From Actinotalea sp. JY-7876 (GTDB taxonomy: Bacteria; Actinomycetota; Actinomycetes; Actinomycetales; Cellulomonadaceae), in assembly GCF_014042015.1 (NCBI RefSeq), contig NZ_CP059493.1, positions 2,666,001-2,730,000 of the forward strand: a stretch of 64,000 nucleotides of DNA, written 5' to 3'. The first letter of the stretch is position 1. Every line of letters starts with the position of its first letter. The notes beneath the pieces were generated by a model. That model saw only the letters and a program-made list of their open reading frames with translations, searched no databases and was not told the origin of the DNA. This document shows positions 1-64,000 of this stretch, piece after piece. Made by a program: the position numbers and the translations under genes.

Positions 1-11
1 GGGGGAGAACC

Positions 12-1736
12 ATGTCCACGCACAGCACCACACCAGGATCGAGCGGGGCCGAGGCGAGTCCTTCGGGCTCCCACGCCCGGTGGCCCCACGTCAGGGCGGA
101 CGGCACCCACGCGCCGTCGGCCGAGCACGTCAAGGCGCACCCGTATGGCACGCCCGGCGCACGCATCCCGCCGGAGCACACCGGCCCGGCGATCGGGGCG
201 CCGGCCGCGAGCGCGACCGTCGCCATGTCGGTCGGGCAGCTGGCGATGCTCACCGTCGTCGTCGTGGCCTCGTTGCGGTCGCTGCCCGCGATGTCGCTGT
301 ACGGGCTCGGCTCGGTGACGCTGTTCATCATCCCGGCGATCGTGTTCCTCGTGCCGACGGCGCTCGTCGCGGCCGAGCTCGCGACGGGCTGGAAGGGCGG
401 CGTCTTCACCTGGGTCCGCGAGGCGTTCGGTGACCGCACCGGGTTCGTGGCGATCTGGCTGCAGTGGATCCAGAACGTCGTGTGGTACCCGACGCAGATC
501 GCGTTCATCGCGGCGAGCCTGTCGTTCGTCATCGGCGACCAGGGGCTGTCGAACAACGGCCTCTACACCGCGGCCGTCATCCTCATCCTGTACTGGGGCT
601 CCACGCTGATCACCCTGGCGGGCGGCAACCTGTTCGCCAAGGTCGGCTCGTGGAGCGGCATCCTCGGCACGCTGTTCCCCGCGGTGCTCCTCATCGCGTT
701 CGGCGCGATCTGGCTGGCGACCGGGGAGAAGTCGGACACGTCGCTCGAGGCGTCGGCCGTCATCCCGCCGTGGACGGGCATCGCGTCGATCGTGCTGATC
801 GTCTCGAACGTCCTGGCCTACGCGGGCATGGAGGTCAACGCCGTGCACGCCAACGACCTGAAGAACCCCGGCAAGGGGTTCCCGCGGTCGATCGCGTTCG
901 CGACGCTCCTCATCCTGCTGGTGTTCATCCTGCCCACCATCGCGATCAGCCTCGCGGTGCCGAAGAGCGAGCTGGGCCTGACCAACGGGATCAACCTGGC
1001 GTTCAAGGAGTTCTTCGACCACTGGGGCATCGCGTGGGGGACGCCGGCGATCTCGCTGCTCATCGCGCTCGGCGCCTTCGCCTCCGTGGTGACGTGGATC
1101 GCCGGGCCGTCGCGCGGTCTGCTCGCCGCCGCCCGGACGGGCCTGCTGCCGCCTGCGCTGCAGCGCCGCAACAAGGCCGGGGTCCAGGTCGGCATCCTGG
1201 GCGTGCAGGGCGCGATCGTGACGCTGCTCGCGCTGCTCTTCGTGCTGGTGCCGAGCGGCAACACGGCGTTCATCGCCCTGGTGGACATGGCCGCCGCGCT
1301 CTACCTGATCATGTACATCCTCATGTTCGCGGCGGCGATCCGGCTGCGCAAGACCAAGCCGGACGTGGTCAGGACGTACCGGACGCCGGCGATGACGTTC
1401 GTCGCCGGGGTCGGGCTGGTCGCGTGCGTGACGGCCTTCGTGCTCGCCTTCGTCCGGCCGTCCGGGTTCACGGGCCTGTCCGAGAGCGCCTACCCGCTGG
1501 TCGTGGCCGGGGTCGTCGTCGTCCTCGGCGGGCCACCGCTGCTGTTCTACGCGCTCCGGCGCCCGTCGTGGGACCGCCGGACGCCCGAGGAGCGGGCGAG
1601 CGCGGACATCGTGCTGGTCAACCCGCTGCCGTCCTCGGGCACCGGGACCAGCGGCACAGCAGGGACCGCCGGCACAGCCGGGACGGCCGGGACCGGCGGC
1701 GCTCCTCCCCCGCAGCCGGGGACGGCGTCCGGCTGA
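12..1736 (+). CDS. APC superfamily amino-acid permease/antiporter
   Basis: Integral membrane transporter for amino acids, closest in appearance to the glutamate/GABA-antiporter branch of the APC superfamily. A hydrophilic N-terminus of about 65 residues precedes roughly twelve hydrophobic segments, beginning with the SVGQLAMLTVVVVASLRSLP region. The second helix carries the conserved glycine-rich E-L-A-T-G-W-K-G-G-V-F motif. The C-terminal tail is cytoplasmic, low complexity and contains a run of Gly-Thr-Ala repeats encoded by about 9-bp repeats. The ATG follows a GGGGGAG ribosome site by four bases. A strong hairpin follows the stop. The substrate cannot be read from sequence. Confidence 0.9.
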   Translation: MSTHSTTPGSSGAEASPSGSHARWPHVRADGTHAPSAEHVKAHPYGTPGARIPPEHTGPAIGAPAASATVAMSVGQLAMLTVVVVASLRSLPAMSLYGLGSVTLFIIPAIVFLVPTALVAAELATGWKGGVFTWVREAFGDRTGFVAIWLQWIQNVVWYPTQIAFIAASLSFVIGDQGLSNNGLYTAAVILILYWGSTLITLAGGNLFAKVGSWSGILGTLFPAVLLIAFGAIWLATGEKSDTSLEASAVIPPWTGIASIVLIVSNVLAYAGMEVNAVHANDLKNPGKGFPRSIAFATLLILLVFILPTIAISLAVPKSELGLTNGINLAFKEFFDHWGIAWGTPAISLLIALGAFASVVTWIAGPSRGLLAAARTGLLPPALQRRNKAGVQVGILGVQGAIVTLLALLFVLVPSGNTAFIALVDMAAALYLIMYILMFAAAIRLRKTKPDVVRTYRTPAMTFVAGVGLVACVTAFVLAFVRPSGFTGLSESAYPLVVAGVVVVLGGPPLLFYALRRPSWDRRTPEERASADIVLVNPLPSSGTGTSGTAGTAGTAGTAGTGGAPPPQPGTASG

Positions 1737-1742
1737 CGGGCT

Positions 1743-1789
1743 CGCCAGGCGGCGTCCGCGCGGGCCGTCCGCGCGGGCGCCGTCTGGCG
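1743..1789 (+). terminator. Terminator hairpin after the permease gene
   Basis: Inverted repeat with 21-base arms (1743-1763 and 1769-1789), two mismatches and a 5-base loop, starting 6 bases after the permease stop. There is no T-run, as is common for terminators in very GC-rich actinobacteria. Confidence 0.6.
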
Positions 1790-1863
1790 GGGTCACGTAG
1801 CGTCGAGGAGACCGCGTCGTCGGCGGTTGTCACGCCGCGACCCCGGGAGCAGCAAGGAGTCCG

Positions 1864-3981
1864 ATGCCCAACCGCCTCGCCGCCAGCACGAGCCCGTACC
1901 TGCAGCAGCACCGCGACAACCCGGTCGACTGGTACGAGTGGGGGGCCGAGGCGTTCGCCGCCGCCCGCGAGCGCGACGTCCCGCTCCTGATCTCGGTCGG
2001 GTACGCGGCGTGCCACTGGTGCCACGTGATGGCGCACGAGTCCTTCGAGGACGCGACCACCGCGGCGTTCATGAACCAGCACTTCGTCTGCATCAAGGTG
2101 GACCGCGAGGAGCGGCCCGACGTCGACGCCATCTACATGGAGGCGACGCAGGCCATGACGGGCCACGGCGGCTGGCCGATGACCGTCGTCGCGACGCCCG
2201 ACGGCGACCCCTTCTTCTGCGGCACCTACTTCCCGCCGCGCCCGGTGAGCGGCATGCCGTCGTTCCCGCAGGTGCTGGCGAGCCTCGCGGCCGCGTGGAC
2301 GACGCGCCGCGGCGAGGTCGACCAGAGCGCGTCCGGCATCCGGGAGGCGCTCGGCGCGCAGGTCCGCGGCGAGCTGCCGGCGGCCGGCGTGCTCGACGAG
2401 GCGCTCCTGGCCGACGTCGCGTCCACGCTGCGCCGCTCGTACGACGCCGCCCGGGGCGGGTTCGGCGGGGCGCCCAAGTTCCCGCCGTCGATGCTGCTCG
2501 AGTGGCTGCTGCGGCGCGCCGCCCGCACGGGCGAGCCGGAAGCGCTCGCCATGGCGAGCAGCACCCTCGAGGCGATGGCCCGCGGAGGCATGTACGACCA
2601 GCTCGGCGGCGGCTTCGCGCGGTACTCGGTCGACGCCGGCTGGGTGGTCCCCCACTTCGAGAAGATGCTCTACGACAACGCGCTCCTGCTGCGCGTCTAC
2701 GCCCACTGGTGGCGGCTCACACGCTCGCCCCTCGCCCACCGCGTGGTCACCGAGACGGCGGACTGGCTGCTGCGCGAGCTCCGCACGCCCGAGGGCGGCT
2801 TCGCCTCGGCGCTCGACGCCGACTCCGTGCCCGCGGGCGACCCCGACGGCCACCCGCACGAGGGCGCCTTCTACGTCTGGACCCCCGAGCAGCTCGTCGA
2901 GGTGCTCGGCGACGACGACGCCGCCTGGGCGGCGGGGACCTTCGACGTCACCGCGGCAGGCACCTTCGAGGAGGGCGCCTCGGTGCTCCAGCTGCTGCGT
3001 GACCCGACGGACGCGGACGGAGCACCCGACCCCGAGCGGTGGGCCGACGTGCGGCGCCGGCTCGCCGAGGCCCGCGAGGCGCGACCGCGGCCGGCACGCG
3101 ACGACAAGGTCATCGCCGCCTGGAACGGGCTCGCGATCGCGGCCCTGGCCGACGCCGGTGCGCTCCTCGAGCGGGCCGACTGGGTCGACGCCGCGGTCGG
3201 TGCCGCGGCGCTGCTGGAACGCCACGTGACGCGCGACGGCGACGTCGTGCGCCTGGCGCGGGCGAGCCGCGACGGCGTCGTCGGCGCCGCGGCGGGCGTG
3301 CTCGAGGACTACGCCGACGTCGCGGAGGGCCTGCTGGCGCTGTACTCGGCGACGGGCGACGAGGCCTACGTCGTGCGCGCGGGCGAGCTGCTGGACGAGG
3401 TGCTCGCGCGGTTCTCGGAGGCGGGTGCTGCCGCCGGTGGCGGCACCGGCTTCTACGACACCGCGGTCGACGAGACCGACGCGGTCCTCGCCCGCATCCG
3501 CCGGCCGCGCGACGTCGCCGACGGCCCGACGCCGTCCGGCCAGGCGGCCGCCGCGGGCGCGCTCGTGACCTATGCCGCCCTGACCGGCTCGTTGCGCCAC
3601 CGCGAGGCCGCCGAGGGCGCGCTGACCGAGCCGCTGCTGGTCGCACGCCGCTACCCGCGTGCGGCCGGATGGGCGCTCGCGACCGCCGAGGCGCTGCTCG
3701 ACGGGCCCCGCGAGGTCGCCGTCGTCGGCGACCCGGCGGACCCCGCGACGCGCGAGCTGGTCCGCGCCGCGGTCTCGAGCCCGGCGCCGGGCGCCGTCCT
3801 GGCGTTCGGCCCGCCGAGGGAGTCGGCGTCAACGGACGACGCGGCGACCCGGCACCGGGTCGGGCTGCTCGACGACCGCCCGCTGGTCGCGGGTCGACCG
3901 ACGGCCTACGTCTGCCGCGGCTTCGTGTGCGAGCGCCCCACCACGGACCCCACCGACCTCGCCCGCCAGCTCGCCTCCTGA
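1864..3981 (+). CDS. Thioredoxin-domain DUF255 protein (YyaL/SPATA20 family)
   Basis: Cytoplasmic 705-residue protein of the DUF255/spermatogenesis-associated-20 family. It has an N-terminal thioredoxin-like domain with a C-H-W-C-H-V-M motif (Cys50 and Cys53), then an (alpha/alpha)6 six-hairpin-type domain. The start N-R-L-A-x-S-x-S-P-Y-L-x-Q-H-x-x-N-P-V-D-W is the family's invariant opening, so the ATG is secure. AAGGAG lies 5 bases upstream and a TAGCGT -10-like box lies at 1798-1803. Length matches the family (about 670-750 residues). The physiological role of the family is not settled; a redox or folding role is inferred only from the thioredoxin motif. Confidence 0.93.
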
Positions 3982-4225
3982 CGCGCCCGCCCACCGACGC
4001 ACCACCGCCGATCTCGCGACGTCGGAGGGTTGTGACCACATGCCGGGCGGAAGCCTCCGCCGGAACCTCGGACGCCGGCGCGGGAGGTGGCGGCGGGCCG
4101 TTCGTCCCGGCGGGGGCGGCGGGGTGGTGGCGACGATGGTGGCGCCGGCTGGACCGCCGCCCCGGGCGCGGCGACGATGGCCGTGCAGCCGACCGCGGAC
4201 GTCGCGGTCGCGGTCTGGAGGCGTG

Positions 4226-5341
4226 ATGCAGCAGCGGGTGGTCGTCGTCGGTGGCGGGTACGGCGGGGTGGCGGTGGCGTCCGCGCTCCAGGACGACGCC
4301 GAGGTGACCCTCGTCGAACCGAAGGACGCCTTCGTCCACGCGGTCGCCACGCTCCGGGCCGCCGTCGACCCGGCCTGGCAGGACCGCGTGTTCTTCGGCT
4401 ACGACACCCTGCTGCGGCGGGGACGCGTCGTGCGCGACTGGGCCCGGCTCGTCTCGCCCGGCGTGGTGCACCTGTCGCGCTCCGCCTCGCTCGAGGCGGA
4501 CCACGTCGTCCTGGCCACCGGCACCGGCTACCCGTTCCCGGCCAAGTTCCTCGAGGACGACACGGTCGTCGCGCGGGCTCGCCTGGAGCGGATGCGTGAG
4601 GGCCTGCGCCAGTGCGAGCGCGTCATGCTGATCGGCGCCGGCCCGGTCGGCCTCGAGCTCGCCGGCGAGCTGACCAGCGCGTTCCCGGACCTGCGCGTGT
4701 CGATCGTCGAGCAGGAGGACGACATCCTGCCGCTCGGTCAGTACCTGCCCGAGCTGCGCGACGCCGTCCGCGCACAGCTCGCGGAGCGCCGGATCGACCT
4801 CGTGCTCGGCGCCCCGCTGGGATACCTGCCCCCGTTCGACGTCGGCACCTACGCGCCCTTCACGGTCGAGACGACGGAGGGCGAGGCCGTGACCGCGCAG
4901 ATGTGGTTCCGCTGCTACGGCTCGCGCCCGATGACCGGCTACCTCGACACCGCGCTCGCCGACTTGCGGCACTACGACGGCACGCTGCCGGTCACCGAGC
5001 ACCTGCAGGTGCGCGGCCAGGACGCGGTGTGGGCGGTCGGCGACATCACCGACGTGCGCGAGTCCAAGCGTGCGACGGCGGCCCGCGACCACGCCGCCGT
5101 CGTCGTCGCGAACATCCGGGACGCGATCGCCGGCCGGGCCCCGAGCGCGACGTACACCGCGGCGCCGGAGCGCATCGTGCTGCCGCTGGGCCCCGACGGC
5201 GGCGCCTCGCAGGTCGAGCAGGACGGGCGTCGCGTGATCCTGGGCCCGGAGGAGACGAGCCGCATCAAGGGCGCCGACCTGTTCAGCGGCGCGACCGCAG
5301 AGCTCTTCACGGGCGGTACCCCCCATGACCGAGGGGAGTGA
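4226..5341 (+). CDS. FAD-dependent NADH dehydrogenase-like oxidoreductase
   Basis: Pyridine-nucleotide-disulfide-oxidoreductase fold of 371 residues, related to AIF/FSP1 and type II NADH dehydrogenases. An FAD-binding Rossmann motif G-G-G-Y-G-G-V begins at residue 8. A second dinucleotide site, I-G-A-G-P-V-G-L-E-L-A, lies near residue 135. The late G-D-I-T-D motif contacts FAD. No redox-active CxxC pair is present, which fits an NAD(P)H:quinone-type enzyme rather than a disulfide reductase. The ATG at 4226 follows GGAG by five bases and starts exactly at the Rossmann strand; upstream in-frame sequence is not protein-like. The 244 bases before it show no gene. The electron acceptor is unknown. 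Confidence 0.88.
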   Translation: MQQRVVVVGGGYGGVAVASALQDDAEVTLVEPKDAFVHAVATLRAAVDPAWQDRVFFGYDTLLRRGRVVRDWARLVSPGVVHLSRSASLEADHVVLATGTGYPFPAKFLEDDTVVARARLERMREGLRQCERVMLIGAGPVGLELAGELTSAFPDLRVSIVEQEDDILPLGQYLPELRDAVRAQLAERRIDLVLGAPLGYLPPFDVGTYAPFTVETTEGEAVTAQMWFRCYGSRPMTGYLDTALADLRHYDGTLPVTEHLQVRGQDAVWAVGDITDVRESKRATAARDHAAVVVANIRDAIAGRAPSATYTAAPERIVLPLGPDGGASQVEQDGRRVILGPEETSRIKGADLFSGATAELFTGGTPHDRGE

Positions 5342-5381
5342 GTGCGGCGCCGCGCGCGGTTGCAGCCCCGCGGACCGCGAT

Positions 5382-5387
5382 TAGCGT
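5382..5387 (+). promoter_or_regulatory. Leaderless-type -10 box (TAGCGT)
   Basis: TAGCGT ends six bases before the ATG of the following small gene. This spacing puts the transcription start on the start codon, and there is no ribosome site between box and gene. Confidence 0.5.
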
Positions 5388-5393
5388 GGCGGG

Positions 5394-5630
5394 ATGAGCA
5401 GCCCCAGCACCGACCCGCAGCCGGAGCAGACCCCGGGCCTCGAGCCCGGCGGCGGCGTGATGCCGGGCGACACGCCGCCCGGGGAGTCGTCGACCACGGG
5501 CGGCGTCAAGCGCATGCAGCCCGACCTTCCGAGCGCCGGCGCCAACAAGGCCGTCTACGCGGTGATCCTCGGCCTCACGCTCCTGGGCGTCCTGACCTTC
5601 ATCGGGTACGCCGTCGGCCTGATCGGCTGA
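5394..5630 (+). CDS. DUF6480-like small membrane protein
   Basis: A 78-residue protein with a hydrophilic N-terminus containing T-P-G-L-E-P-G-G-G-V and P-G-D-T-P-P, then one hydrophobic helix (about residues 53-75). This organisation matches the actinobacterial DUF6480 family from memory: a Pro/Gly-rich motif followed by a single C-terminal transmembrane segment. The function is unknown. It is convergent with the sugar importer genes, whose last stop lies 13 bases away. The TAGCGT box six bases before the ATG suggests a leaderless transcript. Confidence 0.75.
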   Translation: MSSPSTDPQPEQTPGLEPGGGVMPGDTPPGESSTTGGVKRMQPDLPSAGANKAVYAVILGLTLLGVLTFIGYAVGLIG

Positions 5631-5643
5631 CCGCCCCGGCGGA

Positions 5644-6582
5644 TCAGCCCTTGGCGCCGGTGGTGGCGATGCCCTCGATGAAGTGACGCTGGCCGAGGAA
5701 GAAGATGATGATCATCGGCACCGTCGTGATGACGCTGGCCGTGACGATGATCTCCCAGTGCCACTCGCCGCCGAACCCGTACTGGTCCACGAGCGACTTG
5801 AGCCCGCGCGGGATCGTGAACGTGCTCGAGTCCCGCAGGTAGATGAGCGGCCGCATGAGGTCCGTCCATGCCGCCTGGAGCTCGAACAGCAGCGTCACCA
5901 CGACGGCGGGTCGCGTCAGCGGCAGGGCGATCTTCCAGAACAGCGTCCAGTTGTTGGCGCCGTCGAGCGTCGCCGCCTCGAACGGGTCCCGCGGCAGGCC
6001 CTGGAAGAACTGCCGCATGAGGAAGATGTAGAACGCGGACCCGAAGAGGTTGCCCGCCCACAGCGGCGTCAGCGTCCCCACCTGCCCGAGCGAGTTCCAG
6101 ATGAGGAACGTCGGGATCATCGTCACGGCACCCGGCAGCATCATCGTCGCCAGCACGAGGCCGAAGAGCGCCTCCCGCCCCCGGAACCGGAAGTACGAGA
6201 ACCCCCAGGCGACCATCGCGCTCGAGATCGTCACCGTGACGGCCGCGAGCACCGTCACGATCACCGTGTTGAGCAGCCAGAGCGCCATCGGCGCCTCCTG
6301 CCACACGTTCAGGTAGTTCTCGACCGTGAACGTGTCCGGGATGAGCTTGTTGTCGAACACCTCGCCGCGCGGCTTGAAGGACGCGCTGAGCAACCACACG
6401 AACGGGTAGACGAAGATCAGCGTGGCGACCCCGAGCGCGGCGAGCACCAGCACCCGTCCGACTGTCAGCCGCGGTCGCCGCTGCGGCGGCAGCCCGCCCG
6501 TCTCCTGCACGACGGCGGCGAGGCCCAGGCTCTCGACGCGCGTCGCGTCCGCGGACCCCGCGGCGCCCACGTTGACGCTCAC
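5644..6582 (-). CDS. Carbohydrate ABC transporter permease, MalG type
   Basis: Inner-membrane permease of 312 residues with six predicted helices. Its cytoplasmic EAA loop, E-A-A-T-L-D-G-A-N-N-W-T-L-F-W-K-I-x-L-P-L, couples to a shared ATPase of the MsiK/MalK kind; none is encoded here. The GTG start overlaps the stop of the upstream permease gene by four bases (GTGA), so the two are translationally coupled. It is the last gene of a binding protein - permease - permease operon. The sugar substrate cannot be deduced. Confidence 0.92.
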   Translation of the reverse strand: MSVNVGAAGSADATRVESLGLAAVVQETGGLPPQRRPRLTVGRVLVLAALGVATLIFVYPFVWLLSASFKPRGEVFDNKLIPDTFTVENYLNVWQEAPMALWLLNTVIVTVLAAVTVTISSAMVAWGFSYFRFRGREALFGLVLATMMLPGAVTMIPTFLIWNSLGQVGTLTPLWAGNLFGSAFYIFLMRQFFQGLPRDPFEAATLDGANNWTLFWKIALPLTRPAVVVTLLFELQAAWTDLMRPLIYLRDSSTFTIPRGLKSLVDQYGFGGEWHWEIIVTASVITTVPMIIIFFLGQRHFIEGIATTGAKG

Positions 6583-7559
6583 CGGTCCTCCCCCTCGTAG
6601 AAGACGAACCGCCTGGACACCCGCAGCTGGACCAGCGTGACGAGCAGGATGATCACGAAGAGCAGCCACGCGAGCGCCGACGCGTACCCCATGTCGAGGA
6701 ACTCGAACGCCTGCCGGAACAGGTAGATGACGTAGAACAGGGCGGCGTCGTTGCTGTAGGTCGTGTTCCCCGACCCGAAGAACGCGGTGTACGCCTCGGT
6801 GAACGTCTGGAAGCTCGCGATGGTGTTGACGACGACGATGAAGAAGATCGGGCCGCTGATCATCGGCAGCGTGATCCGCAGGGTCCGCTGCCAGAAGCCG
6901 GCGCCGTCGACCCGGGCCGAGTCGTAGAGCTCCTGCGGCACGCTGCGCAGCGCCGCGAGCAGGATGATCACCGACGAGCCGATGGCCCACAGGCTCATGA
7001 GGACGATGCCGGGCTTGACCCACGCCGGGTCGGTCGTCCAGTTCGGGCCGTCGATCCCGAACCAGCCGAGCACCTCGTTGACCAGGCCGCCCTGCCCGTT
7101 GAACAGCAGCAGGAGCAGCACGCCGACGGCGACCGGCGGGGTCATCTTGGGCAGGAAGAAGGCCGTGCGGAAGAACCCCGCCGAGCGCCCCGCCTGGTTG
7201 AGCAGCAGGGCGAGCGCGAGCGACAGGATCACCAGCAGGGGCACGTGCAGCACCGTGTAGTAGAAGGTGTTCCACAGGGCGAGGCGCACGTCGTCGTCCT
7301 GCGCCATGCGCTCGTAGTTCTCGAGCCCGACGAACTCGGGGTCGGTCAGGACGTCGTAGTCCGTGAGCGACAGGTAGCCGCTGTAGAGCACGGGCCAGAG
7401 CGTGAAGACCAGGAAGCCGACGATCCACGGACTGAGGAACAGCAGGGCACCGCGCAGCTCCCGGTGCCGGGTCCGGCGCTGGCCGGGCCGCTCCGCCGGG
7501 CGGCCCGCGCTCCGGCCGCGGCCCTCGGCCGCGGCCGGCGACGACGTCGTCGCGGTCAT
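6579..7559 (-). CDS. Carbohydrate ABC transporter permease, MalF type
   Basis: Inner-membrane permease of 326 residues. After a charged N-terminus of about 35 residues come six hydrophobic helices starting with the L-F-L-S-P-W-I-V-G-F helix. The EAA loop reads E-L-Y-D-S-A-R-V-D-G-A-G-x-W-Q-R-T-L-R-I-T-L-P. Its start lies 7 bases after the stop of the substrate-binding lipoprotein gene, and its end overlaps the second permease by four bases, so the three genes form one operon. Confidence 0.92.
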   Translation of the reverse strand: MTATTSSPAAAEGRGRSAGRPAERPGQRRTRHRELRGALLFLSPWIVGFLVFTLWPVLYSGYLSLTDYDVLTDPEFVGLENYERMAQDDDVRLALWNTFYYTVLHVPLLVILSLALALLLNQAGRSAGFFRTAFFLPKMTPPVAVGVLLLLLFNGQGGLVNEVLGWFGIDGPNWTTDPAWVKPGIVLMSLWAIGSSVIILLAALRSVPQELYDSARVDGAGFWQRTLRITLPMISGPIFFIVVVNTIASFQTFTEAYTAFFGSGNTTYSNDAALFYVIYLFRQAFEFLDMGYASALAWLLFVIILLVTLVQLRVSRRFVFYEGEDR

Positions 7560-7566
7560 CGCGGCC

Positions 7567-8970
7567 TCAGCCCTGGTCCTCGTCCCACTCCGCCCACGCC
7601 TCGTCGAGCGCCTCCTGCGCCTCGGCCTGCGCCTGGGCGAGGGCTTCCGCGGGTTCCGCCTGGCCGTTGAGCACGCGGTTGACCGCGTCCTGCCACGCGG
7701 CCTTGAACTCGGCGTCCGCCGGGTTCGCCGGGAGGTTCACGGCATGGTCGTTGGCCTCGTAGATCGCGGCGACGGCCGTCGCCCACGGCTCGGGCGCGTC
7801 CGTGGGCACGAGCTCGGAGCGGATCTGCTCGTCCGCCTCGGCGTTGCCCGTGAGCAGGCCGGTGAAGAGCTGCCCGGACTCGGCGCGCTGGTCGGCGCGC
7901 TCCTGCGCGGCCGCGAGCCAGGAGTCGGTCGCCGTGATGACGCGGATGAACCGGCACGCGGCGGCCTGGGTCTCCTCGGTCCCCGCCGGGATCGCCCACG
8001 CGGAGCCACCGGAGTAGGCGAGCGCCTCGCCGTCGCGCCCGCGGAAGGTGTCGAAGACCATGGGGGCGTCGGCCGAGACCTCGTTGAGCACGTTGACGTA
8101 CCAGTTCTCCATCGGCATGGCACCCAGCACGCCGGTCGCGAACTGGTTGCCCTCGCCGAAGAAGTCCGCCGCGTCGCGGTAGGCCTTGACGCCGCCGAAG
8201 CCGCCCTGCTGGTCGTAGACCTCGACCGCGAACTCGAGGGCCTCGACCACCTTCGGGTCGTCGAGGTTCGCGCTGCGGGCGTCGTCCGACAGGAGGTCCG
8301 CGCCGTTGGCCTTGGCCCACAGCGGGAGGAACTCCGGGAGCTTGGAGTCGTAGCCGATGACGCTGAGGTCGCCCCCGGAGCCCTGCGTGAGCGCGGTGGT
8401 GGCGGCGGTGACCGCCTCCCAGTCCGAGCCGTTGACGTCGTCGACGCTCAGACCGGCCGCCTCGAGCAGGTCCCCGTTCGCCATCGTGATCTGGACCTGC
8501 ATGAACTCCGGCAGGGCGTAGAGCGCGCCGTCGAAGGTGACCTGCTCGAGCGCGGTCTCGCGGAACACGGACGTGTCGATCCCCTCGCCCTCGACGCATG
8601 CGTCGAGCGGGACGATCGCACCGCGCGAGGCGAACGTGCCGATCTGGTCGCGGTTCGCGTAGACGAGGCCGGGCGGGTCACCCGCGGCCACGGCCGAGAG
8701 GAACTGCTGGATGTCGAGGTCACCCTCGACCAGCGAGACGTCCACGCCGTCGCCGAGCTCCTCGAGCGCGAGGTCGTGCCGGACCTCCGCGACCTCGTCG
8801 ACCAGACCGAACCCCATCACGGACATCTCGCCGGTGAGCTCCGCGTCGGGGTCGTAGGCGACGTCCTCGCCGCCGCTCTCGCCGGTGGCCCCCGTGCCCT
8901 GCGCGCAGGCCGTCAGCGCGACGGCCGACGTCGCCACCAGGAGGACGGACCGCACTGCTGCGCTTCTCAT
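7567..8970 (-). CDS. Extracellular sugar-binding lipoprotein (ABC importer)
   Basis: Family 1 solute-binding protein of 467 residues. The signal peptide ends in a lipobox L-T-A-C (Cys21), so it should be lipid-anchored outside the membrane. The mature part has the two-lobed SBP_bac_1 pattern, for example the Y-A-L-P-E-F-M-Q-V-Q-I-T-M hinge segment. The C-terminus ends in an Ala/Glu-rich helix. It is first in the operon with two permease genes. GGGGG lies six bases before the ATG. Confidence 0.92.
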   Translation of the reverse strand: MRSAAVRSVLLVATSAVALTACAQGTGATGESGGEDVAYDPDAELTGEMSVMGFGLVDEVAEVRHDLALEELGDGVDVSLVEGDLDIQQFLSAVAAGDPPGLVYANRDQIGTFASRGAIVPLDACVEGEGIDTSVFRETALEQVTFDGALYALPEFMQVQITMANGDLLEAAGLSVDDVNGSDWEAVTAATTALTQGSGGDLSVIGYDSKLPEFLPLWAKANGADLLSDDARSANLDDPKVVEALEFAVEVYDQQGGFGGVKAYRDAADFFGEGNQFATGVLGAMPMENWYVNVLNEVSADAPMVFDTFRGRDGEALAYSGGSAWAIPAGTEETQAAACRFIRVITATDSWLAAAQERADQRAESGQLFTGLLTGNAEADEQIRSELVPTDAPEPWATAVAAIYEANDHAVNLPANPADAEFKAAWQDAVNRVLNGQAEPAEALAQAQAEAQEALDEAWAEWDEDQG

Positions 8971-9100
8971 GCTGCCCCCACAGGCCGTGGGCGTCGGGAC
9001 GCGGCGCCCGGTATGCCGAGTAGAGCACCGGCCCGCGCTTCTCGCGCGGGGAAGTCGATGACCTCGGTCACGCCCCGGGCCGCAGCGCAGCCGATGCCCG

Positions 9101-9733
9101 TCAGCCGCCGAGGAGGTCCTCGAAGTTCACGGTCAGGGCGAACGGGTCGCGCGGGCCGGCGGCACCGCGCGGCGGGCGGCCGGCCACGAGCGCGGCGAGC
9201 TCGCGCGCGCCGCGGTCGATGCGGGCCCCCAGCGGGACGACGTCGCCGGTGGTCGAGCCGGCCGCCTGCCCGAAGTCCTCCGTCGCCGCGAAGACCGCGG
9301 TGGGCACCGTGATGGTGCGCAGGTAGCTGAACAGCGGCCGGACGGCGTGCTCCAGGGCGAGGGAGTGCCGCGCCGTCCCGGCGGTCGCGCCCATGAGCAC
9401 GGGCATGCCCTCCAGCGCACCGTCCTCGAGCACGTCGACGGCGTTCTTGAACAGGCCCGAGTACGACCCGGAGAAGATCGGCGTCACGGCGACGAGCCCG
9501 TCGGCCGTCGTGATCGTCTCCAGGGCGGAAGTCAGGCGCTCGGTCGCGAAGCCCGTGAGCAGGGCGGCCGTGAGGTCCTGCGCGTGGTCCCGCAGCTCCA
9601 CGACGTCGAGCACCGCGTCCTCGCCCGCCTCGCGCAGCGCGCGCTCGACGGCCTCCGCCATGCGGTCGGCGAGCAGCCGCGTCGACGACGGCTGGCGCAA
9701 GCCGCCCGAGACGACGGCGATCCGGCGGCTCAC
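9101..9733 (-). CDS. FMN reductase, CE1759 family (luciferase-like monooxygenase partner)
   Basis: NADPH-dependent FMN reductase with a flavodoxin-like fold, 210 residues. It opens with the R-I-A-V-V-S-G-G-L-R-Q-P-S-S-T-R-L-L phosphate-binding segment and has the T-P-I-F-S-G-S-Y-S-G-L-F-K-N motif typical of the family. The GTG start overlaps the stop of the upstream luciferase-like gene (GTGA), a tight pair known as the CE1758/CE1759 LLM duo. The expected role is to supply reduced FMN to the adjacent monooxygenase. The natural substrate of the pair is not known to me. Confidence 0.92.
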   Translation of the reverse strand: MSRRIAVVSGGLRQPSSTRLLADRMAEAVERALREAGEDAVLDVVELRDHAQDLTAALLTGFATERLTSALETITTADGLVAVTPIFSGSYSGLFKNAVDVLEDGALEGMPVLMGATAGTARHSLALEHAVRPLFSYLRTITVPTAVFAATEDFGQAAGSTTGDVVPLGARIDRGARELAALVAGRPPRGAAGPRDPFALTVNFEDLLGG

Positions 9734-10932
9734 CGCGTCACCCGCGGGTCGCCGGCCCCGGCGGGCTCCGGCGACGCGCCCGTGACGTCGTCGCCCGCGC
9801 CGTGGACCGTCGCGTCGCGTCCGCCGCCCGCGGCGGCGACCCGCGCGGCGTGCGTGGGTGCGTCCGGCACGTGCGCGGGACGGCCGACGGCGAGCTCCTT
9901 GCGCAGCACCGGGACGACCTCGCCGCCGAGGATCTCGAGCTGGTCGAGCACGGTGCCGAGCGGCAGCCCGGCGTGGTCGATCAGGAACAGCTGACGCTGG
10001 TAGTCCCCGACGTGGTCGCGCATCGCGGCGTAACGGTCGATGACCTCCTGCGGGCTGCCCACCGTGAGCGGCGTCTGCTCCGTGAAGTCCTCCATCGACG
10101 GGCCGTGGCCGTAGACCGGCGCATTGTCGAAGTACGGCCGGAACTCCCGCTTGGCGTCCTGGCTGTTCCGGCGCATGAAGACCTGGCCGCCGAGGCCGAC
10201 GATCGCCCGGTCGGCGGCGCCGTGGCCGTAGTGCTCGAACCGGCGGCGGTACAGCGCGACCATCTGCTGGGTGTGGGAGATCGGCCAGAAGATGTTGTTG
10301 TGGAAGAAGCCGTCGCCGTAGTACGCGGCCTGCTCGGCGATCTCCGGCGAGCGGATCGAGCCGTGCCAGACGAAGGGCGGGACGCCGTCGAGCGGGCGCG
10401 GGGTCGAGGTGAACGACTGCAGCGGCGTGCGGAACCGGCCCTGCCAGTCCACGACGTCCTCGCGCCACAGGCGGTGCAGGAGGGCGTAGTTCTCGACCGC
10501 GAGCGGGATGCCGTTGCGGATGTCCTGGCCGAACCAGGGGTAGACCGGCCCGGTGTTGCCGCGGCCCATCATCAGGTCCACGCGCCCGTCCGCCAGGTGC
10601 TGGAGCATCGCGTAGTCCTCGGCGATCTTCACCGGGTCGTTCGTGGTGATCAGGGTCGTCGCGGTCGAGAGCAGGAGCCGCTCCGTCCGCGCGGCGACGT
10701 ACGCGAGCGTCGTCGTCGGAGAGGACGAGAAGAACGGCGGGTTGTGGTGCTCCCCCAGCGCGAAGACGTCGAGCCCGACCTCCTCCGCCTTGGCCGCGAT
10801 GGCGAGGACGGCCTTGAGCCGCTCGCCCTCGCCCGGCGTGCGGCCCGTCGTCGGGTCCGTCGTGATGTCGCTGACCGAGAAGATGCCGAACTGCATCTGC
10901 GGCGCCGGACCGGTGGTGCGCTGCGCGGACAT
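9730..10932 (-). CDS. Luciferase-like FMN-dependent monooxygenase, CE1758 family
   Basis: Bacterial-luciferase-fold (TIM barrel) flavin monooxygenase of 400 residues. Family segments include M-Q-F-G-I-F-S-V-S-D near the N-terminus, G-L-D-V-F-A-L-G-E-H-H-N-P-P-F, and G-R-V-D-L-M-M-G-R-G-N-T. The C-terminal 45 residues are Gly/Ala-rich and probably disordered. It is translationally coupled to the reductase gene downstream, which should deliver FMNH2. The promoter lies in the 119-bp gap before the epimerase gene, where TTCAA repeats are found. Confidence 0.92.
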   Translation of the reverse strand: MSAQRTTGPAPQMQFGIFSVSDITTDPTTGRTPGEGERLKAVLAIAAKAEEVGLDVFALGEHHNPPFFSSSPTTTLAYVAARTERLLLSTATTLITTNDPVKIAEDYAMLQHLADGRVDLMMGRGNTGPVYPWFGQDIRNGIPLAVENYALLHRLWREDVVDWQGRFRTPLQSFTSTPRPLDGVPPFVWHGSIRSPEIAEQAAYYGDGFFHNNIFWPISHTQQMVALYRRRFEHYGHGAADRAIVGLGGQVFMRRNSQDAKREFRPYFDNAPVYGHGPSMEDFTEQTPLTVGSPQEVIDRYAAMRDHVGDYQRQLFLIDHAGLPLGTVLDQLEILGGEVVPVLRKELAVGRPAHVPDAPTHAARVAAAGGGRDATVHGAGDDVTGASPEPAGAGDPRVTR

Positions 10933-10949
10933 GGGGTGCTCCTGCCGTC

Positions 10950-10969
10950 GGTTAGTTCAATCTTCAACC
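10950..10969 (-). promoter_or_regulatory. Possible regulator site upstream of the monooxygenase gene
   Basis: A relatively AT-rich patch 18 bases before the start contains two direct TTCAA copies separated by two bases, flanked by GGTT and AACC. A regulator site is plausible, but I cannot assign a protein to it. Confidence 0.25.
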
Positions 10970-11051
10970 GCTACCGCCGGAACCACAACCTCGGCGCTGC
11001 TATTCCGCGCACCCGGTGCCGATGCACCTCTCGCGTCGGCGTGCCGGACCG

Positions 11052-12044
11052 TCAGGCGACGCGGAACTGATCGACCAGCCGGTCCAGGAGCGCGTCGACG
11101 CGCGTGTCGACCGTGCGGCGCGCCGGGTCGGCGTCGTACCACTCGACGATCTCGCGCGCGCCCTGCTCGAACGGGATCGTCGCCCGGTAGTCCGGCACCA
11201 CGGTCCGCACCTTGGTGTTGTCGAACACCATCGAGTGCGCCTTGTCGCCCAGCAGGCCGGCGCCCCACTCCGGGTCCTGCGCCGCGATCGCGTCGGAGGG
11301 GACGTGCACGATGCGCGCCGTCGTCCCGGCGGCCGCGGCGAGCGTGTGCGCGATCTGGTCCCAGGTCAGGACGTCGTCCGACGTCAGGTGGAACGCCTCC
11401 CCGACCGTGCGCGGGTGGGCCAGCAGCGGCACGAAGCCCTTGGCGAAGTCCGCGTGGTGCGTCAGCGTCCACAGCGACGTGCCGTCGCCGTGGACCACGA
11501 CCTCCTTGCCCTGCCGCATCCGCTCGATCACGGTCCAGCCGCCGTCCAGCGGGACGAGCGTCTTGTCGTAGGTGTGCGACGGGCGCACGATCGTCGCGGG
11601 GAACGCGTCGTCGCGGTACGCCCGCACGAGCAGGTCCTCGCACGCGATCTTGTTGCGCGAGTACTCCCAGTGCGGGTTGCGCAGCGGGGTGGACTCGAGC
11701 ACGGGAAGGCGCGCCGGGGGCGTCTGGTACGCCGACGCCGACGAGATGAAGACGTACTGCCCCGTGCGACCCGTGAAGAGCTCGATGTCGGTGCGGACGT
11801 GCTCGGGCGTGAACGCGACCCAGTCGACCACGGCATCGAACTCGAGGTCCCCGAGCGCCTCGCGCACCGTCTCGGGGCGGCGGATGTCGGCGCGCAGCGT
11901 CGTGACGCCGTCCGGCAGGGGCCGCGTCGTGCTCTCGCCGCGGTTGAGGACGTGCAGGTCGATCCCCCGCTCCACTGCCAGCCGCGTGCTGGCGGAGCTG
12001 ATGGTGCCGCTGCCGCCGATGAACAGGACCCTGGGTGCGCTCAT
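11052..12044 (-). CDS. NAD-dependent epimerase/dehydratase (extended SDR)
   Basis: Extended short-chain dehydrogenase of 330 residues. The nucleotide-binding motif is F-I-G-G-S-G-T-I-S-S (residues 8-17), and the catalytic pair is Y-S-R-N-K after the I-S-S-A-S-A-Y serine motif. The D-I-R-R-P segment binds the adenine. Similar proteins are annotated as NAD(P)-dependent nucleoside-diphosphate-sugar epimerases or oxidoreductases; the substrate is open. The ATG has no ribosome site but has a TACCGT box six bases upstream. It is divergent from the LysR-type domain gene, with 75 bases between them. Confidence 0.88.
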   Translation of the reverse strand: MSAPRVLFIGGSGTISSASTRLAVERGIDLHVLNRGESTTRPLPDGVTTLRADIRRPETVREALGDLEFDAVVDWVAFTPEHVRTDIELFTGRTGQYVFISSASAYQTPPARLPVLESTPLRNPHWEYSRNKIACEDLLVRAYRDDAFPATIVRPSHTYDKTLVPLDGGWTVIERMRQGKEVVVHGDGTSLWTLTHHADFAKGFVPLLAHPRTVGEAFHLTSDDVLTWDQIAHTLAAAAGTTARIVHVPSDAIAAQDPEWGAGLLGDKAHSMVFDNTKVRTVVPDYRATIPFEQGAREIVEWYDADPARRTVDTRVDALLDRLVDQFRVA

Positions 12045-12050
12045 GCACGC

Positions 12051-12056
12051 ACGGTA
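12051..12056 (-). promoter_or_regulatory. Leaderless-type -10 box (TACCGT) of the epimerase gene
   Basis: On the minus strand TACCGT ends six bases before the ATG, so the mRNA should begin at or next to the start codon. Confidence 0.45.
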
Positions 12057-12107
12057 GCCGGGCGGGCCGACGTCGGCCCCCGGCGCCGCGGCGGCGCGCC
12101 CGACCCG

Positions 12108-12113
12108 TAGCCT
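12108..12113 (+). promoter_or_regulatory. Leaderless-type -10 box (TAGCCT)
   Basis: TAGCCT ends six bases before the GTG of the LysR-type domain gene. It forms a divergent, back-to-back leaderless pair with the epimerase promoter. Confidence 0.5.
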
Positions 12114-12119
12114 GACCGG

Positions 12120-12977
12120 GTGCCTCCCGAGCCCTCGACCCCCTTCCGCGTGGCCGTCGCCCCCGGCGTCACGGTGAGCAAGTGGGGCCGGGTGTGGGCC
12201 GAGCGCCGCCCCGACGTCCCGCTCGAGGTCGTCCCGCTCGAGGCGGCACCGCCGGACGTCCTCGACGCCGCCGCCCAGGTGGCCCCGCTGCACGACGGCG
12301 CCGTCGACGCCGCGTTCGTGCGCCTGCCGGTGCCCCGGGACGGTCTCGAGGTCATCCCGCTGTGGAGCGAGGTCGCCGTCGTCGTCGTGCCGCGGGACCA
12401 CCCCGTGGCGCTGTTCGAGGAGGTGGCCGTCGCCGACCTGGTCGACGAGGACCTGCTGCAGGACCCGGCCTCCGTCCCCGGCTGGATCGACGCCGCCGGC
12501 GGGCGCGCGCCGACCGGACGCCCCGCACCGCCGTGGACAGGCACGGCCGACGCCGTGGAGCTGGTCGCCGCCGGCGTGGGCGTGCTGGTGGTGCCCATGT
12601 CGGTCGCCCGGCTGCACCACCGCCGCGACGTGACGCACCGGCCGGTCGTCGACCTCGAGCACACCCGCGTCGGCCTCGCGTGGCTGACGGAGCGGACCAC
12701 GCCGCTGGTCGAGGACTTCATCGGCATCGTCCGCGGTCGCACGGCGCGCAGCTCGCGCGGCGCGACGCCGCCCGCCGAGGGCGCCGAGACCGGGACGGGC
12801 CGGGGTGCCCAGGACGCGCGCGGCGCGGGCGGCCCGGCCGCCCGGCGGACGGGCGCCGGCAGGTCCGGCGCGGGCACCGCGAAGCCGGCGAAGGGCAGGG
12901 GCGGCGCGGCCGGGTCCGGTCGCGGCGGGCGCCCGCCGGGGGCGCGCGGCGGCACGGGGCGCGGGCGGTCCCGCTGA
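12120..12977 (+). CDS. LysR-type substrate-binding domain protein lacking an HTH, with a basic tail
   Basis: Residues 8 to about 205 match the periplasmic-binding-like effector domain of LysR regulators (F-R-V-A-V-A-P-G-V, then D-A-A-F-V-R-L-P, V-V-V-P-R-D-H-P, G-V-G-V-L-V-V-P). The N-terminal winged helix is missing, and no upstream reading frame could supply it. The last 75 residues are low complexity, rich in Ala, Gly, Arg and Lys (for example S-G-A-G-T-A-K-P-A-K-G-R-G-G). Stand-alone LysR ligand domains occur in actinobacteria with unknown roles. The basic tail could bind nucleic acid (inference). Confidence 0.82.
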   Translation: MPPEPSTPFRVAVAPGVTVSKWGRVWAERRPDVPLEVVPLEAAPPDVLDAAAQVAPLHDGAVDAAFVRLPVPRDGLEVIPLWSEVAVVVVPRDHPVALFEEVAVADLVDEDLLQDPASVPGWIDAAGGRAPTGRPAPPWTGTADAVELVAAGVGVLVVPMSVARLHHRRDVTHRPVVDLEHTRVGLAWLTERTTPLVEDFIGIVRGRTARSSRGATPPAEGAETGTGRGAQDARGAGGPAARRTGAGRSGAGTAKPAKGRGGAAGSGRGGRPPGARGGTGRGRSR

Positions 12978-13069
12978 CGGATGCCGGGGCCCTCGCCCAC
13001 TGGCAGGACGTCGCCCGCCGCGCGATGATGGCGGACGAGCAACGATGCTCCCGTACCCCGGGGGGAACC

Positions 13070-13306
13070 GTGGTCCAGGTACACACCGTCTACGAGGCCT
13101 ACACCTGGCGCAACATGGTGGACGGCCTGCAGCAGGGCACACCGTGGACGAGCCGCACGACGGCCGTCGCCGAGGGCCGCGCCATCGCGATCGAGCTGGC
13201 GTGCGAGCACTCCGTGCACGACGTCGACGGCAGCGTCCTCGAACGCCGCGACTACGGCGCGGCCGAGCCCGGCGTGTGGCCGGGGGCGATGCGCTACACG
13301 GCCTGA
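13070..13306 (+). CDS. DUF2188-like small protein
   Basis: A 78-residue protein. The segment T-A-V-A-E-G-R-A-I-A-I-E-L-A followed by the ending D-G-S-V-L-E-R-R-D-Y-G resembles the DUF2188 family, where a helix of A-x-x-x-G/A-R repeats precedes G-x-I-x-x-x-x-S/D-Y-G. The function is unknown. The GTG follows GGGGGGAA by two to three bases. The gene lies alone between the LysR-type domain gene and a convergent acidic small protein. Confidence 0.68.
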   Translation: MVQVHTVYEAYTWRNMVDGLQQGTPWTSRTTAVAEGRAIAIELACEHSVHDVDGSVLERRDYGAAEPGVWPGAMRYTA

Positions 13307-13325
13307 GGCGCGACGACCGGGGGCA

Positions 13326-13568
13326 CTAGACGACCGGGGACGCGTCCGGTGCCGTGCCGGCATCCGGCTCGGTGCGGGCGTCGCCCTGGCGCTCGCCCGG
13401 CGCGACCTCCTCGCGCCTGCTCGGGATCGCCGGGTCCTCGTTGCCGAGGTCGAAGCCCGAGGTCGGGCTGTCGGAGAACCCGTAGCCGTCGTTGACGGGG
13501 TCCTGGACCGGCGCGTCGGGGTCCTGACCGGGCTCGTCCGGGATGGGGGTGCTGACGTCCTCGCTCAT
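13326..13568 (-). CDS. Small acidic hypothetical protein
   Basis: An 80-residue Asp/Glu/Pro-rich protein with no hydrophobic segment and probably little fixed structure. The central D-G-Y-G-F-S-D-S-P-T-S-G-F-D-L-G-N-E-D-P-A-I-P stretch is the part most likely to be conserved. The ATG has AGAGGTG five bases upstream. No family is recognised. It is followed downstream on the same strand by nothing, and its stop is 19 bases from the stop of the convergent DUF2188-like gene. Confidence 0.6.
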   Translation of the reverse strand: MSEDVSTPIPDEPGQDPDAPVQDPVNDGYGFSDSPTSGFDLGNEDPAIPSRREEVAPGERQGDARTEPDAGTAPDASPVV

Positions 13569-13657
13569 GTCCACCTCTCGCCGGCTCGTCCTGCGTGCTG
13601 CTCCGACGCAATCACGCCCCGGGACGGCCCGCAATCCGGCGGCGGCCGGACGGGCGC

Positions 13658-15547
13658 CTACTCGCCGACCGACGGCACGGCCTCCGGCGCCGCCTCTGGC
13701 GCCGGCTCCACCGGGGGCGGCGGCGCGACGGGCGGCGGTGCGGCGGGTGGCGTCGCGACGGGCGGCGCTGCGGCGGGCGGCGGCGCGACGGGCGGCACGG
13801 GGGGTGCGACGACGGGCGGCGGCGCCGCCGGGGGCGCGACGGGCGACGGCGCGACGGGCGACGGAGCGGTCGCGTGCGGCGCCACGGCCCGCGGGACCGC
13901 CACCGGCGGGTGGATCGGGGTCAGCCCGCGCCGCGGCGCGACAGCGGGACGGTCGCGGTCGTCGTAGCCGGCGGACGTGCCGTACTCCCAGTGCCAGGGC
14001 TCCTGCGGCCCGCCGCCGCCCGGCTCCATGACGGGCGGGTGGTACCAGCCGAACGCCGCCGCGTGCTCCTTCATCCACAGGTAGGCGGGGGCGTCGAACT
14101 CCCCGAGGCCGCCCATGCCGGCCAGGTCGACGGCGACGCCACGGCCGTGGTTCGACCGGCCCGGAGGCGCCGCGAGCGCCCCGCGGAGCGCGCGGATCTC
14201 GGCCTGCCGCTCCGCCGAGCGGTAGGCGCTGGAGACCCCCAGGTCGCGCCCCGTGTCCGCGCGGTACGCCGCGTTGAGCCGATCGAGCGCCGCGGCGGCG
14301 TCGCACCGCAGCAGCGCCGTCGGGGCGAAGGCGGGAGCGCACAGCGCGCTCGCGGGGATCGCCCCGTTGGGCCACGAGTCGGCGACGGTCGCCGTCGGGG
14401 GGCCCTGCGGCACCCCCGTGAAGGCGGCGACCTGCGCGCTCGCGCGCTGCGTCGCCTCCTCGAGCGCGGTCAGCGCCCGGCCCTGCTCGGCGACGGCCGA
14501 GAGCTCGACGGCCCGCTCGGCGCGCATCGCGAGCGCGAAGAGCTCCGCGGCGGCCCGTTCGAGCTCGCCGGCCACCGCGACGTCGGACTGCGCCGTCAGC
14601 GCGACGACGTCGCCACCGGGCGCGTACGGCACGTCGCGCGGGTTCGCGCCCGAGGGCGCGGCGGCCGCGCGCTCGACCAGCGCCGCGAGCGCGGCCCGGG
14701 CGGCCGCGAGCTCGGCCGGGTCGACGGGTGCATCGGGCTCGGCCTCGGCGGCGCCCGCTCCACCGACGGCGCCGTCGGGCGCGGTGCTCTGATCAGGCGC
14801 GGTGCTCTGATCAGGCGCGGTGCTCTCCTCAGGCGCGGTGCTCTCGCCGGGAGCGGTGCCTTCGCCGGACTCCGTACCGCCGCCGGGCGCCGCGTCGTCC
14901 GTGCGCGCACCACCGTCGTCGAGGAAGTCCAGGGCGGCGACATCGAGCCCGGTGGCGTCGATGTGGGTCGGCCCGGACCCGCCGCCCGCCCCGGGCGTCG
15001 GCTCCGCGGTCGGGACCTGCGCGGCACCGGCTCGCCCGGCGCCCCGCTCCGGCGACCCGACCGCGCGAGCGGGCCGCGGGGTCAGGGCCTGCGGCAGGGC
15101 AGCGTCGTCGAGCCCGAGCTGCTGGGTCCACGCCAGCTCGGGCGGCGCGGGCGACTGCGTCCGGTCCGCGGTCGGCTCGACGGTCGGGGCGGCCCGTCCG
15201 GCGGCCGTCCGGACCACCTCGGACGCGCCGTCGGCGGCCTGCAGCGCGGCACGGGCGACGGCGAGCGTCTCCGCGCGCCAGGCGGTCGCCCATGCGGCCG
15301 ACTGTGCGGTGAGGCGCCGCTCGGCGGCCCGCGCCGCGGCCTCGCCCGGTGCACCCGCCACCGCGGCGTGCGCCGCCTGGACGCGCGCGAGGGCGTCGGG
15401 GTCGAGGGAGCCGGCGGCCGTGCCCGCTGCCATGCCGCCCGAGACGAGGAGGACCGTCGCGAGCGACGCAGCGGCGGTCCGACGCGGACTGCGCCGCGCC
15501 GTGCCGGTGCGCCCGCGCCGCATCGCGCGTGCCCTGCCTTCGCTCAT
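13658..15547 (-). CDS. Secreted M15 (VanY-type) D,D-carboxypeptidase-like protein
   Basis: Predicted exported protein of 629 residues. An Arg-rich N-terminus and hydrophobic stretch A-S-L-A-T-V-L-L-V-S-G-G-M-A-A-G form a signal peptide. A long Ala-rich coiled-coil-like region follows, with a Ser-Thr-Ala-Pro hexapeptide repeat. The M15 peptidase domain comes near residues 410-525: the S-S-A-Y-R-S segment, the zinc ligands in S-N-H-G-R-G-V-A-V-D-L-A, and E-P-W-H-W-E-Y. The last 80 or so residues are a Pro/Ala-rich tail. Expected role: trimming peptidoglycan stem peptides. A second ATG (15523) is possible. Confidence 0.85.
   Translation of the reverse strand: MSEGRARAMRRGRTGTARRSPRRTAAASLATVLLVSGGMAAGTAAGSLDPDALARVQAAHAAVAGAPGEAAARAAERRLTAQSAAWATAWRAETLAVARAALQAADGASEVVRTAAGRAAPTVEPTADRTQSPAPPELAWTQQLGLDDAALPQALTPRPARAVGSPERGAGRAGAAQVPTAEPTPGAGGGSGPTHIDATGLDVAALDFLDDGGARTDDAAPGGGTESGEGTAPGESTAPEESTAPDQSTAPDQSTAPDGAVGGAGAAEAEPDAPVDPAELAAARAALAALVERAAAAPSGANPRDVPYAPGGDVVALTAQSDVAVAGELERAAAELFALAMRAERAVELSAVAEQGRALTALEEATQRASAQVAAFTGVPQGPPTATVADSWPNGAIPASALCAPAFAPTALLRCDAAAALDRLNAAYRADTGRDLGVSSAYRSAERQAEIRALRGALAAPPGRSNHGRGVAVDLAGMGGLGEFDAPAYLWMKEHAAAFGWYHPPVMEPGGGGPQEPWHWEYGTSAGYDDRDRPAVAPRRGLTPIHPPVAVPRAVAPHATAPSPVAPSPVAPPAAPPPVVAPPVPPVAPPPAAAPPVATPPAAPPPVAPPPPVEPAPEAAPEAVPSVGE
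14781..14870 (-). repeat. Five tandem 18-bp repeats inside the M15 peptidase gene
   Basis: Five consecutive 18-bp units starting at 14781, 14799, 14817, 14835 and 14853. The first two are identical, the third has two changes, and the fourth and fifth drift further. They encode the hexapeptide Ser-Thr-Ala-Pro-(Asp/Glu/Gly)-x in the linker before the catalytic domain. Confidence 0.85.
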
Positions 15548-15764
15548 CCGACGTCCTAGGTCCCGGTCGGGGCGTCGGCGCGCGCTGCTGCGGTCGGCGC
15601 CCGGTCCGGGCGTTCGTGTCTGGACCCCCAGGCTCGCACATGACGGGCGAACCGGACAGGTCAGGCGCAAATCATCCTGAGGGCACCCGTCCCGAGCCGG
15701 CGGCCCGAGGCGTTGCCGTCCCCGCGGCACGGGCGCAGACTCGAGGAAAGCCTCGACGGAGCGG

Positions 15765-16556
15765 GTGGTCACCGTGCAGCTCACCTCCAGCACCCCCGAC
15801 GGCCTGCCGCTCCTGGCGGCCGGGCGGCACCGGCGCCCGAGCCAGGGCGCGTGCCTCATGGAGCTCGTCAGCGTCCTCGCCGGTGAGCGCTGGAGCGACG
15901 CGCCGCCGTGCACGTACCCGCTCCTGGCGCGCCTCGCGCGGCTGGTCAACGACGCGACGTCGGACGAGGCACGCCCGCGGCTCGCCCTCCTCGCGCCGTC
16001 GCTCGTCGGCCTGCGACCGCCGGGCATCGGGACGCAGCGCGAGCGACCGCGCCGGAGCCGCCGGCGCGGTCGCGCGCCGGATGACGCCGCGTGGGACCTC
16101 GAGCTGGCGCTCCTGGCGGCGACCATGGCACTGCCGCACGCGGCACCGTGGTACCAGCGGCCGCTCGCGGCGGCGCTGCTCACGTGCGAGCAGGTCGCCG
16201 GCCCGGGCGCCCTGCGCGCGGACGCCCGCGCCGCGCTCGACGCGGCCCCCGACGCCACGCGGTGGGCCACCGGCTTCGTCGCGGCCCTCTCGCCGCGGCG
16301 CGGACCCGACGCCGACGCCGTCGTCGAGCTCGCGGTGCGCTCGCTCGGCCCGGCGGGCGTGCCGCGGACCGATGCGCTCCTCGCCGACCTGCTCGGTGCG
16401 GCGGTCGCGCTCGCCGAGCGCCTCGCCGCAGGAGCACCCGGCCACCGCCCGCTGTCCCGCGCCGCGGGCGAGAGGCCCGGCCGCGCCGTCAGCGACGGCG
16501 GTGGTCCTCGATCGCCAGGCGCGGCCCCCGGCGCGGCACGCGCGCCGCGCCGCTGA
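15765..16556 (+). CDS. Conserved actinobacterial hypothetical protein
   Basis: A 263-residue protein whose first third holds a strongly patterned block: G-L-P-L-L, then G-R-H-R-R-P-S-Q-G-A-C-L-M-E-L, then L-A-G-E-R-W-S-D-x-P-P-C-T-Y-P-L-L-A-R-L-A-R-L-V-N-D. I recognise this as a conserved actinobacterial block of unknown function, with two Cys that could bind metal. The C-terminal 40 residues are Gly/Ala/Arg-rich. GTG 15765 follows GGAG by four bases; GTG 15774 is an alternative. The last 68 bases overlap the convergent glycosylase gene. Confidence 0.7.
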   Translation: MVTVQLTSSTPDGLPLLAAGRHRRPSQGACLMELVSVLAGERWSDAPPCTYPLLARLARLVNDATSDEARPRLALLAPSLVGLRPPGIGTQRERPRRSRRRGRAPDDAAWDLELALLAATMALPHAAPWYQRPLAAALLTCEQVAGPGALRADARAALDAAPDATRWATGFVAALSPRRGPDADAVVELAVRSLGPAGVPRTDALLADLLGAAVALAERLAAGAPGHRPLSRAAGERPGRAVSDGGGPRSPGAAPGAARAPRR

Positions 16557-17400
16557 GCAGGAGCAGCCGGACGGCCCGGTGGCGGTGCGGGCGGTAGGGC
16601 TCGAGGAGCGCCAGCATGCGGTCGTCGTCGACCTTCTCCCCCACGAGCGCCCAGCCGACCTGGCCCGCCAGGTGGTAGTCGCCCACGGACACCGCGTCCG
16701 CGTCGCCGAACGCGCGCTGCGCCGTCTCGGCGGCGGTCCAGACGCCGACGCCCGGCACGCACCGCAGCCGGGCGAGCGCCTCCTCCCGCGGTAGCCGCCC
16801 CGCCTCCTCGAGCCGGTGCGCGAGCCGCGCCGCGGCCACCACGGTCCGCGCGCGTCCCGGGTCGACGCCCGCGCGGTGGAAGTCCCACACGGGCACCGCG
16901 GCCCACGCCTGCGCCGACGGCGGCACCCGCATCCCCGCGGGCGCCGGTCCCGGGGCCGGCGTGCCGTGCGCCCGCAGCAGGTGGCGCCAGGCGTCGTGCG
17001 CGGTGCGCGTGATGACACGCTGCTCAAGGATCGCCGGGACGAGCGCCTCCAGGACCCGGCCCGTGCGACCGATGCGCAGCGACGGCGCCCGGCGGTGCGC
17101 CTCGCGGACCGGACCCGGCGGCGGGTCGAAGGTCGCGGCGTCGTCGTGCGCGCCCAGGACCGCCGGCGCCGTGGCCAGGGCCTCCCCCGCGCCCGGACCC
17201 CATGCGAGGACGTCGACGGCGCAGGGCCCGCACGGCGCCAGGCGCACGGTGGCCGGACCCGACGGCATGAGCGTCGCCCGCCACACCGCGCCGTCGGGCC
17301 CGAGCTGCCAGGCGGGGTCCCCGAGGCCGCGGCGCAGCGGCGCCAGGGTGCGCCGCACGTCGACCGGCCCGGGCAGGGTCACGGTCCGCTGCTGCTCCAC
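16489..17400 (-). CDS. AlkA-like DNA-3-methyladenine glycosylase (HhH-GPD superfamily)
   Basis: About 303 residues. The C-terminal half shows the HhH-GPD signature: helix-hairpin-helix L-R-C-V-P-G-V-G-V-W-T-A followed by D-A-V-S-V-G-D-Y-H-L, whose Asp is the usual catalytic residue. An E-A-L-V-P-A-I-L-E-Q-R-V-I-T segment precedes it, as in AlkA. Expected role: base-excision removal of alkylated purines. GTG 17400 was chosen because GACGAT lies six bases upstream (leaderless spacing); a GTG/ATG upstream up to 17448 would add 16 residues. It overlaps the convergent gene by 68 bases. Confidence 0.85.
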   Translation of the reverse strand: MEQQRTVTLPGPVDVRRTLAPLRRGLGDPAWQLGPDGAVWRATLMPSGPATVRLAPCGPCAVDVLAWGPGAGEALATAPAVLGAHDDAATFDPPPGPVREAHRRAPSLRIGRTGRVLEALVPAILEQRVITRTAHDAWRHLLRAHGTPAPGPAPAGMRVPPSAQAWAAVPVWDFHRAGVDPGRARTVVAAARLAHRLEEAGRLPREEALARLRCVPGVGVWTAAETAQRAFGDADAVSVGDYHLAGQVGWALVGEKVDDDRMLALLEPYRPHRHRAVRLLLLSGAARVPRRGPRLAIEDHRRR

Positions 17401-17501
17401 CGGCCCATCGTCACACGCGCCTGCGACAGCCCCGTCCCACGCCGCCACCGCCCGCGGCGGACACGTCGGCGGGCGCGCCGCGGATCCGGCACGGTGGGCA
17501 C

Positions 17502-19073
17502 ATGCCCGTGCGCCACGTCCTGTTCCCCGGCCGCCACCACCTCGTCACGCGGTTCCAGACCGACTACCTGCGCGACCTGCTCGCGGGCCGCCTCACGGAC
17601 ACGGCGGGCGAGCCCGTGCGGTGCGACGACGACGCGCGCGTCGTGTGGGCCGTCACCTCGGCCACCCACTCCGGCACGCGCCGCAACCCGGTCCCGGCCC
17701 ACCGGCGCGAGGCGATGATCGAGCGCGTCGGCGCCGCCGAGGGGACGGAGCCGCTCGTGGTGCCGGTCGCCGACGTCCCCCCGAGCGACCGCTTCGCGCG
17801 CACCGTCCTCGGCAGCGTCGAGGTCTGCCTCGGCCTCACCCTGACGCCGGCGGACACCGTCGTCGCGTGCTCGACCCCGGCCGTGGCGGCCCTCTGGGCG
17901 GCGCTCGGCTTCCGGGTTGCGCCCGTCGAGGACGGCCACCCGGACGCACCGGCGCGCCCGTGGGACGTCCTCGAGCTCGCCGTCGCCGGCGACGACCGGT
18001 GGCGCGACCTGGCCCACCCCGCAGCCCTCGCGTACTACGAGCGCTACGGCCTGGCCGACGTCGTCCGCACGGCCTACCTGGACCCGACCGTCGGCGCCGA
18101 GGGCGACCTCACCGCCACGCGCGACTACCGGTCCTACACGGCCGACTTCGACGACGCGTCGGACCGCAAGTGGGCGCAGGTCGGACCGCACGTGCAGCCG
18201 GGCCGGGTGGTCGACCTCGGCTGCGCCGCCGGCGGCCTGCTCGAGCGCGCGGCGCGCGACCCGCGGCTGGCGGAGTCCGACCTGTACGGCATCGACGTCT
18301 CCCGCCACCTCGTCGCCGAGGCGGAGCACCGCAAGGCGCAGGGCGTGTTCGCCAACCCCAACGTCTTCTTCGCCCAGCGCAACCTGCTCACGGGCCCCGT
18401 CTTCCCCGACGCGACCGTGAGCACGACGACGACGATCGCCCTGACGCACGAGATCTCGAGCTACGGGCGCGGGCGCGACGACCTCGAGCTGCTCGCGCGG
18501 CGGATCTTCGCCCACACCGCACCCGGCGGCGTGTGGGTGAACTCGGACGTCCTGGGTCCCGAGGGCGGGGACCGCACGGTCCACCTGCACCTGGACGGCG
18601 AGCCCGGCGACGCCCGCGACCTGGGGGCGCTCCCGGGCGACGACGTCGCCCCCTACGTCGAGGCGCTCTCCCCCGCGGGCCGCCTCGCGCAGTTCGCCCG
18701 CGACTTCCCCGCCCTGTCCGGCGGCGCGTGCGACGTGCGCTGGGCGGCCACGACGACGCGCGACGACGGCGGCGTCACGTCGGTCGCCGAGCTCAGCCTG
18801 CGCGCGGCGATGGAGTTCCTGTACACGCGCGACTACGTGCGCAGCTGGCTGTCCGAGTGCCACGAGCGCTTCTGCGACATGACGTGGCCCGACTGGTCCG
18901 CCCTCCTGCACGACGTCGGCTTCGAGCTCGCCCCGGCGAGCACGGCGTGGCGCAACGACTGGCTCGTCACCCACCGGCTCTCGGTCGGGGCACGCCTCGT
19001 CGACCCCGTCACGGGCGACGGCGTGCCGTGGCCCGACACGCACGTGCTGACGGTCGCACGGCGCCCCGCGTGA
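17502..19073 (+). CDS. Nucleotidyltransferase-like domain fused to a SAM-dependent methyltransferase
   Basis: A 523-residue two-domain protein. Residues 1 to about 175 resemble an NMN-adenylyltransferase-type Rossmann domain: H-V-L-F-P-G-R-H-H near the start and A-T-H-S-G-T-R-R-N-P-V-P-A-H-R-R-E-A-M-I, like the N-P-F-x-x-x-E-R-x-E-M-I block of that family. The HxGH motif is not intact. From about residue 230, V-V-D-L-G-C-A-A-G-G-L-L-E is methyltransferase motif I, followed by Y-G-I-D-V-S-R-H. The gene stands alone, divergent from the glycosylase. Substrates are unknown. Confidence 0.8.
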   Translation: MPVRHVLFPGRHHLVTRFQTDYLRDLLAGRLTDTAGEPVRCDDDARVVWAVTSATHSGTRRNPVPAHRREAMIERVGAAEGTEPLVVPVADVPPSDRFARTVLGSVEVCLGLTLTPADTVVACSTPAVAALWAALGFRVAPVEDGHPDAPARPWDVLELAVAGDDRWRDLAHPAALAYYERYGLADVVRTAYLDPTVGAEGDLTATRDYRSYTADFDDASDRKWAQVGPHVQPGRVVDLGCAAGGLLERAARDPRLAESDLYGIDVSRHLVAEAEHRKAQGVFANPNVFFAQRNLLTGPVFPDATVSTTTTIALTHEISSYGRGRDDLELLARRIFAHTAPGGVWVNSDVLGPEGGDRTVHLHLDGEPGDARDLGALPGDDVAPYVEALSPAGRLAQFARDFPALSGGACDVRWAATTTRDDGGVTSVAELSLRAAMEFLYTRDYVRSWLSECHERFCDMTWPDWSALLHDVGFELAPASTAWRNDWLVTHRLSVGARLVDPVTGDGVPWPDTHVLTVARRPA

Positions 19074-19111
19074 GGACCGCGCCCGGCGTGCTGCGGGCCG
19101 CGGGCCGCTGC

Positions 19112-19117
19112 TAGCGT
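19112..19117 (+). promoter_or_regulatory. Leaderless-type -10 box (TAGCGT)
   Basis: TAGCGT ends seven bases before the GTG of the proline-rich membrane protein gene, with no ribosome site between. Confidence 0.5.
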
Positions 19118-19124
19118 CACGCCG

Positions 19125-19547
19125 GTGACGACGCCCCCTCCGCCGCCGCCCCCCGGTCCCCCCGGTCCGACGCCGCCGTACGCGCAGCAGCCGTACGCGC
19201 AGCCGCCGTACCCGCAGCAGCCGTACGCGCAACAGCCCCACCCGCAGCAGCCGTACCCGCAGCAGCCGCAGTCCGCGGACCCGCCCCTGCCGAGCATGGG
19301 CGAGCTGGGCAAGGACATGGCGCGCGAGATGGGCCAGGGCCTGCTCGAGATCGCGGTGTGGGCGCTCGCCGTCGTCGTGGTCGTCGGCGGCCTGGGCCTG
19401 GTCGGCTACCTCTTCGTGGGCCGCCTGGGCCTGGTCGTCGGCGCTCTCGCGGGCGTCGTCGTGCTCGGTGTGCTGTGGGTCGTCCTGATCGTCACGGGCG
19501 CCTCGCTCGCGTCCCGCCTGGTCCGCCGGGAGAGCTCGCCGCGCTGA
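19125..19547 (+). CDS. Proline/glutamine-rich two-helix membrane protein
   Basis: A 140-residue protein. Residues 1-55 are Pro-rich with repeated P-Y-A-Q-Q and P-Y-P-Q-Q units. After an amphipathic stretch come two hydrophobic helices (roughly residues 77-97 and 103-128). The short C-terminus is Arg-rich. Proteins with such tails are often found near actinobacterial secretion or cell-envelope genes, but no function is known. It is convergent with the WXG100 cluster. The GTG start is supported by the TAGCGT box seven bases upstream. Confidence 0.72.
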   Translation: MTTPPPPPPPGPPGPTPPYAQQPYAQPPYPQQPYAQQPHPQQPYPQQPQSADPPLPSMGELGKDMAREMGQGLLEIAVWALAVVVVVGGLGLVGYLFVGRLGLVVGALAGVVVLGVLWVVLIVTGASLASRLVRRESSPR

Positions 19548-19609
19548 CGGTCGGCGCGGCCGAGCCGCGGGCGCCGCACGGCCTCAGCCGGCGGCGCCGC
19601 GCGGTCCGC

Positions 19610-20542
19610 TCAGCGCAGCGGGGGTGACGGGATGCCCTTGTCGATCTTGTCGATGACCTCGGACGCACCGCGGAGACCCGACCGGATGGGCTCCGGGATG
19701 TTCCCGATCGGCCCGAGCCCGTTGTCCAGCCCGTCGCGCAGCGGCGTCTGCATCCCGTCGTTGCCGTTCAGCTGGTCGTCGGCCTCGTCCGCGATGATGT
19801 CGCGCAACCCCTGGAGCCCGGTCCTGCCCGCCTCCGTCAGCGGCGACGCCGACAGCCCGGTCAGCGGCTGCACGACCGGCTTGAGGATCAGGCCCTTGAC
19901 GAGCAGCGTCTTGATGAGGAACCCGTTGCGCGAGAAGAACTTCATCTTGTTGACCGCGCGGAGCAGGTTGGCGAGCTGGGTCAGCAGGCTCGCGACCTTC
20001 GCCAGGACCGTCGCGATCTTCGAGTAGGCGACGGCACCGCGCGCCGCGGCCGCGGCGGCACCGGCCGCGGCCGACGCCCCGAGCGTGACCACGCTCAGCG
20101 CCGCGCCCACGACGAGGGAGAGCAGGGCCCACTCGATGAGCTCGCGGATGATCGTCGCGACGAGCTCCTCGGCCGTCTCGACCTCCATCGCGGCGTCGTC
20201 GAGGAACTCGGCCGTCTCCCGCGTGGAGTCGGCGAGGCCCTCGACCTTGGTCTGCAGCTCCTTCATCGAGGCGGCGAAGGCCTCGTGCGCGTCGCCCTCC
20301 CAGGCGCCGGCGAGGGGCTGGAGGACGTCGCGGTGGTGGTCGACGAGCTGGTCCAGCGTGGTCGCCAGGTCACGCCACCGCTGGGCCGTGGACCGGACCT
20401 CCTCCGAGTCGCCCGTGACGGAGTCGAACAGGTCCGCCAGCGGCGCGACGACGGGCCGCAGGACGGCGTCGACGAGCCCGTCGAGGGGCGCCATCCAGCC
20501 GTTGATCTTGTCCCAGACGGAGACCGCTCCACCGACCGACAT
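19610..20542 (-). CDS. WXG100-like type VII secretion-associated protein
   Basis: A 310-residue protein. Residues 1 to about 130 form a helical hairpin of the WXG100 kind, with W-E-G in G-A-W-E-G-D-A-H-E-A-F at the turn. An Ala-rich hydrophobic helical stretch follows (about residues 135-175), which could insert in a membrane, and then a C-terminal region without a recognised fold. Its ATG shares one base with the stop of the preceding gene, so the YbaB-like, EspC-like and WXG100 genes are one operon. No ESX ATPase or membrane core genes are in the window, so any secretion machinery would lie elsewhere. Confidence 0.78.
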   Translation of the reverse strand: MSVGGAVSVWDKINGWMAPLDGLVDAVLRPVVAPLADLFDSVTGDSEEVRSTAQRWRDLATTLDQLVDHHRDVLQPLAGAWEGDAHEAFAASMKELQTKVEGLADSTRETAEFLDDAAMEVETAEELVATIIRELIEWALLSLVVGAALSVVTLGASAAAGAAAAAARGAVAYSKIATVLAKVASLLTQLANLLRAVNKMKFFSRNGFLIKTLLVKGLILKPVVQPLTGLSASPLTEAGRTGLQGLRDIIADEADDQLNGNDGMQTPLRDGLDNGLGPIGNIPEPIRSGLRGASEVIDKIDKGIPSPPLR

Positions 20543-20865
20543 CAGCTGCCTCCGGACATCAGCTTGGTGAACATCGTCGCGACGGCCTCGTCGGAGCCCA
20601 CGTACGCGTCGCGCGAGAGCGACAGCGCGTCGCCGACGTTGTCGTAGATCTCCCTCAGGGCGGTCAGCGCCTCCCCCAGGCCCTCGTACCGCTGATCGAA
20701 CGCCGCCTGGATCTCGTCCGACGACGGCAGCTTGCCCAGGCTCCCGGACGGCAGCTTCAGCTCCCCGCGCCGTCCCTGCAGGTTCGCGTACCGGCCGGCG
20801 AGGTCGTGGTGGCGGTTGGCCGCGAGGCTCAGCGCGTCGTGCTCGACGGAGAACTCGCCGCTCAC
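20542..20865 (-). CDS. Small EspC/WXG100-type secretion substrate-like protein
   Basis: A 107-residue all-helical protein resembling T7SS ESX-1 EspC-like proteins. Its N-terminus F-S-V-E-H-D-A-L-S-L-A-A-N-R-H-H-D-L-A-G fits that family, and its C-terminus has Y-V-G-S-D, which matches the general type VII secretion signal Y-x-x-x-D/E. The GTG overlaps the upstream YbaB-like stop by four bases, and the stop overlaps the next ATG by one base. It may pair with the WXG100 protein (inference). Confidence 0.75.
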   Translation of the reverse strand: MSGEFSVEHDALSLAANRHHDLAGRYANLQGRRGELKLPSGSLGKLPSSDEIQAAFDQRYEGLGEALTALREIYDNVGDALSLSRDAYVGSDEAVATMFTKLMSGGS

Positions 20866-21260
20866 GCGCCGGCCTCCGACTCGCGCTGCCGCCGGTCGGC
20901 GATCTCGTCGCGCAGCAGGTCCCGGGTGGACTCCGGGACGCGGCCGGCGATGAGGTCGCGCACGTCCTCGGCGCCGGGCATGCCCGCGGTGAGCGCCGCG
21001 ACCTGCTCCCCCATCGCGACCTGGGCGCGCCCGAGCGCCTCCAGGACGGCCGTCCGCAGCTGGTCGGCCGAGAGCCGCTCGGCCACGGACGTGAAGACGA
21101 CGTCGGTCACCACGCCGGAGGAGCCCACCGTGACGGTGACGGCGCGCTCGGTGCTCTGACCCGTCGCCCGCGCACCGGCCAGCTCCTGCTCGAGCCGGGC
21201 GGCTGCCTCGAGCCGCACCCGCGCCTCCTCCTGCATCCGCTCGACCCACGCGTCGGTCAT
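20862..21260 (-). CDS. YbaB/EbfC family nucleoid-associated-like protein
   Basis: A 132-residue protein. Long N-terminal helix, then T-V-T-V-G-S-S-G-V-V-T-D-V-V-F strands and a C-terminal helix, the YbaB/EbfC layout. In actinobacteria YbaB paralogues often open type VII secretion substrate operons, as here. ATG 21260 begins at M-T-D-A-W-V-E-R-M, the usual family opening. A GTG at 21278 with AAGGGAG four bases upstream is an alternative that adds six residues. Confidence 0.78.
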   Translation of the reverse strand: MTDAWVERMQEEARVRLEAAARLEQELAGARATGQSTERAVTVTVGSSGVVTDVVFTSVAERLSADQLRTAVLEALGRAQVAMGEQVAALTAGMPGAEDVRDLIAGRVPESTRDLLRDEIADRRQRESEAGA

Positions 21261-21363
21261 GGCTCCACCAGCGCTCACTCGTCTCCCTTGTTGATCTCGG
21301 TGGCCTGAGATTAGGGGGGGACGGCGATACCACGCCACGAGAGGCCGAGGCGAGAGACCAAGG

Positions 21364-22734
21364 TCACCCGGAAGGGGGAACCGACCGGCCCACGACGGCC
21401 CGGTTCACCGCGTACAGCACGACGCCGATCGCGAGCAGCAGCCCGGCCCGCAGGTAGACGTCCGCGCCGCGCCCCGTCAGAGGGCTCGCGAGCACCGCGC
21501 TGACGACCGCCCCCGCGACGGGCACCCAGGTGGCGGCGCGGAAGTGGCCGCCCTCGCCCGGGTCCGTGCGGCGCAGGACCAGCACCGACACGTTGACGAC
21601 CACGAACACCAGGAGCAGCAGCAGCACCGTGGTGTCCGCCAGCCCTGCCAGGTCGCCCGTGCTGACGAGCGTCAGGGCGACGGCGAGCGTGAACGCGATC
21701 GCCACCCACGGGGTGCGCCGCGTCTCGTGCACCCGGCCGAGCACGCGCGGCACGATGCCCTCCCGCGCCATCCCGTACACCAGGCGCGACGCCATGATCA
21801 TGTTGATGAGCGCGGTGTTGCCCACGGCCAGCAGGGCGATGACGGCGAACAGCGCCGGCGGGAACGGGACCCCCGCCACCTTGACCACCTCGAGCAGCGG
21901 CCCGCTCGAGTCCACCAGGGTCTGGGTGTCGACGAGCATGGAGGACGTGAAGGCCACCGAGAGGTAGATGACGCCGGTGATGGCCAGTCCTGCGAAGACG
22001 GCGCGCGGGAAGTCGCGGCGCGGGTCGCGGCACTCCTCGGCCAGGTTGACCGAGTCCTCGAAGCCCAGGAGCGCGTAGAAGGCGAGGGCGGTGCCGCCGA
22101 GCACCGCCAGCAGGACGCTGCCGCCGTCGCCGTCGAGGCGCACGGCCCGGCTCACGTCGCCCTCGCCCGTGGCGACCGACCACACGCCGATCGCGACGAT
22201 GACGAGCAGCCCGGTGAGCTCGACGAGCGTGAGCACGACGTTGACCCGGACCGACTCCGAGATGCCCACGAGGTTGATCACCGTCACGAGCCCGAGGAAC
22301 ACCCACGCCGCCGCGACGGTGGGCACGCTGACGAACTCGGCCAGGTAGTCCCCGCCGAAGGCCCGCGCGGCCGCGGACGCCGACGTGATGCCGGACATCA
22401 TCACGGCGAAGGCGACGAGGAACGTCAGGAAGGGGCGCCGGAACGCGCGGTTGGCGTACAGCGCGGCGCCCGCCGCACTGGGGTACTTGCCGACGAGCTC
22501 GACGTACGAGGCGGCGGTCAGCGTGGCGAGGCTGAACGCGACGAGGAACGGCACCCAGATCGCGCCGCCGACCTCCGCCGCCACCTTCCCCGTGAGGGCG
22601 TAGATGCCGGCGCCGAGGATGTCCCCCACGACGAACAGCAGCAGCACCTTGCGACCGACGGTCCGGCGCAGCCCGCCGTCGTCGGCCGGCGCGCCGTCGG
22701 TGGCCTCCCGCGGCGCGGTGGGTGTGGTGGACAT
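21364..22734 (-). CDS. APC family amino-acid permease
   Basis: A 456-residue permease with about twelve to fourteen transmembrane helices. The first helix has G-D-I-L-G-A-G-I-Y-A-L, the unwound substrate-binding motif of APC transporters. The sixth-helix region reads A-F-Y-A-L-L-G-F-E-D, and Glu/Asp after G-F is usual in the cationic-amino-acid branch. Start at ATG 22734 because GGGAGG lies five bases upstream and the two earlier starts add only a hydrophilic leader. Upstream DNA carries a perfect palindrome and three 14-bp repeats, suggesting regulation. The substrate is unknown. Confidence 0.9.
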   Translation of the reverse strand: MSTTPTAPREATDGAPADDGGLRRTVGRKVLLLFVVGDILGAGIYALTGKVAAEVGGAIWVPFLVAFSLATLTAASYVELVGKYPSAAGAALYANRAFRRPFLTFLVAFAVMMSGITSASAAARAFGGDYLAEFVSVPTVAAAWVFLGLVTVINLVGISESVRVNVVLTLVELTGLLVIVAIGVWSVATGEGDVSRAVRLDGDGGSVLLAVLGGTALAFYALLGFEDSVNLAEECRDPRRDFPRAVFAGLAITGVIYLSVAFTSSMLVDTQTLVDSSGPLLEVVKVAGVPFPPALFAVIALLAVGNTALINMIMASRLVYGMAREGIVPRVLGRVHETRRTPWVAIAFTLAVALTLVSTGDLAGLADTTVLLLLLVFVVVNVSVLVLRRTDPGEGGHFRAATWVPVAGAVVSAVLASPLTGRGADVYLRAGLLLAIGVVLYAVNRAVVGRSVPPSG

Positions 22735-22744
22735 GCGGCCTCCC

Positions 22745-22756
22745 TGTCCCGGGACA
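22745..22756 (-). promoter_or_regulatory. Perfect 12-bp palindrome before the APC permease gene
   Basis: TGTCCCGGGACA lies 11 bases upstream of the ATG and overlaps the approach to the ribosome site. It could be an operator, or a hairpin occluding translation. Confidence 0.35.
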
Positions 22757-22760
22757 CGGC

Positions 22761-22802
22761 TCCGACGACTGCACTCCGACAACTGCGGTCCGACAACTGC
22801 TC
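22761..22802. repeat. Three tandem 14-bp repeats upstream of the APC permease gene
   Basis: Units start at 22761, 22775 and 22789. The common core is TCCGACAACTGC; the first copy has G for A at position 8. They sit 27-68 bases before the start codon, in the promoter region. Confidence 0.8.
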
Positions 22803-22879
22803 CGTGAGCGCAGTGTGAGGCCGCGGCCCGCGGCGCGCGCGCCCAGCGCCGCCGCCCGTGGGCGTGCCGACCGCGGCGC

Positions 22880-23542
22880 TCAGCCGGCGTCGGTCGGGCG
22901 GGTCCCGCCGAGGCGCCACCACGAACGCCGTCGGGCGCGGCCCCGTGCGCGCCGGTGCGCGCGCTCCGCCTCCGCCCGCGCGCGCTCGGCCGTCCTGCGC
23001 TCCGCGTCGGCGTCGCGGCGGCGGCGCGCGCGCTCGGCCCAGCGGCGGACCTCGGCCTCGACGTCGCGCAGCGGCGTCACCACCGGCGGTCCGCCGAGCA
23101 GCTGGCGCCGGGCCGCGACGATCCGTGCGTTGAACTCCGTGACCGCCGCGCGCACCTGGTCCGGACCGGCCAGGCGGTCGAGGCGCTGGTCGAGGACGGC
23201 GTCGTCCGTGCGGAGCTGGAGCGCCTCGGGCAGCACGCCCGTGATGCGCTCGCGCTCGACGAGTCCCTTGAGCCACCAGTCGGGGTCGTGGCGCCCGTCG
23301 ATGCTCGGGATCGGCTTGCCCGCGAGCGGGAGGTCGTCGAACTGGCCGCGCGCGATGGCCTGCCGGACGAGCTCGTCGACCCACTCACCGCGCCGGTCCA
23401 TGCGCCCGCGCCCGTCGAGCTGCGACACCGGGGCCGCGGCGCCGTCCGGCTCCGCGGCCTGCGGCACGTCGGCGTCCTGCTCGACCAGGCGGTCCACCTG
23501 GTACCGGGCCGCCGAGCGCATCGGGTCCTCGTCGTGGTCCAT
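22880..23542 (-). CDS. DUF1992 (DnaJ-homologue C28-type) domain protein
   Basis: A 220-residue protein. The central block G-E-W-V-D-E-L-V-R-Q-A-I-A-R-G-Q-F-D-D-L-P-L-A-G-K-P-I followed by D-P-D-W-W-L-K-G-L is the DUF1992 hallmark. The C-terminal third is a highly charged Arg/Glu/Ala helix ending in an Arg-rich patch. The family has no established bacterial role. ATG 23542 has GGGAGGG four bases upstream. It is divergent from the methyltransferase gene. Confidence 0.87.
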   Translation of the reverse strand: MDHDEDPMRSAARYQVDRLVEQDADVPQAAEPDGAAAPVSQLDGRGRMDRRGEWVDELVRQAIARGQFDDLPLAGKPIPSIDGRHDPDWWLKGLVERERITGVLPEALQLRTDDAVLDQRLDRLAGPDQVRAAVTEFNARIVAARRQLLGGPPVVTPLRDVEAEVRRWAERARRRRDADAERRTAERARAEAERAHRRARGRARRRSWWRLGGTRPTDAG

Positions 23543-23661
23543 GCGCCCTCCCTGGGTCCGACGATAGGCGCCGGCACTCGCGGCGCCCACCCCGCGCGTC
23601 GTCCGCGGCGGGGCCTAGCCTCGTGGCACGGCGGTGTGCGGCGGACGGGCGGGACGGTGCG

Positions 23662-24405
23662 ATGGGCGCGGACGAGGACCCGTGGTCGGCGGTGGCCGAG
23701 GGCTGGTCGCAGCTGTGGGGCCCCAGCGGCGCGCCCGTGTGGCCGGTGCTGCTGGGGACGACCGGTGTCGGCCCGGGCACGCGCCTGCTCGACGTCGGCT
23801 GCGGGAGCGGGGAGCTGCTCCGCGCGGCGCGCGGCCGCGGTGGCGACGCGGTCGGCGTCGACCCGGCGCCGGGCATGGCGCGGCGCGCGGCCCGGCACGC
23901 GCCCGGGGCGGTCGTGATCGCCTCGGCGGACGACCTGCCCTTCCCCGACGCGACGTTCGACGTCGTCACGTGCGTCAACGCGCTGCACCTGGCCGACGAC
24001 GTCGACGACGCCCTCGCCGAAGCCGTCCGGGTCCTGCGGCCGGACGGCTGGGTGGCGCTCGCGGGCTGGGCCGAGGGCTCGCGCAACGACCTGCAGCGGA
24101 TCGAGGCCGCGGTCGCGCGCCGCGCGGGCGACGACGTCCCGCCCGACGGCCTGCTCCACCGGGAGGGCGGGTTCGAGGAGCTGCTGCGCGACGCGGGACT
24201 GGCGCCGGTCGCGGCGGGGCTCGTCGAGGTCCCCTGGCAGGTGCCCGACGACGACGCGCTCGTGCGCGGCGTGCTCCTGGGCGAGGACGCGGCGGGCCTG
24301 GCCGACGCCCGGGCGATGGTCGTCGAGGCGGCGCGCCCGTTCCGCTCGCCCGACGGCGGCTACCGGCTCGTCAACCGCTACCGGTGGGCGGTCGCGCGGG
24401 CGTGA
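23662..24405 (+). CDS. Class I SAM-dependent methyltransferase
   Basis: A 247-residue Methyltransf_11-type enzyme. Motif I is L-L-D-V-G-C-G-S-G-E-L-L (residues 42-53), the post-I acidic residue is in A-V-G-V-D-P-A-P-G-M, and motif IV region is F-D-V-V-T-C-V-N-A-L-H-L. Its acceptor cannot be told from sequence. ATG 23662 is used; a GTG at 23623 would add 13 residues, but the TAGCCT box at 23616-23621 places transcription start at or beyond that GTG, so the shorter form is preferred. Confidence 0.85.
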   Translation: MGADEDPWSAVAEGWSQLWGPSGAPVWPVLLGTTGVGPGTRLLDVGCGSGELLRAARGRGGDAVGVDPAPGMARRAARHAPGAVVIASADDLPFPDATFDVVTCVNALHLADDVDDALAEAVRVLRPDGWVALAGWAEGSRNDLQRIEAAVARRAGDDVPPDGLLHREGGFEELLRDAGLAPVAAGLVEVPWQVPDDDALVRGVLLGEDAAGLADARAMVVEAARPFRSPDGGYRLVNRYRWAVARA

Positions 24406-24482
24406 ACCGTGGTCGCCGCACGCGGCCGCGCACGCCATGCTGGGAGCCGCGGCCGCCAGGCCCGCGCAGAGGAGGTGGCGAG

Positions 24483-25370
24483 GTGGCACGAGCACGCTCC
24501 GTGGGGCGACGTCGGGGCCCGCGCCTCGGCGCCGTCCTCGCCTGCGTGCTCGGGGCGGTCGGGCTCGCGGGGTGCGCGGCCGAGCCGGCGCCGGCGCCGG
24601 CGCCGACCACCGTCGCGCCCGCCCCCGAGGCGTCGCGCACCGCGCCACCACCCGTCGCGGCGTGGACCCCGCCCGACGTCGACCTCGCGACCCTGCCGGT
24701 GGCCGACCCCTGGGCCGTGATGCCGCAGGCCGTGGCCGACCCGGACCCCGGGACGATGCCGAGCGGCCTGCTCGTCACCCCGGACACCGACCCCGGGATC
24801 GCGCTGTACGACGCCCCGCGCGGCGCACCGTTCGCGCTGCTCCCCCTGGTCCAGTACCAGGGCGTGACCTCTTACCCGGTGGTCGCGCAGCAGGGCGACT
24901 GGTACCAGGTGCTGCTCACGGTGCGGCGCGGTCTGCCGAGCCAGGTGGGCCCGGACGGCGTCAACGAGGCCACGGGCTGGGTGCACGCCGACGACGTCCT
25001 GACGAGCTCCACGGACTACCGGATCACGGCGTCCCTGGGCACGGGCGAGGTGGTGCTGCACCGCGGCGAGGAGGAGGTCGCCCGGACGGTGACGGGGTTC
25101 GGCACCCCGGAGACGCCGACCCCGCTGGGCCGCACGTTCGTCATGTCGATCGCGCCGGACCCGGGCGCCCGGTACTCACCGGTGTTCGTGTACTTCGGCT
25201 CGCACTCGCCCACGCTGGACGAGTTCAACGGCGGGCCGGCGCCGATCGCGATCCACGCCTACGCGACCTACAGCGGGCCGATCTCGAACGGGTGCCTGCG
25301 CGTGCCGGCCGATGCCCTGGCGCCGTTCGCCGACGTACCCCTCGGCACGCCGGTGCTCGTCACCGCCTGA
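24483..25370 (+). CDS. L,D-transpeptidase lipoprotein
   Basis: A 295-residue exported protein. An Arg-rich signal peptide ends at the lipobox L-A-G-C, followed by a Pro/Ala-rich linker. An SH3-like segment lies in the middle (A-L-Y-D-A-P-R-G to G-W-V-H-A-D-D-V). The YkuD catalytic domain ends with I-A-I-H-A-Y and S-N-G-C-L-R, with Cys271 as nucleophile. Expected role: 3-3 cross-linking or protein anchoring on peptidoglycan. GTG 24483 has GAGGAGG eight bases upstream. A strong hairpin follows 25 bases after the stop. Confidence 0.9.
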   Translation: MARARSVGRRRGPRLGAVLACVLGAVGLAGCAAEPAPAPAPTTVAPAPEASRTAPPPVAAWTPPDVDLATLPVADPWAVMPQAVADPDPGTMPSGLLVTPDTDPGIALYDAPRGAPFALLPLVQYQGVTSYPVVAQQGDWYQVLLTVRRGLPSQVGPDGVNEATGWVHADDVLTSSTDYRITASLGTGEVVLHRGEEEVARTVTGFGTPETPTPLGRTFVMSIAPDPGARYSPVFVYFGSHSPTLDEFNGGPAPIAIHAYATYSGPISNGCLRVPADALAPFADVPLGTPVLVTA

Positions 25371-25395
25371 CACCGGCGATCGCGCCGCGGTGGGT

Positions 25396-25430
25396 GACGC
25401 GTTGGCGTCGCTGGGCGACGCCAAGGCGTC
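25396..25430. terminator. Bidirectional terminator hairpin
   Basis: Arms of 16 bases (25396-25411 and 25415-25430) with one mismatch and a TGG loop. It lies between the convergent L,D-transpeptidase gene and the small minus-strand gene. Confidence 0.65.
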
Positions 25431-25486
25431 ATGCAGCGACGCGGGGCGCCCCCGCGCTGGGCTGTCGGCCGGGGCCGACGGGTCTG

Positions 25487-25717
25487 TCAGAGGCGGTCGA
25501 GGCGCGGGCTGTCGAGCTCGACGCGACGCAGGTCGCCGCCGAAGTCGACGATCGCGGCGCGGTCGCCGTCCATGCGGACGGCGCGGCCGAGGCCGTGGCG
25601 CTCGTGGCAGACGCGGTCGCCCGCCTCGACGGGGACGATGGTCTTGATGGCGGCCTCGCGAGCGGCGTTGAACGGGCTCGTGGCGAGGTAACGGCGAGCA
25701 GCAGGACGGGGCGGCAT
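25487..25717 (-). CDS. Small conserved hypothetical protein
   Basis: A 76-residue protein. The basic N-terminus R-P-A-A-R-R-Y-L-A-T-S-P-F-N is followed by a small beta-rich domain G-D-R-V-C-H-E-R-H-G-L-G-R-A-V, then A-A-I-V-D-F-G-G-D. The pattern G-D-R-V-x-H-x-x-x-G-L-G-x-V with a following V-D-F-G resembles the Tudor-like fold at the N-terminus of CarD/TRCF proteins, so an RNA-polymerase or nucleic-acid link is conceivable but unproven. ATG has GGGAG seven bases upstream. Confidence 0.65.
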   Translation of the reverse strand: MPPRPAARRYLATSPFNAAREAAIKTIVPVEAGDRVCHERHGLGRAVRMDGDRAAIVDFGGDLRRVELDSPRLDRL

Positions 25718-25881
25718 CGGATTTCTCCCACCAGGCCCGGGACGGAGGGGAGGGTCTGGAGCCTTCAGTCTACTCGCGTGGCAGCGCGGTCGTCAGGCCC
25801 TCGCCGCAAATCCGGCGGCGACGCGCGGGCACGCCGCTCCCGGCGCCGCCGCGCCGCACGGGCCGAGCGCTCGGCCCGGCG

Positions 25882-26118
25882 TCAGGCCGACGGCGCCGCC
25901 GGTGGGCGCCCGCGGCGCGGCGGCGGCCCCGCCGCGGAGGGCAGCCGGCCCTGCTCCGCGAGCGCGCGCCGCACGACGAGGTCGACCTGCGCGTTGACGC
26001 TGCGCAGCTCGTCGGCGGCCCAGCGCGCGAGCGCGTCGTGCACGGCCGGGTCGAGGCGCAGCAGCACCTGGCGGCGCTCGCGTCCCCGACCCGGCCGGGC
26101 CGGCTGCTCGTCGCTCAC
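25882..26118 (-). CDS. Ribbon-helix-helix (Arc/HicB-like) small protein
   Basis: A 78-residue basic protein. The core [30 protein letters not shown] matches the Arc/CopG/HicB-type ribbon-helix-helix: one strand, a helix, a turn, a second helix. The C-terminal tail is Pro/Arg-rich. Its GTG overlaps the SPFH gene stop by four bases, so it is co-translated. It could be an autoregulator of the operon, binding the palindrome upstream of the SPFH gene (inference). No toxin partner is visible. Confidence 0.78.
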
Positions 26119-27074
26119 GTGTACAGCGACCCCGTGTTGACGACCGGGGTGGCGCCGCTCTGCCCGCACAGGACGACGAGCAGGTTCGACACCATGGCGG
26201 CGCGCCGCTCGTCGTCGAGGTCGACGATCCCGTCAGCCTCGAGCCGGTTGAGCGCGCTCTCGACCATGCCGACCGCCCCGTCGACGATCCGCTCGCGGGC
26301 GGCGATGATCGCGCCGGCCTGCTGCCGCTGGAGCATCGCGTGGGCGATCTCGGGCGCGTAGGCGAGGTTCGAGATCCGCGCCTCGATGACCTCCAGGCCC
26401 GCGATGACGACGCGGGCCGCGACCTCCGTCGCGATCTCCGCGGAGACCAGGTCCGTCGCGCCGCGCAGCGACTCCTCGCCGGCGTCGGCCTGGTCGTAGG
26501 GGTGGGACATCGCGACGTGGCGCAGGGCGGACTCGGACTGCACCCGCACGAAGTCGGCGTAGTCCTCGACGGCGAAGGTCGCCTTGGCGGTGTCCGCGAC
26601 CTGCCACACGACGATCGCCGCGATGTTGATCGGGTTGCCGTCGGCGTCGTTGACCTTGAGCTCGTTGGTCTCGAAGTTCCGGACGCGGACGGAGACCTTC
26701 TTGCGGGTGGTCAGCGGCACCGTGAGCACCAGGCCGGTGCGGCGGATGGTGCCGATGTACCGGCCGAAGAGCTGGACCACGCGCGTCTGCCCCGGGCTGA
26801 TGACGGCGACGCTGGTCAGCAGCACCAGCCCCACGAGGGCCAGGACGATGCCCAGGACGCCCGCCAGGTCCTCGCCGCCGTCGGCCGCGATGAACAGCGG
26901 GACGCACGCGCCGATCATCACGAGCGCGGCGAGGATCACGAGGAGGGCCGGACCCGTGCCCAGCGACCAGGCGAGGCGCTCGGCGACGTCGACGCGCGCG
27001 CCGGAGTGGCCGACCGGGCGCCCGGCGGGGTCGCCGCCGACGGAGGCCTGCGGTGGGGGGACGGTCTCGGACAT
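26115..27074 (-). CDS. SPFH/Band 7 domain membrane protein
   Basis: A 319-residue protein of the stomatin/prohibitin/flotillin superfamily. Two hydrophobic helices lie near residues 37-58 and 69-91, followed by [16 protein letters not shown], the usual opening of the Band 7 domain, and a long helical region rich in Ala, Glu and Arg. Expected role: membrane microdomain scaffold. ATG 27074 has AGGAGGAG three bases upstream. It is coupled to the downstream ribbon-helix-helix gene. Confidence 0.9.
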
Positions 27075-27110
27075 GGGCTCCTCCTGGTGCTGACGACCGC
27101 CGGATCGGCG

Positions 27111-27140
27111 GCGTATAGCAAAGTGATATCACATTTTAGC
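27111..27140 (-). promoter_or_regulatory. SPFH operon promoter with palindromic operator
   Basis: The only markedly AT-rich patch in this stretch. On the minus strand an extended -10, TGCTATACG, has its hexamer at 27112-27117. The perfect palindrome GTGATATCAC (27123-27132), flanked by AAA and ATTT, sits where the -35/-10 spacer would be. A good -35 is not seen. It may be bound by the ribbon-helix-helix protein of the same operon. Confidence 0.5.
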
Positions 27141-27180
27141 GCCGGGCGGACCGCGCCGGACGGACAGCGCCGGACGGACC
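27139..27180. repeat. Three tandem 14-bp repeats upstream of the S9 peptidase gene
   Basis: Units start at 27139, 27153 and 27167, consensus GCGCCGGACGGACC. The first copy has one change (G for A) and the second ends in A. They end ten bases before the TAGATT -10 box. Confidence 0.8.
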
Positions 27181-27189
27181 GGGGGTGCA

Positions 27190-27195
27190 TAGATT
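27190..27195 (+). promoter_or_regulatory. Leaderless-type -10 box (TAGATT)
   Basis: TAGATT ends six bases before the GTG of the S9 peptidase gene, and no ribosome site lies between. Confidence 0.5.
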
Positions 27196-27201
27196 GGTCC
27201 C

Positions 27202-29322
27202 GTGCTTCCCACCGACCTCCCGCTGCTCCGCACGCCCGGCGCCCCGGCGCTCAGCCCGGACGGGACGACGGTCGTCGTCCCGGTCGTCGCGCCCGACCCG
27301 GAGACCGACGAGTACGTCGGCAGCCTCTGGACCGTCCCCGTCGACGGCTCGCGCCCGCCCGCGCCGCTGACCCGCGGCCACCGCGACACGTCGCCCGTGT
27401 GGTCGCCCGACGGCCGCCTGATCGCCTTCGTGCGCGCGGAGCCGAAGGGCCGCCCGCAGCTGCACGTCGTCGAGGCCGGCGGCGGCGAGCCCGTGCGGCT
27501 GACCGACGCCCCCCTCGGCGTGAGCGAGCCCCGCTTCTCCCCCGACGGCGCGCGCCTCGCCTACCTCGCGCGCGTCCCCGAGGAGGGCCGCTACGTCGCG
27601 GGCGAGGACCCGGGCGCCGAGGCGCCGCGCCACATCACGACCTTCCGCTACCGCGGCGACGGCATCGGCTTCTTCCGCGACCGCCCGCAGCACGTCTTCG
27701 TGGTCGACGTCCCGCGCGACGGCGAGCCCGGCGAGGCCGCCCGCGACCTGCCCGAGCCGGTGCAGCTCACGTCCGGAGACGTCGACGTGGCCGCGCCCCG
27801 GTGGCTGCCCGACGGCGAGGCGCTCGTGGCGGTCGCCGCCCTGCACCCGGGGCGCGAGGAGGACCTGCTGCGCGACGCCGTGCTCGTCGAGGCGCCCCGG
27901 ACGCCGCGCGCCGCCGGGTCGGAGCCGCCGCTCCCCCGCCCCCTCACCGACGCCGCCCGTGGGTCGACGCTCTCGGTCGAGACCGTCCTGCCGTCCGCGG
28001 ACGGGCGCACGCTGTGGCTGCTCGCGGGCGACCAGGGGCCGTCGCGCCTCGACTTCGTCGCCTCCCAGACGGGCCTGTTCACGCTCGACCTGGCGCAGGT
28101 GCGCGCCCGGCTCGACGAGCCGGTCCGGCCCACGGAGCTCGAGGGCGCCGAGGACGCCGGCGAGGCGGTCCTGGCACCGCACGTCACCCCGCGCCGCCTG
28201 ACGGACGCCGAGACGACCGACCTCGTCCCCGGCCTGCTCGCGCTGGCCGGCGACGAGGTGCTGGTCGCCGACCAGCGGCGCGGCGCCGTCGTGCTACTCG
28301 CCGTGCCCGCGACGGGCGAGGGCGAGCCGCGGGTGCTGGTCGACTCGCCCGCCGTGGTGACCGGCCTGGACGCGGCGGCCGACGCCGTCGTCGTGTGCGC
28401 CGCCTCCCCGGTCTCCTCCGGGGACGTGCTCGCGGTCGACCGCGCGACCGGCGCCGTGCGCGCCCTGACGGACCTGTCCGCGCCGCTGCGCGCGACCGGC
28501 CGCGTCAGGACGCCGCGCGAGCTCACGGCGACGGCGCCCGACGGCTACCCCGTCCACGGCTGGGTCGCGCTGCCGGACCCGCAGCGCTACGGGACGGGGC
28601 CGCACCCGACGCTGCTGCTCATCCACGGCGGACCGTTCGCCCAGTACACGCACGCGCTGTTCGACGAGGTGCAGGTGCTCGCCGAGGCCGGCTACGCGGT
28701 CGTCTACGGCAACCCGCGCGGCTCCGCCGGGTACGGGCGCGCGCACGGCCGCGCGATCCGCCGCGGCTTCGGCACGGTCGACGCCGACGACGTCGTCGCG
28801 CTGCTGGACGCGGCGCTCGCGGACGCCTCGCTCGGCCTGGACGCGGAGCGCGTCGGGGTCCTCGGCGGCTCCTACGGCGGCTACATGACCGCCTGGCTGA
28901 CGACGCGCACGGACCGCTTCGCCGCCGCGATCGTCGAGCGCGGCTTCCTCGACCCCATCAGCTTCGTCGGGTCGAGCGACATCGGCTGGTTCTTCGGGCT
29001 CGAGTACCTCGGCGGCGGGGACACGCCCGAGGAGGCCGCGGCGCTCGCCGCGCAGTCGCCGATGGCGCACGTGCACCGCGTGCGCACGCCGACCCTGGTG
29101 ATCCACTCCGAGCAGGACTGGCGCTGCCCCGTCGAGCAGGGCCAGCGCTGGTTCGTCGAGCTCAAGCGCCGCGGCGTGCCCGCGGAGCTCCTGCTGTTCC
29201 CCGGCGAGGGGCACGAGCTCACGCGCTCGGGCCGCCCCCGCCACCGCATCACGCGCTTCGAGCACGTGCTGCGCTGGTGGGCTCAGCACCTGCCGGTCGC
29301 GCCGTCGGCGTCGGACCGGTGA
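27202..29322 (+). CDS. S9 family prolyl-oligopeptidase-type peptidase
   Basis: A 706-residue cytoplasmic peptidase. Residues 1 to about 430 form a WD40-like beta propeller with repeated S-P-D-G motifs. The C-terminal alpha/beta-hydrolase domain has the nucleophile motif G-G-S-Y-G-G-Y (Ser557), Asp639 in E-Q-D-W-R-C-P and His671 in G-E-G-H-E-L. It most resembles acylaminoacyl-peptidase/dipeptidyl-peptidase-like S9C enzymes. The stop overlaps the arsenate-reductase-like start (GTGA). The GTG start is supported by the TAGATT box six bases upstream. Confidence 0.92.
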   Translation: MLPTDLPLLRTPGAPALSPDGTTVVVPVVAPDPETDEYVGSLWTVPVDGSRPPAPLTRGHRDTSPVWSPDGRLIAFVRAEPKGRPQLHVVEAGGGEPVRLTDAPLGVSEPRFSPDGARLAYLARVPEEGRYVAGEDPGAEAPRHITTFRYRGDGIGFFRDRPQHVFVVDVPRDGEPGEAARDLPEPVQLTSGDVDVAAPRWLPDGEALVAVAALHPGREEDLLRDAVLVEAPRTPRAAGSEPPLPRPLTDAARGSTLSVETVLPSADGRTLWLLAGDQGPSRLDFVASQTGLFTLDLAQVRARLDEPVRPTELEGAEDAGEAVLAPHVTPRRLTDAETTDLVPGLLALAGDEVLVADQRRGAVVLLAVPATGEGEPRVLVDSPAVVTGLDAAADAVVVCAASPVSSGDVLAVDRATGAVRALTDLSAPLRATGRVRTPRELTATAPDGYPVHGWVALPDPQRYGTGPHPTLLLIHGGPFAQYTHALFDEVQVLAEAGYAVVYGNPRGSAGYGRAHGRAIRRGFGTVDADDVVALLDAALADASLGLDAERVGVLGGSYGGYMTAWLTTRTDRFAAAIVERGFLDPISFVGSSDIGWFFGLEYLGGGDTPEEAAALAAQSPMAHVHRVRTPTLVIHSEQDWRCPVEQGQRWFVELKRRGVPAELLLFPGEGHELTRSGRPRHRITRFEHVLRWWAQHLPVAPSASDR

Positions 29323-29768
29323 GCGCGGCCGCCGCGCCGGGCGCGGTCGAGGCCGGTGCGCGCCCGAGCGTCCTGTTCGTGTGCGTCCACAACGCCGGGC
29401 GCTCGCAGATGGCGGCGGGCTTCCTCACGGCTCTGTCGGGCGGCGCGGTCGAGGTGCGATCCGCGGGATCGATGCCCGCCGAGCAGATCAACCCGGCCGC
29501 CGTCGAGGCGATGGCGGAGGTGGGCATCGACCTCCGCTCCGAGCGCCCCAAGGTGCTCACCGCCGAGGCCGTCCAGGCGTCCGACGTGGTCGTGACCATG
29601 GGCTGCGGCGACGCGTGCCCGTACTACCCCGGCACCCGGTACGAGGACTGGGCCCTCGAGGACCCCGCCGGCCGGGGCGTCGAGGCGGTGCGCCCCATCC
29701 GCGACGAGATCCGCGCCCGCGTCCTGACGCTCCTCGCCGAGCTCGGCGTCCCCCCGGTCGACGCCTGA
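29319..29768 (+). CDS. Arsenate reductase-like / low-molecular-weight protein tyrosine phosphatase
   Basis: A 149-residue enzyme of the ArsC thioredoxin/mycoredoxin-coupled class. The P-loop is C-V-H-N-A-G-R-S (Cys22), and a Cys pair appears in [12 protein letters not shown], the usual resolving cysteines of this family. The ending [17 protein letters not shown] is also typical. No arsB/acr3 or ArsR gene is adjacent. GTG overlaps the peptidase stop by four bases. A long perfect hairpin follows the stop. Confidence 0.88.
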
Positions 29769-29772
29769 CGCC

Positions 29773-29822
29773 GGTTCTGGCACGGATCCGGGTGCCGCCG
29801 CGCCGGGATCCGTGCCAGAACC
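29773..29822. terminator. Perfect 17-bp inverted repeat between arsenate reductase and ligase genes
   Basis: Arms 29773-29789 (GGTTCTGGCACGGATCC) and 29806-29822 are exact reverse complements with a 16-base GC-rich loop. It starts 4 bases after the stop and ends 38 bases before the ligase start. No T-run follows. It could be a terminator, a mobile palindromic element or a protein site. Confidence 0.55.
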
Positions 29823-29859
29823 CGCGCGCGGCACCGGCGGGCGCAGGAGGATGGGCCTC

Positions 29860-31413
29860 GTGCTGCTCGCCGACGTCGCCGCCACCTCGACCGCGCTCGC
29901 CGCGACCCGCTCGCGCCTCGCCAAGCGCGCACTGCTGGTCGACCTCCTGCGTCGCACCGCGCCGGCGGAGGTCCCCGTCGTGGCCCGGTACCTCGGCGGC
30001 GAGCTGCGGCAGCGGCGCACCGGCCTGGGCTGGCGATCGCTCGCGACGCTCCCCGAGCCGGCGGCCGCGCCGACGCTCGACGTGCTCGCGGTCGACGCCG
30101 CCTTCGAGCGCATGGCCGCGCTCGCCGGCCCCGGCTCCGCGACCGCCCGCACGGCGCTGGCCACGGAGCTCTTCGCCGCCGCCACGGCCGACGAGCAGCG
30201 CCTGCTCCGGGGCCTGGTGACCGGCGAGCTGCGACAGGGCGCGCTCGACGCGCTGCTGCTCGACGCGGTCGCGCAGGCCGCGGGCGTGCCGGCCGACGCC
30301 GTCCGCCGGGCCGCGATGCTCGCGGGCGCGACCGAGCCCGTCGCCGCCGCGGCGCTCGGGGCGCCGTCGCCGCAGGACGCGCTCGCCGCGCTCGACGCCT
30401 TCACGCTCACCGTCGGGCGCCCGGTCCGGCCGATGCTGGCCGCGTCGGCCCTCGACGTCGCGACCGCCGTCGCGGGGTTCGACGGCCGGACCGTCGTCGT
30501 CGACGCCAAGCTGGACGGCATCCGCATCCAGGTGCACCGGGACGGCGACGACGTCGGCGTCTACACCCGCAGCCTGGACGACATCACGGCGCGCGTCCCG
30601 GAGGTGGTCGACGTCGTGCGGGCGCTGCCCGTGACCACGGCGGTGCTCGACGGCGAGGCCCTGGCCCTGGGCGCGGACGGGCGACCGCGCCCGTTCCAGG
30701 AGACGGCGTCGCGCAGCGCGACGCGCGACGCCGAGCTCGCCGGCGCGGCGACCCTCACCCCGTTCTTCTTCGACGTGCTGCACGTCGACGGCCGCGACCT
30801 GCTGGGCGCTCCCCTGCGCGAGCGCCTCGCCGTCCTCGACGCGATCGCGCCGGACCACACGGTCGAGCGCGTGGTGACCGACGACGCCGACGTCGCCCAG
30901 GAGGCCTTCGCGCGCTGGGTCGCGGCCGGGCAGGAGGGCGTCATCGTCAAGGACGCGCAGGCGCCGTACGACGCCGGCCGGCGCGGCGGCGCGTGGGTCA
31001 AGGTCAAGCCCCGCCACACCCTCGACCTCGTGGTGCTCGCCGTCGAGCGCGGATCCGGCCGCCGCAGCGGCCTGCTCTCGAACATCCACCTCGGCGCGCG
31101 CGACCCCGAGACGGGCGGCTTCGTGATGCTGGGCAAGACGTTCAAGGGGATGACCGACGAGATGCTCGCGTGGCAGACGCAGCGGTTCCGCGAGCTCGAG
31201 GTCGCCGATGACGGGTGGACGGTGACGCTGCGGCCGGAGCAGGTCGTCGAGATCGCGTTCGACGGGCTGCAGCGCTCGACGCGCTACCCGGGCGGCCTGG
31301 CGCTGCGCTTCGCGCGCGTCCTGCGCTACCGGGACGACAAGACGCCCGCCGAGGCGGACACGATCGGCACGGTGCGGTCCCTGCTCCATCCAGGCGATGG
31401 CGCCAGCGCCTGA
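29860..31413 (+). CDS. ATP-dependent DNA ligase (LigB/LigC-like), 3' end rebuilt by island
   Basis: A 517-residue ligase. The N-terminal DNA-binding domain begins [21 protein letters not shown]. The adenylation motif I is D-A-K-L-D-G-I-R (Lys217), motif IV is E-G-V-I-V-K-D, motif V is W-V-K-V-K-P. An OB-fold follows. GTG 29860 was chosen because it gives the family's exact opening and is nine bases after GGAGG; ATG 29851 abuts the ribosome site. The last 210 or so bases recur downstream at 35382 with two mismatches, but the C-terminal tail ([11 protein letters not shown]) differs from the tail of that copy (E-L-S-P-P-G-G). Confidence 0.9.
31168..31377 (+). repeat. Ligase 3'-end repeat, copy A (in the intact gene)
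   Basis: A 210-bp segment at the 3' end of the ligase gene. It is 208/210 identical to 35382-35591, and diverged versions are found at 33651-33895 and, for the preceding bases, at 31741-31784. Identity with copy D stops abruptly after GGTGCGG. Confidence 0.9.
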
Positions 31414-32031
31414 CTACAGGAGGAGCGCACGACTGCGACTATGTGAATCGCGGAGGAGCGAGACAAGGAACGCATGCGCGAGGCGTGCGGTTCCCATGCA
31501 ATGGGACGTGATCGGGGTCGCCGATGTTCCCGAAGCTGCAGGCGAGTACGACTGCATGATTGGACCGTTGGTCGGGCACCTGCAGACACGCGCCGATTGC
31601 AGACTTCCTGCGGAGCAGGGTCGCTCGTGAACGTGTCGATCACTTTGGATTGAACCCCGACATTGGCGCCGACCGCCACTTGCCGACGCGCCGGCGGCGT
31701 GGTGACGCCGCCGCGAGCCCCAAGGTGATCGGGTTGCCCGCAAGACGTTCAGGGCATTACGGACGAGATGCTCGCGTGACAGAGTGCGGTCCGGGCGAGT
31801 CTCAGTGAGGGGTTCAGCCATCCCCACGATCGCCCGGTCGGCGCGGCCTGAGGTTTGCTCACGTCGTCCGATACGCTGCAGACATTGGTCCCCACGGAGC
31901 CGCCACGATCAAAGCAGCAACGGATTACCCATCGAGAGGGTCGAGACGGAGCGGCGGGGACAGGCTGCCACGAAGACTTGTATGGCAGGATGCAAGCCGA
32001 GGCGATTACGACCGGAAGGCTGCACGCGACG
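31414..32031. other. Gene-poor stretch within the island
   Basis: 618 bases with stop codons in all frames at short intervals and no convincing gene. It contains the short ligase fragment at 31741-31784. The region before the fragment weakly echoes earlier ligase sequence (for example L-N-P-D-I-G-A against L-S-N-I-H-L-G-A), so it may be decayed ligase DNA. The promoter of the OLD-like gene should lie at its right end. Confidence 0.5.
31741..31784 (+). repeat. Ligase 3'-end fragment, copy B
   Basis: About 44 bases resembling 31134-31177 of the ligase gene: CAAGACGTTCA is identical, then a few changes, then GACGAGATGCTCGCGTG is identical. It stops near the point where copy D begins. Confidence 0.7.
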
Positions 32032-33591
32032 ATGAACGCAATAAGCCCCAGCCAGATCAACGATTTGCTGAACCGCGTTCGGCGACGTGGATACCGGAAC
32101 TACCTACTCTCGATGGATCTAAAGAAGGTACGCGGCTTTGTCGATGCCCACGTCCGGTTCGACTTTCCCGTGACAGCCCTCGTAGGGCCGAACGGCGCAG
32201 GGAAGACGACAGTCCTAGGCGCTGCGGGACTCATCTACGCTGACGTTCAACCCCGTCGGTTCTTCGCGCGAGGCGGTACGTATGATGCGTCAATGCAGGG
32301 ATGGAAGGTCGAGTACGAGGTCTACTCTGGCGGCACATCCGTCCCCCGTACGGCGTCGTACACCGAAGCAACAGCCGACGTCACGCGCAGCAAGTGGAAC
32401 AGGAAAGGTGTGGCACGGCCCGTGAAGGTCATCGGCGTGAGCCGCACCTTGCCCTTAACAGAACGTACCGACGTTCAGCGATTCGCAAAGGGCGACTTTG
32501 TCGGCGTCACCGAAGAATCCTTCACCGCTGAAGTTGTTTCTGCCGTCGAGCGAATCTTGGGCAAGCGCGCAGCGGACTATCTTCAGGTCCACGCAGACGA
32601 ACAGGGCAAGTATTCGATCTTGGCATTGAAGCCAAGCAGCCAGGCTTCGCCGGGCTACTCGGAGTTCCATTTTGGCGCGGGTGAAGCCAGTATCATCCGG
32701 ATCGTCAGCGAGATCGAGTCGGTTGAGGACGAAGCGCTCATCCTCATCGAAGAAGTCGAGAACGGCCTCCATCCCATCGCGACTCGGCGCCTCGTCGAGT
32801 ACCTGATCGCGGTGTGCCGACGCAAGGGCTGCCAAGTCATCTTCACCACGCACAGCAACGCCGCTTTGAGTCCGCTGCCGGGCGAGGCCGTGTGGTCGTC
32901 CTACCGAGGAAAGCTCACGCAAGGCAAACTCGACGTCGAGTCGCTTCGCGCACTGACCGGCGAGATTGACGCACGTCTCGCGGTGTTTGCCGAAGACAGG
33001 TTTGGAAGCCTAGTCGCGGAGGTTACACTTCGGCGCTTCGGCGATCTAACGGATCAAGCGCTCGATCTTAAAGGTGTCGAAATCCACGCGCTCGGTGGCG
33101 CCGCGCAGGCCCGCGACCAAGCGCGGCACAACAACGCAAACCCGGCCCGTCGCTTCAATGCACTTGCCCTCCTGGATGGCGACAAGAGCAGGCAGTCCGA
33201 CTACCTCCCAGCTGCACGCGAGGATCTCAACATCGACGGAAGCCCATTCGTGACCTTCTTCAGCGGGACCTCCGACCCGGAGGCGGTGATCGTCGAGCAA
33301 CTTGCTGACCTCATAGAGAGGAACGGCCGAGTCCTACCGCGACTAACTCTCGCTCTGCAAATGGACACCGGACACGAGAATCGTGTCGGGGAAGTCCTGC
33401 GCACACGCCTGCTGACGAACACCGATCGGCACGAGATCTTTAAAGAGATCGGCGAGGACCTCGACTTCCTGGGCGAGGAGGTCACAGCAAGAGCGTTTGT
33501 TTCGACATGGGCGAACTTCCACGAGGCAGAGGTGCGTGCCGTCTGGGAGCCCGTCTCGAGCCACCTGCCACTGCTGTCCGACGCCGCATAA
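32032..33591 (+). CDS. OLD-like AAA ATPase with TOPRIM-like C-terminus (putative defence nuclease)
   Basis: A 519-residue protein. Walker A is G-P-N-G-A-G-K-T-T near residue 46, the signature region is F-H-F-G-A-G-E-A-S, Walker B is A-L-I-L-I-E-E-V-E-N-G-L-H-P, and the H-loop is I-F-T-T-H-S-N. The C-terminal third has F-A-E-D-R-F-G-S and L-L-D-G-D-K-S, spaced like the Glu and Asp-x-Asp of a TOPRIM metal site. This is the plan of overcoming-lysogenization-defect nucleases. No partner helicase (as in Gabija) is adjacent. Base composition is much less GC-rich than its neighbours, a sign of transfer. ATG 32032 is the most conservative start; ATG 31990 is possible. Confidence 0.82.
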   Translation: MNAISPSQINDLLNRVRRRGYRNYLLSMDLKKVRGFVDAHVRFDFPVTALVGPNGAGKTTVLGAAGLIYADVQPRRFFARGGTYDASMQGWKVEYEVYSGGTSVPRTASYTEATADVTRSKWNRKGVARPVKVIGVSRTLPLTERTDVQRFAKGDFVGVTEESFTAEVVSAVERILGKRAADYLQVHADEQGKYSILALKPSSQASPGYSEFHFGAGEASIIRIVSEIESVEDEALILIEEVENGLHPIATRRLVEYLIAVCRRKGCQVIFTTHSNAALSPLPGEAVWSSYRGKLTQGKLDVESLRALTGEIDARLAVFAEDRFGSLVAEVTLRRFGDLTDQALDLKGVEIHALGGAAQARDQARHNNANPARRFNALALLDGDKSRQSDYLPAAREDLNIDGSPFVTFFSGTSDPEAVIVEQLADLIERNGRVLPRLTLALQMDTGHENRVGEVLRTRLLTNTDRHEIFKEIGEDLDFLGEEVTARAFVSTWANFHEAEVRAVWEPVSSHLPLLSDAA

Positions 33592-33650
33592 GGGCCGGCT
33601 GGAAGCGATAATTCAAGGCGGCCTGGTCGACTCTCAGCCACTCCTCTACT

Positions 33651-33895
33651 CAAGACACTCAAAGGCATGACCGACGAGATGCTCGCGTGGCACACGCAGC
33701 GGTTCTGCGAGCTCGTCGTCGACGACGACGGCTGGAGGGTGTGACGCTGCGCCGGGAGCAGGTCGTGAATGTCGCTTCCGACGGGCCGCAGCGGTCGACG
33801 CGCTACCCGGACCGCCTGGCGCTCAGGTTCGCGAGAGTCGTCCAGCACCGAGAGGACAAGGCGCCGGAGGATGCCGAAACGATCGACGCCGTCCG
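33651..33895 (+). pseudogene. Diverged, frameshifted copy C of the ligase 3' end
   Basis: About 245 bases align to 31134-31377 of the ligase gene, reading [15 protein letters not shown] before a 2-bp insertion at G-W-R-V breaks the frame; the ligase reading resumes as [16 protein letters not shown]. Similarity is clearly lower than for copy D. It follows the OLD-like gene stop by 59 bases. Confidence 0.85.
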
Positions 33896-34059
33896 CGCGC
33901 GCCTCTCAGGCGACGCACCCGACGAGCGCCCGGTCGGGTGGGTGTACTCGTCGCGAAGTTTCGCCGTGCCGTCGGCGCACGGCCCAACGACGGCGCACGG
34001 TTTCGCGCGCGAAGGTCGCGGCGCCATTCGCACGCCCGGCGCGCGGGGTGCACTACGTC

Positions 34060-34317
34060 TCACGGCGGCTCACGGTCCAGAGAGGCGAGGTGCGTGGCCA
34101 GCGCCTTGCGACGCTCCTTCTTCGTCAGGACGGAGCGGCGGAGCACCTGGTCGTACGACCAGACGCCGAACGCGAGACGAACGGGCTCGCGCAGGAGCGC
34201 GGCCACCCATGCCCCGGCGAGCAGCACGTAGGCGAACAGCGGGGCGCCGCTGACGAGCAGGCCCGAGGCGTACAGGCCGATGGCGGCCCCGCTTGGGCGG
34301 AAGAAAATGCGCTTCAC
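34060..34317 (-). CDS. Small hypothetical membrane protein in the island
   Basis: An 85-residue protein starting at GTG 34317: a basic N-terminus (K-R-I-F-F-R-P-S-G), two hydrophobic segments (about residues 10-25 and 27-42, possibly one hairpin), then a charged tail with [19 protein letters not shown] box lies just before the start. The frame stays open upstream to 34422, but that part is not protein-like. The family is not recognised. Confidence 0.45.
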
Positions 34318-34437
34318 GGTGTGCGTACCGGGTGGTCTCGGAAGGCCTAGGCGTCGGTCCCGGCGCCCGTGAAGTCGTGCGGTACTACGTCCTCTCTGTT
34401 TCCACAGCCCGACTCCCGTCACGGGAGATCACGGGCG

Positions 34438-34470
34438 CTAGAACCAACGCGCTAGTTCGTGCTTTGCCAT
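34438..34470 (-). CDS. Possible 10-residue leader-type peptide
   Basis: ATG 34470 begins the peptide M-A-K-H-E-L-A-R-W-F and ends at TAG. A strong ACGGAGGTG site lies eight bases upstream. A small hairpin (CTCCCGT/ACGGGAG, 34413-34427) follows 10 bases after the stop. A longer in-frame reading up to 34767 exists but looks like chance. Evidence is limited to the ribosome site and the hairpin. Confidence 0.25.
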   Translation of the reverse strand: MAKHELARWF

Positions 34471-34775
34471 CTGTGGACACCTCCGTTCCTTGATCGACTT
34501 GCCCGAACTATCGTCCGGGCGGTACCGGCCCAGAGTATCCGAAGGGCGTACTACGCGCATGTAGTTCGCTGTGGGCGCACCTCCGTCCGAGAGGGCTTGC
34601 GCCGTGCGGGGCGTTCTGTGGGCGGGACGGACGTTGACAGTGGCGCGCGCGGCACCGCACGCCTCTTGGCGAGGCGCCTCACCGACGTCCAGCCGGGTGA
34701 GAGGGCTTGTCGCCGGTGGGCGCTTCGCGTATGGAGGCGCGCAAACCACGAAGAGCCCCGCTCCCATGAGGAGGG

Positions 34776-35174
34776 CTAGGCTCTGAGTGGATCTGCCTTA
34801 ATGTGCGAGCGGTTGTGCTCTTGTGACTCACGGAACGCCTCGTGGAAGGTCGCGCGGTCCTTTCCGGTGGCGCCGCACACCGAGGACAAACGAACCGGTG
34901 AAGGGCGACTTTCCCGGATGTCCGAGGTCACGGCCGATAGCCCGGTATCCCTCGGTTCGTCTCGCAGAGGCGCCCGCGTCCCTTCGGTGAGGTGCAAGCC
35001 GCACCTCACGCAGGCGTCAGGGTCCTGGGCGTCGAACTCCGACGGGAGCAGGACCTTCACGACCGCGCCGCAGACGCCGCGGTCGTACTTCCACGAGGGC
35101 AGGAACTCTGCCTCGACTGAACGTCGCCTCCACCTCGAGACGGCGTCTACAGGTCCAGGCTCCTCCGGGAGCAC
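34776..35174 (-). pseudogene. Possible decayed small gene in the island
   Basis: A 132-codon frame whose middle reads like real protein (L-P-S-W-K-Y-D-R-G-V-C-G-A-V-V-K-V-L-L-P, then D-A-C-V-R-C-G-L-H-L). The frame is open further upstream to a stop near 35236 with no ATG or GTG and no ribosome site, so the 5' end seems to be missing. The family is not known. Confidence 0.3.
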
Positions 35175-35381
35175 CTTGTCTATCGCATGGTCCTTCGGGT
35201 CGCTTTGCTCGTCGTACGAGCCGAGGCCGGCGTAGGTTCAGCGACCCTCCGCACGGATGCTCACATTGGTGAGCGCCGCACGGAAGTCCGACAAGTAGTG
35301 CCGCGTTAAGAGAACCCCGTCATCGACTCGCCAACGTGAGCGAGCGGCGGGCTAGCGACGCACCGGCCGCCGCGATGGCCT

Positions 35382-35615
35382 GCGTGGCAGACGCAGCGGT
35401 TCCGCGAGCTCGAGGTCGCCGATGACGGGTGGACGGTGACGCTGCGCCCGGAGCAGGTCGTCGAGATCGCGTTCGACGGGCTGCAGCGCTCGACGCGCTA
35501 CCCGGGCGGCCTGGCGCTGCGCTTCGCGCGCGTCCTGCGCTACCGGGACGACAAGACGCCGGCCGAGGCGGACACGATCGGCACGGTGCGGGAGCTCTCG
35601 CCGCCGGGCGGGTAG
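35382..35615 (+). pseudogene. Displaced ligase 3' end, copy D
   Basis: Begins inside the ligase coding sequence at GCGTGGCAGACGCAGCGG, matches the intact gene for 210 bp with two mismatches, and continues in the ligase frame to its own TAG with the ending [10 protein letters not shown]. It lacks everything upstream. Most likely the original gene end, cut off by the island insertion. Confidence 0.88.
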
Positions 35616-35671
35616 CCGCTCGCGGTGCCTACAGTGGACGGTCGATCGCTCGTCCGGCGCAAGGAGTGAGC

Positions 35672-36727
35672 ATGAACCCGACCATCAGCGTCCTCTTCCG
35701 CGCCATCCCGCTCGCGATGGGGGCGGTGTGCCTCGCGTTCGGGCTCGACGTCCTCGCCGCCGGGGACGACGCCGCGCACTTCGTCGCCGGGCACGTCCTC
35801 GTCGCCCTCACCGCCATCTGCGTCGCGCTCTTCACGACCGCCGCGACGATCATCCGCCAGCTCATCCACCGCTACGGCCGCCCCTGGGAGATCGCCCTGC
35901 CGGCCCTCGGGTACGCCGTCGCGCTCGCCACGGTCGGCTGGGGCATCTCGATCCTCGGACGGGGCGAGGAGCCCCAGTTCGTCGTGGCGGGCCACGTGGT
36001 GCTCGGCATTGGGTTCATCGCGACGTGCGTGAGCACCGTGGCCACGGCGTCCACGAAGTTCGTCCTCATCCAGCGCAGCGGCGCGCTGGGACCGGGCGGC
36101 GGCCCGCCCGACGGCGCCTACTCCCGGCGGGCCGGGATCGTCCTGGTGGCGATCCCCGCCGTCGTCGCGCTCGCCGGGCTGGTGATCGCCGGCACGCTCT
36201 ACGCGCAGGGCGGCACGCACGCCCTCGTCGCGGGGAACGTGCTCACCGGGCTGTCCGTCATCTGCGCGGCGCTCGTCTCCCTGGTCGCGAGCGTGGTGCG
36301 CCAGGTGCGCAACGAGTTCGGCGACGCCGAGCGCCTCCGCTGGACGTGGTGGGTCGTGGCGATGGGCACGACGAACGTGGTCCTCGGCCTCGCGGTGCTG
36401 CTCGGCTCGGACGACCCGGCCCGGATCGCCCCGGGCAACGTCCTCATCGGGCTCGGCCTCGTGTGCTTCAGCATCCTGTCGAAGGTGGTGCTGCTCGCCC
36501 TCGTCTGGCGCCGCTCGTTCCCGCTCGCCAACCGCATCCCGCTCATCCCGGTGGGGACCGCGCTGACGTGCCTCTTCTACGCCGCGTTCCTCTTCCAGGC
36601 GACGCTAACGGGGCCGGCGTTCTTCGTCCCCGCCCACGTCCTGGTCGGGCTCGGCGCCGTCTGCTTCACCCTGTTCTCGATCGTCTCGATCCTCGAGGCG
36701 GGCACGTCGGGCGCGTCGGACGCCTGA
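35672..36727 (+). CDS. DUF2776 family multi-pass membrane protein
   Basis: A 351-residue protein with about ten hydrophobic helices arranged as repeated units, each containing a V/I-A-G-H-V or A-P-G-N-V motif followed by L-x-G-L-x-x-I/V-C-x-A-L. The opening I-S-V-L-F-R-A-I-P-L-A-M-G matches DUF2776 as I remember it; the function is unknown. AAGGAG lies five bases upstream of the ATG and a TACAGT box lies at 35630-35635. The promoter sits just past the end of ligase copy D. Confidence 0.8.
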   Translation: MNPTISVLFRAIPLAMGAVCLAFGLDVLAAGDDAAHFVAGHVLVALTAICVALFTTAATIIRQLIHRYGRPWEIALPALGYAVALATVGWGISILGRGEEPQFVVAGHVVLGIGFIATCVSTVATASTKFVLIQRSGALGPGGGPPDGAYSRRAGIVLVAIPAVVALAGLVIAGTLYAQGGTHALVAGNVLTGLSVICAALVSLVASVVRQVRNEFGDAERLRWTWWVVAMGTTNVVLGLAVLLGSDDPARIAPGNVLIGLGLVCFSILSKVVLLALVWRRSFPLANRIPLIPVGTALTCLFYAAFLFQATLTGPAFFVPAHVLVGLGAVCFTLFSIVSILEAGTSGASDA

Positions 36728-36771
36728 ACCCGGGTGGGCGGCGGGCCGCCGGTGACGGCGGCCCGTGCCCG

Positions 36772-36933
36772 TCACCCGTGCGTCGGGCGGCGGTGCAGCG
36801 TCAGGTGCGGCAGGTGGACGCCGCGGACGCGGGGCGGCACGCCGCGCTCGGCGGCTGCGACGCGGCGCTGGAGGCGCTGCTCGAGGCGGCGTTCCTGGGA
36901 GCGGTAGAGCGAGAGGTACAGGTCGGGGTGCAC
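36772..36933 (-). CDS. Small basic hypothetical protein
   Basis: A 53-residue protein beginning V/M-H-P-D-L-Y-L-S-L-Y-R-S-Q-E-R-R-L-E-Q-R-L-Q-R-R: an amphipathic Arg/Glu helix followed by a basic tail ending in H-R-R-P-T-H-G. Short proteins opening H-P-D-L-Y-L occur in related actinobacteria in my recollection. GTG 36933 follows AGGAG by six bases. The next 155 bases upstream are empty apart from a terminator. Confidence 0.5.
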   Translation of the reverse strand: MHPDLYLSLYRSQERRLEQRLQRRVAAAERGVPPRVRGVHLPHLTLHRRPTHG

Positions 36934-37088
36934 GGGGGTCTCCTGCGCTCGTGGGGCCGTGGCCGGTGGGCCACGTCGGCCGGCGGAGCGGGTCGCGCCC
37001 CGCGGGGGCCGGCGAGACGTCCGTGTCCCGCCCAGCCAGGCTCCCACCCCCGGCAGGCACGCCGCCGGGACCTTGGACCGCGGCCATC

Positions 37089-37133
37089 AGGGTGACGCGC
37101 TCGGGTCGGTATCCGACGCGGACGCGTCACCCT
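37089..37133 (-). terminator. Terminator after the FadH-like reductase gene
   Basis: Perfect 11-bp arms (37089-37099 AGGGTGACGCG and 37123-37133) enclosing a second small hairpin, GTCGG-TAT-CCGAC. The structure starts 7 bases after the reductase stop on the minus strand. Confidence 0.65.
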
Positions 37134-37140
37134 GCGCGGC

Positions 37141-39084
37141 TCAGAGCGCGCGCGCGACCTCGTAGGCCTCGGCGATGGCGTCGATGGCCCGGCGGGCGCT
37201 GACGGCGTCGCCCACCACGTGGCACTCGATGCCCCGCGCCGCGCAGTGCTCGACGAGCGCCGAGTGGTCCACCGGCACGGACCCGACGGCGGCGACCACC
37301 AGGTCGGCCGCGATCTCGCCGAGCTCCCCGTCGCTCTCGACCACGACGCCCGCGGCGGTCACGCGCGCGCACGTCGCGTCGGTCACCACGGTGATGCCCT
37401 CGCGCGCGACGGCCTCCATGACGCAGATGCGCCGGAGCTGACCCAGGTCCCCGCCCACGGCCTCGGCCGTCTCGACGACCGTGACCGCGACGCCCTGCTC
37501 GGCGAGGTGCTCGGCGGCCTCGAGGCCGACCAGACCGCCACCGATGACGACGGCGCTGCGCACCCCGCTGCGCACGGCCGGTGCCTCGCCGCGCAGCACG
37601 GCGAAGGCGTCGGTGAGGTTCGCCCCGTCCTCCACGGGCACCGGGAGCGCGCGCGGCACGGCACCCGTCGCGACGACGACGGCGTCGGGCGCCACCTCGT
37701 CGATGAGCGCCGGCGTCACCGGGGTGCTCAGGCGCACCTCGACCCCGGCCCGCACCGCCTGCTCGCCGCGCGACACCGCCGCGTCGCGCATCTCGCCCTT
37801 GCGCGGCGCGTGCCCAGCCAGCTCGAACTGACCGCCGAGCGCGCCGCTCGCCTCGCACAGCACCGGGCGGTGCCCGCGCTCCTGCAGCACGAGCGCCGCC
37901 TCGATCCCGGCGACGCCGCCGCCCGCCACCAGGACGCGTCGCGGCCGCCCGGTGACCTGCAGCGTGCCCTCGCCCTCGCGCCCGACCCGCGGGTTGCGCA
38001 GGCACGTGATGGGCTGGCCCAGCACGAAGCGGTCGAAGCAGCCCTGGTTGCACGCGACGCACATGACGATGTCTTCCGCGCGTCCCTCGGCCGCCTTGCG
38101 GCAGAAGTCGGGGTCCGCGATCTGCCCGCGCCCGACGACGACCATGTCCGCCATCCCGGAGGCGATGATGTCGTCGCCCTGCGCCGGGTGGTTGATGCGC
38201 CCGACGGCGATCGTCGGCATGCCGGTCCCCCGCCGGATCGCCGCCGCGTTCTCCACGTTGAAGCCGCGCTCGAGGTCGATCGGCGGCACCTCGTACTTGA
38301 TGGCCGAGGTGACGATGTTGCCGCGGGAGACGTCCAGGACGTCCACGCCCGCCTCCTGGGCGAGGCGGCAGAACGCGATGACGTCGTCGCGCGTGAGCCC
38401 GCCGGGCAGCTCGTCGTCGAGCGCGTCGATGCGCATGAGCAGCGGCATGTCGTCGGGGATGCTCGCGCGGATCGCGCGGATGCACTCCAGCGGGTAGCGG
38501 GCACGGTTCTCGAAGGAGCCGCCGTACTCGTCCGTGCGCTGGTTGAGCGCGGGCGACAGGAAGGAGTGGGGCGAGTAGTTGTGCGCGCAGTGGAACTCGA
38601 CCGCGTCGAAGCCCGCGGCGACGGCGCGGGCTGCCGCCTCACCCCACGCCTGCACGACCTCGGCGATCTTCTCGACGCTCGAGCCGGGGATCTGGCCGCC
38701 GGGCGTCGGCAGGCCGCTCGCCGTCACGAGCTCGAGCGCTGCGGGGTCCTGCCCCCAGGCGGCCATGCCGCCCTGCCACAGCTGCACGGCGCAGCGTGCG
38801 CCGGCGGCGTGCACGGCGTCGGTGAAGCGCCGGAGCCCGGCGACGTACGTGTCGTCGGCGATGCTCAGGAAGTTCCGCGGGGCGGAGGGCGTGTGGACCG
38901 AGCAGCACTCGGTGATGAGCAGCCCGCAGCCGCCCTCGGCGCGCGCGACGTGGTAGTCGATGAGCTGGTCGCTGACGTGGCCGCCGTCGGCCACGAAGCC
39001 GGTGGCCATGGCCGGGAAGACGACGCGGTTGCGCAGCTCGAGCCCGCGCAGGGTCATCGGGGCGAGCAGGTGGTCGTACGGCAT
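37141..39084 (-). CDS. Old-yellow-enzyme/2,4-dienoyl-CoA reductase-like Fe-S flavoprotein
   Basis: A 647-residue protein. Residues 1 to about 340 form an FMN-binding TIM barrel (N-R-V-V-F-P-A-M-A-T-G, H-C-A-H-N-Y-S-P-H-S-F-L-S-P). The 4Fe-4S cluster motif is C-V-A-C-N-Q-G-C-F-D-x7-P-I-T-C-L. The C-terminal part has two dinucleotide folds, V-A-G-G-G-V-A-G-I-E-A-A and V-I-G-G-G-L-V-G-L-E-A-A. This is the FadH/trimethylamine-dehydrogenase architecture. The substrate is uncertain. ATG 39084 follows AGGAGG by five bases. It is divergent from a TetR gene that may control it. Confidence 0.9.
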   Translation of the reverse strand: MPYDHLLAPMTLRGLELRNRVVFPAMATGFVADGGHVSDQLIDYHVARAEGGCGLLITECCSVHTPSAPRNFLSIADDTYVAGLRRFTDAVHAAGARCAVQLWQGGMAAWGQDPAALELVTASGLPTPGGQIPGSSVEKIAEVVQAWGEAAARAVAAGFDAVEFHCAHNYSPHSFLSPALNQRTDEYGGSFENRARYPLECIRAIRASIPDDMPLLMRIDALDDELPGGLTRDDVIAFCRLAQEAGVDVLDVSRGNIVTSAIKYEVPPIDLERGFNVENAAAIRRGTGMPTIAVGRINHPAQGDDIIASGMADMVVVGRGQIADPDFCRKAAEGRAEDIVMCVACNQGCFDRFVLGQPITCLRNPRVGREGEGTLQVTGRPRRVLVAGGGVAGIEAALVLQERGHRPVLCEASGALGGQFELAGHAPRKGEMRDAAVSRGEQAVRAGVEVRLSTPVTPALIDEVAPDAVVVATGAVPRALPVPVEDGANLTDAFAVLRGEAPAVRSGVRSAVVIGGGLVGLEAAEHLAEQGVAVTVVETAEAVGGDLGQLRRICVMEAVAREGITVVTDATCARVTAAGVVVESDGELGEIAADLVVAAVGSVPVDHSALVEHCAARGIECHVVGDAVSARRAIDAIAEAYEVARAL

Positions 39085-39262
39085 GACTTCCTCCTGGGAC
39101 CGGCGGTGGCGCCGCACGGGCGACGCTGCGGCGGCTCCATGCTCGTGGCGCTGCGCCCCCGCGACGCGGGACCTTCGGGTCCCGCCGGGCCCTGGCCCTC
39201 CGGCCGCGCTCGCCGAGGCGGTCCCGGACCGTGGCGGCGGCGTGGTCCCGGGTGGCGCTGGC

Positions 39263-39268
39263 TAGGCT
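39263..39268 (+). promoter_or_regulatory. Leaderless-type -10 box (TAGGCT) of the TetR gene
   Basis: TAGGCT ends seven bases before the GTG of the TetR-family gene. Confidence 0.5.
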
Positions 39269-39275
39269 CGGGACC

Positions 39276-39953
39276 GTGCCCAGCCCCACGCCAGAGCCGT
39301 CGCGGAGCGTCGAGGACGAGACCCGTCCGCTGCGCAGCGACGCCGCGCGCAACCGGGACCGGATCATCGGGGCGGCGCGCGAGCTGTTCGCCTCGCGCGG
39401 CCTGGGGGTCGGGCTCAACGAGGTCGCGCACCACGCGGGCCTCGGGGTCGGCACCGTCTACCGGCGCTTCCCCGACAAGCAGGCGCTCGTCGACGCGGCG
39501 CTCGCCGAGCCGCTGCAGCGCATGCGCGACGTCGCCGACCAGGCGCTACGGGCGCCGCGGGCGTGGGACGGGCTCATGCTGCTGCTGAGCGAGGGGGCGG
39601 CCCTCCTGGCCGCGAACCTGGGCCTGCGCGACGTCGCGCTCACGCGCGGCGACGGCCCGAGCACGCTGACCGCCGAGCGCGAGGGGTTCGCCGCGGTCGC
39701 GAGCACCCTGCTGGACCAGGCGCGCGCCGAGGGCGACCTGCGTCCGGGCGTCACCGGCGACGACGTCTACGTGCTGCTGTGGATGCTCACGGAGCTGGCC
39801 GAGCACAGCGCCGACGTCCGCCCCGACGCCTACGTCCGCTACCTCCAGCTGCTCACCGACGGCCTGCGCAGCGGACCCGGACGCGCCCCGCTCCCGGCCC
39901 CGCTGACCACCGACGAGGCGGTCGAGATCAGCCGGCGGTGGGCGGGCCGCTGA
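39276..39953 (+). CDS. TetR-family transcriptional regulator
   Basis: A 225-residue regulator. The helix-turn-helix lies at residues 25-65: N-R-D-R-I-I-G-A-A-R-E-L-F-A-S-R-G, then V-A-H-H-A-G-L-G-V-G-T-V-Y-R-R-F-P-D-K. The C-terminal ligand domain is variable. GTG 39276 is chosen for the TAGGCT box seven bases before it. It is divergent from the FadH-like gene and convergent with the MMPL exporter; the divergent gene is the likelier target. The stop codon forms the loop of a terminator hairpin. Confidence 0.88.
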   Translation: MPSPTPEPSRSVEDETRPLRSDAARNRDRIIGAARELFASRGLGVGLNEVAHHAGLGVGTVYRRFPDKQALVDAALAEPLQRMRDVADQALRAPRAWDGLMLLLSEGAALLAANLGLRDVALTRGDGPSTLTAEREGFAAVASTLLDQARAEGDLRPGVTGDDVYVLLWMLTELAEHSADVRPDAYVRYLQLLTDGLRSGPGRAPLPAPLTTDEAVEISRRWAGR

Positions 39954-39968
39954 GCGGCCCGCCCACCG
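39936..39968. terminator. Bidirectional terminator with the TetR stop codon as its loop
   Basis: Perfect 15-bp arms (39936-39950 CGGTGGGCGGGCCGC and 39954-39968) with loop TGA, which is the TetR stop codon. It ends six bases before the stop of the convergent MMPL gene. Confidence 0.7.
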
Positions 39969-39974
39969 CACCGG

Positions 39975-42497
39975 TCAGGACGAGGTGACCGACGTCCGGT
40001 CGTCGGCGTCCTCGTGGATCGCGTGGTGCCGCCGCTCGAGCTGGGCGCCCTCGACGTCGACGTCCGGCAGGAGCCGGTCGAGCCAGCGCGGCAGCCACCA
40101 CGCCTTCTCGCCCACGAGGTGCATCAGCGCGGGGACGAGCAGCATGCGGACGAGGAAGGCGTCGACGAGCACGCCGAACGCCAGGCCGAAGCCGATGGGC
40201 CGGATGATCGCGGTGTGCGAGAACACGAAGCCGCCGAAGACGGCGATCATGATGATCGCCGCGGCGGTGACCACCGCGCGCCCGGCGCGCACGCCCTGCG
40301 TCACGGCCCGGCGGGCGCCCGCGCCGTGCGCGTACGCCTCGCGCATGCCTGACGTGAGGAACAGCTGGTAGTCCATCGCGAGGCCGAACAGCACGCCGAC
40401 CAGGATGATCGGCAGGAAGCTCAGCACGGGGCCGGGGTCGTGCACGCCGAAGACGTCGCCGAGCCAGCCCCACTGGTAGATCGCGACCACGCCGCCGAAG
40501 GCCGCGTAGACGGACAGGATGAAGCCGGCCGTCGCGATGAGCGGCACGACGAGCGACCGGAACACCACGACGAGGATGATCAGCGACAGGCCGATGACGA
40601 CGGCGAGGTAGACGGGCAGCGCCGCCGCGAGCTTCTCGGAGATGTCGATGTTGCCGCTGGCGGCGCCCGCGACGGCGAGCTCGCCCTCGGCGCCGTCCAC
40701 GCTCATGCCGCGCAGCTCGTGGACGAGCTCCTCGGTCGAGACGGCGTTCGGGCCCTCGGCCGGCACCACCTGGAAGGCCATCAGCGTGAGGTCGTCCGAC
40801 GTGCCGACCGGCACGACGGCCTCGACGTCGTCGACCGCGAGGATCTCGGCGCCGATGCGGGCCTGCAGGCCCATGACGTCCGCCTCCTGCGTGCCCTGGG
40901 GCAGGTCGGCGACGACGACGAGCGGGCCGTTGACGCCCTCGCCGAACGCGTCGGCGGTGACCATGTAGGCGCGGTACTGGCTCGAGTCCTCCGGCTCGGA
41001 GGAGCCGTCGGGCAGGCCGAGGCGCATGGACAGCGCCGGGATCGCCACGACCAGCAGGACGCCGACGCCCACCACCAGGCGCAGCACGGCCTTGCCGGTG
41101 GACATCGGCGGGAGGTCCGACGGCGGCGGCGTCGGCTTCGCGGTCCGCTGGCGGCGCGGCAGCATCCGCCGGCCGACGAGCGCGAGCAGCGCGGGCGTCG
41201 CGGTGACCGCGACCAGGACCGCCACGAGGACGCTGAACGCCGCGACCGTGCCCATGAGGGCCAGGAACGGGATCCCGGTCATGTTGAGCGCGAGCAGCGC
41301 GATGATCACCGTGGAACCGGCGAACACGACGGCGTTGCCGGAGGTCCCGTTCGCCAGGCCGATCGACTCGTGCACGTCGGCGCCCTCACGGAGCTGGCGG
41401 CGGTGCCGGTTGAGGATGAACAGCGAGTAGTCGATGCCCACCGCGAGGCCCAGCATGATGCCGAGGACCGGGGTCACCGAGATCATCTCGACGGTGCCCG
41501 AGAGCGCCATCGTCCCCAGCGCACCGATGCCGACGCCGATCAGCGCCGTGAGCAGCGGCAGGCCGGCCGCGACGAGCGTGCCCAGCATGACGAGCAGGAC
41601 GAGCGCGGCCACGACGACGCCGACGACCTCGGCCGCGCCGCCGATGTTCGGCACGCCGGCCACGAGCTCGTTGGACCAGTCGACCTCGAGGCCCTCGACG
41701 GGCTCGGCCGTGAAGGCGTCCCGCACCGCCTCCTTGGTCTCGGGCGCGACCTCGAACACGGGGTCCGTGAAGAGCACCGTGGCGATGGCGGCGGAGCCGT
41801 CCTCCGAGACCGTGCGGAAGCCCTCGGCCATCTCGAGGAGGGCCAGGCCGTCGGCCAGCACGGGCTCCTGCGCCTCGAGCTCGGCCCGGGCGGCGTCCAG
41901 CGCCGCCTGCTGCTCGTCGAGGAGCGCCAGGCCGGCGTCGAGCTGCGCCTGCTGGGCGTCGAGCTGAGGGGCGACCATGGCCAGCATCCCGGCCGCCTCG
42001 GCCTGGGCGCGGGCCTCGTCGAGCTGCACCTGACCGACCTCGGCCTGCGCGCGGGCGGCGTCGAGCTGCGCCTGGCCCTCGGCCAGCTGCGCCCGCCCCG
42101 CCTCGAGCTGGGCCTGTCCCTCGGCGAGCTGCTGCGCCTGCCCCGCGCGCTCGGCCTCAGTCGCGAACGGGTCGACGGTGGCCTCGACCCCGTCGACGTC
42201 GGCGGCCCGCGCCACGGCGGCGGCGATGCCCGCGCGCTGCTCCGCGGTGATCTCCGAGCCGTCGGCCGTGTGGAACACCACGCTCGCCGTGCCGCCGGAC
42301 GCGGTCTCGAGCTCGGCCTCGAGCCGGTCGGTCACCTCGGCCGTCGCCGTCCCGGGGATGGTGATCGCCGAGCTCACGGTGCCGCCCAGCGTCAGGTACG
42401 CAATGCCGGCGAGGGCGAGGAGGACGAGCCAGGCGACCAGGACGGTCCAGGCGCGCCGGGCGGAGAAGCGCCCCAGACGGTAGAGCAGCTCAGCCAT
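39975..42497 (-). CDS. MMPL/RND-family membrane exporter
   Basis: An 840-residue MMPL-type transporter with about twelve helices in two repeats. An N-terminal helix (W-T-V-L-V-A-W-L-V-L-L-A-L) is followed by a large extracytoplasmic loop, including about 120 residues of Gln/Ala/Glu/Leu repeats (G-Q-A-Q-L-E-A-G-R-A-Q-L-A-E) predicted as coiled coil. The transmembrane core has G-I-D-Y-S-L-F-I-L-N-R-H-R and A-M-D-Y-Q-L-F-L-T-S-G-M-R-E, the proton-relay Asp-Tyr pairs. ATG 42497 has GAGGAG upstream. The substrate is unknown; lipid-like or drug export is typical. Confidence 0.9.
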   Translation of the reverse strand: MAELLYRLGRFSARRAWTVLVAWLVLLALAGIAYLTLGGTVSSAITIPGTATAEVTDRLEAELETASGGTASVVFHTADGSEITAEQRAGIAAAVARAADVDGVEATVDPFATEAERAGQAQQLAEGQAQLEAGRAQLAEGQAQLDAARAQAEVGQVQLDEARAQAEAAGMLAMVAPQLDAQQAQLDAGLALLDEQQAALDAARAELEAQEPVLADGLALLEMAEGFRTVSEDGSAAIATVLFTDPVFEVAPETKEAVRDAFTAEPVEGLEVDWSNELVAGVPNIGGAAEVVGVVVAALVLLVMLGTLVAAGLPLLTALIGVGIGALGTMALSGTVEMISVTPVLGIMLGLAVGIDYSLFILNRHRRQLREGADVHESIGLANGTSGNAVVFAGSTVIIALLALNMTGIPFLALMGTVAAFSVLVAVLVAVTATPALLALVGRRMLPRRQRTAKPTPPPSDLPPMSTGKAVLRLVVGVGVLLVVAIPALSMRLGLPDGSSEPEDSSQYRAYMVTADAFGEGVNGPLVVVADLPQGTQEADVMGLQARIGAEILAVDDVEAVVPVGTSDDLTLMAFQVVPAEGPNAVSTEELVHELRGMSVDGAEGELAVAGAASGNIDISEKLAAALPVYLAVVIGLSLIILVVVFRSLVVPLIATAGFILSVYAAFGGVVAIYQWGWLGDVFGVHDPGPVLSFLPIILVGVLFGLAMDYQLFLTSGMREAYAHGAGARRAVTQGVRAGRAVVTAAAIIMIAVFGGFVFSHTAIIRPIGFGLAFGVLVDAFLVRMLLVPALMHLVGEKAWWLPRWLDRLLPDVDVEGAQLERRHHAIHEDADDRTSVTSS

Positions 42498-42665
42498 GAC
42501 GTGCGTCTCCTCGGACGGTGGGGGTCGTGGTGCGCGGGTCCCCGGACGGCCGCGAGGCCGCACGCCCGGTACGCCGCGCGTCGCGGCGGCGGGGCAGCAA
42601 AGGGATGACCCGTATCCGCATCGGAGTCTACGCCCGGGTCCGACGTCGGCGAGCGGTGGCCCCGC

Positions 42666-44936
42666 TCACCGGGACGCCTCGTCGTCCGGGACCGCGAGGT
42701 CGACGTTGTCCCGGAAGACGTTCGTGGGGTCGTACCGCCGCTTGAGCTCGCGCAGGCGATCGAGGGTGGGCCCGGGGTAGGCGTCGAGGAGCCGCTCGGG
42801 ACGGCGGTCGGTGTCGAAGCTCACGTACGCCCCCGTGACGTGCCGGCTCAGCGGCTCCCACGCCGCGTCGAGGCGCGTCTGGCTGCCGCCCATCGCGGAG
42901 ACGACGAAGTTGGCCGACCGGTGGGCGTAGGCGGTCGCCGCCGGGTGCACGTCGCCCGCGGCGCCCCCGGTCGCGCGGATCTGGAAGAACGGGGTCGCGC
43001 CGCTCGCGAGCAGCCGCGCGGCGTCCGCCGCGAAGGCCGGCGTCACGTGCTCGAGCGTCCCGTTGCGGCTCACCGGTTCGCCCTGCGCCGCGTGCGACGC
43101 CGCCGGCGCCGCGACGACCCCCGAGTACGGCGTCAGCACCACCTGCTGCCCGAGCAGGGGTGCGATCTCGGCGAGCGGCTGCAGCCGGGCGACGATCGTG
43201 TCGACGTCGTCCGACGCGACGACGGTCATCGTCTGCGCGACGACCTGCCCGCCGCCCGAGCCGCCCATGATCAGGAAGCTCGTGAGGTCCCGCGGGGACG
43301 CCTCGACCGCGGCGCCCCACGCCTGGAGGAAGCGCGCGGTGTCGGTCGCGTCGTGCGCGAGCTGCGCGTAGCCGACGTCGCCCACCTCGCCGGCCTCGAG
43401 CTCGAAGGCCACCACGACGCCGAGCGCGAAGCCCGCCCCGCGCAGGCCCCAGAAGAGGTCCGGGTGCTCCGTCGCGCTCGCGCGCACCAGGCTCCCGTCG
43501 GCGAGCACGACGTCGGCGGCGCGCACGCGGTCGATCGTCAGCCCCTGGAGCCGGCCGAGCAGGCCGACGCCGCCCGCGGTCGCGAGCCCGCCGACGCCGA
43601 CGCCGCCGTAGTCGCCCGAGGTGATCGCCCAGCCGTGCGGCGCGAGCGCGGCCGCGACGTCGCCCCAGCGCGCGCCGGCCTCGACGCGCACGAGGCGGGC
43701 TGCGCGGTCGAGCACCTGGATCCGGTTCATCCGGGACAGGTCGACGACGATGCCGCCGTCGTTCGTCGACCGTCCCGAGATGCCGTGGCCGCCGCTGCGG
43801 ATCCCGAGCGGGACGGCCTGGGAGCGGGCGAAGGCGAGCGCCTGCCCGACCTGCGCCGCGTCGCCGGGCCGCAGCACGAGGCCGGGCGAGCCGCCGCGCA
43901 TGTAGCCGGAGCGCACCGCACCGTAGGCCGGGTCGCCCGGCTCGACCGCGGTGCCGCGCAGGGCCGCGGGCACGGCCGCGTAGTCGATGCCGTCCCGCCG
44001 CCGGGCGCGCACCTCGAGCCGCCGTACGACGCCGACCGCGGTCCCCCGCGCGGACCGCTCGGCCGCCACGGCCTCGCGCAGCGCCGGCGCGACCTCGGCC
44101 GCGAAGCGGGCCATGTCGTCCGCGTCGTCCGTCGCGAGCACGATCGTGCCGGCGCCGTGCTCCAGCACGACCGGGAGCAGCTGGTCGACCCACTGCGCGG
44201 GCGGGCCCTGCAGGAGCCCGCCGTCGCGCTCGGCGAAGCGACCCGAGACGTTGACGACCCGGACGATCTCGCGCGGGTCGCGGCCCGCCGCGAGCGCGGC
44301 CTCGTCGATCGCGCGGTTCCCGGCGGGCAGGGCGACGAGCCCGTCGGTGCCGCCGGGGACCACCCAGCCGTCGGCCGTCGTCCCGACGAGCCGGAGCATG
44401 CGCGGCCGGCCACCGCCGACCCAGATGCCGATGTCATGGGCGGGCGCGGGGCCGCGCTGGACGCCCGCGACGCGGTGGTGCTCCCCCGGCACGGCGAGCG
44501 GTCGCCGCTCGGACGCCGCCCAGATCCCGCGCAGGACGTCCACGGCCTCGCCGAGCGCGTCGACCGAGGCGCCCGGGGTGAGGCGCTCGGCGCCCATCGA
44601 CGCCATCGCGTCCCAGAAGTGGCCTGCCCCGAGCCCGAGGTCCAGCCGCCCGCCGCTGAGCAGGTCGAGGCTCGCCGCGGCGCGCGCGAGGACCGCGGCG
44701 GGCCGCATCGGCAGGTCGATCACGCTCGGTGCGAGCCGGATGCGGTCGGTGCGCGCGGCGACCCAGCTCAGCAGCGTCCACGTGTCGTGGAACCGCGGCT
44801 GGTACGGGTGGTCCTGGAACGTGACGAGGTCGAGGCCGACCTCCTCCGCGTGCACGGCGAGCTCGACGGGCCGCAGCGGCGCGTCGTTGGACGGCGTGAC
44901 GAAGACGCCGAGGGTCAGCGGGTGCCCGTAGTCCAC
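42666..44936 (-). CDS. Fusion of a luciferase-like monooxygenase and an FAD-linked (BBE) oxidase
   Basis: A 756-residue two-enzyme protein. Residues 1 to about 300 are a luciferase-like TIM barrel (L-D-L-V-T-F-Q-D-H-P-Y-Q, L-D-L-L-S-G-G-R-L-D-L-G-L-G-A-G). Residues about 315-756 are a PCMH/berberine-bridge-type FAD oxidase: R-S-G-G-H-G-I-S-G carries the usual flavin-linking His, and Y-D-P-T-N-V-F-R-D-N is the BBE ending. The N-terminal domain is closely similar to the gene directly upstream. GTG 44936 lies 11 bases after that gene's stop, with GAGGGGGA before it. Confidence 0.88.
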   Translation of the reverse strand: MDYGHPLTLGVFVTPSNDAPLRPVELAVHAEEVGLDLVTFQDHPYQPRFHDTWTLLSWVAARTDRIRLAPSVIDLPMRPAAVLARAAASLDLLSGGRLDLGLGAGHFWDAMASMGAERLTPGASVDALGEAVDVLRGIWAASERRPLAVPGEHHRVAGVQRGPAPAHDIGIWVGGGRPRMLRLVGTTADGWVVPGGTDGLVALPAGNRAIDEAALAAGRDPREIVRVVNVSGRFAERDGGLLQGPPAQWVDQLLPVVLEHGAGTIVLATDDADDMARFAAEVAPALREAVAAERSARGTAVGVVRRLEVRARRRDGIDYAAVPAALRGTAVEPGDPAYGAVRSGYMRGGSPGLVLRPGDAAQVGQALAFARSQAVPLGIRSGGHGISGRSTNDGGIVVDLSRMNRIQVLDRAARLVRVEAGARWGDVAAALAPHGWAITSGDYGGVGVGGLATAGGVGLLGRLQGLTIDRVRAADVVLADGSLVRASATEHPDLFWGLRGAGFALGVVVAFELEAGEVGDVGYAQLAHDATDTARFLQAWGAAVEASPRDLTSFLIMGGSGGGQVVAQTMTVVASDDVDTIVARLQPLAEIAPLLGQQVVLTPYSGVVAAPAASHAAQGEPVSRNGTLEHVTPAFAADAARLLASGATPFFQIRATGGAAGDVHPAATAYAHRSANFVVSAMGGSQTRLDAAWEPLSRHVTGAYVSFDTDRRPERLLDAYPGPTLDRLRELKRRYDPTNVFRDNVDLAVPDDEASR

Positions 44937-44947
44937 GGCCGTCCCCC

Positions 44948-45847
44948 TCAGCGCGCGCGCTCGGCGGCGACGAGCTCGCGCAGCGCGGGCCCGATCTCGC
45001 GGCCGAAGACGGTCAGCAGCGCCGGGTCGTCCCCGCCCAGGACGTAGCCGCTGAAGCCCTGCTCCAGGGTGAGGGCCGCGAGCTGGTCGACCCACTGCTC
45101 GGGCGGCCCCACCAGGAACCGGTCGCTCGCCTGCGCCGTGACGCGGCCGCCGATGTTCAGCAGGCGCCGGACGTCGCCCGGGCGCCGCCCGGCGGCCTCC
45201 GCGGCCTCGTCGACGATCGCGTTCGCGGCCGCGAGGTCACCCAGGCCCTCGACGTAGGCGAGCGACGGCAGCCAGCCGTCGGCCTTCGCACCCGTCAGGC
45301 GCAGCATGCGGGGCTTGTACGCGCCGAGCCAGATCCCGATGTCGTGCGCGGGCGCCGGCCCGCGCTTGGCGCCGTCGAGGTGGTGGTGGGCGCCGTCGAC
45401 CACGAGGCGGGACCGGTCCTGCGCGGCCCAGATGCCGCGCACGACGTCGATCGCCTCGCTCAGGGCGTCGACGCTCTGGCCGGGCGTCAGGCGCCGTCCG
45501 CCCATCGCGACGATCGGGTCCCAGAACGCCCCGGCACCCAGGCCGAGCTCGACGCGTCCGCCGCTGAGCAGGTCGAGGCTCGCGGCGGCGCGCGCGAGCA
45601 CGGCGGGCGGACGCAGTGGCAGGTTGAGCACGTTCCCGGCCACGTGGATGCGCTCGGTCACGGCCGCGACCCAGCTCATGAGCGTCCAGGTGTCGAGGAA
45701 CCCGCCCTGGTACGGGTGGTCCTGGAAGGTCGCCAGGTCCAGCCCGACGTCCTCGCTGAGGCGGGCGAGGTCGACGACCCGCTCGGGCGCCTGGGCCGTC
45801 GGCGTCAGGAACGAGCCGAGCAGGAGGTCGTGCCCGTAGTCCGTCAT
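44948..45847 (-). CDS. Luciferase-like flavin-dependent oxidoreductase
   Basis: A 299-residue TIM-barrel enzyme: L-D-L-A-T-F-Q-D-H-P-Y-Q-G-G-F near residue 35, L-D-L-L-S-G-G-R-V-E-L-G-L-G-A-G-A-F-W near 100, and A-H-D-I-G-I-W-L-G. It may use F420 or FMN; this cannot be settled by eye. It is a tandem paralogue of the N-terminal half of the next gene and co-transcribed with it. ATG 45847 has GAGGGAG nine bases upstream; a longer open frame to 46405 is not protein-like. Confidence 0.88.
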   Translation of the reverse strand: MTDYGHDLLLGSFLTPTAQAPERVVDLARLSEDVGLDLATFQDHPYQGGFLDTWTLMSWVAAVTERIHVAGNVLNLPLRPPAVLARAAASLDLLSGGRVELGLGAGAFWDPIVAMGGRRLTPGQSVDALSEAIDVVRGIWAAQDRSRLVVDGAHHHLDGAKRGPAPAHDIGIWLGAYKPRMLRLTGAKADGWLPSLAYVEGLGDLAAANAIVDEAAEAAGRRPGDVRRLLNIGGRVTAQASDRFLVGPPEQWVDQLAALTLEQGFSGYVLGGDDPALLTVFGREIGPALRELVAAERAR

Positions 45848-46265
45848 CGCGTCGCGCTCCCTCGTCGTGCCTGCGTCGCCGGTCCTCCGGCGCCGTGCTC
45901 TGCGGCAACACCGTGATCGCCCCGGCGCTTCCCGCGGGCCCGCCGGCGACGAACGACGCCGTCCGGCACGCCCGGCTTGGGCGTCGGCCCGCCAGAGGCG
46001 CATGATGAGGGGCAGAGCCACGGGACGGGCCCGTGGACGAGGGACGGGGTCGCGATGCGACGCAGGGACGGAGCGGCCGACCAGGCCTGCTCGGGCGGGG
46101 CCTCGACGGCCGCCCTCGACGCCTGACGCCTCACGGCGCCCCTGCCCCGACCCCGGTCGGGGTTCTCCGGCCTCTCGGCGGTCGTCCCCGACCACCCTTC
46201 CTCCGCCCCGTCCTGGCGGCCGCCCTCGGCGACGCCCGCGCGGGCCCTCGAGAGACCCGAGAGCC
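45848..46265. other. Intergenic region between divergent genes
   Basis: 418 bases upstream of both the luciferase-like gene (minus) and the FBP-domain gene (plus). It should hold both promoters, but no clear -35/-10 pair is visible. A short palindrome CCCCGACC-CC-GGTCGGGG lies at 46145-46162. A GTG-initiated frame at 46033-46269 is Gly/Pro/Arg-rich and probably chance. Confidence 0.4.
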
Positions 46266-46763
46266 ATGAACCCCCTGACCGAGAAGCAGATCCGCTCGTC
46301 CTTCGTGAACTGCTCGCGCCGCGAGGCCGCGCAGCTCGCGCTCCCGCTCGACCTGGCGCAGACCCGCTGGGACCGCCTGGACCTCCTGGGCTGGATCGAC
46401 CGCAAGGCGCCGCTGCGCGCGTACGTCGTCGTCCCGGTCGACGACGCGCCCGTGGGCGTGGCGCTGCGCGCGCCCGAGCCGGGCGGGCGGCGTCGTCGTG
46501 CCGTGTGCGCCTGGTGCGAGGACGTCTACGCCACCAACGACGTCGCCCTGTACGTCGCGGCGCGCGCGGGCGCCGCCGGGCGCAAGGGCGACACCGTCGG
46601 CACCCTGGTGTGCACGACCTTCGAGTGCTCGCGCAACGTGCGGCGCCTGCCGAAGATCGTCGAGCTGGGCACCGACCCGGCCGACGTCGTCGTCGAGCGC
46701 CGCGTCGCCGGGCTGCGCGCACGGTCCGAGCGCTTCGTGCGCGAGGTGCTCAGCGAGGCCTGA
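46266..46763 (+). CDS. FBP-domain (treble-clef zinc finger, EF-G-binding type) protein
   Basis: A 165-residue protein. M-N-P-L-T-E-K-Q-I-R-S-S-F-V-N-C-S-R-R-E-A opens the family. The C-terminal treble clef has C-A-W-C-E-D and C-T-T-F-E-C-S-R-N-V-R-R, giving four cysteines. This is the FBP C-terminal zinc-finger family related to the fusidic-acid-resistance/EF-G-binding protein. A ribosome-associated role is inferred from the family. GAGAG lies before the ATG. It is convergent with YqgE across a terminator. Confidence 0.87.
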   Translation: MNPLTEKQIRSSFVNCSRREAAQLALPLDLAQTRWDRLDLLGWIDRKAPLRAYVVVPVDDAPVGVALRAPEPGGRRRRAVCAWCEDVYATNDVALYVAARAGAAGRKGDTVGTLVCTTFECSRNVRRLPKIVELGTDPADVVVERRVAGLRARSERFVREVLSEA

Positions 46764-46776
46764 GCGCGGTACCGGG

Positions 46777-46807
46777 CGACCCGCGTCCTCAGTTGAGGCG
46801 CGGGTCG
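46777..46807. terminator. Bidirectional terminator hairpin
   Basis: CGACCCGCG (46777-46785) pairs with 46799-46807, and inside it CCTCA-GT-TGAGG forms a second stem. It covers the last codons of YqgE and lies 14 bases after the FBP-domain gene stop. Confidence 0.65.
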
Positions 46808-47349
46808 TCCGGGAACGTCGAGATGATCGCCATCGAGCCGCCCTGGCGGCGCATGACGGCACGCCAGAGGCGCTCCGGGTCGGACGTGATCGCGTCGGAC
46901 GGCAGAGCGGGGAACACGAACCAGTCCCCCGCGGCGACCTCGTCCTCGAGCTGGGCACCGCCCCAGCCGGCGTGACCGGCGAAGACCCGCATCCCCAGGA
47001 CGCCGCGCGCCTCGTCGGGATCGCCGTCGAGGTCGACCAGGCCGAACGACGTCGTCACCGGGGACACGGACGCCGGCGGCTCCACGCCCACGCGCAGCAC
47101 GGCCAGCCCGAGCGCGCCGTCCAGCCCCACCGGGCCGCCCTGGAAGAGGGTCGCCGGTTCGCTCACCGCGTCATGCCACGCGGGCAGCACCGAGCCGACC
47201 GGCACCGCGATCGGCCGGTTGAGGACGACGCCGAGCGCGCCCTCGTGGTCGTGGTGGAGCAGGAGGACGACGGCGCGCCGGAAGTTCGGGTCGGCGAGGT
47301 GCGGCACCGCGACGAGGAGGTCCCCGGGTACGAGCGACGTCCTGGCCAT
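46789..47349 (-). CDS. YqgE/AlgH family protein
   Basis: A 186-residue protein of the YqgE/AlgH (DUF179) family. Diagnostic segments are P-G-D-L-L-V-A-V-P-H-L-A-D-P-N-F-R-R-A-V-V-L-L-L-H-H-D, then V-L-N-R-P-I, G-G-P-V, and R-V-F-A-G-H-A-G-W-G-G-A-Q-L-E-D-E. The molecular role of the family is unclear. The ATG has a CAGGAT box (47356-47361) exactly six bases upstream, so the transcript is probably leaderless. Confidence 0.93.
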   Translation of the reverse strand: MARTSLVPGDLLVAVPHLADPNFRRAVVLLLHHDHEGALGVVLNRPIAVPVGSVLPAWHDAVSEPATLFQGGPVGLDGALGLAVLRVGVEPPASVSPVTTSFGLVDLDGDPDEARGVLGMRVFAGHAGWGGAQLEDEVAAGDWFVFPALPSDAITSDPERLWRAVMRRQGGSMAIISTFPDDPRLN

Positions 47350-47355
47350 CCCCCC

Positions 47356-47361
47356 ATCCTG
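47356..47361 (-). promoter_or_regulatory. Leaderless-type -10 box (CAGGAT) of yqgE
   Basis: On the minus strand CAGGAT is followed by six G bases and then the ATG, giving the same geometry as the other leaderless boxes in this window. Confidence 0.4.
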
Positions 47362-47482
47362 CCTGCCCCGTCCAGCATGCCCCCGTCATCGAGCTCACCG
47401 ACGGCACCCGAGGCCTCGAGGTGCCGTTCCGCGCGAGAGGAGCGACGGTGGGGGTACCGCACGTCCCAACGGAGGAGGCGAC

Positions 47483-48445
47483 ATGTACCTGCATGTTCAG
47501 CGACTGATCAACGAGATCGTCCCCGACGAGCCGGACCCGGCAGCCGCGAACGCCCTCCAGGAGGGGCTCGGCGGCCAGTTCGGCGAGATGCGCACGATGA
47601 TGCAGTACCTGTTCCAGAGCATCAACTTCCGGGGCCCGGACGCCAAGCCGTACAAGGACCTGATCCAGGGCGTCGGCACCGAGGAGATCAGCCACGTCGA
47701 GCTCATCGGGACGACGATCTCCCGGTTGCTCGACGGGTCACCGCGCTACCAGGGGAAGAAGACGGACCCGCTCGACGAGCCGGGAGCCGGCGGCGCGACG
47801 CCCCTCGACATCGCGCTCGACACCAGCAACATCCACCACTACCTGGTGGCGGCCCAGGGCGCGCGGCCGGTCGACGCGGCGGGCAACCCGTGGAGCGGCA
47901 CGTACGTCTACAACTCGGGCAACCTCGTGCTCGACCTCCTGTACAACCTCATGCTCGAGGCGACCGGTCGACTCCAGAAGTGCCGGATCTACGAGATGAC
48001 GGACAACAAGACGGCACGATCGACGATCGCGTACCTCATCGTCCGTGACCAGGCGCACGAGAACGCCTATGCGCGCGCACTGGAGACGCTCGGGGTGGAC
48101 TGGGGCAAGGTGCTGCCGATCCCGAAGACGTCCGCGGAGAAGTTCCCGGAGGTCAAGAAGCTCGTCGAGCTCGGGCTGCAGAGCAAGCAGTACAGCTTCG
48201 ACCTCACGGCCCAGTCCGAGGCCGGGAAGATCTTCCAGGGCATGTCCCCGTCCAAGGACGGCACCCAGCTCGACGCGAGCGAGCAGGCGCCGGCCGGGGT
48301 GCCGATGACGATCGCGGAGGAGCGCTTCGAGGAGTTCTCCCCCGGCCTGGACCCCGAGCTGCTCGCGCTCATCCAGCGCACGGCCGAGCTCGAGATGGAC
48401 GAGGTCCAGCCGCTCTACGGCCCGGTGCCGCCGGCGACGGCGTAG
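47483..48445 (+). CDS. Manganese catalase family protein
   Basis: A 320-residue dimanganese catalase (ferritin-like four-helix bundle). Candidate metal ligands are Glu35 in G-Q-F-G-E-M-R, Glu68 and His71 in E-E-I-S-H-V-E, and the later Glu-x-x-x-His in L-E-A-T-G-R plus R-D-Q-A-H-E-N-A. Expected reaction: disproportionation of hydrogen peroxide in the cytoplasm. GGAGGAGG lies five bases before the ATG. A 17-bp hairpin follows the stop. Confidence 0.93.
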   Translation: MYLHVQRLINEIVPDEPDPAAANALQEGLGGQFGEMRTMMQYLFQSINFRGPDAKPYKDLIQGVGTEEISHVELIGTTISRLLDGSPRYQGKKTDPLDEPGAGGATPLDIALDTSNIHHYLVAAQGARPVDAAGNPWSGTYVYNSGNLVLDLLYNLMLEATGRLQKCRIYEMTDNKTARSTIAYLIVRDQAHENAYARALETLGVDWGKVLPIPKTSAEKFPEVKKLVELGLQSKQYSFDLTAQSEAGKIFQGMSPSKDGTQLDASEQAPAGVPMTIAEERFEEFSPGLDPELLALIQRTAELEMDEVQPLYGPVPPATA

Positions 48446-48467
48446 CCCGGGCCGCACGGCCACCGAC

Positions 48468-48506
48468 CCGGGCCCCGGCGCAGACCACGTCTGCGGCGGG
48501 GCCCGG
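48468..48506 (+). terminator. Terminator after the manganese catalase gene
   Basis: 17-base arms (48468-48484 and 48490-48506) with one mismatch and a CCACG loop, starting 22 bases after the catalase stop. Confidence 0.65.
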
Positions 48507-48555
48507 TACGTTCTCCCGAGGCATGCACACCCGGCGCGCTCGTGGAGGACTGCTC

Positions 48556-49554
48556 ATGACCCGTTCCGGCACCGGTGTCGGCGTCGCGGATCCGGCGGTC
48601 CGCGACCGCGCCGCGGGCGTGCTGGCCGGCATGGCCTGCGGCGACGCCCTGGGGGCACCGTACGAGTTCGGGCCGCCGCTGCCCGACGACGTCGAGGTCG
48701 CCATGATCGGGGGCGGCGACCTGGGCTGGGCCCCGGGCGAGTGGACCGACGACACCCAGATGGCCGTCGTGATCCTGCAGGCGGCCGAGGAGGCGCGGCG
48801 CCGCGGCGCCGCGCTGACGGACCTGCTCGACGACGTCGCCGCCGGCTGGGCGCAGTGGGCCGGGACCGCGACCGACGTCGGCATCCAGACGAGCCGCGTG
48901 ATCGACGCGGCGTCGGACGCCGGGCAGGTCACCGCCGCCGCGATGCGGGCCGCCGCACGCGAGCTGCACGAGCTCACGGGCCGCACCGGGGGCAACGGCT
49001 CGCTCATGCGGACCGCGCCGGTCGCGCTCGCCTACCTCGACGACGAGGCCGGCATGGTGGCGGCCGCCCGGGCCGTCAGCGAGCTGACGCACCGCGACCC
49101 CGACGCCGGTGACGCGTGCGTGCTCTGGTGCGCCGCGATCCGGCTCGCGGTGCTCGACGGCGTGGTGGACGTGCGTGACGGCCTGCGGCTGCTCGACGCC
49201 GACCGCCGGGACCTCTGGGAGGCGCGCCTGGCCGACGCGGAGGGGCGGCGGCCGGCCGACTTCACGAAGAACGGCTGGGTGGTCGAGGCCCTCCAGGCGG
49301 CGTGGTCCGCGGTCGTCGGCACGCCCGTCCCGGACGCCGACCCCGCGGACCACCTGCGGCTGGCCCTCGAGGCGGCGGTGCGCGGGGGCCGCGACGCCGA
49401 CACCGTCGCGGCCATCGCCGGCGCCCTGCTCGGCGCCCGCTGGGGCGCCTCGGCGGTGCCGGGGCCGTGGCGCGACGTCGTGCACGGCTGGCCCGGGCTG
49501 CGGCTGACGGAGCTGGCGGAGCGCGGCCTGGCGCTCACCGGTCTGCCGTCGTAG
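48556..49554 (+). CDS. ADP-ribosylglycohydrolase family protein
   Basis: A 332-residue enzyme of the DraG/ARH family. Metal-binding signatures are E-W-T-D-D-T-Q-M-A near residue 64 and G-R-D-A-D-T-V-A-A-I-A-G-A-L near residue 280, with G-G-N-G-S-L-M-R in between. Expected reaction: hydrolysis of ADP-ribose from proteins or small molecules. ATG 48556 follows GGAGG by seven bases and is preferred over ATG 48523. No ADP-ribosyltransferase is nearby. Confidence 0.9.
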   Translation: MTRSGTGVGVADPAVRDRAAGVLAGMACGDALGAPYEFGPPLPDDVEVAMIGGGDLGWAPGEWTDDTQMAVVILQAAEEARRRGAALTDLLDDVAAGWAQWAGTATDVGIQTSRVIDAASDAGQVTAAAMRAAARELHELTGRTGGNGSLMRTAPVALAYLDDEAGMVAAARAVSELTHRDPDAGDACVLWCAAIRLAVLDGVVDVRDGLRLLDADRRDLWEARLADAEGRRPADFTKNGWVVEALQAAWSAVVGTPVPDADPADHLRLALEAAVRGGRDADTVAAIAGALLGARWGASAVPGPWRDVVHGWPGLRLTELAERGLALTGLPS

Positions 49555-49570
49555 GTCCCCGCGCGCAGCG

Positions 49571-49604
49571 GAAGGGCCGCCCCGCACGAGCGGGGCGGCC
49601 CTTC
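49571..49604. terminator. Bidirectional terminator hairpin
   Basis: Perfect 15-bp stem (GAAGGGCCGCCCCGC, 49571-49585, with 49590-49604) and an ACGA loop, lying between the convergent ADP-ribosylglycohydrolase and ABC permease genes. Confidence 0.8.
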
Positions 49605-49611
49605 TGCCTGC

Positions 49612-51510
49612 TCAGGCGACGACGGTTGTCGCCACCTGCGTGGTGCGCCGCGCCGCGAGCGCCGTCGCGACCAGCGCGAACACCACCACGGCAGCGCTGA
49701 CGACGCCGTACGCCGGCAGGTCGACCACCGGCGGGCCGTCGAGGACCCCGGCGCTGACGCCGATGATCGCGGGGACCACCGCGACGGTGCCGAGCACCCA
49801 CGCCGTCACGCCCGTGATCGTCGCCTCGACGGTCGTCATCGCCATGAGCTGGCGCCGGGTGCTGCCGGTGCGGTGCAGCAGCGCGAGCTCCTCCCGCCGG
49901 GCGACAGTGGTCATCGCCAGCGTGCTCGCCGCACCCACCGCGACGACGCCCAGGAGCAGCATGAGCAGCACGACGCCGATCTCGTTGTCGCCGCCCGCCT
50001 GCATCGCGGTGCCGACGTACGCCTCGACGCCGGTCGCCGTCGCGCCCAGCGCCGCGATCGCCGCCACGACGTCCGAGCGCTCGGCGCCCGGTCCGAGGTC
50101 GACGAGCACGGTGTCGGCGACCACGGGAAGCCCGTGCGCCTGCGCCGTGGCGGGACCGGTGAGGAGTCCTCCGACGCCCAGGCCGCGGGAGTACACCGCG
50201 ACGACCCTCGCCTCCACGACCTCCTCCCCGAACCGCACGGCCAGGGTCTCCCCGAGCCCGGTGCCGGCCGTGAAGGCCGTGTCGGTGCTGATAGCCACCG
50301 TGTCCGGGGCGTCGAGGTCGGCCAGCGTGCCCTTGACGACGTCGGGGTCGAGGATCCCGGTGTCGCCCGGGACGACCCGCAGGGCCGCGGCCTCCCAGGT
50401 CATGGGACCGCCCTCCTCGCCGTCGGTGCCCACCTCGGCGGGGACCTGAGCCAGCGGGACGGCGGTGGCCACCCCGGGCACGTCGGCCACCTGTGCGGGC
50501 AGGTCCGGCGACGGGTCGCCGGCCGGCGTGACGACGAGGTCCGAGGTGATCGCGGCGGTCATCTCCTGCCGCATGCCGGTCTCGATCGCCCGGTTGACGC
50601 TGGTCTGGATCGTCGCGGCCGAGACGACCAGCGCGAGGGGCACGACGACGGTCGTCAGCCGCCGCGAGAACCCGCGGACGTTCCGGACGGCGAGCATCGT
50701 CGCCGGGCGGCCGCTGGCCGGACCCATCCGCGCCAGGCGGTCGAAGACCCAGCCGACGAGGACCGGCCCCGCGAGGGCCGCGGCACCGACCAGCATGAAG
50801 GCGGACAGCGACGCCATGGCGCCGCCGGTCGTCCCGGGCAGCCACAGCCCGGCGAACGCCATGGCCAGGCCGCCGAGGGTCAGCAGCAGGGCGATGACGC
50901 GCCGGACGGCGCCGACCTGGCGGTCCTCGACCGCGCTCTGCTGGATCGCCGCGGTGGGTGCGGTGCGCGCCGCCTCCCGCGCTCCGAGCCGGCCCACGGG
51001 CACCGCGGTGACCATGATCAGCAGCACGGCGATGAGGACGGGCAGCGGCGAGAGCGCCGAGGTGAAGTCCGGCGCGACCATCCCGCTGCGGACCAGCACG
51101 GGGTCGAGCAGCCGGGCGCCGAACAGCCCGGCCACCGCGCCGACGGGGGCGGCGACGAGCGAGACCACCGCCACCTCCAGGGTGACCGCCCGCCGGACCT
51201 GCGCCGGCGTGGCGCCGACCGCGCGGAGCAGCGCGAACTCGCGCCGCCGACTGCGCAGCGCGAGGCTCACGGTCGCCGCGACGACCATGACCACGACGAC
51301 GAGCAGCGTCCCGGAGTAGGACGAGGCGAGGGCGACGAGGGTCCCTCCGGAGGCCGTGGCCCCGGCGGCCTGCGTGCGCAGGCCGGACTCGAAGATGACA
51401 CCCGTGACGGCCAGCACGGCCGCCGCGACGGCGAGGACGACGGCGGTGCCGGCGAAGGCACCGCGGTGGGCGCGGACGCCCGAGGACGCGAGCTGCCACA
51501 TGGTGCTCAC
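49612..51510 (-). CDS. FtsX-like ABC transporter permease
   Basis: A 632-residue MacB/FtsX-type permease with two FtsX modules. The N-terminal helix V-V-L-A-V-A-A-A-V-L-A-V-T-G-V precedes the first three-helix block (about residues 55-220), then a second helix pair, an extracytoplasmic domain (about residues 370-490) and the final three-helix block (from L-L-M-L-L-L-G-V-V). GTG 51510 overlaps the ATPase stop by four bases; ATG 51501 is an alternative. It works with the adjacent ATPase. Peptide or antibiotic export or sensing is typical of this gene order (inference). Confidence 0.9.
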   Translation of the reverse strand: MSTMWQLASSGVRAHRGAFAGTAVVLAVAAAVLAVTGVIFESGLRTQAAGATASGGTLVALASSYSGTLLVVVVMVVAATVSLALRSRRREFALLRAVGATPAQVRRAVTLEVAVVSLVAAPVGAVAGLFGARLLDPVLVRSGMVAPDFTSALSPLPVLIAVLLIMVTAVPVGRLGAREAARTAPTAAIQQSAVEDRQVGAVRRVIALLLTLGGLAMAFAGLWLPGTTGGAMASLSAFMLVGAAALAGPVLVGWVFDRLARMGPASGRPATMLAVRNVRGFSRRLTTVVVPLALVVSAATIQTSVNRAIETGMRQEMTAAITSDLVVTPAGDPSPDLPAQVADVPGVATAVPLAQVPAEVGTDGEEGGPMTWEAAALRVVPGDTGILDPDVVKGTLADLDAPDTVAISTDTAFTAGTGLGETLAVRFGEEVVEARVVAVYSRGLGVGGLLTGPATAQAHGLPVVADTVLVDLGPGAERSDVVAAIAALGATATGVEAYVGTAMQAGGDNEIGVVLLMLLLGVVAVGAASTLAMTTVARREELALLHRTGSTRRQLMAMTTVEATITGVTAWVLGTVAVVPAIIGVSAGVLDGPPVVDLPAYGVVSAAVVVFALVATALAARRTTQVATTVVA

Positions 51511-52256
51511 CGACCCTTCGTGAGGAGGCGAGCGGTGACCTGCTCGGCGGTGGGGCGCTCGAGCTGGTCGACGACCAGCCCGTCCGCGAGGACGACGACG
51601 CGCTCGGCGGCGGCCGCGACCACCGCGTCGTGCGTCACGATGACCACCGTCTGGCCGAGCTCGCCGGCCGTGTCGCGCAGCACCTCGAGCACGGCGGCCC
51701 CCGTGCGGGAGTCCAGCGCGCCCGTCGGCTCGTCGGCGAAGACGACCGCGGGCCGCGTGATGAGCGCGCGGGCGATCGCCACGCGCTGGGCCTGCCCCCC
51801 GGACAGCTCGCCCGGCAGGCGGTCCATGAGCGGGGAGACTCCGAGGAACTCCAGCAGGGACGCCTCCCACGCGAGATCGACCTGGCGGCCGGAGAGCGCC
51901 AGCGGCAGCCGGACGTTCTCGCGCGCCGTCAGGTGCCCGATGAGGTTGTAGGCCTGGAAGACGAAGCCGACGTGCTGGCGGCGGAACCGGGTCAGGTCGT
52001 CGGGCCGCAGCACCGTGAGGTCGTGGCCGCCGACGACGACGGCGCCGCGGGTGGGCGTGTCGAGCCCCGCCGCGCAGTTGAGCAGCGTGGACTTACCCGA
52101 GCCGGACTGGCCGACGACGGCGGTCACCGAGCCGGCGAGCAGCTCGAGGGAGACCCCGCGCAGGGCGTGGACGGGCTCCCGGCCCGGGTAGGTCTTGTGG
52201 ATGTCGACGAGGCGGACGGCGGTCGCCGTCGCCTCTGCCGTGATCGGCGTCGTCAT
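51507..52256 (-). CDS. ABC transporter ATP-binding protein (MacB/BceA-like)
   Basis: A 249-residue ATPase. Walker A is G-Q-S-G-S-G-K-S-T (residues 49-57), the signature L-S-G-G-Q-A-Q-R-V-A-I-A-R, Walker B A-V-V-F-A-D-E-P-T-G-A-L-D, and the switch T-H-D. ATG 52256 has GGGAG eight bases upstream; the in-frame sequence further upstream is the promoter region. It is translationally coupled to the permease and lies 118 bases after the response-regulator gene. Two inverted repeats occupy that gap. Confidence 0.93.
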   Translation of the reverse strand: MTTPITAEATATAVRLVDIHKTYPGREPVHALRGVSLELLAGSVTAVVGQSGSGKSTLLNCAAGLDTPTRGAVVVGGHDLTVLRPDDLTRFRRQHVGFVFQAYNLIGHLTARENVRLPLALSGRQVDLAWEASLLEFLGVSPLMDRLPGELSGGQAQRVAIARALITRPAVVFADEPTGALDSRTGAAVLEVLRDTAGELGQTVVIVTHDAVVAAAAERVVVLADGLVVDQLERPTAEQVTARLLTKGR

Positions 52257-52270
52257 GATCTGCTCCCGTG

Positions 52271-52301
52271 GGTTCGAGGTCGTTGATGTCGATCTCGAAC
52301 C
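52271..52301 (-). promoter_or_regulatory. Inverted repeat upstream of the ABC exporter operon
   Basis: Eight-base arms GGTTCGAG (52271-52278) and CTCGAACC (52294-52301) separated by 15 bases, 15 bases before the ATPase start. The spacing suits a dimeric regulator site. Confidence 0.4.
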
Positions 52302-52353
52302 TAGGAAGCGGCGGGGGTGCCCATCGAGCCTCTGAAGGAGGGCCCGGCACAGT

Positions 52354-52369
52354 TCCATCCTTCGATGGA
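52354..52369 (-). promoter_or_regulatory. Inverted repeat near the response-regulator stop
   Basis: TCCATC-CTTC-GATGGA, 6 bases downstream of the response-regulator stop and 98 bases before the ATPase start. It could be a small terminator or a site for the adjacent NarL-type regulator. Confidence 0.35.
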
Positions 52370-52374
52370 GGCCC

Positions 52375-53040
52375 TCAGACGCCGACGTCGACCACGCGGT
52401 TCTGGTAGGCCCACACGACGGCCTGGAGCCGCGAGCGCACGCCCAGCTTGGGCATCATCCGCGCCAGGTGGGACTTCACCGTGGACACCTCCAGGTACAG
52501 CGCCTGGGCGATCTCCTCGTTGGACATGCCCTGCGCGAGGTGCAGGAGGATCTCGAGCTCGCGCGCCGTCAGCAGCTCGCTCGCGCGCGCGGCCGTCACC
52601 GGCTGGGTGCGCCGGCGGGTCAACAGCTCCTCGACCACGCGCTTGGTCAGCGTGTCCGCCAGGGTGCCGTTGCCGGCCGCCACGGACCGCACGGCCTCGA
52701 CCACCGTCGCGGGCTCCGCGTCCTTGAGCAGGAAGCCCGAGGCGCCGGCCTCCAGCGCCCCGAACAGGTACTCGTCGACGTCGAAGGTCGTCAGGATGAG
52801 CACGGGGATCGGCTCCGCGGTGCCGGGTCCGGACAGCTCCCGCGTCGCGGTGATGCCGTCGGTGCCCGGCATGCGCACGTCCATGCAGACGACGTCGGCG
52901 CGCAGCCGGCGCGCGGCCTCGACGGCCTGGGCGCCGTCGGAGACCTCCGCGACGACCTCGAGGTCCGGCTCCACGCCGAGCATGGCGCCGAGGCCGGCGC
53001 GCACGAGCGGCTGGTCGTCGGCGATCACCACACGGATCAT
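52375..53040 (-). CDS. NarL/LuxR-type response regulator
   Basis: A 221-residue regulator. The receiver domain has the acidic pair Asp8-Asp9, phospho-acceptor Asp54 (C-M-D-V-R-M-P-G), the Thr in I-L-T-T-F-D and Lys in F-L-L-K-D-A. The C-terminal LuxR-type HTH is L-T-A-R-E-L-E-I-L-L-H-L-A-Q-G-M-S-N-E-E-I-A-Q, followed by V-S-T-V-K-S-H-L. ATG overlaps the kinase stop by four bases. It probably controls the ABC exporter downstream. Confidence 0.94.
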   Translation of the reverse strand: MIRVVIADDQPLVRAGLGAMLGVEPDLEVVAEVSDGAQAVEAARRLRADVVCMDVRMPGTDGITATRELSGPGTAEPIPVLILTTFDVDEYLFGALEAGASGFLLKDAEPATVVEAVRSVAAGNGTLADTLTKRVVEELLTRRRTQPVTAARASELLTARELEILLHLAQGMSNEEIAQALYLEVSTVKSHLARMMPKLGVRSRLQAVVWAYQNRVVDVGV

Positions 53041-54368
53041 CGGGTCGCTCCGTCCTGCGGTCCGGCGAGCGAGGCGTCGCTGCCGAGGGGGTCGGTCTCG
53101 AGGGGGTCGGTGTCGCGCGGGACCAGGTCCTGGTGCGTCGGCACGGCGAGCTCCACCCGCCAGCCGCCGTCGGGCCGAGGCCCGTACGTCAGCCTCGCGT
53201 CGGTCAGGTCCGCGCGCTCCTGCATGCCCACCAGCCCGAGCCCACCCCCGGGGCGGGCGTCGGCGCCGACGTCGAGCGGCACCGCTCCCCCGGCCGCCGG
53301 GCCGTTCGTGACGCTGACGACCAGGGCCGCGTGGTCACGGGCGTCGAGGAGCACCTCGCACCGCGCACCCGGCGCGTGGCGGACGACGTTGGCGAGGCAC
53401 TCCTGCACGGTGCGGAACGCGGCGAGCTGGGCGAGCGGCCCGACGGCGTCCCACCGGTCGGCCGGGCTGCCGAGCGTGGTGAGGGTGGCGTCCACGCCCG
53501 AGGCTCGCGCCCGCTCCACGAGCGCCGGGACCGCCGCGAGCGTCTCGACCGGGTGGTCGGCCTCGTCGGGCGTGTCCCGCAGCAGACGCACGAGGCTGCG
53601 CAGCTCGTCGAGCATCGCCGACGTCTCCGCGCGGACGCGCTCCACGCCCGTCTTGGCGGCCTCCGGGTCGACGTCGATCTGGCGGCCGATCGCCCCGGTC
53701 ATCACGGCGATGCCCGACAGGTGGTGCGCTGCGATGTCGTGGAGCTCGCGCGCCATCGCAGCGCGCTCGCGCGCGACGGCGGTCTCCACGCGTGCGCCGT
53801 GCTCGCGGCTCAGCGCCTCGGCCTGGCGGGCCCGCGCCTCGGCCGTCTCGCTCCGCGCGCCGACGACGACGCCGGCCAGCATCGGGAGGCCGACGATCGC
53901 CGCCGCCTGCGCGAGGGCCGCGCCGACCGTCACCAGCGGCGCGCCGGGAACGGGCTGGGCCACCATCGTCCCGACCGCGACGAGCGCCGCGCCCGCGCCG
54001 AGCGCCGGGGCCGCGGAGCGCATCGGCCCGGCGACCGTCGCGCCGTACGCGACCACCAGCACGGGGATCGCCGTCGTCCCGATGGCCTCGCCGAGCCCGA
54101 GCACGGCAGCGAGCGGCACCCCGGCGGCCACCAGCAGCAGGACTGCCCGCGGGTGCACGCGGCGCCACAGGAGGACGACCGCCTGCGCGACCAGCACCGC
54201 GACACCGGCCCACCACGACGCGCTCGTCGGCGCGGGCAGGTCCGCCGCGGGGGCCGCATCGACCCCGCTCGCCGCGGCGACCGACAGCAGGGCGGTCAGC
54301 GCGACCAGGAACGTCCCGACCGCGACGGCGACGTCGGACCGGCCGGGCGTCCGGGCAGAAGAGGGCAT
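53037..54368 (-). CDS. NarL-type (HisKA_3) sensor histidine kinase
   Basis: A 443-residue kinase. About five to six hydrophobic helices fill residues 14-170 with little extracytoplasmic sequence, so sensing may be intramembrane. The dimerisation motif A-R-E-L-H-D-I-A-A-H-H-L-S-G places the phospho-His at 210. The ATPase has N-box E-C-L-A-N-V-V-R-H-A (323-332) and G-box G-G-G-L-G-L-V-G-M (374-382). ATG 54368 has CAGGAT six bases upstream and no ribosome site. Confidence 0.92.
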   Translation of the reverse strand: MPSSARTPGRSDVAVAVGTFLVALTALLSVAAASGVDAAPAADLPAPTSASWWAGVAVLVAQAVVLLWRRVHPRAVLLLVAAGVPLAAVLGLGEAIGTTAIPVLVVAYGATVAGPMRSAAPALGAGAALVAVGTMVAQPVPGAPLVTVGAALAQAAAIVGLPMLAGVVVGARSETAEARARQAEALSREHGARVETAVARERAAMARELHDIAAHHLSGIAVMTGAIGRQIDVDPEAAKTGVERVRAETSAMLDELRSLVRLLRDTPDEADHPVETLAAVPALVERARASGVDATLTTLGSPADRWDAVGPLAQLAAFRTVQECLANVVRHAPGARCEVLLDARDHAALVVSVTNGPAAGGAVPLDVGADARPGGGLGLVGMQERADLTDARLTYGPRPDGGWRVELAVPTHQDLVPRDTDPLETDPLGSDASLAGPQDGATR

Positions 54369-54374
54369 ACCGCC

Positions 54375-54380
54375 ATCCTG
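54375..54380 (-). promoter_or_regulatory. Leaderless-type -10 box (CAGGAT) of the kinase gene
   Basis: On the minus strand CAGGAT ends six bases before the kinase ATG, the same geometry as at yqgE. Confidence 0.4.
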
Positions 54381-54479
54381 GCAGTGCAGCTCCGTGGGTC
54401 ACGAGCCCCGTCCGGCCGGCGGACCCGCCGCCGCCATCGCCATCGCTGCCGTCGCCGTCGAGCGCGGTGCCGTCCCGGC

Positions 54480-54689
54480 GGCCCCGCGCTCGACGAGAAC
54501 TACGGCCCCGCGGCGGACACCGTCTCCTCCCTGGATCCGGACCCCGAGGTGCGCGCGCTCGCCACCCGGGCGCTCCTGCGCGTCCTGGGCAACGACTCGG
54601 AGTGGCGTAGCTCTGGGAGGAGGCCGACCAGCTCGAGGAGGCCCGCGGTTGCCCTCGCCCCGATCCTGGAGTCGCTGACCGCGCGCTGA
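54480..54689 (+). pseudogene. Fragment of a DUF4259-like gene
   Basis: The frame reads A-L-D-E-N-Y-G-P-A-A-D-T-V-S-S-L-D-P-D-P-E-V-R-A-L-A-T-R-A-L and then L-L-R-V-L-G-N-D-S-E-W-R, which looks like real protein of the DUF4259 kind. A frameshift follows: L-W-E-E-A-D-Q-L-E-E-A continues in another frame, and the first frame resumes as A-P-I-L-E-S-L-T-A-R before a stop. The 5' part is missing. The rest of the 54369-54800 gap holds only promoter elements. Confidence 0.5.
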
Positions 54690-54765
54690 CACCGCAGGTG
54701 CCCCAGTAGCACCGGAGGCCGTGGTGGCGGACCTTCGGCCCGCGCGGACCGCCGTCGCGGGTGGC

Positions 54766-54771
54766 TAGCGT
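54766..54771 (+). promoter_or_regulatory. -10 box (TAGCGT) upstream of a hypothetical gene
   Basis: TAGCGT is 29 bases before the ATG at 54801, giving a short leader that includes GGGGAG. Confidence 0.4.
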
Positions 54772-54800
54772 GTCTCGCATCGACGCGGACGGGGAGCGCG

Positions 54801-55892
54801 ATGGCCGTGGTGGCACCGACGAGCACGGACGGGCCGACGGCGGCCCGCACCTCCCCCGTGCGCCTGCGCGTCGGCACCCTGACGGCCATGCTCAACGCCG
54901 AGCTCGCGGACCACCCGGTCTACGAGGCGTTCGAGCTGCAGTGGTTCGACGACGAGGCGCACGGCACGGGGATGCTGGCCTTCCTGTCCCGCCGGGAGGG
55001 CCGGACGGTCGACTACTACGCGCAGCCCGGCCTGCGGCTCGACCCGCGCGCATATTCGCTCGGGGGTGGCACACGGTCGTGGTCGACGACCCACTTCGAC
55101 GTCGCGAGCCTGACGGTGGGCCAGGACGGCGTGTCGGCGCACGTGCGCTTCACGGACGTCGACGGGCGCGTCGTGGAGGTCGATGTCGACGACCGTGACG
55201 GCCGCGCGCGCCGGCGCGGCGGGCTCCTGGCACCCGTCGGCGCCGCGATCACCGAGCCCACGTCGCTGCTCCTGGTGTGGATGCCGGCCTTCGACCTGGT
55301 GCGACGGGTGCCGGGCCGTCCGCCGCTCGTCCGCATCGACGGCGAGGCCGCCGCCGTCGGCACGCTGCCGGGTGCGCGCCTGCACCGGCGCCACCTGATC
55401 AAGTACGCGGCGCCGCTCGTCACGGTGGAGGTCAACCGCGACGACGACGTCCGCTCCGGGCCGCCTGGCGACGAGGCCACGGAGGTCGCGCCCGACGGCG
55501 GCACCCACGCCGTGACCGCCGTCGGGCACGGGCCCGACGGCGACCACAGCGCCACCGTGCGCTTCGCTCCCCCGTTCCCGGCGCCGGGTGGGACGTCGGC
55601 GGGCACGTGGATGGCCGACGTCGACGGCACCCGCCTCACCGGCGGCACCTGGTCGGTGCGTGCGGACGGCGACGCGCGCGTGGTGACGCTCCGGGTGACG
55701 CAGCGCTGGCGCCCGCGGCGGCTGCCGCTCCTCATGCGCGTGGTCACGACCGTCGTCCCCGTGTTCCGGCGGTGGCCCACGACCTACGCGTGGCGCGGCA
55801 CCCTCGCGCCGGACGGGTCCGTGACGGCCGGGGGCTGGTCCCGGACCGGCCGCGAGGACGGCACGGGCTACCGGCGAGTCACGGGCTCCTGA
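54801..55892 (+). CDS. Hypothetical protein, lipocalin-like beta-rich
   Basis: A 363-residue soluble protein without signal peptide or helices that span the membrane. The sequence is mostly alternating beta-strand pattern, with repeats such as W-S-T-T-H-F-D-V-A-S-L-T-V and a closing pair of similar strands (Y-A-W-R-G-T-L-A-P-D-G-S-V-T-A-G-G-W-S-R). I do not recognise the family. GGGGAG lies five bases before the ATG. It stands alone and is followed by the convergent HhH gene. Confidence 0.7.
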   Translation: MAVVAPTSTDGPTAARTSPVRLRVGTLTAMLNAELADHPVYEAFELQWFDDEAHGTGMLAFLSRREGRTVDYYAQPGLRLDPRAYSLGGGTRSWSTTHFDVASLTVGQDGVSAHVRFTDVDGRVVEVDVDDRDGRARRRGGLLAPVGAAITEPTSLLLVWMPAFDLVRRVPGRPPLVRIDGEAAAVGTLPGARLHRRHLIKYAAPLVTVEVNRDDDVRSGPPGDEATEVAPDGGTHAVTAVGHGPDGDHSATVRFAPPFPAPGGTSAGTWMADVDGTRLTGGTWSVRADGDARVVTLRVTQRWRPRRLPLLMRVVTTVVPVFRRWPTTYAWRGTLAPDGSVTAGGWSRTGREDGTGYRRVTGS

Positions 55893-55944
55893 CGTCCGCC
55901 GCAGGAGCACCGCTGGGCCTGTCCGCTGCCGGGTGACTCGCCTG

Positions 55945-56136
55945 TCACGGCGAGAGCTCTACGCCGTGCTCTCGCAGGACCCTGATCGCGCGCGGCCCCA
56001 CCCCGTGCAGAGCGAGCAGATCCCGCTCGCCGACGTCGTGGAGGTCGCGGACGCTGCGGTACCCGGCGGCCTCGAGGGCCCGGAGGGCTGGACGACCGAC
56101 CGCGTCCGGCAGCGGACCATCGTCGACGTCGGGCAT
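55945..56136 (-). CDS. Small helix-hairpin-helix protein (RNA polymerase alpha-CTD-like)
   Basis: A 63-residue protein: L-P-D-A-V-G-R-P-A-L-R-A-L-E-A-A-G-Y-R-S-V-R-D-L, then L-L-A-L-H-G-V-G-P-R-A-I-R-V-L-R-E-H-G. The L-x-G-V-G-P-x-A-I/V hairpin is typical of DNA-binding HhH modules, as in RNA polymerase alpha C-terminal domains. ATG 56136 follows GAGGGG directly, an odd spacing, so the start is uncertain. It probably binds DNA. Confidence 0.72.
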   Translation of the reverse strand: MPDVDDGPLPDAVGRPALRALEAAGYRSVRDLHDVGERDLLALHGVGPRAIRVLREHGVELSP

Positions 56137-56201
56137 CCCCTCAGCATGCCGATCCGATCGATCGCACAGCAAGAGCCGCGAGGAAGGCGCCTGCGCTCGC
56201 C

Positions 56202-56291
56202 TCACCGATGGCGACCCGAGCCGCGTCGACCCCGAAGCGGGCCGGGGACCACCTTGTCGGCCACGGTCAGGTCCACCAGTCGCCTGGTCAT
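56202..56291 (-). CDS. Possible 29-residue remnant after the GH43 gene
   Basis: ATG 56291 overlaps the GH43 stop (ATGA). It encodes M-T-R-R-L-V-D-L-T-V-A-D-K-V-V-P-G-P-L-R-G and then an Arg/Gly-rich end. The overlap suggests a once longer third gene of the LacI - GH43 operon, now truncated. The alternative is chance. Confidence 0.3.
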   Translation of the reverse strand: MTRRLVDLTVADKVVPGPLRGRRGSGRHR

Positions 56292-57949
56292 GGCCTCGCC
56301 CCTTCGATGTCGTCGCCGACACGGAACCAGTCGACATCCACATGGCCGCCGGTCTCGGCCGTGGCGTAGCAGAAGATCGCGAACCGGTACCCGGTGAAGT
56401 GGTCGAGGCTGTACTCCATCGCCAGGTCGTCGCCGATCGGCGTCCAGGCGGCACCGTCGAGCGAGTACGCGAACGAGGCGCGGTCGGCGGCATCCCGGAA
56501 GTCCACGTCCACGCGGAGCAGGACCGTCTCGGCCGTCAACGGCACATGAGCGCTGGTGAAGGCGGTGCTCCCGTGCCGGTCGGCACGGCGCATCACGAGC
56601 CGACGGGCGCCGTCGGCCATCTCGACCCCCACGTACCCGTACTTCAGCTGGTACGCGGACAAGCCGGCGACGTCGCCGTCCTTCATCCCGGAGACGTCCA
56701 GCGAGATCGCCGCGGCGCTCGCGGGCCCCCACGTGCGCTGGGTGAGCGTGTTGCGGGCGTCGAGGATGCCCGACGCGATGCTGCCCGTGGTCAGCCGCAG
56801 GTGGCCAGGCCGGTCGGTGAGCGACCAGAACCGGTTGTCGGGGTTGTGGTTCCACTGCCACGCCAGCCCGAGGCTCGACCCGTTCCAGCGGTTCTCGGCC
56901 GACGTCGTCAGTGCACCGGCGTCGGCCGTGTTCCAGTAGCCGGCCGGCCCGGGCTGGTTGTCGAAGTCGTCCGAGACGAGGAGGTCCGTCGCTCCCGCCG
57001 ACGGCGCCCCTGCGGGGACCGCCATCGTGGCGTCGAGCGTGTAGGCCGGCCACCCGTCCTCGTCCCAGGTCACGCGCGCGAGCTGCGGTGAGCGCCCGAG
57101 CGGGCCCTCGTCCTGGAAGAGCATGGCGTACCACTGCCCGTCAGCCGCCTGGACGACGCCGCCCTGAGCGGCGCCGTCGCCCTGGCGCCCCTCGACCCGC
57201 ACCGCCTGGCTGAGCACGACCCTGCCCTCCCAGGTTCCGCCCTGGGACTGCGGCGTCAGCGACGTCGAACGCCACACGACCTCCTGGCGGATCCCGCCCG
57301 TCGGCCACTCGATCATGAAGACGTAGTAGTGGTCGCCGATCTTGTAGGCGTGCGCACCCTCTGCGTCCAGCCCGGTGGCCTGGTCGACGTTGGCGTCCTC
57401 GACGAGCCGCGTCGCCGGGCCGTCCCAGACGAAGGTCCCTTCGCCGTCCCGGCCGAGCCGGCGCAGGTCGATCACTCCGCCGCCGAAGACGAGGTAGGCA
57501 TGCTCGTCGACGAACAGGAGCGACGGGTCGTGGGCGTAGCCGTCGAGGACCGACCTCGTCCACGGCCCGTGCTCGATGCTGGGCGTCGCGTAGATATACG
57601 TCTTCCTGGTGGTCAGGCTGGCGACCGCGACGTAGAACGTGCCCTCGTGGTACCTGATGCTCGCGGCCCAGCTGCCCTGTCCGTAGGCGTTCTGCCCGTT
57701 GCGCAGGGCGAGCGCGTCCGTGTCGTCGAGGATCGGGCCGGTGTAGCCGGCGATCGACCAGTGCACCAGGTCGCTCGATCGCATGATCGGCACGCTCGGA
57801 GCGAAGTACATGGTCGTGCTGACCATGTAGTAGTGCCGACCGTCGTCGGCGACGTCCGGGTCGGGAACGTCCGCGAAGATGACGGGATTGGTGAAGGTGA
57901 GCGACGCGCGGACTGTCGTGCGGACGGGCGGAGGCACAGGGGTGCTCAC
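56288..57949 (-). CDS. GH43 family glycoside hydrolase (beta-xylosidase/arabinofuranosidase type)
   Basis: A 553-residue enzyme. The N-terminal five-bladed propeller has the GH43 triad: Asp30 (F-A-D-V-P-D-P-D) as base, Asp141 (A-H-D-P-S-L-L-F) as modulator and Glu197 (D-A-E-G-A-H-A-Y-K-I) as acid. The C-terminal concanavalin-like domain (from about residue 330, starting D-D-F-D-N-Q) matches the GH43 C2/DUF1349 layout. No signal peptide is present, so it should act on imported oligosaccharides. GTG 57949 has GGAG nine bases upstream. It is the second gene after the LacI regulator, 63 bases downstream. Confidence 0.9.
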   Translation of the reverse strand: MSTPVPPPVRTTVRASLTFTNPVIFADVPDPDVADDGRHYYMVSTTMYFAPSVPIMRSSDLVHWSIAGYTGPILDDTDALALRNGQNAYGQGSWAASIRYHEGTFYVAVASLTTRKTYIYATPSIEHGPWTRSVLDGYAHDPSLLFVDEHAYLVFGGGVIDLRRLGRDGEGTFVWDGPATRLVEDANVDQATGLDAEGAHAYKIGDHYYVFMIEWPTGGIRQEVVWRSTSLTPQSQGGTWEGRVVLSQAVRVEGRQGDGAAQGGVVQAADGQWYAMLFQDEGPLGRSPQLARVTWDEDGWPAYTLDATMAVPAGAPSAGATDLLVSDDFDNQPGPAGYWNTADAGALTTSAENRWNGSSLGLAWQWNHNPDNRFWSLTDRPGHLRLTTGSIASGILDARNTLTQRTWGPASAAAISLDVSGMKDGDVAGLSAYQLKYGYVGVEMADGARRLVMRRADRHGSTAFTSAHVPLTAETVLLRVDVDFRDAADRASFAYSLDGAAWTPIGDDLAMEYSLDHFTGYRFAIFCYATAETGGHVDVDWFRVGDDIEGARP

Positions 57950-58012
57950 GGGGTTGGTCTCCTCTGACCGGGTGCGAGTGGGTGAGGCGGAGAGCCGCTC
58001 GCTCGCGTGCGG

Positions 58013-59017
58013 CTAGGCGCCGCCCCGGGTGGAACCACGCACCACGAGGCGGACGGGTGCGACGACGTGCTCGGCAGGACCGGTCCAGCCCGACATCTGG
58101 CGGTGCAAGAGTCTGACCGCCGCCTCGGCCACGCCCTCGCGGTCGACGTCGACCGACGTGATGCCCGGAGGGATGAAGCGTGACATGTCGAGGTTGTCGA
58201 ACCCGACGAGCTGGACGTCGACGGGGACGCGCAGCCCACTCTCTGCCAGGGCGGACAGCGCCCCGAGGGCGACCATGTCGGTGACGGCGAAGACCCCGTC
58301 GAAGGGCAGCCCCGAGGCGATGACCTCGAGCATCGCCTCGCGACCACCGAGAGACGTGTAGTCGCTGACGGGCACGACGTAGGCCGGGTCGGCCGCGAGG
58401 CCGGCCTCGCGGCACGCGTTCTCCCACCCGACGCGGCGGTCCGTGGTCATCATGTGTGCGGCGTCGAGAGAGCATCCGAGCGCGAGGATGCGGCGCGATC
58501 CGCGCTCGATCATGTGTGCCGTGGCGAGGCGGGCACCTGACTCGTTCGCCAGGCGCACGTGGTTGAAGCGGTCGGGAACGTCGCGCTCGCCCAGCAGCAC
58601 GATCGGCGTGGAGGTGCGGACCCGTTCCAGCGGCTCCAGGTCGAGCCCGGCGATGGAGAGCAGGACGCCGTCGTACATCTGGAGCCGCGCGACGCTCAGC
58701 GCCTCCATCTCCTGTTCCGCGTTGGCGCTCGTCCGTTCGAGGACGAGGTGACGGCCCTCCGCCTCGATCAGGGGGGCAACCTGGTCGGCGAGCTCGCTGA
58801 AGTAGTCGTGGAAGCTCGGAACGACGAAGGCGACGGTGTCGGTCCGTCCGGCCCGCAGGTGCCGCGCAGTCAGGTTGACCTCGTACCCGAGGGCTTCGAC
58901 GGCGGCCATGACGCGGGAGCGCGTCGCCTCGCCGACCGGAAGCCGCTCACTGAGGACGTTCGACACGGTCATCACCGAGACGCCGGCTTCGCGCGCCACG
59001 TCCGCCATCCTCACCAT
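58013..59017 (-). CDS. LacI-family transcriptional repressor
   Basis: A 334-residue regulator. Residues 4-50 form the LacI HTH with hinge: M-A-D-V-A-R-E-A-G-V-S-V-M-T-V-S-N-V-L-S-E-R, then G-Y-E-V-N-L-T-A-R-H-L-R. The rest is the periplasmic-binding-like ligand domain (V-A-F-V-V-P-S-F-H-D-Y-F; G-F-D-N-L-D-M-S-R-F). It is upstream of the GH43 gene and divergent from the LplABC-type importer. Candidate operators overlap both its own promoter and the importer promoter, suggesting control of the locus by a sugar. Confidence 0.92.
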   Translation of the reverse strand: MVRMADVAREAGVSVMTVSNVLSERLPVGEATRSRVMAAVEALGYEVNLTARHLRAGRTDTVAFVVPSFHDYFSELADQVAPLIEAEGRHLVLERTSANAEQEMEALSVARLQMYDGVLLSIAGLDLEPLERVRTSTPIVLLGERDVPDRFNHVRLANESGARLATAHMIERGSRRILALGCSLDAAHMMTTDRRVGWENACREAGLAADPAYVVPVSDYTSLGGREAMLEVIASGLPFDGVFAVTDMVALGALSALAESGLRVPVDVQLVGFDNLDMSRFIPPGITSVDVDREGVAEAAVRLLHRQMSGWTGPAEHVVAPVRLVVRGSTRGGA

Positions 59018-59103
59018 GCGCGTCCTTCTTCCCGCGTCATCCTGCCGGTCCAGCATGCGCTCACCGACCCGGAGGGGCCCGGCCACGCCGCCGTGGCGCG
59101 CTC

Positions 59104-59131
59104 AATATATCGATAAAACGAACCGTGGCAA
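59104..59131 (-). promoter_or_regulatory. Promoter of the LacI gene with overlapping palindrome
   Basis: On the minus strand TTGCCA (59126-59131) and TATATT (59104-59109) are separated by 16 bases. The palindrome TATCGATA (59108-59115) overlaps the -10, consistent with autoregulation by a LacI protein. Confidence 0.55.
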
Positions 59132-59296
59132 GGCCCTTGATCACGAGACTTTGCGTGAGCTCCCGGCGTTCCACCCGGCTCTGAGGGGCGAACTCGAGGC
59201 CTCAGCGCCCGGGCCGCAGGAACGCCGTCCTCCACGAGGTGGCCTGCCGTTCCCACCTCCGGATGCGGCCGTGACCATCTTGAGACGTGGAGGGAC

Positions 59297-59334
59297 TTGA
59301 CGGCTTCTGACGGCGTCTCTACTTTAACGCTAAA
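59297..59334 (+). promoter_or_regulatory. Promoter and LacI-type operator of the sugar importer
   Basis: TTGACG (59297-59302), a 17-base spacer and TACTTT (59320-59325) form a good promoter. The near-palindrome TTTAACGCTAAA (59323-59334), with the central CG of LacI-family operators, overlaps the -10 and the start region. Of the 59018-59424 gap, this and the LacI promoter are the recognisable parts. Confidence 0.65.
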
Positions 59335-59424
59335 ATCCCACCCGGGATGAGGACGCCGACGTGCGTCCGACGTGCACTGGTTCCGCTCGAGGACGACGGA
59401 ACCGTTCTCAAGGGAGAGACCCCG

Positions 59425-61134
59425 GTGCGTACCGCAAGAACGAAGCTTTCAGCCCTTGTCCTGACTGTGGCCGTGTCCGCAGGGCTTGTCGGATGTTCCG
59501 CTGACGACGCCCCCGACGAGCCGCAGGACGTCGTCATCCCCGAGGGTGATCTCGCGGACCAGTCGGGCACGCTGACCCCCAGCAACCCGACGACGATCAC
59601 GACCTGGATCACGTCGGCCAGCCAGGTCCCTGCGAACGACAACAAGATCACCGCGCTGCTCGAGGAACAGCTCGGTGTCACCCTGAAGTACGAGATCGTC
59701 ACTCCGGACAACGTGGACCAGAAGATCGGCGTCATGCTCGCGGGCGGCGAGTTCCCCGACCTCGTGGGCACCACCGACCTGAAGATGCGTCTCCTGGAGG
59801 GCGGCGCCCTGCTGCCCCTGGACGACATGCTGGAGACCGGGGACTACCCCAACCTCGCCACGCACGTCGAGGACGACATCAACAAGATGAGCTACTCGGG
59901 CACCGAGGTGGACCCGGGTCTGTACATCATCCCGAACTACAACCGCTTCTACGGCGAGATCACGGGCGGCACGTACTACGGGCCCGCGTTCTGGATCCAG
60001 AAGCGTGTGCTGGAGGACGCCGGCTACCCGGACCTCGAGAACATGACGCTCGAGCGGTACTTCGAGCTCATCGAGAACTTCAAGGCGGAGAACCCCGAGA
60101 CGGAGGGCATCCCGACCGTCGGTTTCGAGCTGCTGGCGTCGACGGGCCGTGAGTGGGGCATGACCAACCCGCCGGCGCTGCTGTCGGGCTCGCCGAACAA
60201 CGGTGGCGTGATCGTCGACGAGGACGGCAACGCGGAGATCTACGCCGACAAGGACATCGCGAGGGACTTCTACGAGGTCCTCAACGAGCAGTACGACGCG
60301 GGTCTCGTCGACCCCGAGTCCTTCACCCTGACGTTCGACCAGTACACCGCGAAGCTGGCCGCCGGCAACGTGCTCGGCATGCACGACCAGGGCTGGAACT
60401 TCCAGACCGCCAGCGACTCGCTCCGCAGCGCCGGCAAGGACGAGTACACCTACGTGCCCCTCATGCCCGTCTACGACGGTGTGGAGCCCTGGTACGCCGA
60501 CCGCGACGTCATGAACACCAACCAGGGCTTCGGTGTGTCCGCCTCCAGCGAGCAGCCGGAGAAGGCACTGAAGTTCCTCGACATCATGCTCAGCGAGCCC
60601 TGGCAGAAGGTGCTCTCCTGGGGCATCGAGGGCGAGGACTACGAGGTCGGCGACGACGGCATGTTCGTCCGCACCGAGGAGCAGCGCGCCAACGCCCGCG
60701 ACCTCACGTGGCGTGCCTCCAACCGTCTCGAGGCGCTGCTCGACATGCTGCCCAAGCACCAGGGCCAGTTCTCCGACGGCAACGCCTTCAGCCCGGACGA
60801 CCAGCCCACCGAGTTCTTCGAGACGCTGACCGACTACGACCGCGGCTTCATGGAGCAGTACGACAAGAAGACCTGGCGCGAGTTCGTGAACGCGCCGCCG
60901 GAGAACCCCAAGTACTACCCGGCGTGGAACATCGCGCTCTCCGACGACGCCAACCAGGTCAACCAGCAGCTGACCGACGCCAACGTGCAGCACCTGCCGA
61001 AGATCATCGCCGGTGACCCTGCCGAGTTCGATGCGAACTGGGAGGCCTACGTCGGCGCCATCGGCAACATCGACGTCCAGGTGTACGAGGACGCCATCAA
61101 CGCCGGCATCCAGGAACGACTGTCCAACTGGTAA
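59425..61134 (+). CDS. Extracellular sugar-binding lipoprotein, LplA-like
   Basis: A 569-residue solute-binding protein. The signal peptide K-L-S-A-L-V-L-T-V-A-V-S-A-G ends in the lipobox L-V-G-C. The mature part is long for a family 1 binding protein, as is usual for the LplA/YtcQ branch, with W-I-T-S-A-S and G-G-E-F-P-D-L segments. GTG 59425 is chosen because GGGAG lies eight bases upstream and the signal peptide begins there. It is followed by two LplB/LplC-type permease genes. The substrate is probably an oligo- or disaccharide cleaved by the GH43 enzyme (inference). Confidence 0.92.
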   Translation: MRTARTKLSALVLTVAVSAGLVGCSADDAPDEPQDVVIPEGDLADQSGTLTPSNPTTITTWITSASQVPANDNKITALLEEQLGVTLKYEIVTPDNVDQKIGVMLAGGEFPDLVGTTDLKMRLLEGGALLPLDDMLETGDYPNLATHVEDDINKMSYSGTEVDPGLYIIPNYNRFYGEITGGTYYGPAFWIQKRVLEDAGYPDLENMTLERYFELIENFKAENPETEGIPTVGFELLASTGREWGMTNPPALLSGSPNNGGVIVDEDGNAEIYADKDIARDFYEVLNEQYDAGLVDPESFTLTFDQYTAKLAAGNVLGMHDQGWNFQTASDSLRSAGKDEYTYVPLMPVYDGVEPWYADRDVMNTNQGFGVSASSEQPEKALKFLDIMLSEPWQKVLSWGIEGEDYEVGDDGMFVRTEEQRANARDLTWRASNRLEALLDMLPKHQGQFSDGNAFSPDDQPTEFFETLTDYDRGFMEQYDKKTWREFVNAPPENPKYYPAWNIALSDDANQVNQQLTDANVQHLPKIIAGDPAEFDANWEAYVGAIGNIDVQVYEDAINAGIQERLSNW

Positions 61135-61147
61135 CAGTCCGCGAGCA

Positions 61148-61184
61148 CTCGTGGTGGGGGGCGCACGCCGCCCCCCACCACGAG
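61148..61184 (+). terminator. Intra-operon hairpin between binding-protein and permease genes
   Basis: Perfect 16-bp arms (61148-61163 and 61169-61184) with a 5-base loop, 13 bases after the binding-protein stop. In sugar ABC operons such hairpins usually lower permease relative to binding-protein expression. Confidence 0.7.
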
Positions 61185-61230
61185 GCGTTCTCGAGGACCA
61201 TCGACTGCTCCTGACGGCGAGGTTGGACAG

Positions 61231-62277
61231 ATGACGCAAGCCCCGGTCAGCAACGTGGTGACCGCCGCCGGGCTCGAACCGGCCCTGGAACCCGTGAGCT
61301 CGGGTGCAAGCCGCAAGGCCCGGAAGAAGGGCCTGAAGGACCCCAAGCGGAAGATCACCTGGGACAGGGTCCGGGCGCAGCGAGCCCTGCTCGCGATGGC
61401 CGTCCCGCTGCTGCTGTACCAGATCCTGTTCAAGTACGTCCCGGTCTACGGCTGGGCGATCGCCTTCCAGGACTACAAGCCGGGTCGCGGCAACATCCTG
61501 AACCAGGAGTGGGTCGGCTTCGAGAACTTCGTCGACCTGTTCACCGGTGTCAACGGTGAACGGTTCCGCCGGGTCGTGGTCAACACGCTGGGACAGTCCG
61601 TCCTGACCCTGGTCGTCGGGACGGTCGGGGCCATCGTCCTCGCGCTGCTGCTGAACGAGGTCAAGAACCTGCCCTTCAAGCGGGTCCTGCAGAACATCAC
61701 GTACATGCCCCACTTCCTCAGCTGGGTCATCGTGGCGAGCCTGGCATCGGTGGCGCTCTCGCTGCCCTCGTCCGGCGGGTTCATCAACCAGGCCCTCATG
61801 AGCCTGAACATCGTCCAGGACCCGGTCCTGTTCCTGACGGAGCCGAACTACTTCTGGGGGATCGTCGCCGGGACGAACCTGTGGAAGGAGCTGGGCTGGA
61901 ACACGATCCTCTACCTGGCCGCGATCACCGCGATCGACCCGACCCAGTACGAGGCCGCCGAGGTCGACGGCGCGGGCCGCTACCGCAAGATGTTCAGCAT
62001 CACGCTCCCGGGGATCATGCCCACGATCGTCGTGCTGCTCATCATCAACAGCGGCTGGATCCTGTCCACGAACTTCGAGCTGCCGTACTTCCTCGGCAAC
62101 GGCCTGATCTCCGAGAGGGCCGAGACCATCGACGTCTTCGTGCTCCGCTACGGCTACGAGCTGGGCAACTACAGCCTCGCCGTCGTCGCGGGCATCTTCA
62201 AGACCGTCGTCGCCATCATCCTCGTGGGCTCGGCGAACCAAGCGGCCAAGCGGCTCAACCAAGAGACGCTGGTCTAG
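61231..62277 (+). CDS. ABC sugar permease, LplB type
   Basis: A 348-residue permease. After a 55-residue basic N-terminus come six helices. The motif F-K-Y-V-P-V-Y-G-W-A-I-A-F-Q-D-Y, typical of the LplB branch, is near residue 70. The EAA loop is Q-Y-E-A-A-E-V-D-G-A-G-R-Y-R-K-M-F-S-I-T. ATG lies after GAGG-containing DNA, 96 bases past the binding-protein gene. No ATPase gene is present, so a shared MsiK-like ATPase is expected. Confidence 0.92.
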   Translation: MTQAPVSNVVTAAGLEPALEPVSSGASRKARKKGLKDPKRKITWDRVRAQRALLAMAVPLLLYQILFKYVPVYGWAIAFQDYKPGRGNILNQEWVGFENFVDLFTGVNGERFRRVVVNTLGQSVLTLVVGTVGAIVLALLLNEVKNLPFKRVLQNITYMPHFLSWVIVASLASVALSLPSSGGFINQALMSLNIVQDPVLFLTEPNYFWGIVAGTNLWKELGWNTILYLAAITAIDPTQYEAAEVDGAGRYRKMFSITLPGIMPTIVVLLIINSGWILSTNFELPYFLGNGLISERAETIDVFVLRYGYELGNYSLAVVAGIFKTVVAIILVGSANQAAKRLNQETLV

Positions 62278-62286
62278 GAGGCTGTC

Positions 62287-63240
62287 ATGTCGAGTATCTC
62301 CGTCACGAAGCCGCGCGTCCGGCGCGCGTCACGAGGAGGGTCACCGCGTCGCGCGTGGACCACCGAGCGCGTCATCTTCACGACGCTCAACACGACCTTC
62401 CTGGTGCTCCTCGCGGTGCTCATGGTCTACCCGCTGCTGAACACGCTTGCCATCTCCCTGAACGACGGCATGGACGCTGTCCGTGGCGGGATCGGCATCT
62501 GGCCCCGGGTCTTCTCGCTGAAGAACTACGAGGTCGTGCTCAACATGGACACGATCTACCAGGCGTTCTTCATGAGCGTCATGAAGACCGTCGTCGTGGT
62601 GGCGACGAACCTGTTCTTCACCTCGATGCTCGCCTACGCGCTCAGCCGCAACGAGTTCATCTTCCGCCGCCCGATCACCCTGATCTTCGTGCTGACGATG
62701 TACTTCGACGCCGGGCTGATCCCGAACTACCTGCTCATCAAGGACCTGGGCATGCTGAACAGCTTCCATGCCTACTGGGTGCCGACCATCATCAGCGCGT
62801 TCAACCTGATCATCCTGCGCACGTACATGAAGTCGATCCCCGACGAGGTCACCGAGTCGGCACGGATCGACGGCGCCGGCGAGTTCCGCACGTGGTGGCA
62901 GATCGTGATGCCGCTGTGCAAGCCCACGCTGGCCGTGGTGGGGCTGTTCGTGGCCGTCGGCAGCTGGAACGCCTGGCTGGACACGCTGCTGTACAACTCG
63001 GGCGAGCAGTGGTTGTCCACGCTGCAGTACGAGCTGCAGAAGCTGCTGTCGAGCTCGATGAACGCCGGCGCGAACACCGCGGGCAACGCGGCAGCCGTGG
63101 GAGCGGGCGGGCAGCTCACCACACCGATCGCGCTGCGGTCCGCGATCACCATGGTGGCGGCCGTCCCGATCCTGCTCGTCTACCCGTTCCTGCAGAAGCA
63201 CTTCGTGTCCGGTCTCATGATCGGCTCCGTGAAGGGCTGA
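62287..63240 (+). CDS. ABC sugar permease, LplC/YtcP type
   Basis: A 317-residue permease with six helices. The EAA loop reads E-V-T-E-S-A-R-I-D-G-A-G-E-F-R-T-W-W-Q-I-V. The family motif L-M-V-Y-P-L-L-N-T-L-A-I-S-L-N-D is near residue 45, and the C-terminus K-H-F-V-S-G-L-M-I-G-S-V-K-G is the typical YtcP ending. TAGGAGG lies before the ATG, nine bases after the previous stop. Confidence 0.93.
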   Translation: MSSISVTKPRVRRASRGGSPRRAWTTERVIFTTLNTTFLVLLAVLMVYPLLNTLAISLNDGMDAVRGGIGIWPRVFSLKNYEVVLNMDTIYQAFFMSVMKTVVVVATNLFFTSMLAYALSRNEFIFRRPITLIFVLTMYFDAGLIPNYLLIKDLGMLNSFHAYWVPTIISAFNLIILRTYMKSIPDEVTESARIDGAGEFRTWWQIVMPLCKPTLAVVGLFVAVGSWNAWLDTLLYNSGEQWLSTLQYELQKLLSSSMNAGANTAGNAAAVGAGGQLTTPIALRSAITMVAAVPILLVYPFLQKHFVSGLMIGSVKG

Positions 63241-63246
63241 CGACGT

Positions 63247-63273
63247 CGGCCTCCCGCGCACCGCGGGAGGCCG
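63247..63273 (+). terminator. Hairpin after the LplC-type permease
   Basis: CGGCCTCCCGC (63247-63257) pairs perfectly with 63263-63273 around a GCACC loop, 6 bases after the permease stop. The YesL-like gene begins 44 bases further on. Confidence 0.6.
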
Positions 63274-63317
63274 GCCCCGTCCTCGGGACCCGCACTCCGC
63301 ACTGAGAGGGCTCAACC

Positions 63318-63935
63318 ATCTTCCGGTACAACCCCGGATCGCGACTGTGGCGCATCCTGGACTCGCTCGGCTCCGTCATCGTGATCAGCCTGGTCTGGCT
63401 CCTGAGTCTCGGCCTCGTCGTCACGGCGGGAGCAGGAACGGTGGTCGCCTACGAGCTCTGCCGCCGGTACGTGCTGGGCAAGGACGCAGGTCTCTGGGCG
63501 GTCGCCACGAAGGCCGCGCGCCAGAGCTGGAGGCAGGCGACCCTCATCGGCCTGCTGGCCGTCCCGGTCGCGGCCCTCGGCATCCTCACGGTCTCCTACC
63601 TGCCCACTCTCGGGCTGGCCGAGGTCCTGGTGCCGCTCCTCGTCATCGGGCTCTTCCTCCTGCTCCTGGTCTTCTGGTGCCTCCCCCTCGCAGCCCGCTT
63701 CACGAACCCCACGTGGCGCCAGGTGCGCAACGGCTTCACCTTGGGCCTGACGACGCCCAGCCTGACGTTCCTGCTCGGGATCGCCGTGCTCCTCGCGGGC
63801 TTCGCCGTCTGGAACTTCATGCCCGCGGTGTTCGTGGCACCCGGCCTCATCCTCCTGTGGTGGTGCTCCCTGCTCGAGCGGTTCTTCGTCGACCGGGGGT
63901 ACGTGACATCGCAGCCGGAGGAGGCGGAGGTCTGA
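63318..63935 (+). CDS. YesL-like (DUF624) membrane protein, apparent ATC start
   Basis: About 205 residues with five to six hydrophobic helices. The opening F-R-Y-N-P-G-S-R-L-W-R-I-L-D-S-L-G-S-V-I-V-I-S-L-V-W-L-L matches the DUF624/YesL family, which begins with a short amphipathic stretch before helix 1. In frame there is a TGA at 63303 and no ATG, GTG or TTG before GTG 63381, which would cut helix 1. ATC 63318 lies seven bases after GAGAGGG, just where a start is expected. YesL proteins accompany LplABC-type importers; the role is unknown. Confidence 0.75.
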   Translation: MFRYNPGSRLWRILDSLGSVIVISLVWLLSLGLVVTAGAGTVVAYELCRRYVLGKDAGLWAVATKAARQSWRQATLIGLLAVPVAALGILTVSYLPTLGLAEVLVPLLVIGLFLLLLVFWCLPLAARFTNPTWRQVRNGFTLGLTTPSLTFLLGIAVLLAGFAVWNFMPAVFVAPGLILLWWCSLLERFFVDRGYVTSQPEEAEV

Positions 63936-63996
63936 CGCGCTTCCGCCGTGCTGCTCCTCCCCGCCCACGACCGAGTGAACGACGAAAGGCGCTGTC

Positions 63997-64000
63997 GTGA
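63997..64000 (+). CDS. Probable start of a further gene, cut by the window end
   Basis: GTG 63997 follows GAAAGG by seven bases, 61 bases after the YesL-like stop. Only the start codon is inside the window, so nothing can be said about the product. Confidence 0.3.

Follow-up and report, generated by a model that had tools for sequence, protein, structure and literature searches.

Staphylococcal cassette chromosome (SCC) elements lie at the 3' end of rlmH, where recombinase-less pseudo-SCC units occur in tandem. Tycheposons are cargo-carrying integrative elements that use tRNA genes, leave partial copies of the target gene and also occur in recombinase-less forms. Integron cassettes are small, mostly single-gene, integrase-less units arrayed at a fixed site. 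In the dif/pdif modules of Acinetobacter plasmids adaptive genes lie between short sites and, in the account outlined in PMC6449649, are thought to be moved by Xer encoded elsewhere. The sites of large serine integrases, as outlined in PMC3783163, have an outer motif placed 5 bp nearer to the centre in attB than in attP.

Here we propose, at a probability of roughly 0.78, that in Cellulomonadaceae very small integrative cassettes insert site-specifically into the 3' part of the DNA ligase gene ligB, each cassette being composed of a ligase tail (about 250 bp), cargo and a right-end motif. These units resemble SCC in being stacked in tandem at the end of one protein-coding gene that stays whole, in carrying defence and other cargo and in having no recombinase. 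They differ from it in that the ligase site lies some 90 codons before the stop, each unit brings its own gene tail, the units measure only about 0.55-2.1 kb and mostly hold a single cargo gene, and the target is the ligase and not rlmH, with no ccr-type large serine recombinase gene (PF07508) listed at the locus. The arrangement of integron cassettes is shared, but a coding ligase tail stands in place of attC, the cargo is found in both orientations, and no IntI-type tyrosine integrase lies beside the array. As in dif/pdif modules, cargo lies between short recombination sites and the mover would be encoded elsewhere, while the ligase cassettes are chromosomal, sit at one gene and replace its tail; their core site is presumably unlike dif. 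Tycheposons, with their tRNA targets, are larger. Among the titles and abstract openings of the literature searched, no description of ligase-end cassettes was found.

The window, that is the whole stretch of 64,000 nucleotides analysed, carries on the + strand an ATP-dependent DNA ligase gene of the LigB type (29854..31413, 519 aa; NCBIfam NF002868, E 4.9e-240; Pfam domains DNA_ligase_A_N, A_M and A_C). The preliminary description had seen here one island bounded by two near-identical ligase ends. The 210-bp repeat on which it was based (31168-31377 and 35382-35591) has the reported coordinates, exactly two mismatches (31233 and 31347) and abrupt divergence on either side. However, four tail copies are present, which rules out a single two-ended island, and the real left edge is not 31168 but codon 428 (31135), as seen from copies B and C and from the relatives.

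Copy A, the proximal in-gene tail (31135..31413, +), was delimited by repeat comparison and nhmmer. Behind it lies the cargo remnant of cassette 1 (31414..31721, +; GC about 0.65), with small ORFs only, none of which was recognised in family searches; a DUF1871-like identity, suggested by eye, was not supported by them. The right-end motif with core, aaggtgatcgggttgcccgcAAGACG (31722..31747, +), agrees at 20 of 24 specified positions and is the top match on both strands of the window, the runner-up reaching 17 of 24. Copy B (31742..31792, +) is a truncated and decayed left-half tail fragment (nhmmer E 9e-7, model positions 1-54). It is followed by the cargo of cassette 2 (32032..33591, +; GC 0.60), a 519-aa AAA_21 ATPase (Pfam) assigned by PADLOC to the candidate defence family HEC-04, and by copy C (33652..33900, +), a frame-broken tail, about 80% identical, that begins at codon 428. 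The cassette 3 interval (33901..35377, no strand assigned; GC 0.68) possibly holds more than one decayed cassette. Family searches recognised no gene in it, and its one weak PHROG match (E 0.001) belongs to an ORF starting inside copy C. The distal tail, copy D (35378..35615, +), has a stop codon of its own and no counterpart of the first 33 bp; its identity with A is 99% across 210 bp.

In the whole genome (3.55 Mb, single contig) the tail search gave three strong matches (E 6e-106, 3e-103 and 8e-45), all in the ligase locus, and three further weak ones (E 1e-4 to 6e-4). Four copies imply at least three insertions, one stacked behind another. Since two older degenerate copies sit between A and D, the 99% identity of the latter is no proof of recency; from the pair of explanations offered before, recent insertion thus stays unproven, and gene conversion, or a tail from a cassette of the same lineage, fits better. 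No tRNA or non-coding RNA was found at the insertion site. All 12 congener loci fetched, some of them on short contigs, are single-copy, but the gene after D (DUF2776) was found in one of 19 genomes, the window's own, and is absent from every congener, so that these loci do not demonstrate an empty site for the window genome.

A search of other genomes for cargo between ligase 3'-end repeats, suggested in the preliminary description, revealed arrays in 12 family genomes, counting that of the window, which belong to several genera. Across the window and ten relatives, 14 of 18 displaced copies show homology from codon 428 (GKTFKGMT) onward: in a scan model reaching 120 nt upstream of this codon (model position 121), these 14 begin at positions 88-122 and none begins before 88, the remaining four (window D, L127 and two in L132) beginning further in. 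Independent insertions therefore have a fixed attachment core in common, and this common left edge of displaced copies defines the recombination site in the ligase gene (31120..31153, +), TTCGTGATGCTGGGC followed directly by AAGACGTTCAAGGGGATGACC. At the right ends, the motif TTCGTSAYnnCGTTGCCCGS followed by AAGACG was recognised by eye at 11 of 14 junctions, B included; it is not shown at the right end of window copy C or the left edge of copy D and is poor at both L133 junctions. Judging by eye from the chimeric loci L129 and L133, the crossover would fall within AAGAC. A junction pattern run on 221 family genomes found nine sites in eight of them, all being ligase tails in genomes with displaced tails, and the reversed pattern had no match in the same 221; the pattern overlooks four of the 12 array genomes (G000, G070, G248 and G270, the window genome among them). 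A separate pattern for genome contigs had a CCC-to-core spacing one base too long, so its three species are an under-count.

A clean empty site was found when G070 (locus L152) was compared with its close relative G083 (L168): identity is 94.5% as far as the first tail extends, and from the second tail on the two are collinear again, at 93.2%. The empty site in a relative is thereby established alongside the shared breakpoint and the shared right-end motif. The earlier claim that an insertion gives the gene a new 3' end and moves the old one away is borne out in four of 11 array loci, which have a foreign tail in the proximal and a native tail in the distal position. In L128, similarity to the tails of the nearest relatives is 0.76-0.77 for the proximal and 0.91-0.94 for the distal tail, and in L129, L131 and L133 the distal tail is likewise the closer one to the relatives' native tails. 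In the window, L125, L126 and L132 both tails are about equally close, and the distal tail of L152 is strongly decayed. In L127 (0.90 versus 0.83 for the distal fragment) and L130 (0.86 versus 0.82) the proximal tail is closer to relatives, which the insertion model would not lead one to expect unless the distal copy decayed or the tails were swapped. Proximal tails are open through to the stop codon in all 11 loci. Comparison of L125 (g20) with L152 (g16) gave 75.3% identity in the gene body, 95.6% in the tail and 93.4% in the cargo, the rise coming at the site; tail and cargo have moved jointly between genera.

The preliminary description saw no integrase, and our search of the main cargo ORFs of the cassettes likewise found no recombinase, the sole integrase-type signal being a sub-threshold Integrase_Zn match in L132 (E 0.05); the own integrase of a gene-end integrative element is thus absent from them. 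A tyrosine recombinase at the array was rejected: of 15 genomes searched, the 12 with arrays have no PF00589 gene inside a cassette or next to the ligase, and the nearest, in G217, is 16 kb from the displaced tail, outside the array. PF07508 genes occur in 73 of 220 family genomes (one family genome was left out), and the window genome has none. Seven of the 12 array genomes (G000, G035, G070, G217, G228, G248 and G268) are not among these 73, which speaks against attributing the arrays to a resident large serine recombinase alone. Among the ligase places listed, with coordinates compared by eye, no PF07508 gene is close behind a ligase; the nearest are about 14 kb away on the upstream side in G284 and 61 kb away in G007. 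A likeness to large serine integrase sites was nevertheless noticed by eye, as the distance of TTCGTSAY from the core is 5 bp (at some ends 4) shorter in the gene than at the ends of cassettes, although the shift affects one arm only and the window genome is without PF07508.

A phage or plasmid origin of the tails was also rejected. By tblastn no match was found in 50,697 phage records, while 88 of 72,556 plasmid records matched the tail, at no more than 77% identity; among the best 20 of these matches, 14 fall under annotated ligase genes. IMG/VR gave no match with the first junction pattern, whose spacing overlooks some junctions, two matches with another pattern, neither encoding a ligase tail, and in the tail search one short, unrelated-looking match of 18 residues.

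The arrays could owe their existence to homologous recombination alone, with incoming DNA of a relative crossing over in conserved ligase sequence and leaving the old tail behind, no dedicated recombinase being required; the displaced 'orphan' tips of Rhs/CDI toxin loci are a parallel for such stacking. No recombinase gene was found locally, as this would predict, and the likeness of the proximal tail to the first or last displaced one (96-99% in the window, 95.5% in L126, 93% in L132) suggests exchange between copies. Also in 72 single-copy ligases tail similarity is poorly correlated with that of the remaining gene (r 0.39, versus 0.76 for the adjacent 250 bp), suggesting wide exchange, although with in-frame third-position columns the effect is weak (control r 0.39, slope 0.59; tail r 0.20, slope 0.24). 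Homologous recombination could well spread a cassette already present in a population. What it does not produce, when new cargo first joins, is one breakpoint and mostly one right-end motif with differing cargoes, and in the linker-bearing chimeras L128, L129 and L133 the joint is found at the short core or adjacent to it, outside the longer homologous stretch. We consider it unlikely as the whole explanation.

Slightly less improbable, yet still doubtful, is that the units are remnants of larger integrase-bearing elements, such as prophage satellites or ICEs, that entered at ligB and had their integrase genes deleted. Islands at gene ends often lose their integrase, and decay is evident in B, C, L152 and parts of L132 and L133. 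However, the smallest cassettes (L125, L130 and L132; about 0.55-0.6 kb with the tail) retain both ends and one ORF within 290-365 bp between tails, and one small unit is 93-96% conserved between genera, so that the small form itself is mobile. Moreover, the extra tail matches located in ten multi-match genomes all lie within a few kb of the first, with no distant tail marking a long element. A third possibility, that the ligase end was duplicated in tandem on the spot or that the assembly is at fault, and that unrelated cargo came in afterwards, would agree with the 99% identity of A and D; it is hardly credible, as arrays occur in single-contig genomes (G000, G217, G268, G269 and G270) and in several genera, four loci have foreign proximal tails, and tail and cargo move as one unit. 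At the level of the whole family it is already refuted.

Most likely, then, integrase-less cassettes pile up at ligB in Cellulomonadaceae through the action of a site-specific recombinase supplied in trans. A cassette would begin with the ligase tail from codon 428, continue with usually one cargo gene and end with the right-end motif. In a putative circular form this motif would abut the tail and so make up the cassette attachment site. Recombination in the 5-bp AAGAC at codons 428-429 would open the ligase gene, connect the 5' part with the new tail and push the old tail downstream behind the cargo. Since this leaves an uninterrupted gene and restores the site, more cassettes could stack. 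The window would thus hold at least three stacked units, of which the middle one carries HEC-04, and the last 92 codons of its ligase would be the contribution of the newest cassette.

The HEC-04 profile of PADLOC matches the 519-aa protein over its full length (residues 2-513, E 9.9e-182), and Pfam AAA_21 matches at E 1.8e-20; among 199 genomes, one strong homologue besides the window genome was found, in G194 (54%). Other defence-type cargo includes AbiJ_NTD4/PDC-S32 (AbiJ-like) and PDC-M55C/HEC-05-like genes, and further cargo types across the array loci are GmrSD-like and ORC-like genes. Such similarities suggest that part of the cargo may act in defence. A cargo protein of 99 aa is encoded in 12 of 220 family genomes; in six of them a ligase tail precedes it at no more than 0.4 kb, by a proximity scan that for L289 landed on a wrong place.

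We see about an even chance that this is an integron-like system not previously described, in which integrase-less, mostly one-gene cassettes with defence genes or small genes of no known kind pass among genera of Cellulomonadaceae, the ligase gene being their only known landing site, paid for with a working tail. The recombinase would lie outside the array and is perhaps a serine integrase, suspected from the 5-bp shifted arm. It is largely an open question how single defence genes are acquired other than in large islands and prophages, and here the transfer unit would be very small and the breakpoint exact, while a repair gene of the host would be put together again from pieces that the invader brings. 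This raises a testable puzzle, namely which recombinase moves units that carry none. The right-end motif may in turn serve as a search key for more cassettes, by which candidate defence genes could be listed by position and not by similarity.

The 3' end of the window's ligase gene, which encodes a LigB-type ATP-dependent enzyme of 519 aa (start at 29854; NF002868, E 4.9e-240), is repeated as claimed in the preliminary description, with 31168-31377 and 35382-35591 differing at 2 of 210 positions. The two copies do not simply bound an island, as had been proposed there: further ligase 3' ends (tails) are present between them. Along the strand we find the ligase body, tail A (31135-31413), a remnant, copy B (31742-31792), which is a decayed left half of the tail only, a HEC-04 gene, copy C (33652-33900; identity about 80%, frame broken), an unrecognised interval and copy D (35378-35615). 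The 3.55-Mb single-contig genome gives three strong tail matches, each at this locus. That A and D are nearly identical, with older copies lying between, is most readily explained by either gene conversion or a newest cassette bearing a tail of the same lineage, a cassette being a ligase tail with its cargo and a right-end motif. All 12 congener loci fetched have a single tail, but none serves as the window's own empty site, the gene following copy D being absent from the congeners.

Directly behind copy D lies a DUF2776 gene (35672-36727; Pfam E 5.7e-141), present in a single one of 19 genomes from the genus; the DNA following the array may therefore be another acquired segment. In three congeners (L044, L047 and L048) sequence matching the MmpL-type gene region (40021 onward) follows the ligase at a distance of about 0.1-1.5 kb. 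Just 5' of the ligase gene, a 42-nt imperfect inverted repeat at 29754-29841 (4-nt loop, 76% complementary) is possibly the terminator of the preceding gene.

A search with the ligase C-terminus gave a match in 165 of 221 genomes of the family, which is probably to be taken as Cellulomonadaceae in the broad GTDB sense, and more than one in 10 (the window's G000, and G035, G049, G217, G228, G248, G268, G269, G270 and G286). A pattern for the junction of motif and tail added G291, whose sole ligase match is a tail located behind the motif and close to the end of a contig, the ligase body not being seen. G070 (locus L152) was recognised by a decayed second tail, the only one among 75 fetched loci taken as single-copy. 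Arrays, that is ligase loci with displaced tails, are thus present in 12 genomes spread over 7 genera, a count for which roughly half of the 165 loci with a ligase match were fetched and re-examined, some of them ending soon after the ligase. It is probably a lower bound, since a 99-aa cargo gene also sits behind ligases having no recognised second tail.

The breakpoint was located with a nucleotide model extending 120 nt upstream of codon 428 (31135 in the window; model position 121). Of the 18 displaced copies in the window and ten relatives, 14 start at model positions 88-122 and none before 88; the other four (copy D, one in L127 and two in L132) start later. The slight overreach upstream of position 121 is motif in most copies and linker in two copies of L133. 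By eye, 11 of 14 cassettes end close to TTCGTSAYnnCGTTGCCCGS before AAGACG, with copy C and two L133 ends fitting poorly, and the gene side reads TTCGTSATGCTSGGC before AAGACG. Comparison of these two sides places the outer TTCGT block 5 bp (4 in some ends) further out in the cassette than in the gene. On both strands of the window the best match to the motif consensus, which was drawn mainly from relatives but after junction B had been seen, is that junction (20/24; next best 17). Over the 221 genomes the junction pattern hit 9 sites in 8 genomes, all of them ligase tails in genomes with displaced tails, although one of the two G286 sites is no cassette end but the inner GKTFKG in a copy with a linker. 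The reversed pattern gave 0 matches across the same genomes. The pattern misses four array genomes (G000, G070, G248 and G270), and among 396 genomes sampled from the order only G217, itself a family member, matched.

One cassette is shared by L125 (genus g20) and L152 (genus g16), whose tails are 95.6%, cargo 93.4% and ligase bodies 75.3% identical. Measured in 60-column steps, identity does not exceed 88% ahead of the site, is 90-100% across the tail and most of the cargo and 80-87% at the cargo end, and drops after the next AAGAC core; 3 kb beyond the two arrays do not align. An empty site is provided by L168 (G083), 94.5% identical to L152 through the ligase gene and collinear with it from the second tail of L152 onward (93.2% over 8.6 kb). 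Twelve of 220 genomes have this cassette's 99-aa cargo gene, and in six of these a ligase tail precedes it by at most 0.4 kb: with displaced tail and motif in G268, G070 and G228, behind a displaced tail without motif in G248, and with neither a recognised second tail nor motif in G119 and G116. The remaining six genomes have the gene at other places, and in the five whose scan covered it no motif accompanies it. In G116 (L282) an almost perfect long palindrome (CCCCTTCGAGACCTAGGTTTCTTCGCTTTC with its complement) stands just behind the 99-aa orphan gene, which ends at 1791 in the orientation scanned; the palindrome may be terminator-like or a mobile-element end.

A cassette inserting at codon 428 would make the proximal, in-gene tail the newcomer and the distal one native. 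For L128 the tails of the nearest ligase bodies (0.91-0.92) score 0.91-0.94 against the distal copy but only 0.76-0.77 against the proximal one, and L129, L131 and L133 point in the same direction. Both tails are about equally near relatives in the window, L125, L126 and L132; contrary to the simple prediction, the proximal tail is closer in L127 (0.90 vs 0.83 for the distal fragment) and L130 (0.86 vs 0.82). The distal tail of L152 is too decayed for this comparison. In L128, L129 and L133 the ligase itself has a linker of 14-15 residues at the site, preceding GKTFKGM; by eye, the joint lies within AAGAC in L129 and L133 and at or just before it in L128. The linker comes with a near-repeat of GW.MVGKTFKGM, making these LigB proteins chimeric. 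Behind the distal tail of L128 (G248), 6382-6761 and 7151-7941 in ligase orientation have no counterpart in the near relative L151. Since the 99-aa orphan gene closely follows that tail, the region may hold a second, older cassette.

The common breakpoint, the end motif held in common despite differing cargo and the movement of the unit point to site-specific recombination with the cassette in circular form. As the preliminary description noted, no integrase is visible: no recombinase was found among the cargo ORFs searched and none is listed at the ligase locus. Known kinds of system include gene-end restoring islands, SCC stacks, integron cassettes and dif modules; none of the literature reached by our search describes cassettes at a ligase locus. 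The 5-bp outward arm shift in the cassettes resembles the attP/attB difference of large serine integrases (PMC3783163). The likeness is confined to one arm and is therefore no more than a hint.

The window's intact cargo encodes an AAA_21 ATPase of 519 aa that matches the candidate defence family HEC-04 over its full length (E 9.9e-182); among 199 genomes strong matches to this gene occur only in the window's genome and G194 (54%), the others listed being at E 1e-8 or weaker. L126 carries an AbiJ_NTD4 gene (E 1.4e-26; PDC-S32), and L131 and L133 carry related, frame-broken genes with PDC-M55C and HEC-05 matches, and L131, the one of these two loci searched against Pfam, has also a sub-threshold GmrSD_N match (E 0.012). 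PADLOC assignments refer only to four window proteins (ligase and DUF2776, outside cassettes, included) and four other cargo ORFs. L128 has an ORC-CDC6-like ATPase (E 3.6e-8), L132 an 80-aa ORF with a sub-threshold zinc-ribbon match, and further arrays small ORFs of no family. Cargo is present in both orientations and so need not depend on ligase transcription. GC content is 0.61 in the window cargo interval vs 0.74 for the window, and 0.57-0.72 in intervals above 250 bp vs about 0.72-0.75 in most host loci.

The host ligase gene appears to have been kept working with the supplied end, because proximal tails are open to the stop in the ligase frame at 11 of 11 loci, several displaced tails have broken frames, and comparison of proximal with distal tails gives a dN much lower than dS at the four loci for which it was calculated (L125, L126, L128 and L129; dS above 1 in two). 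The low ratio mostly reflects time before displacement. Among 72 single-copy ligases, similarity of the tail tracks that of the remaining gene only poorly (r 0.39, slope 0.25), whereas similarity of the neighbouring 250 bp does so better (r 0.76, slope 0.75); the contrast is weaker at synonymous third positions only (r 0.20 vs 0.39). This weak correlation suggests, though not decisively, that tails have been swapped widely, also in genomes with no remaining array.
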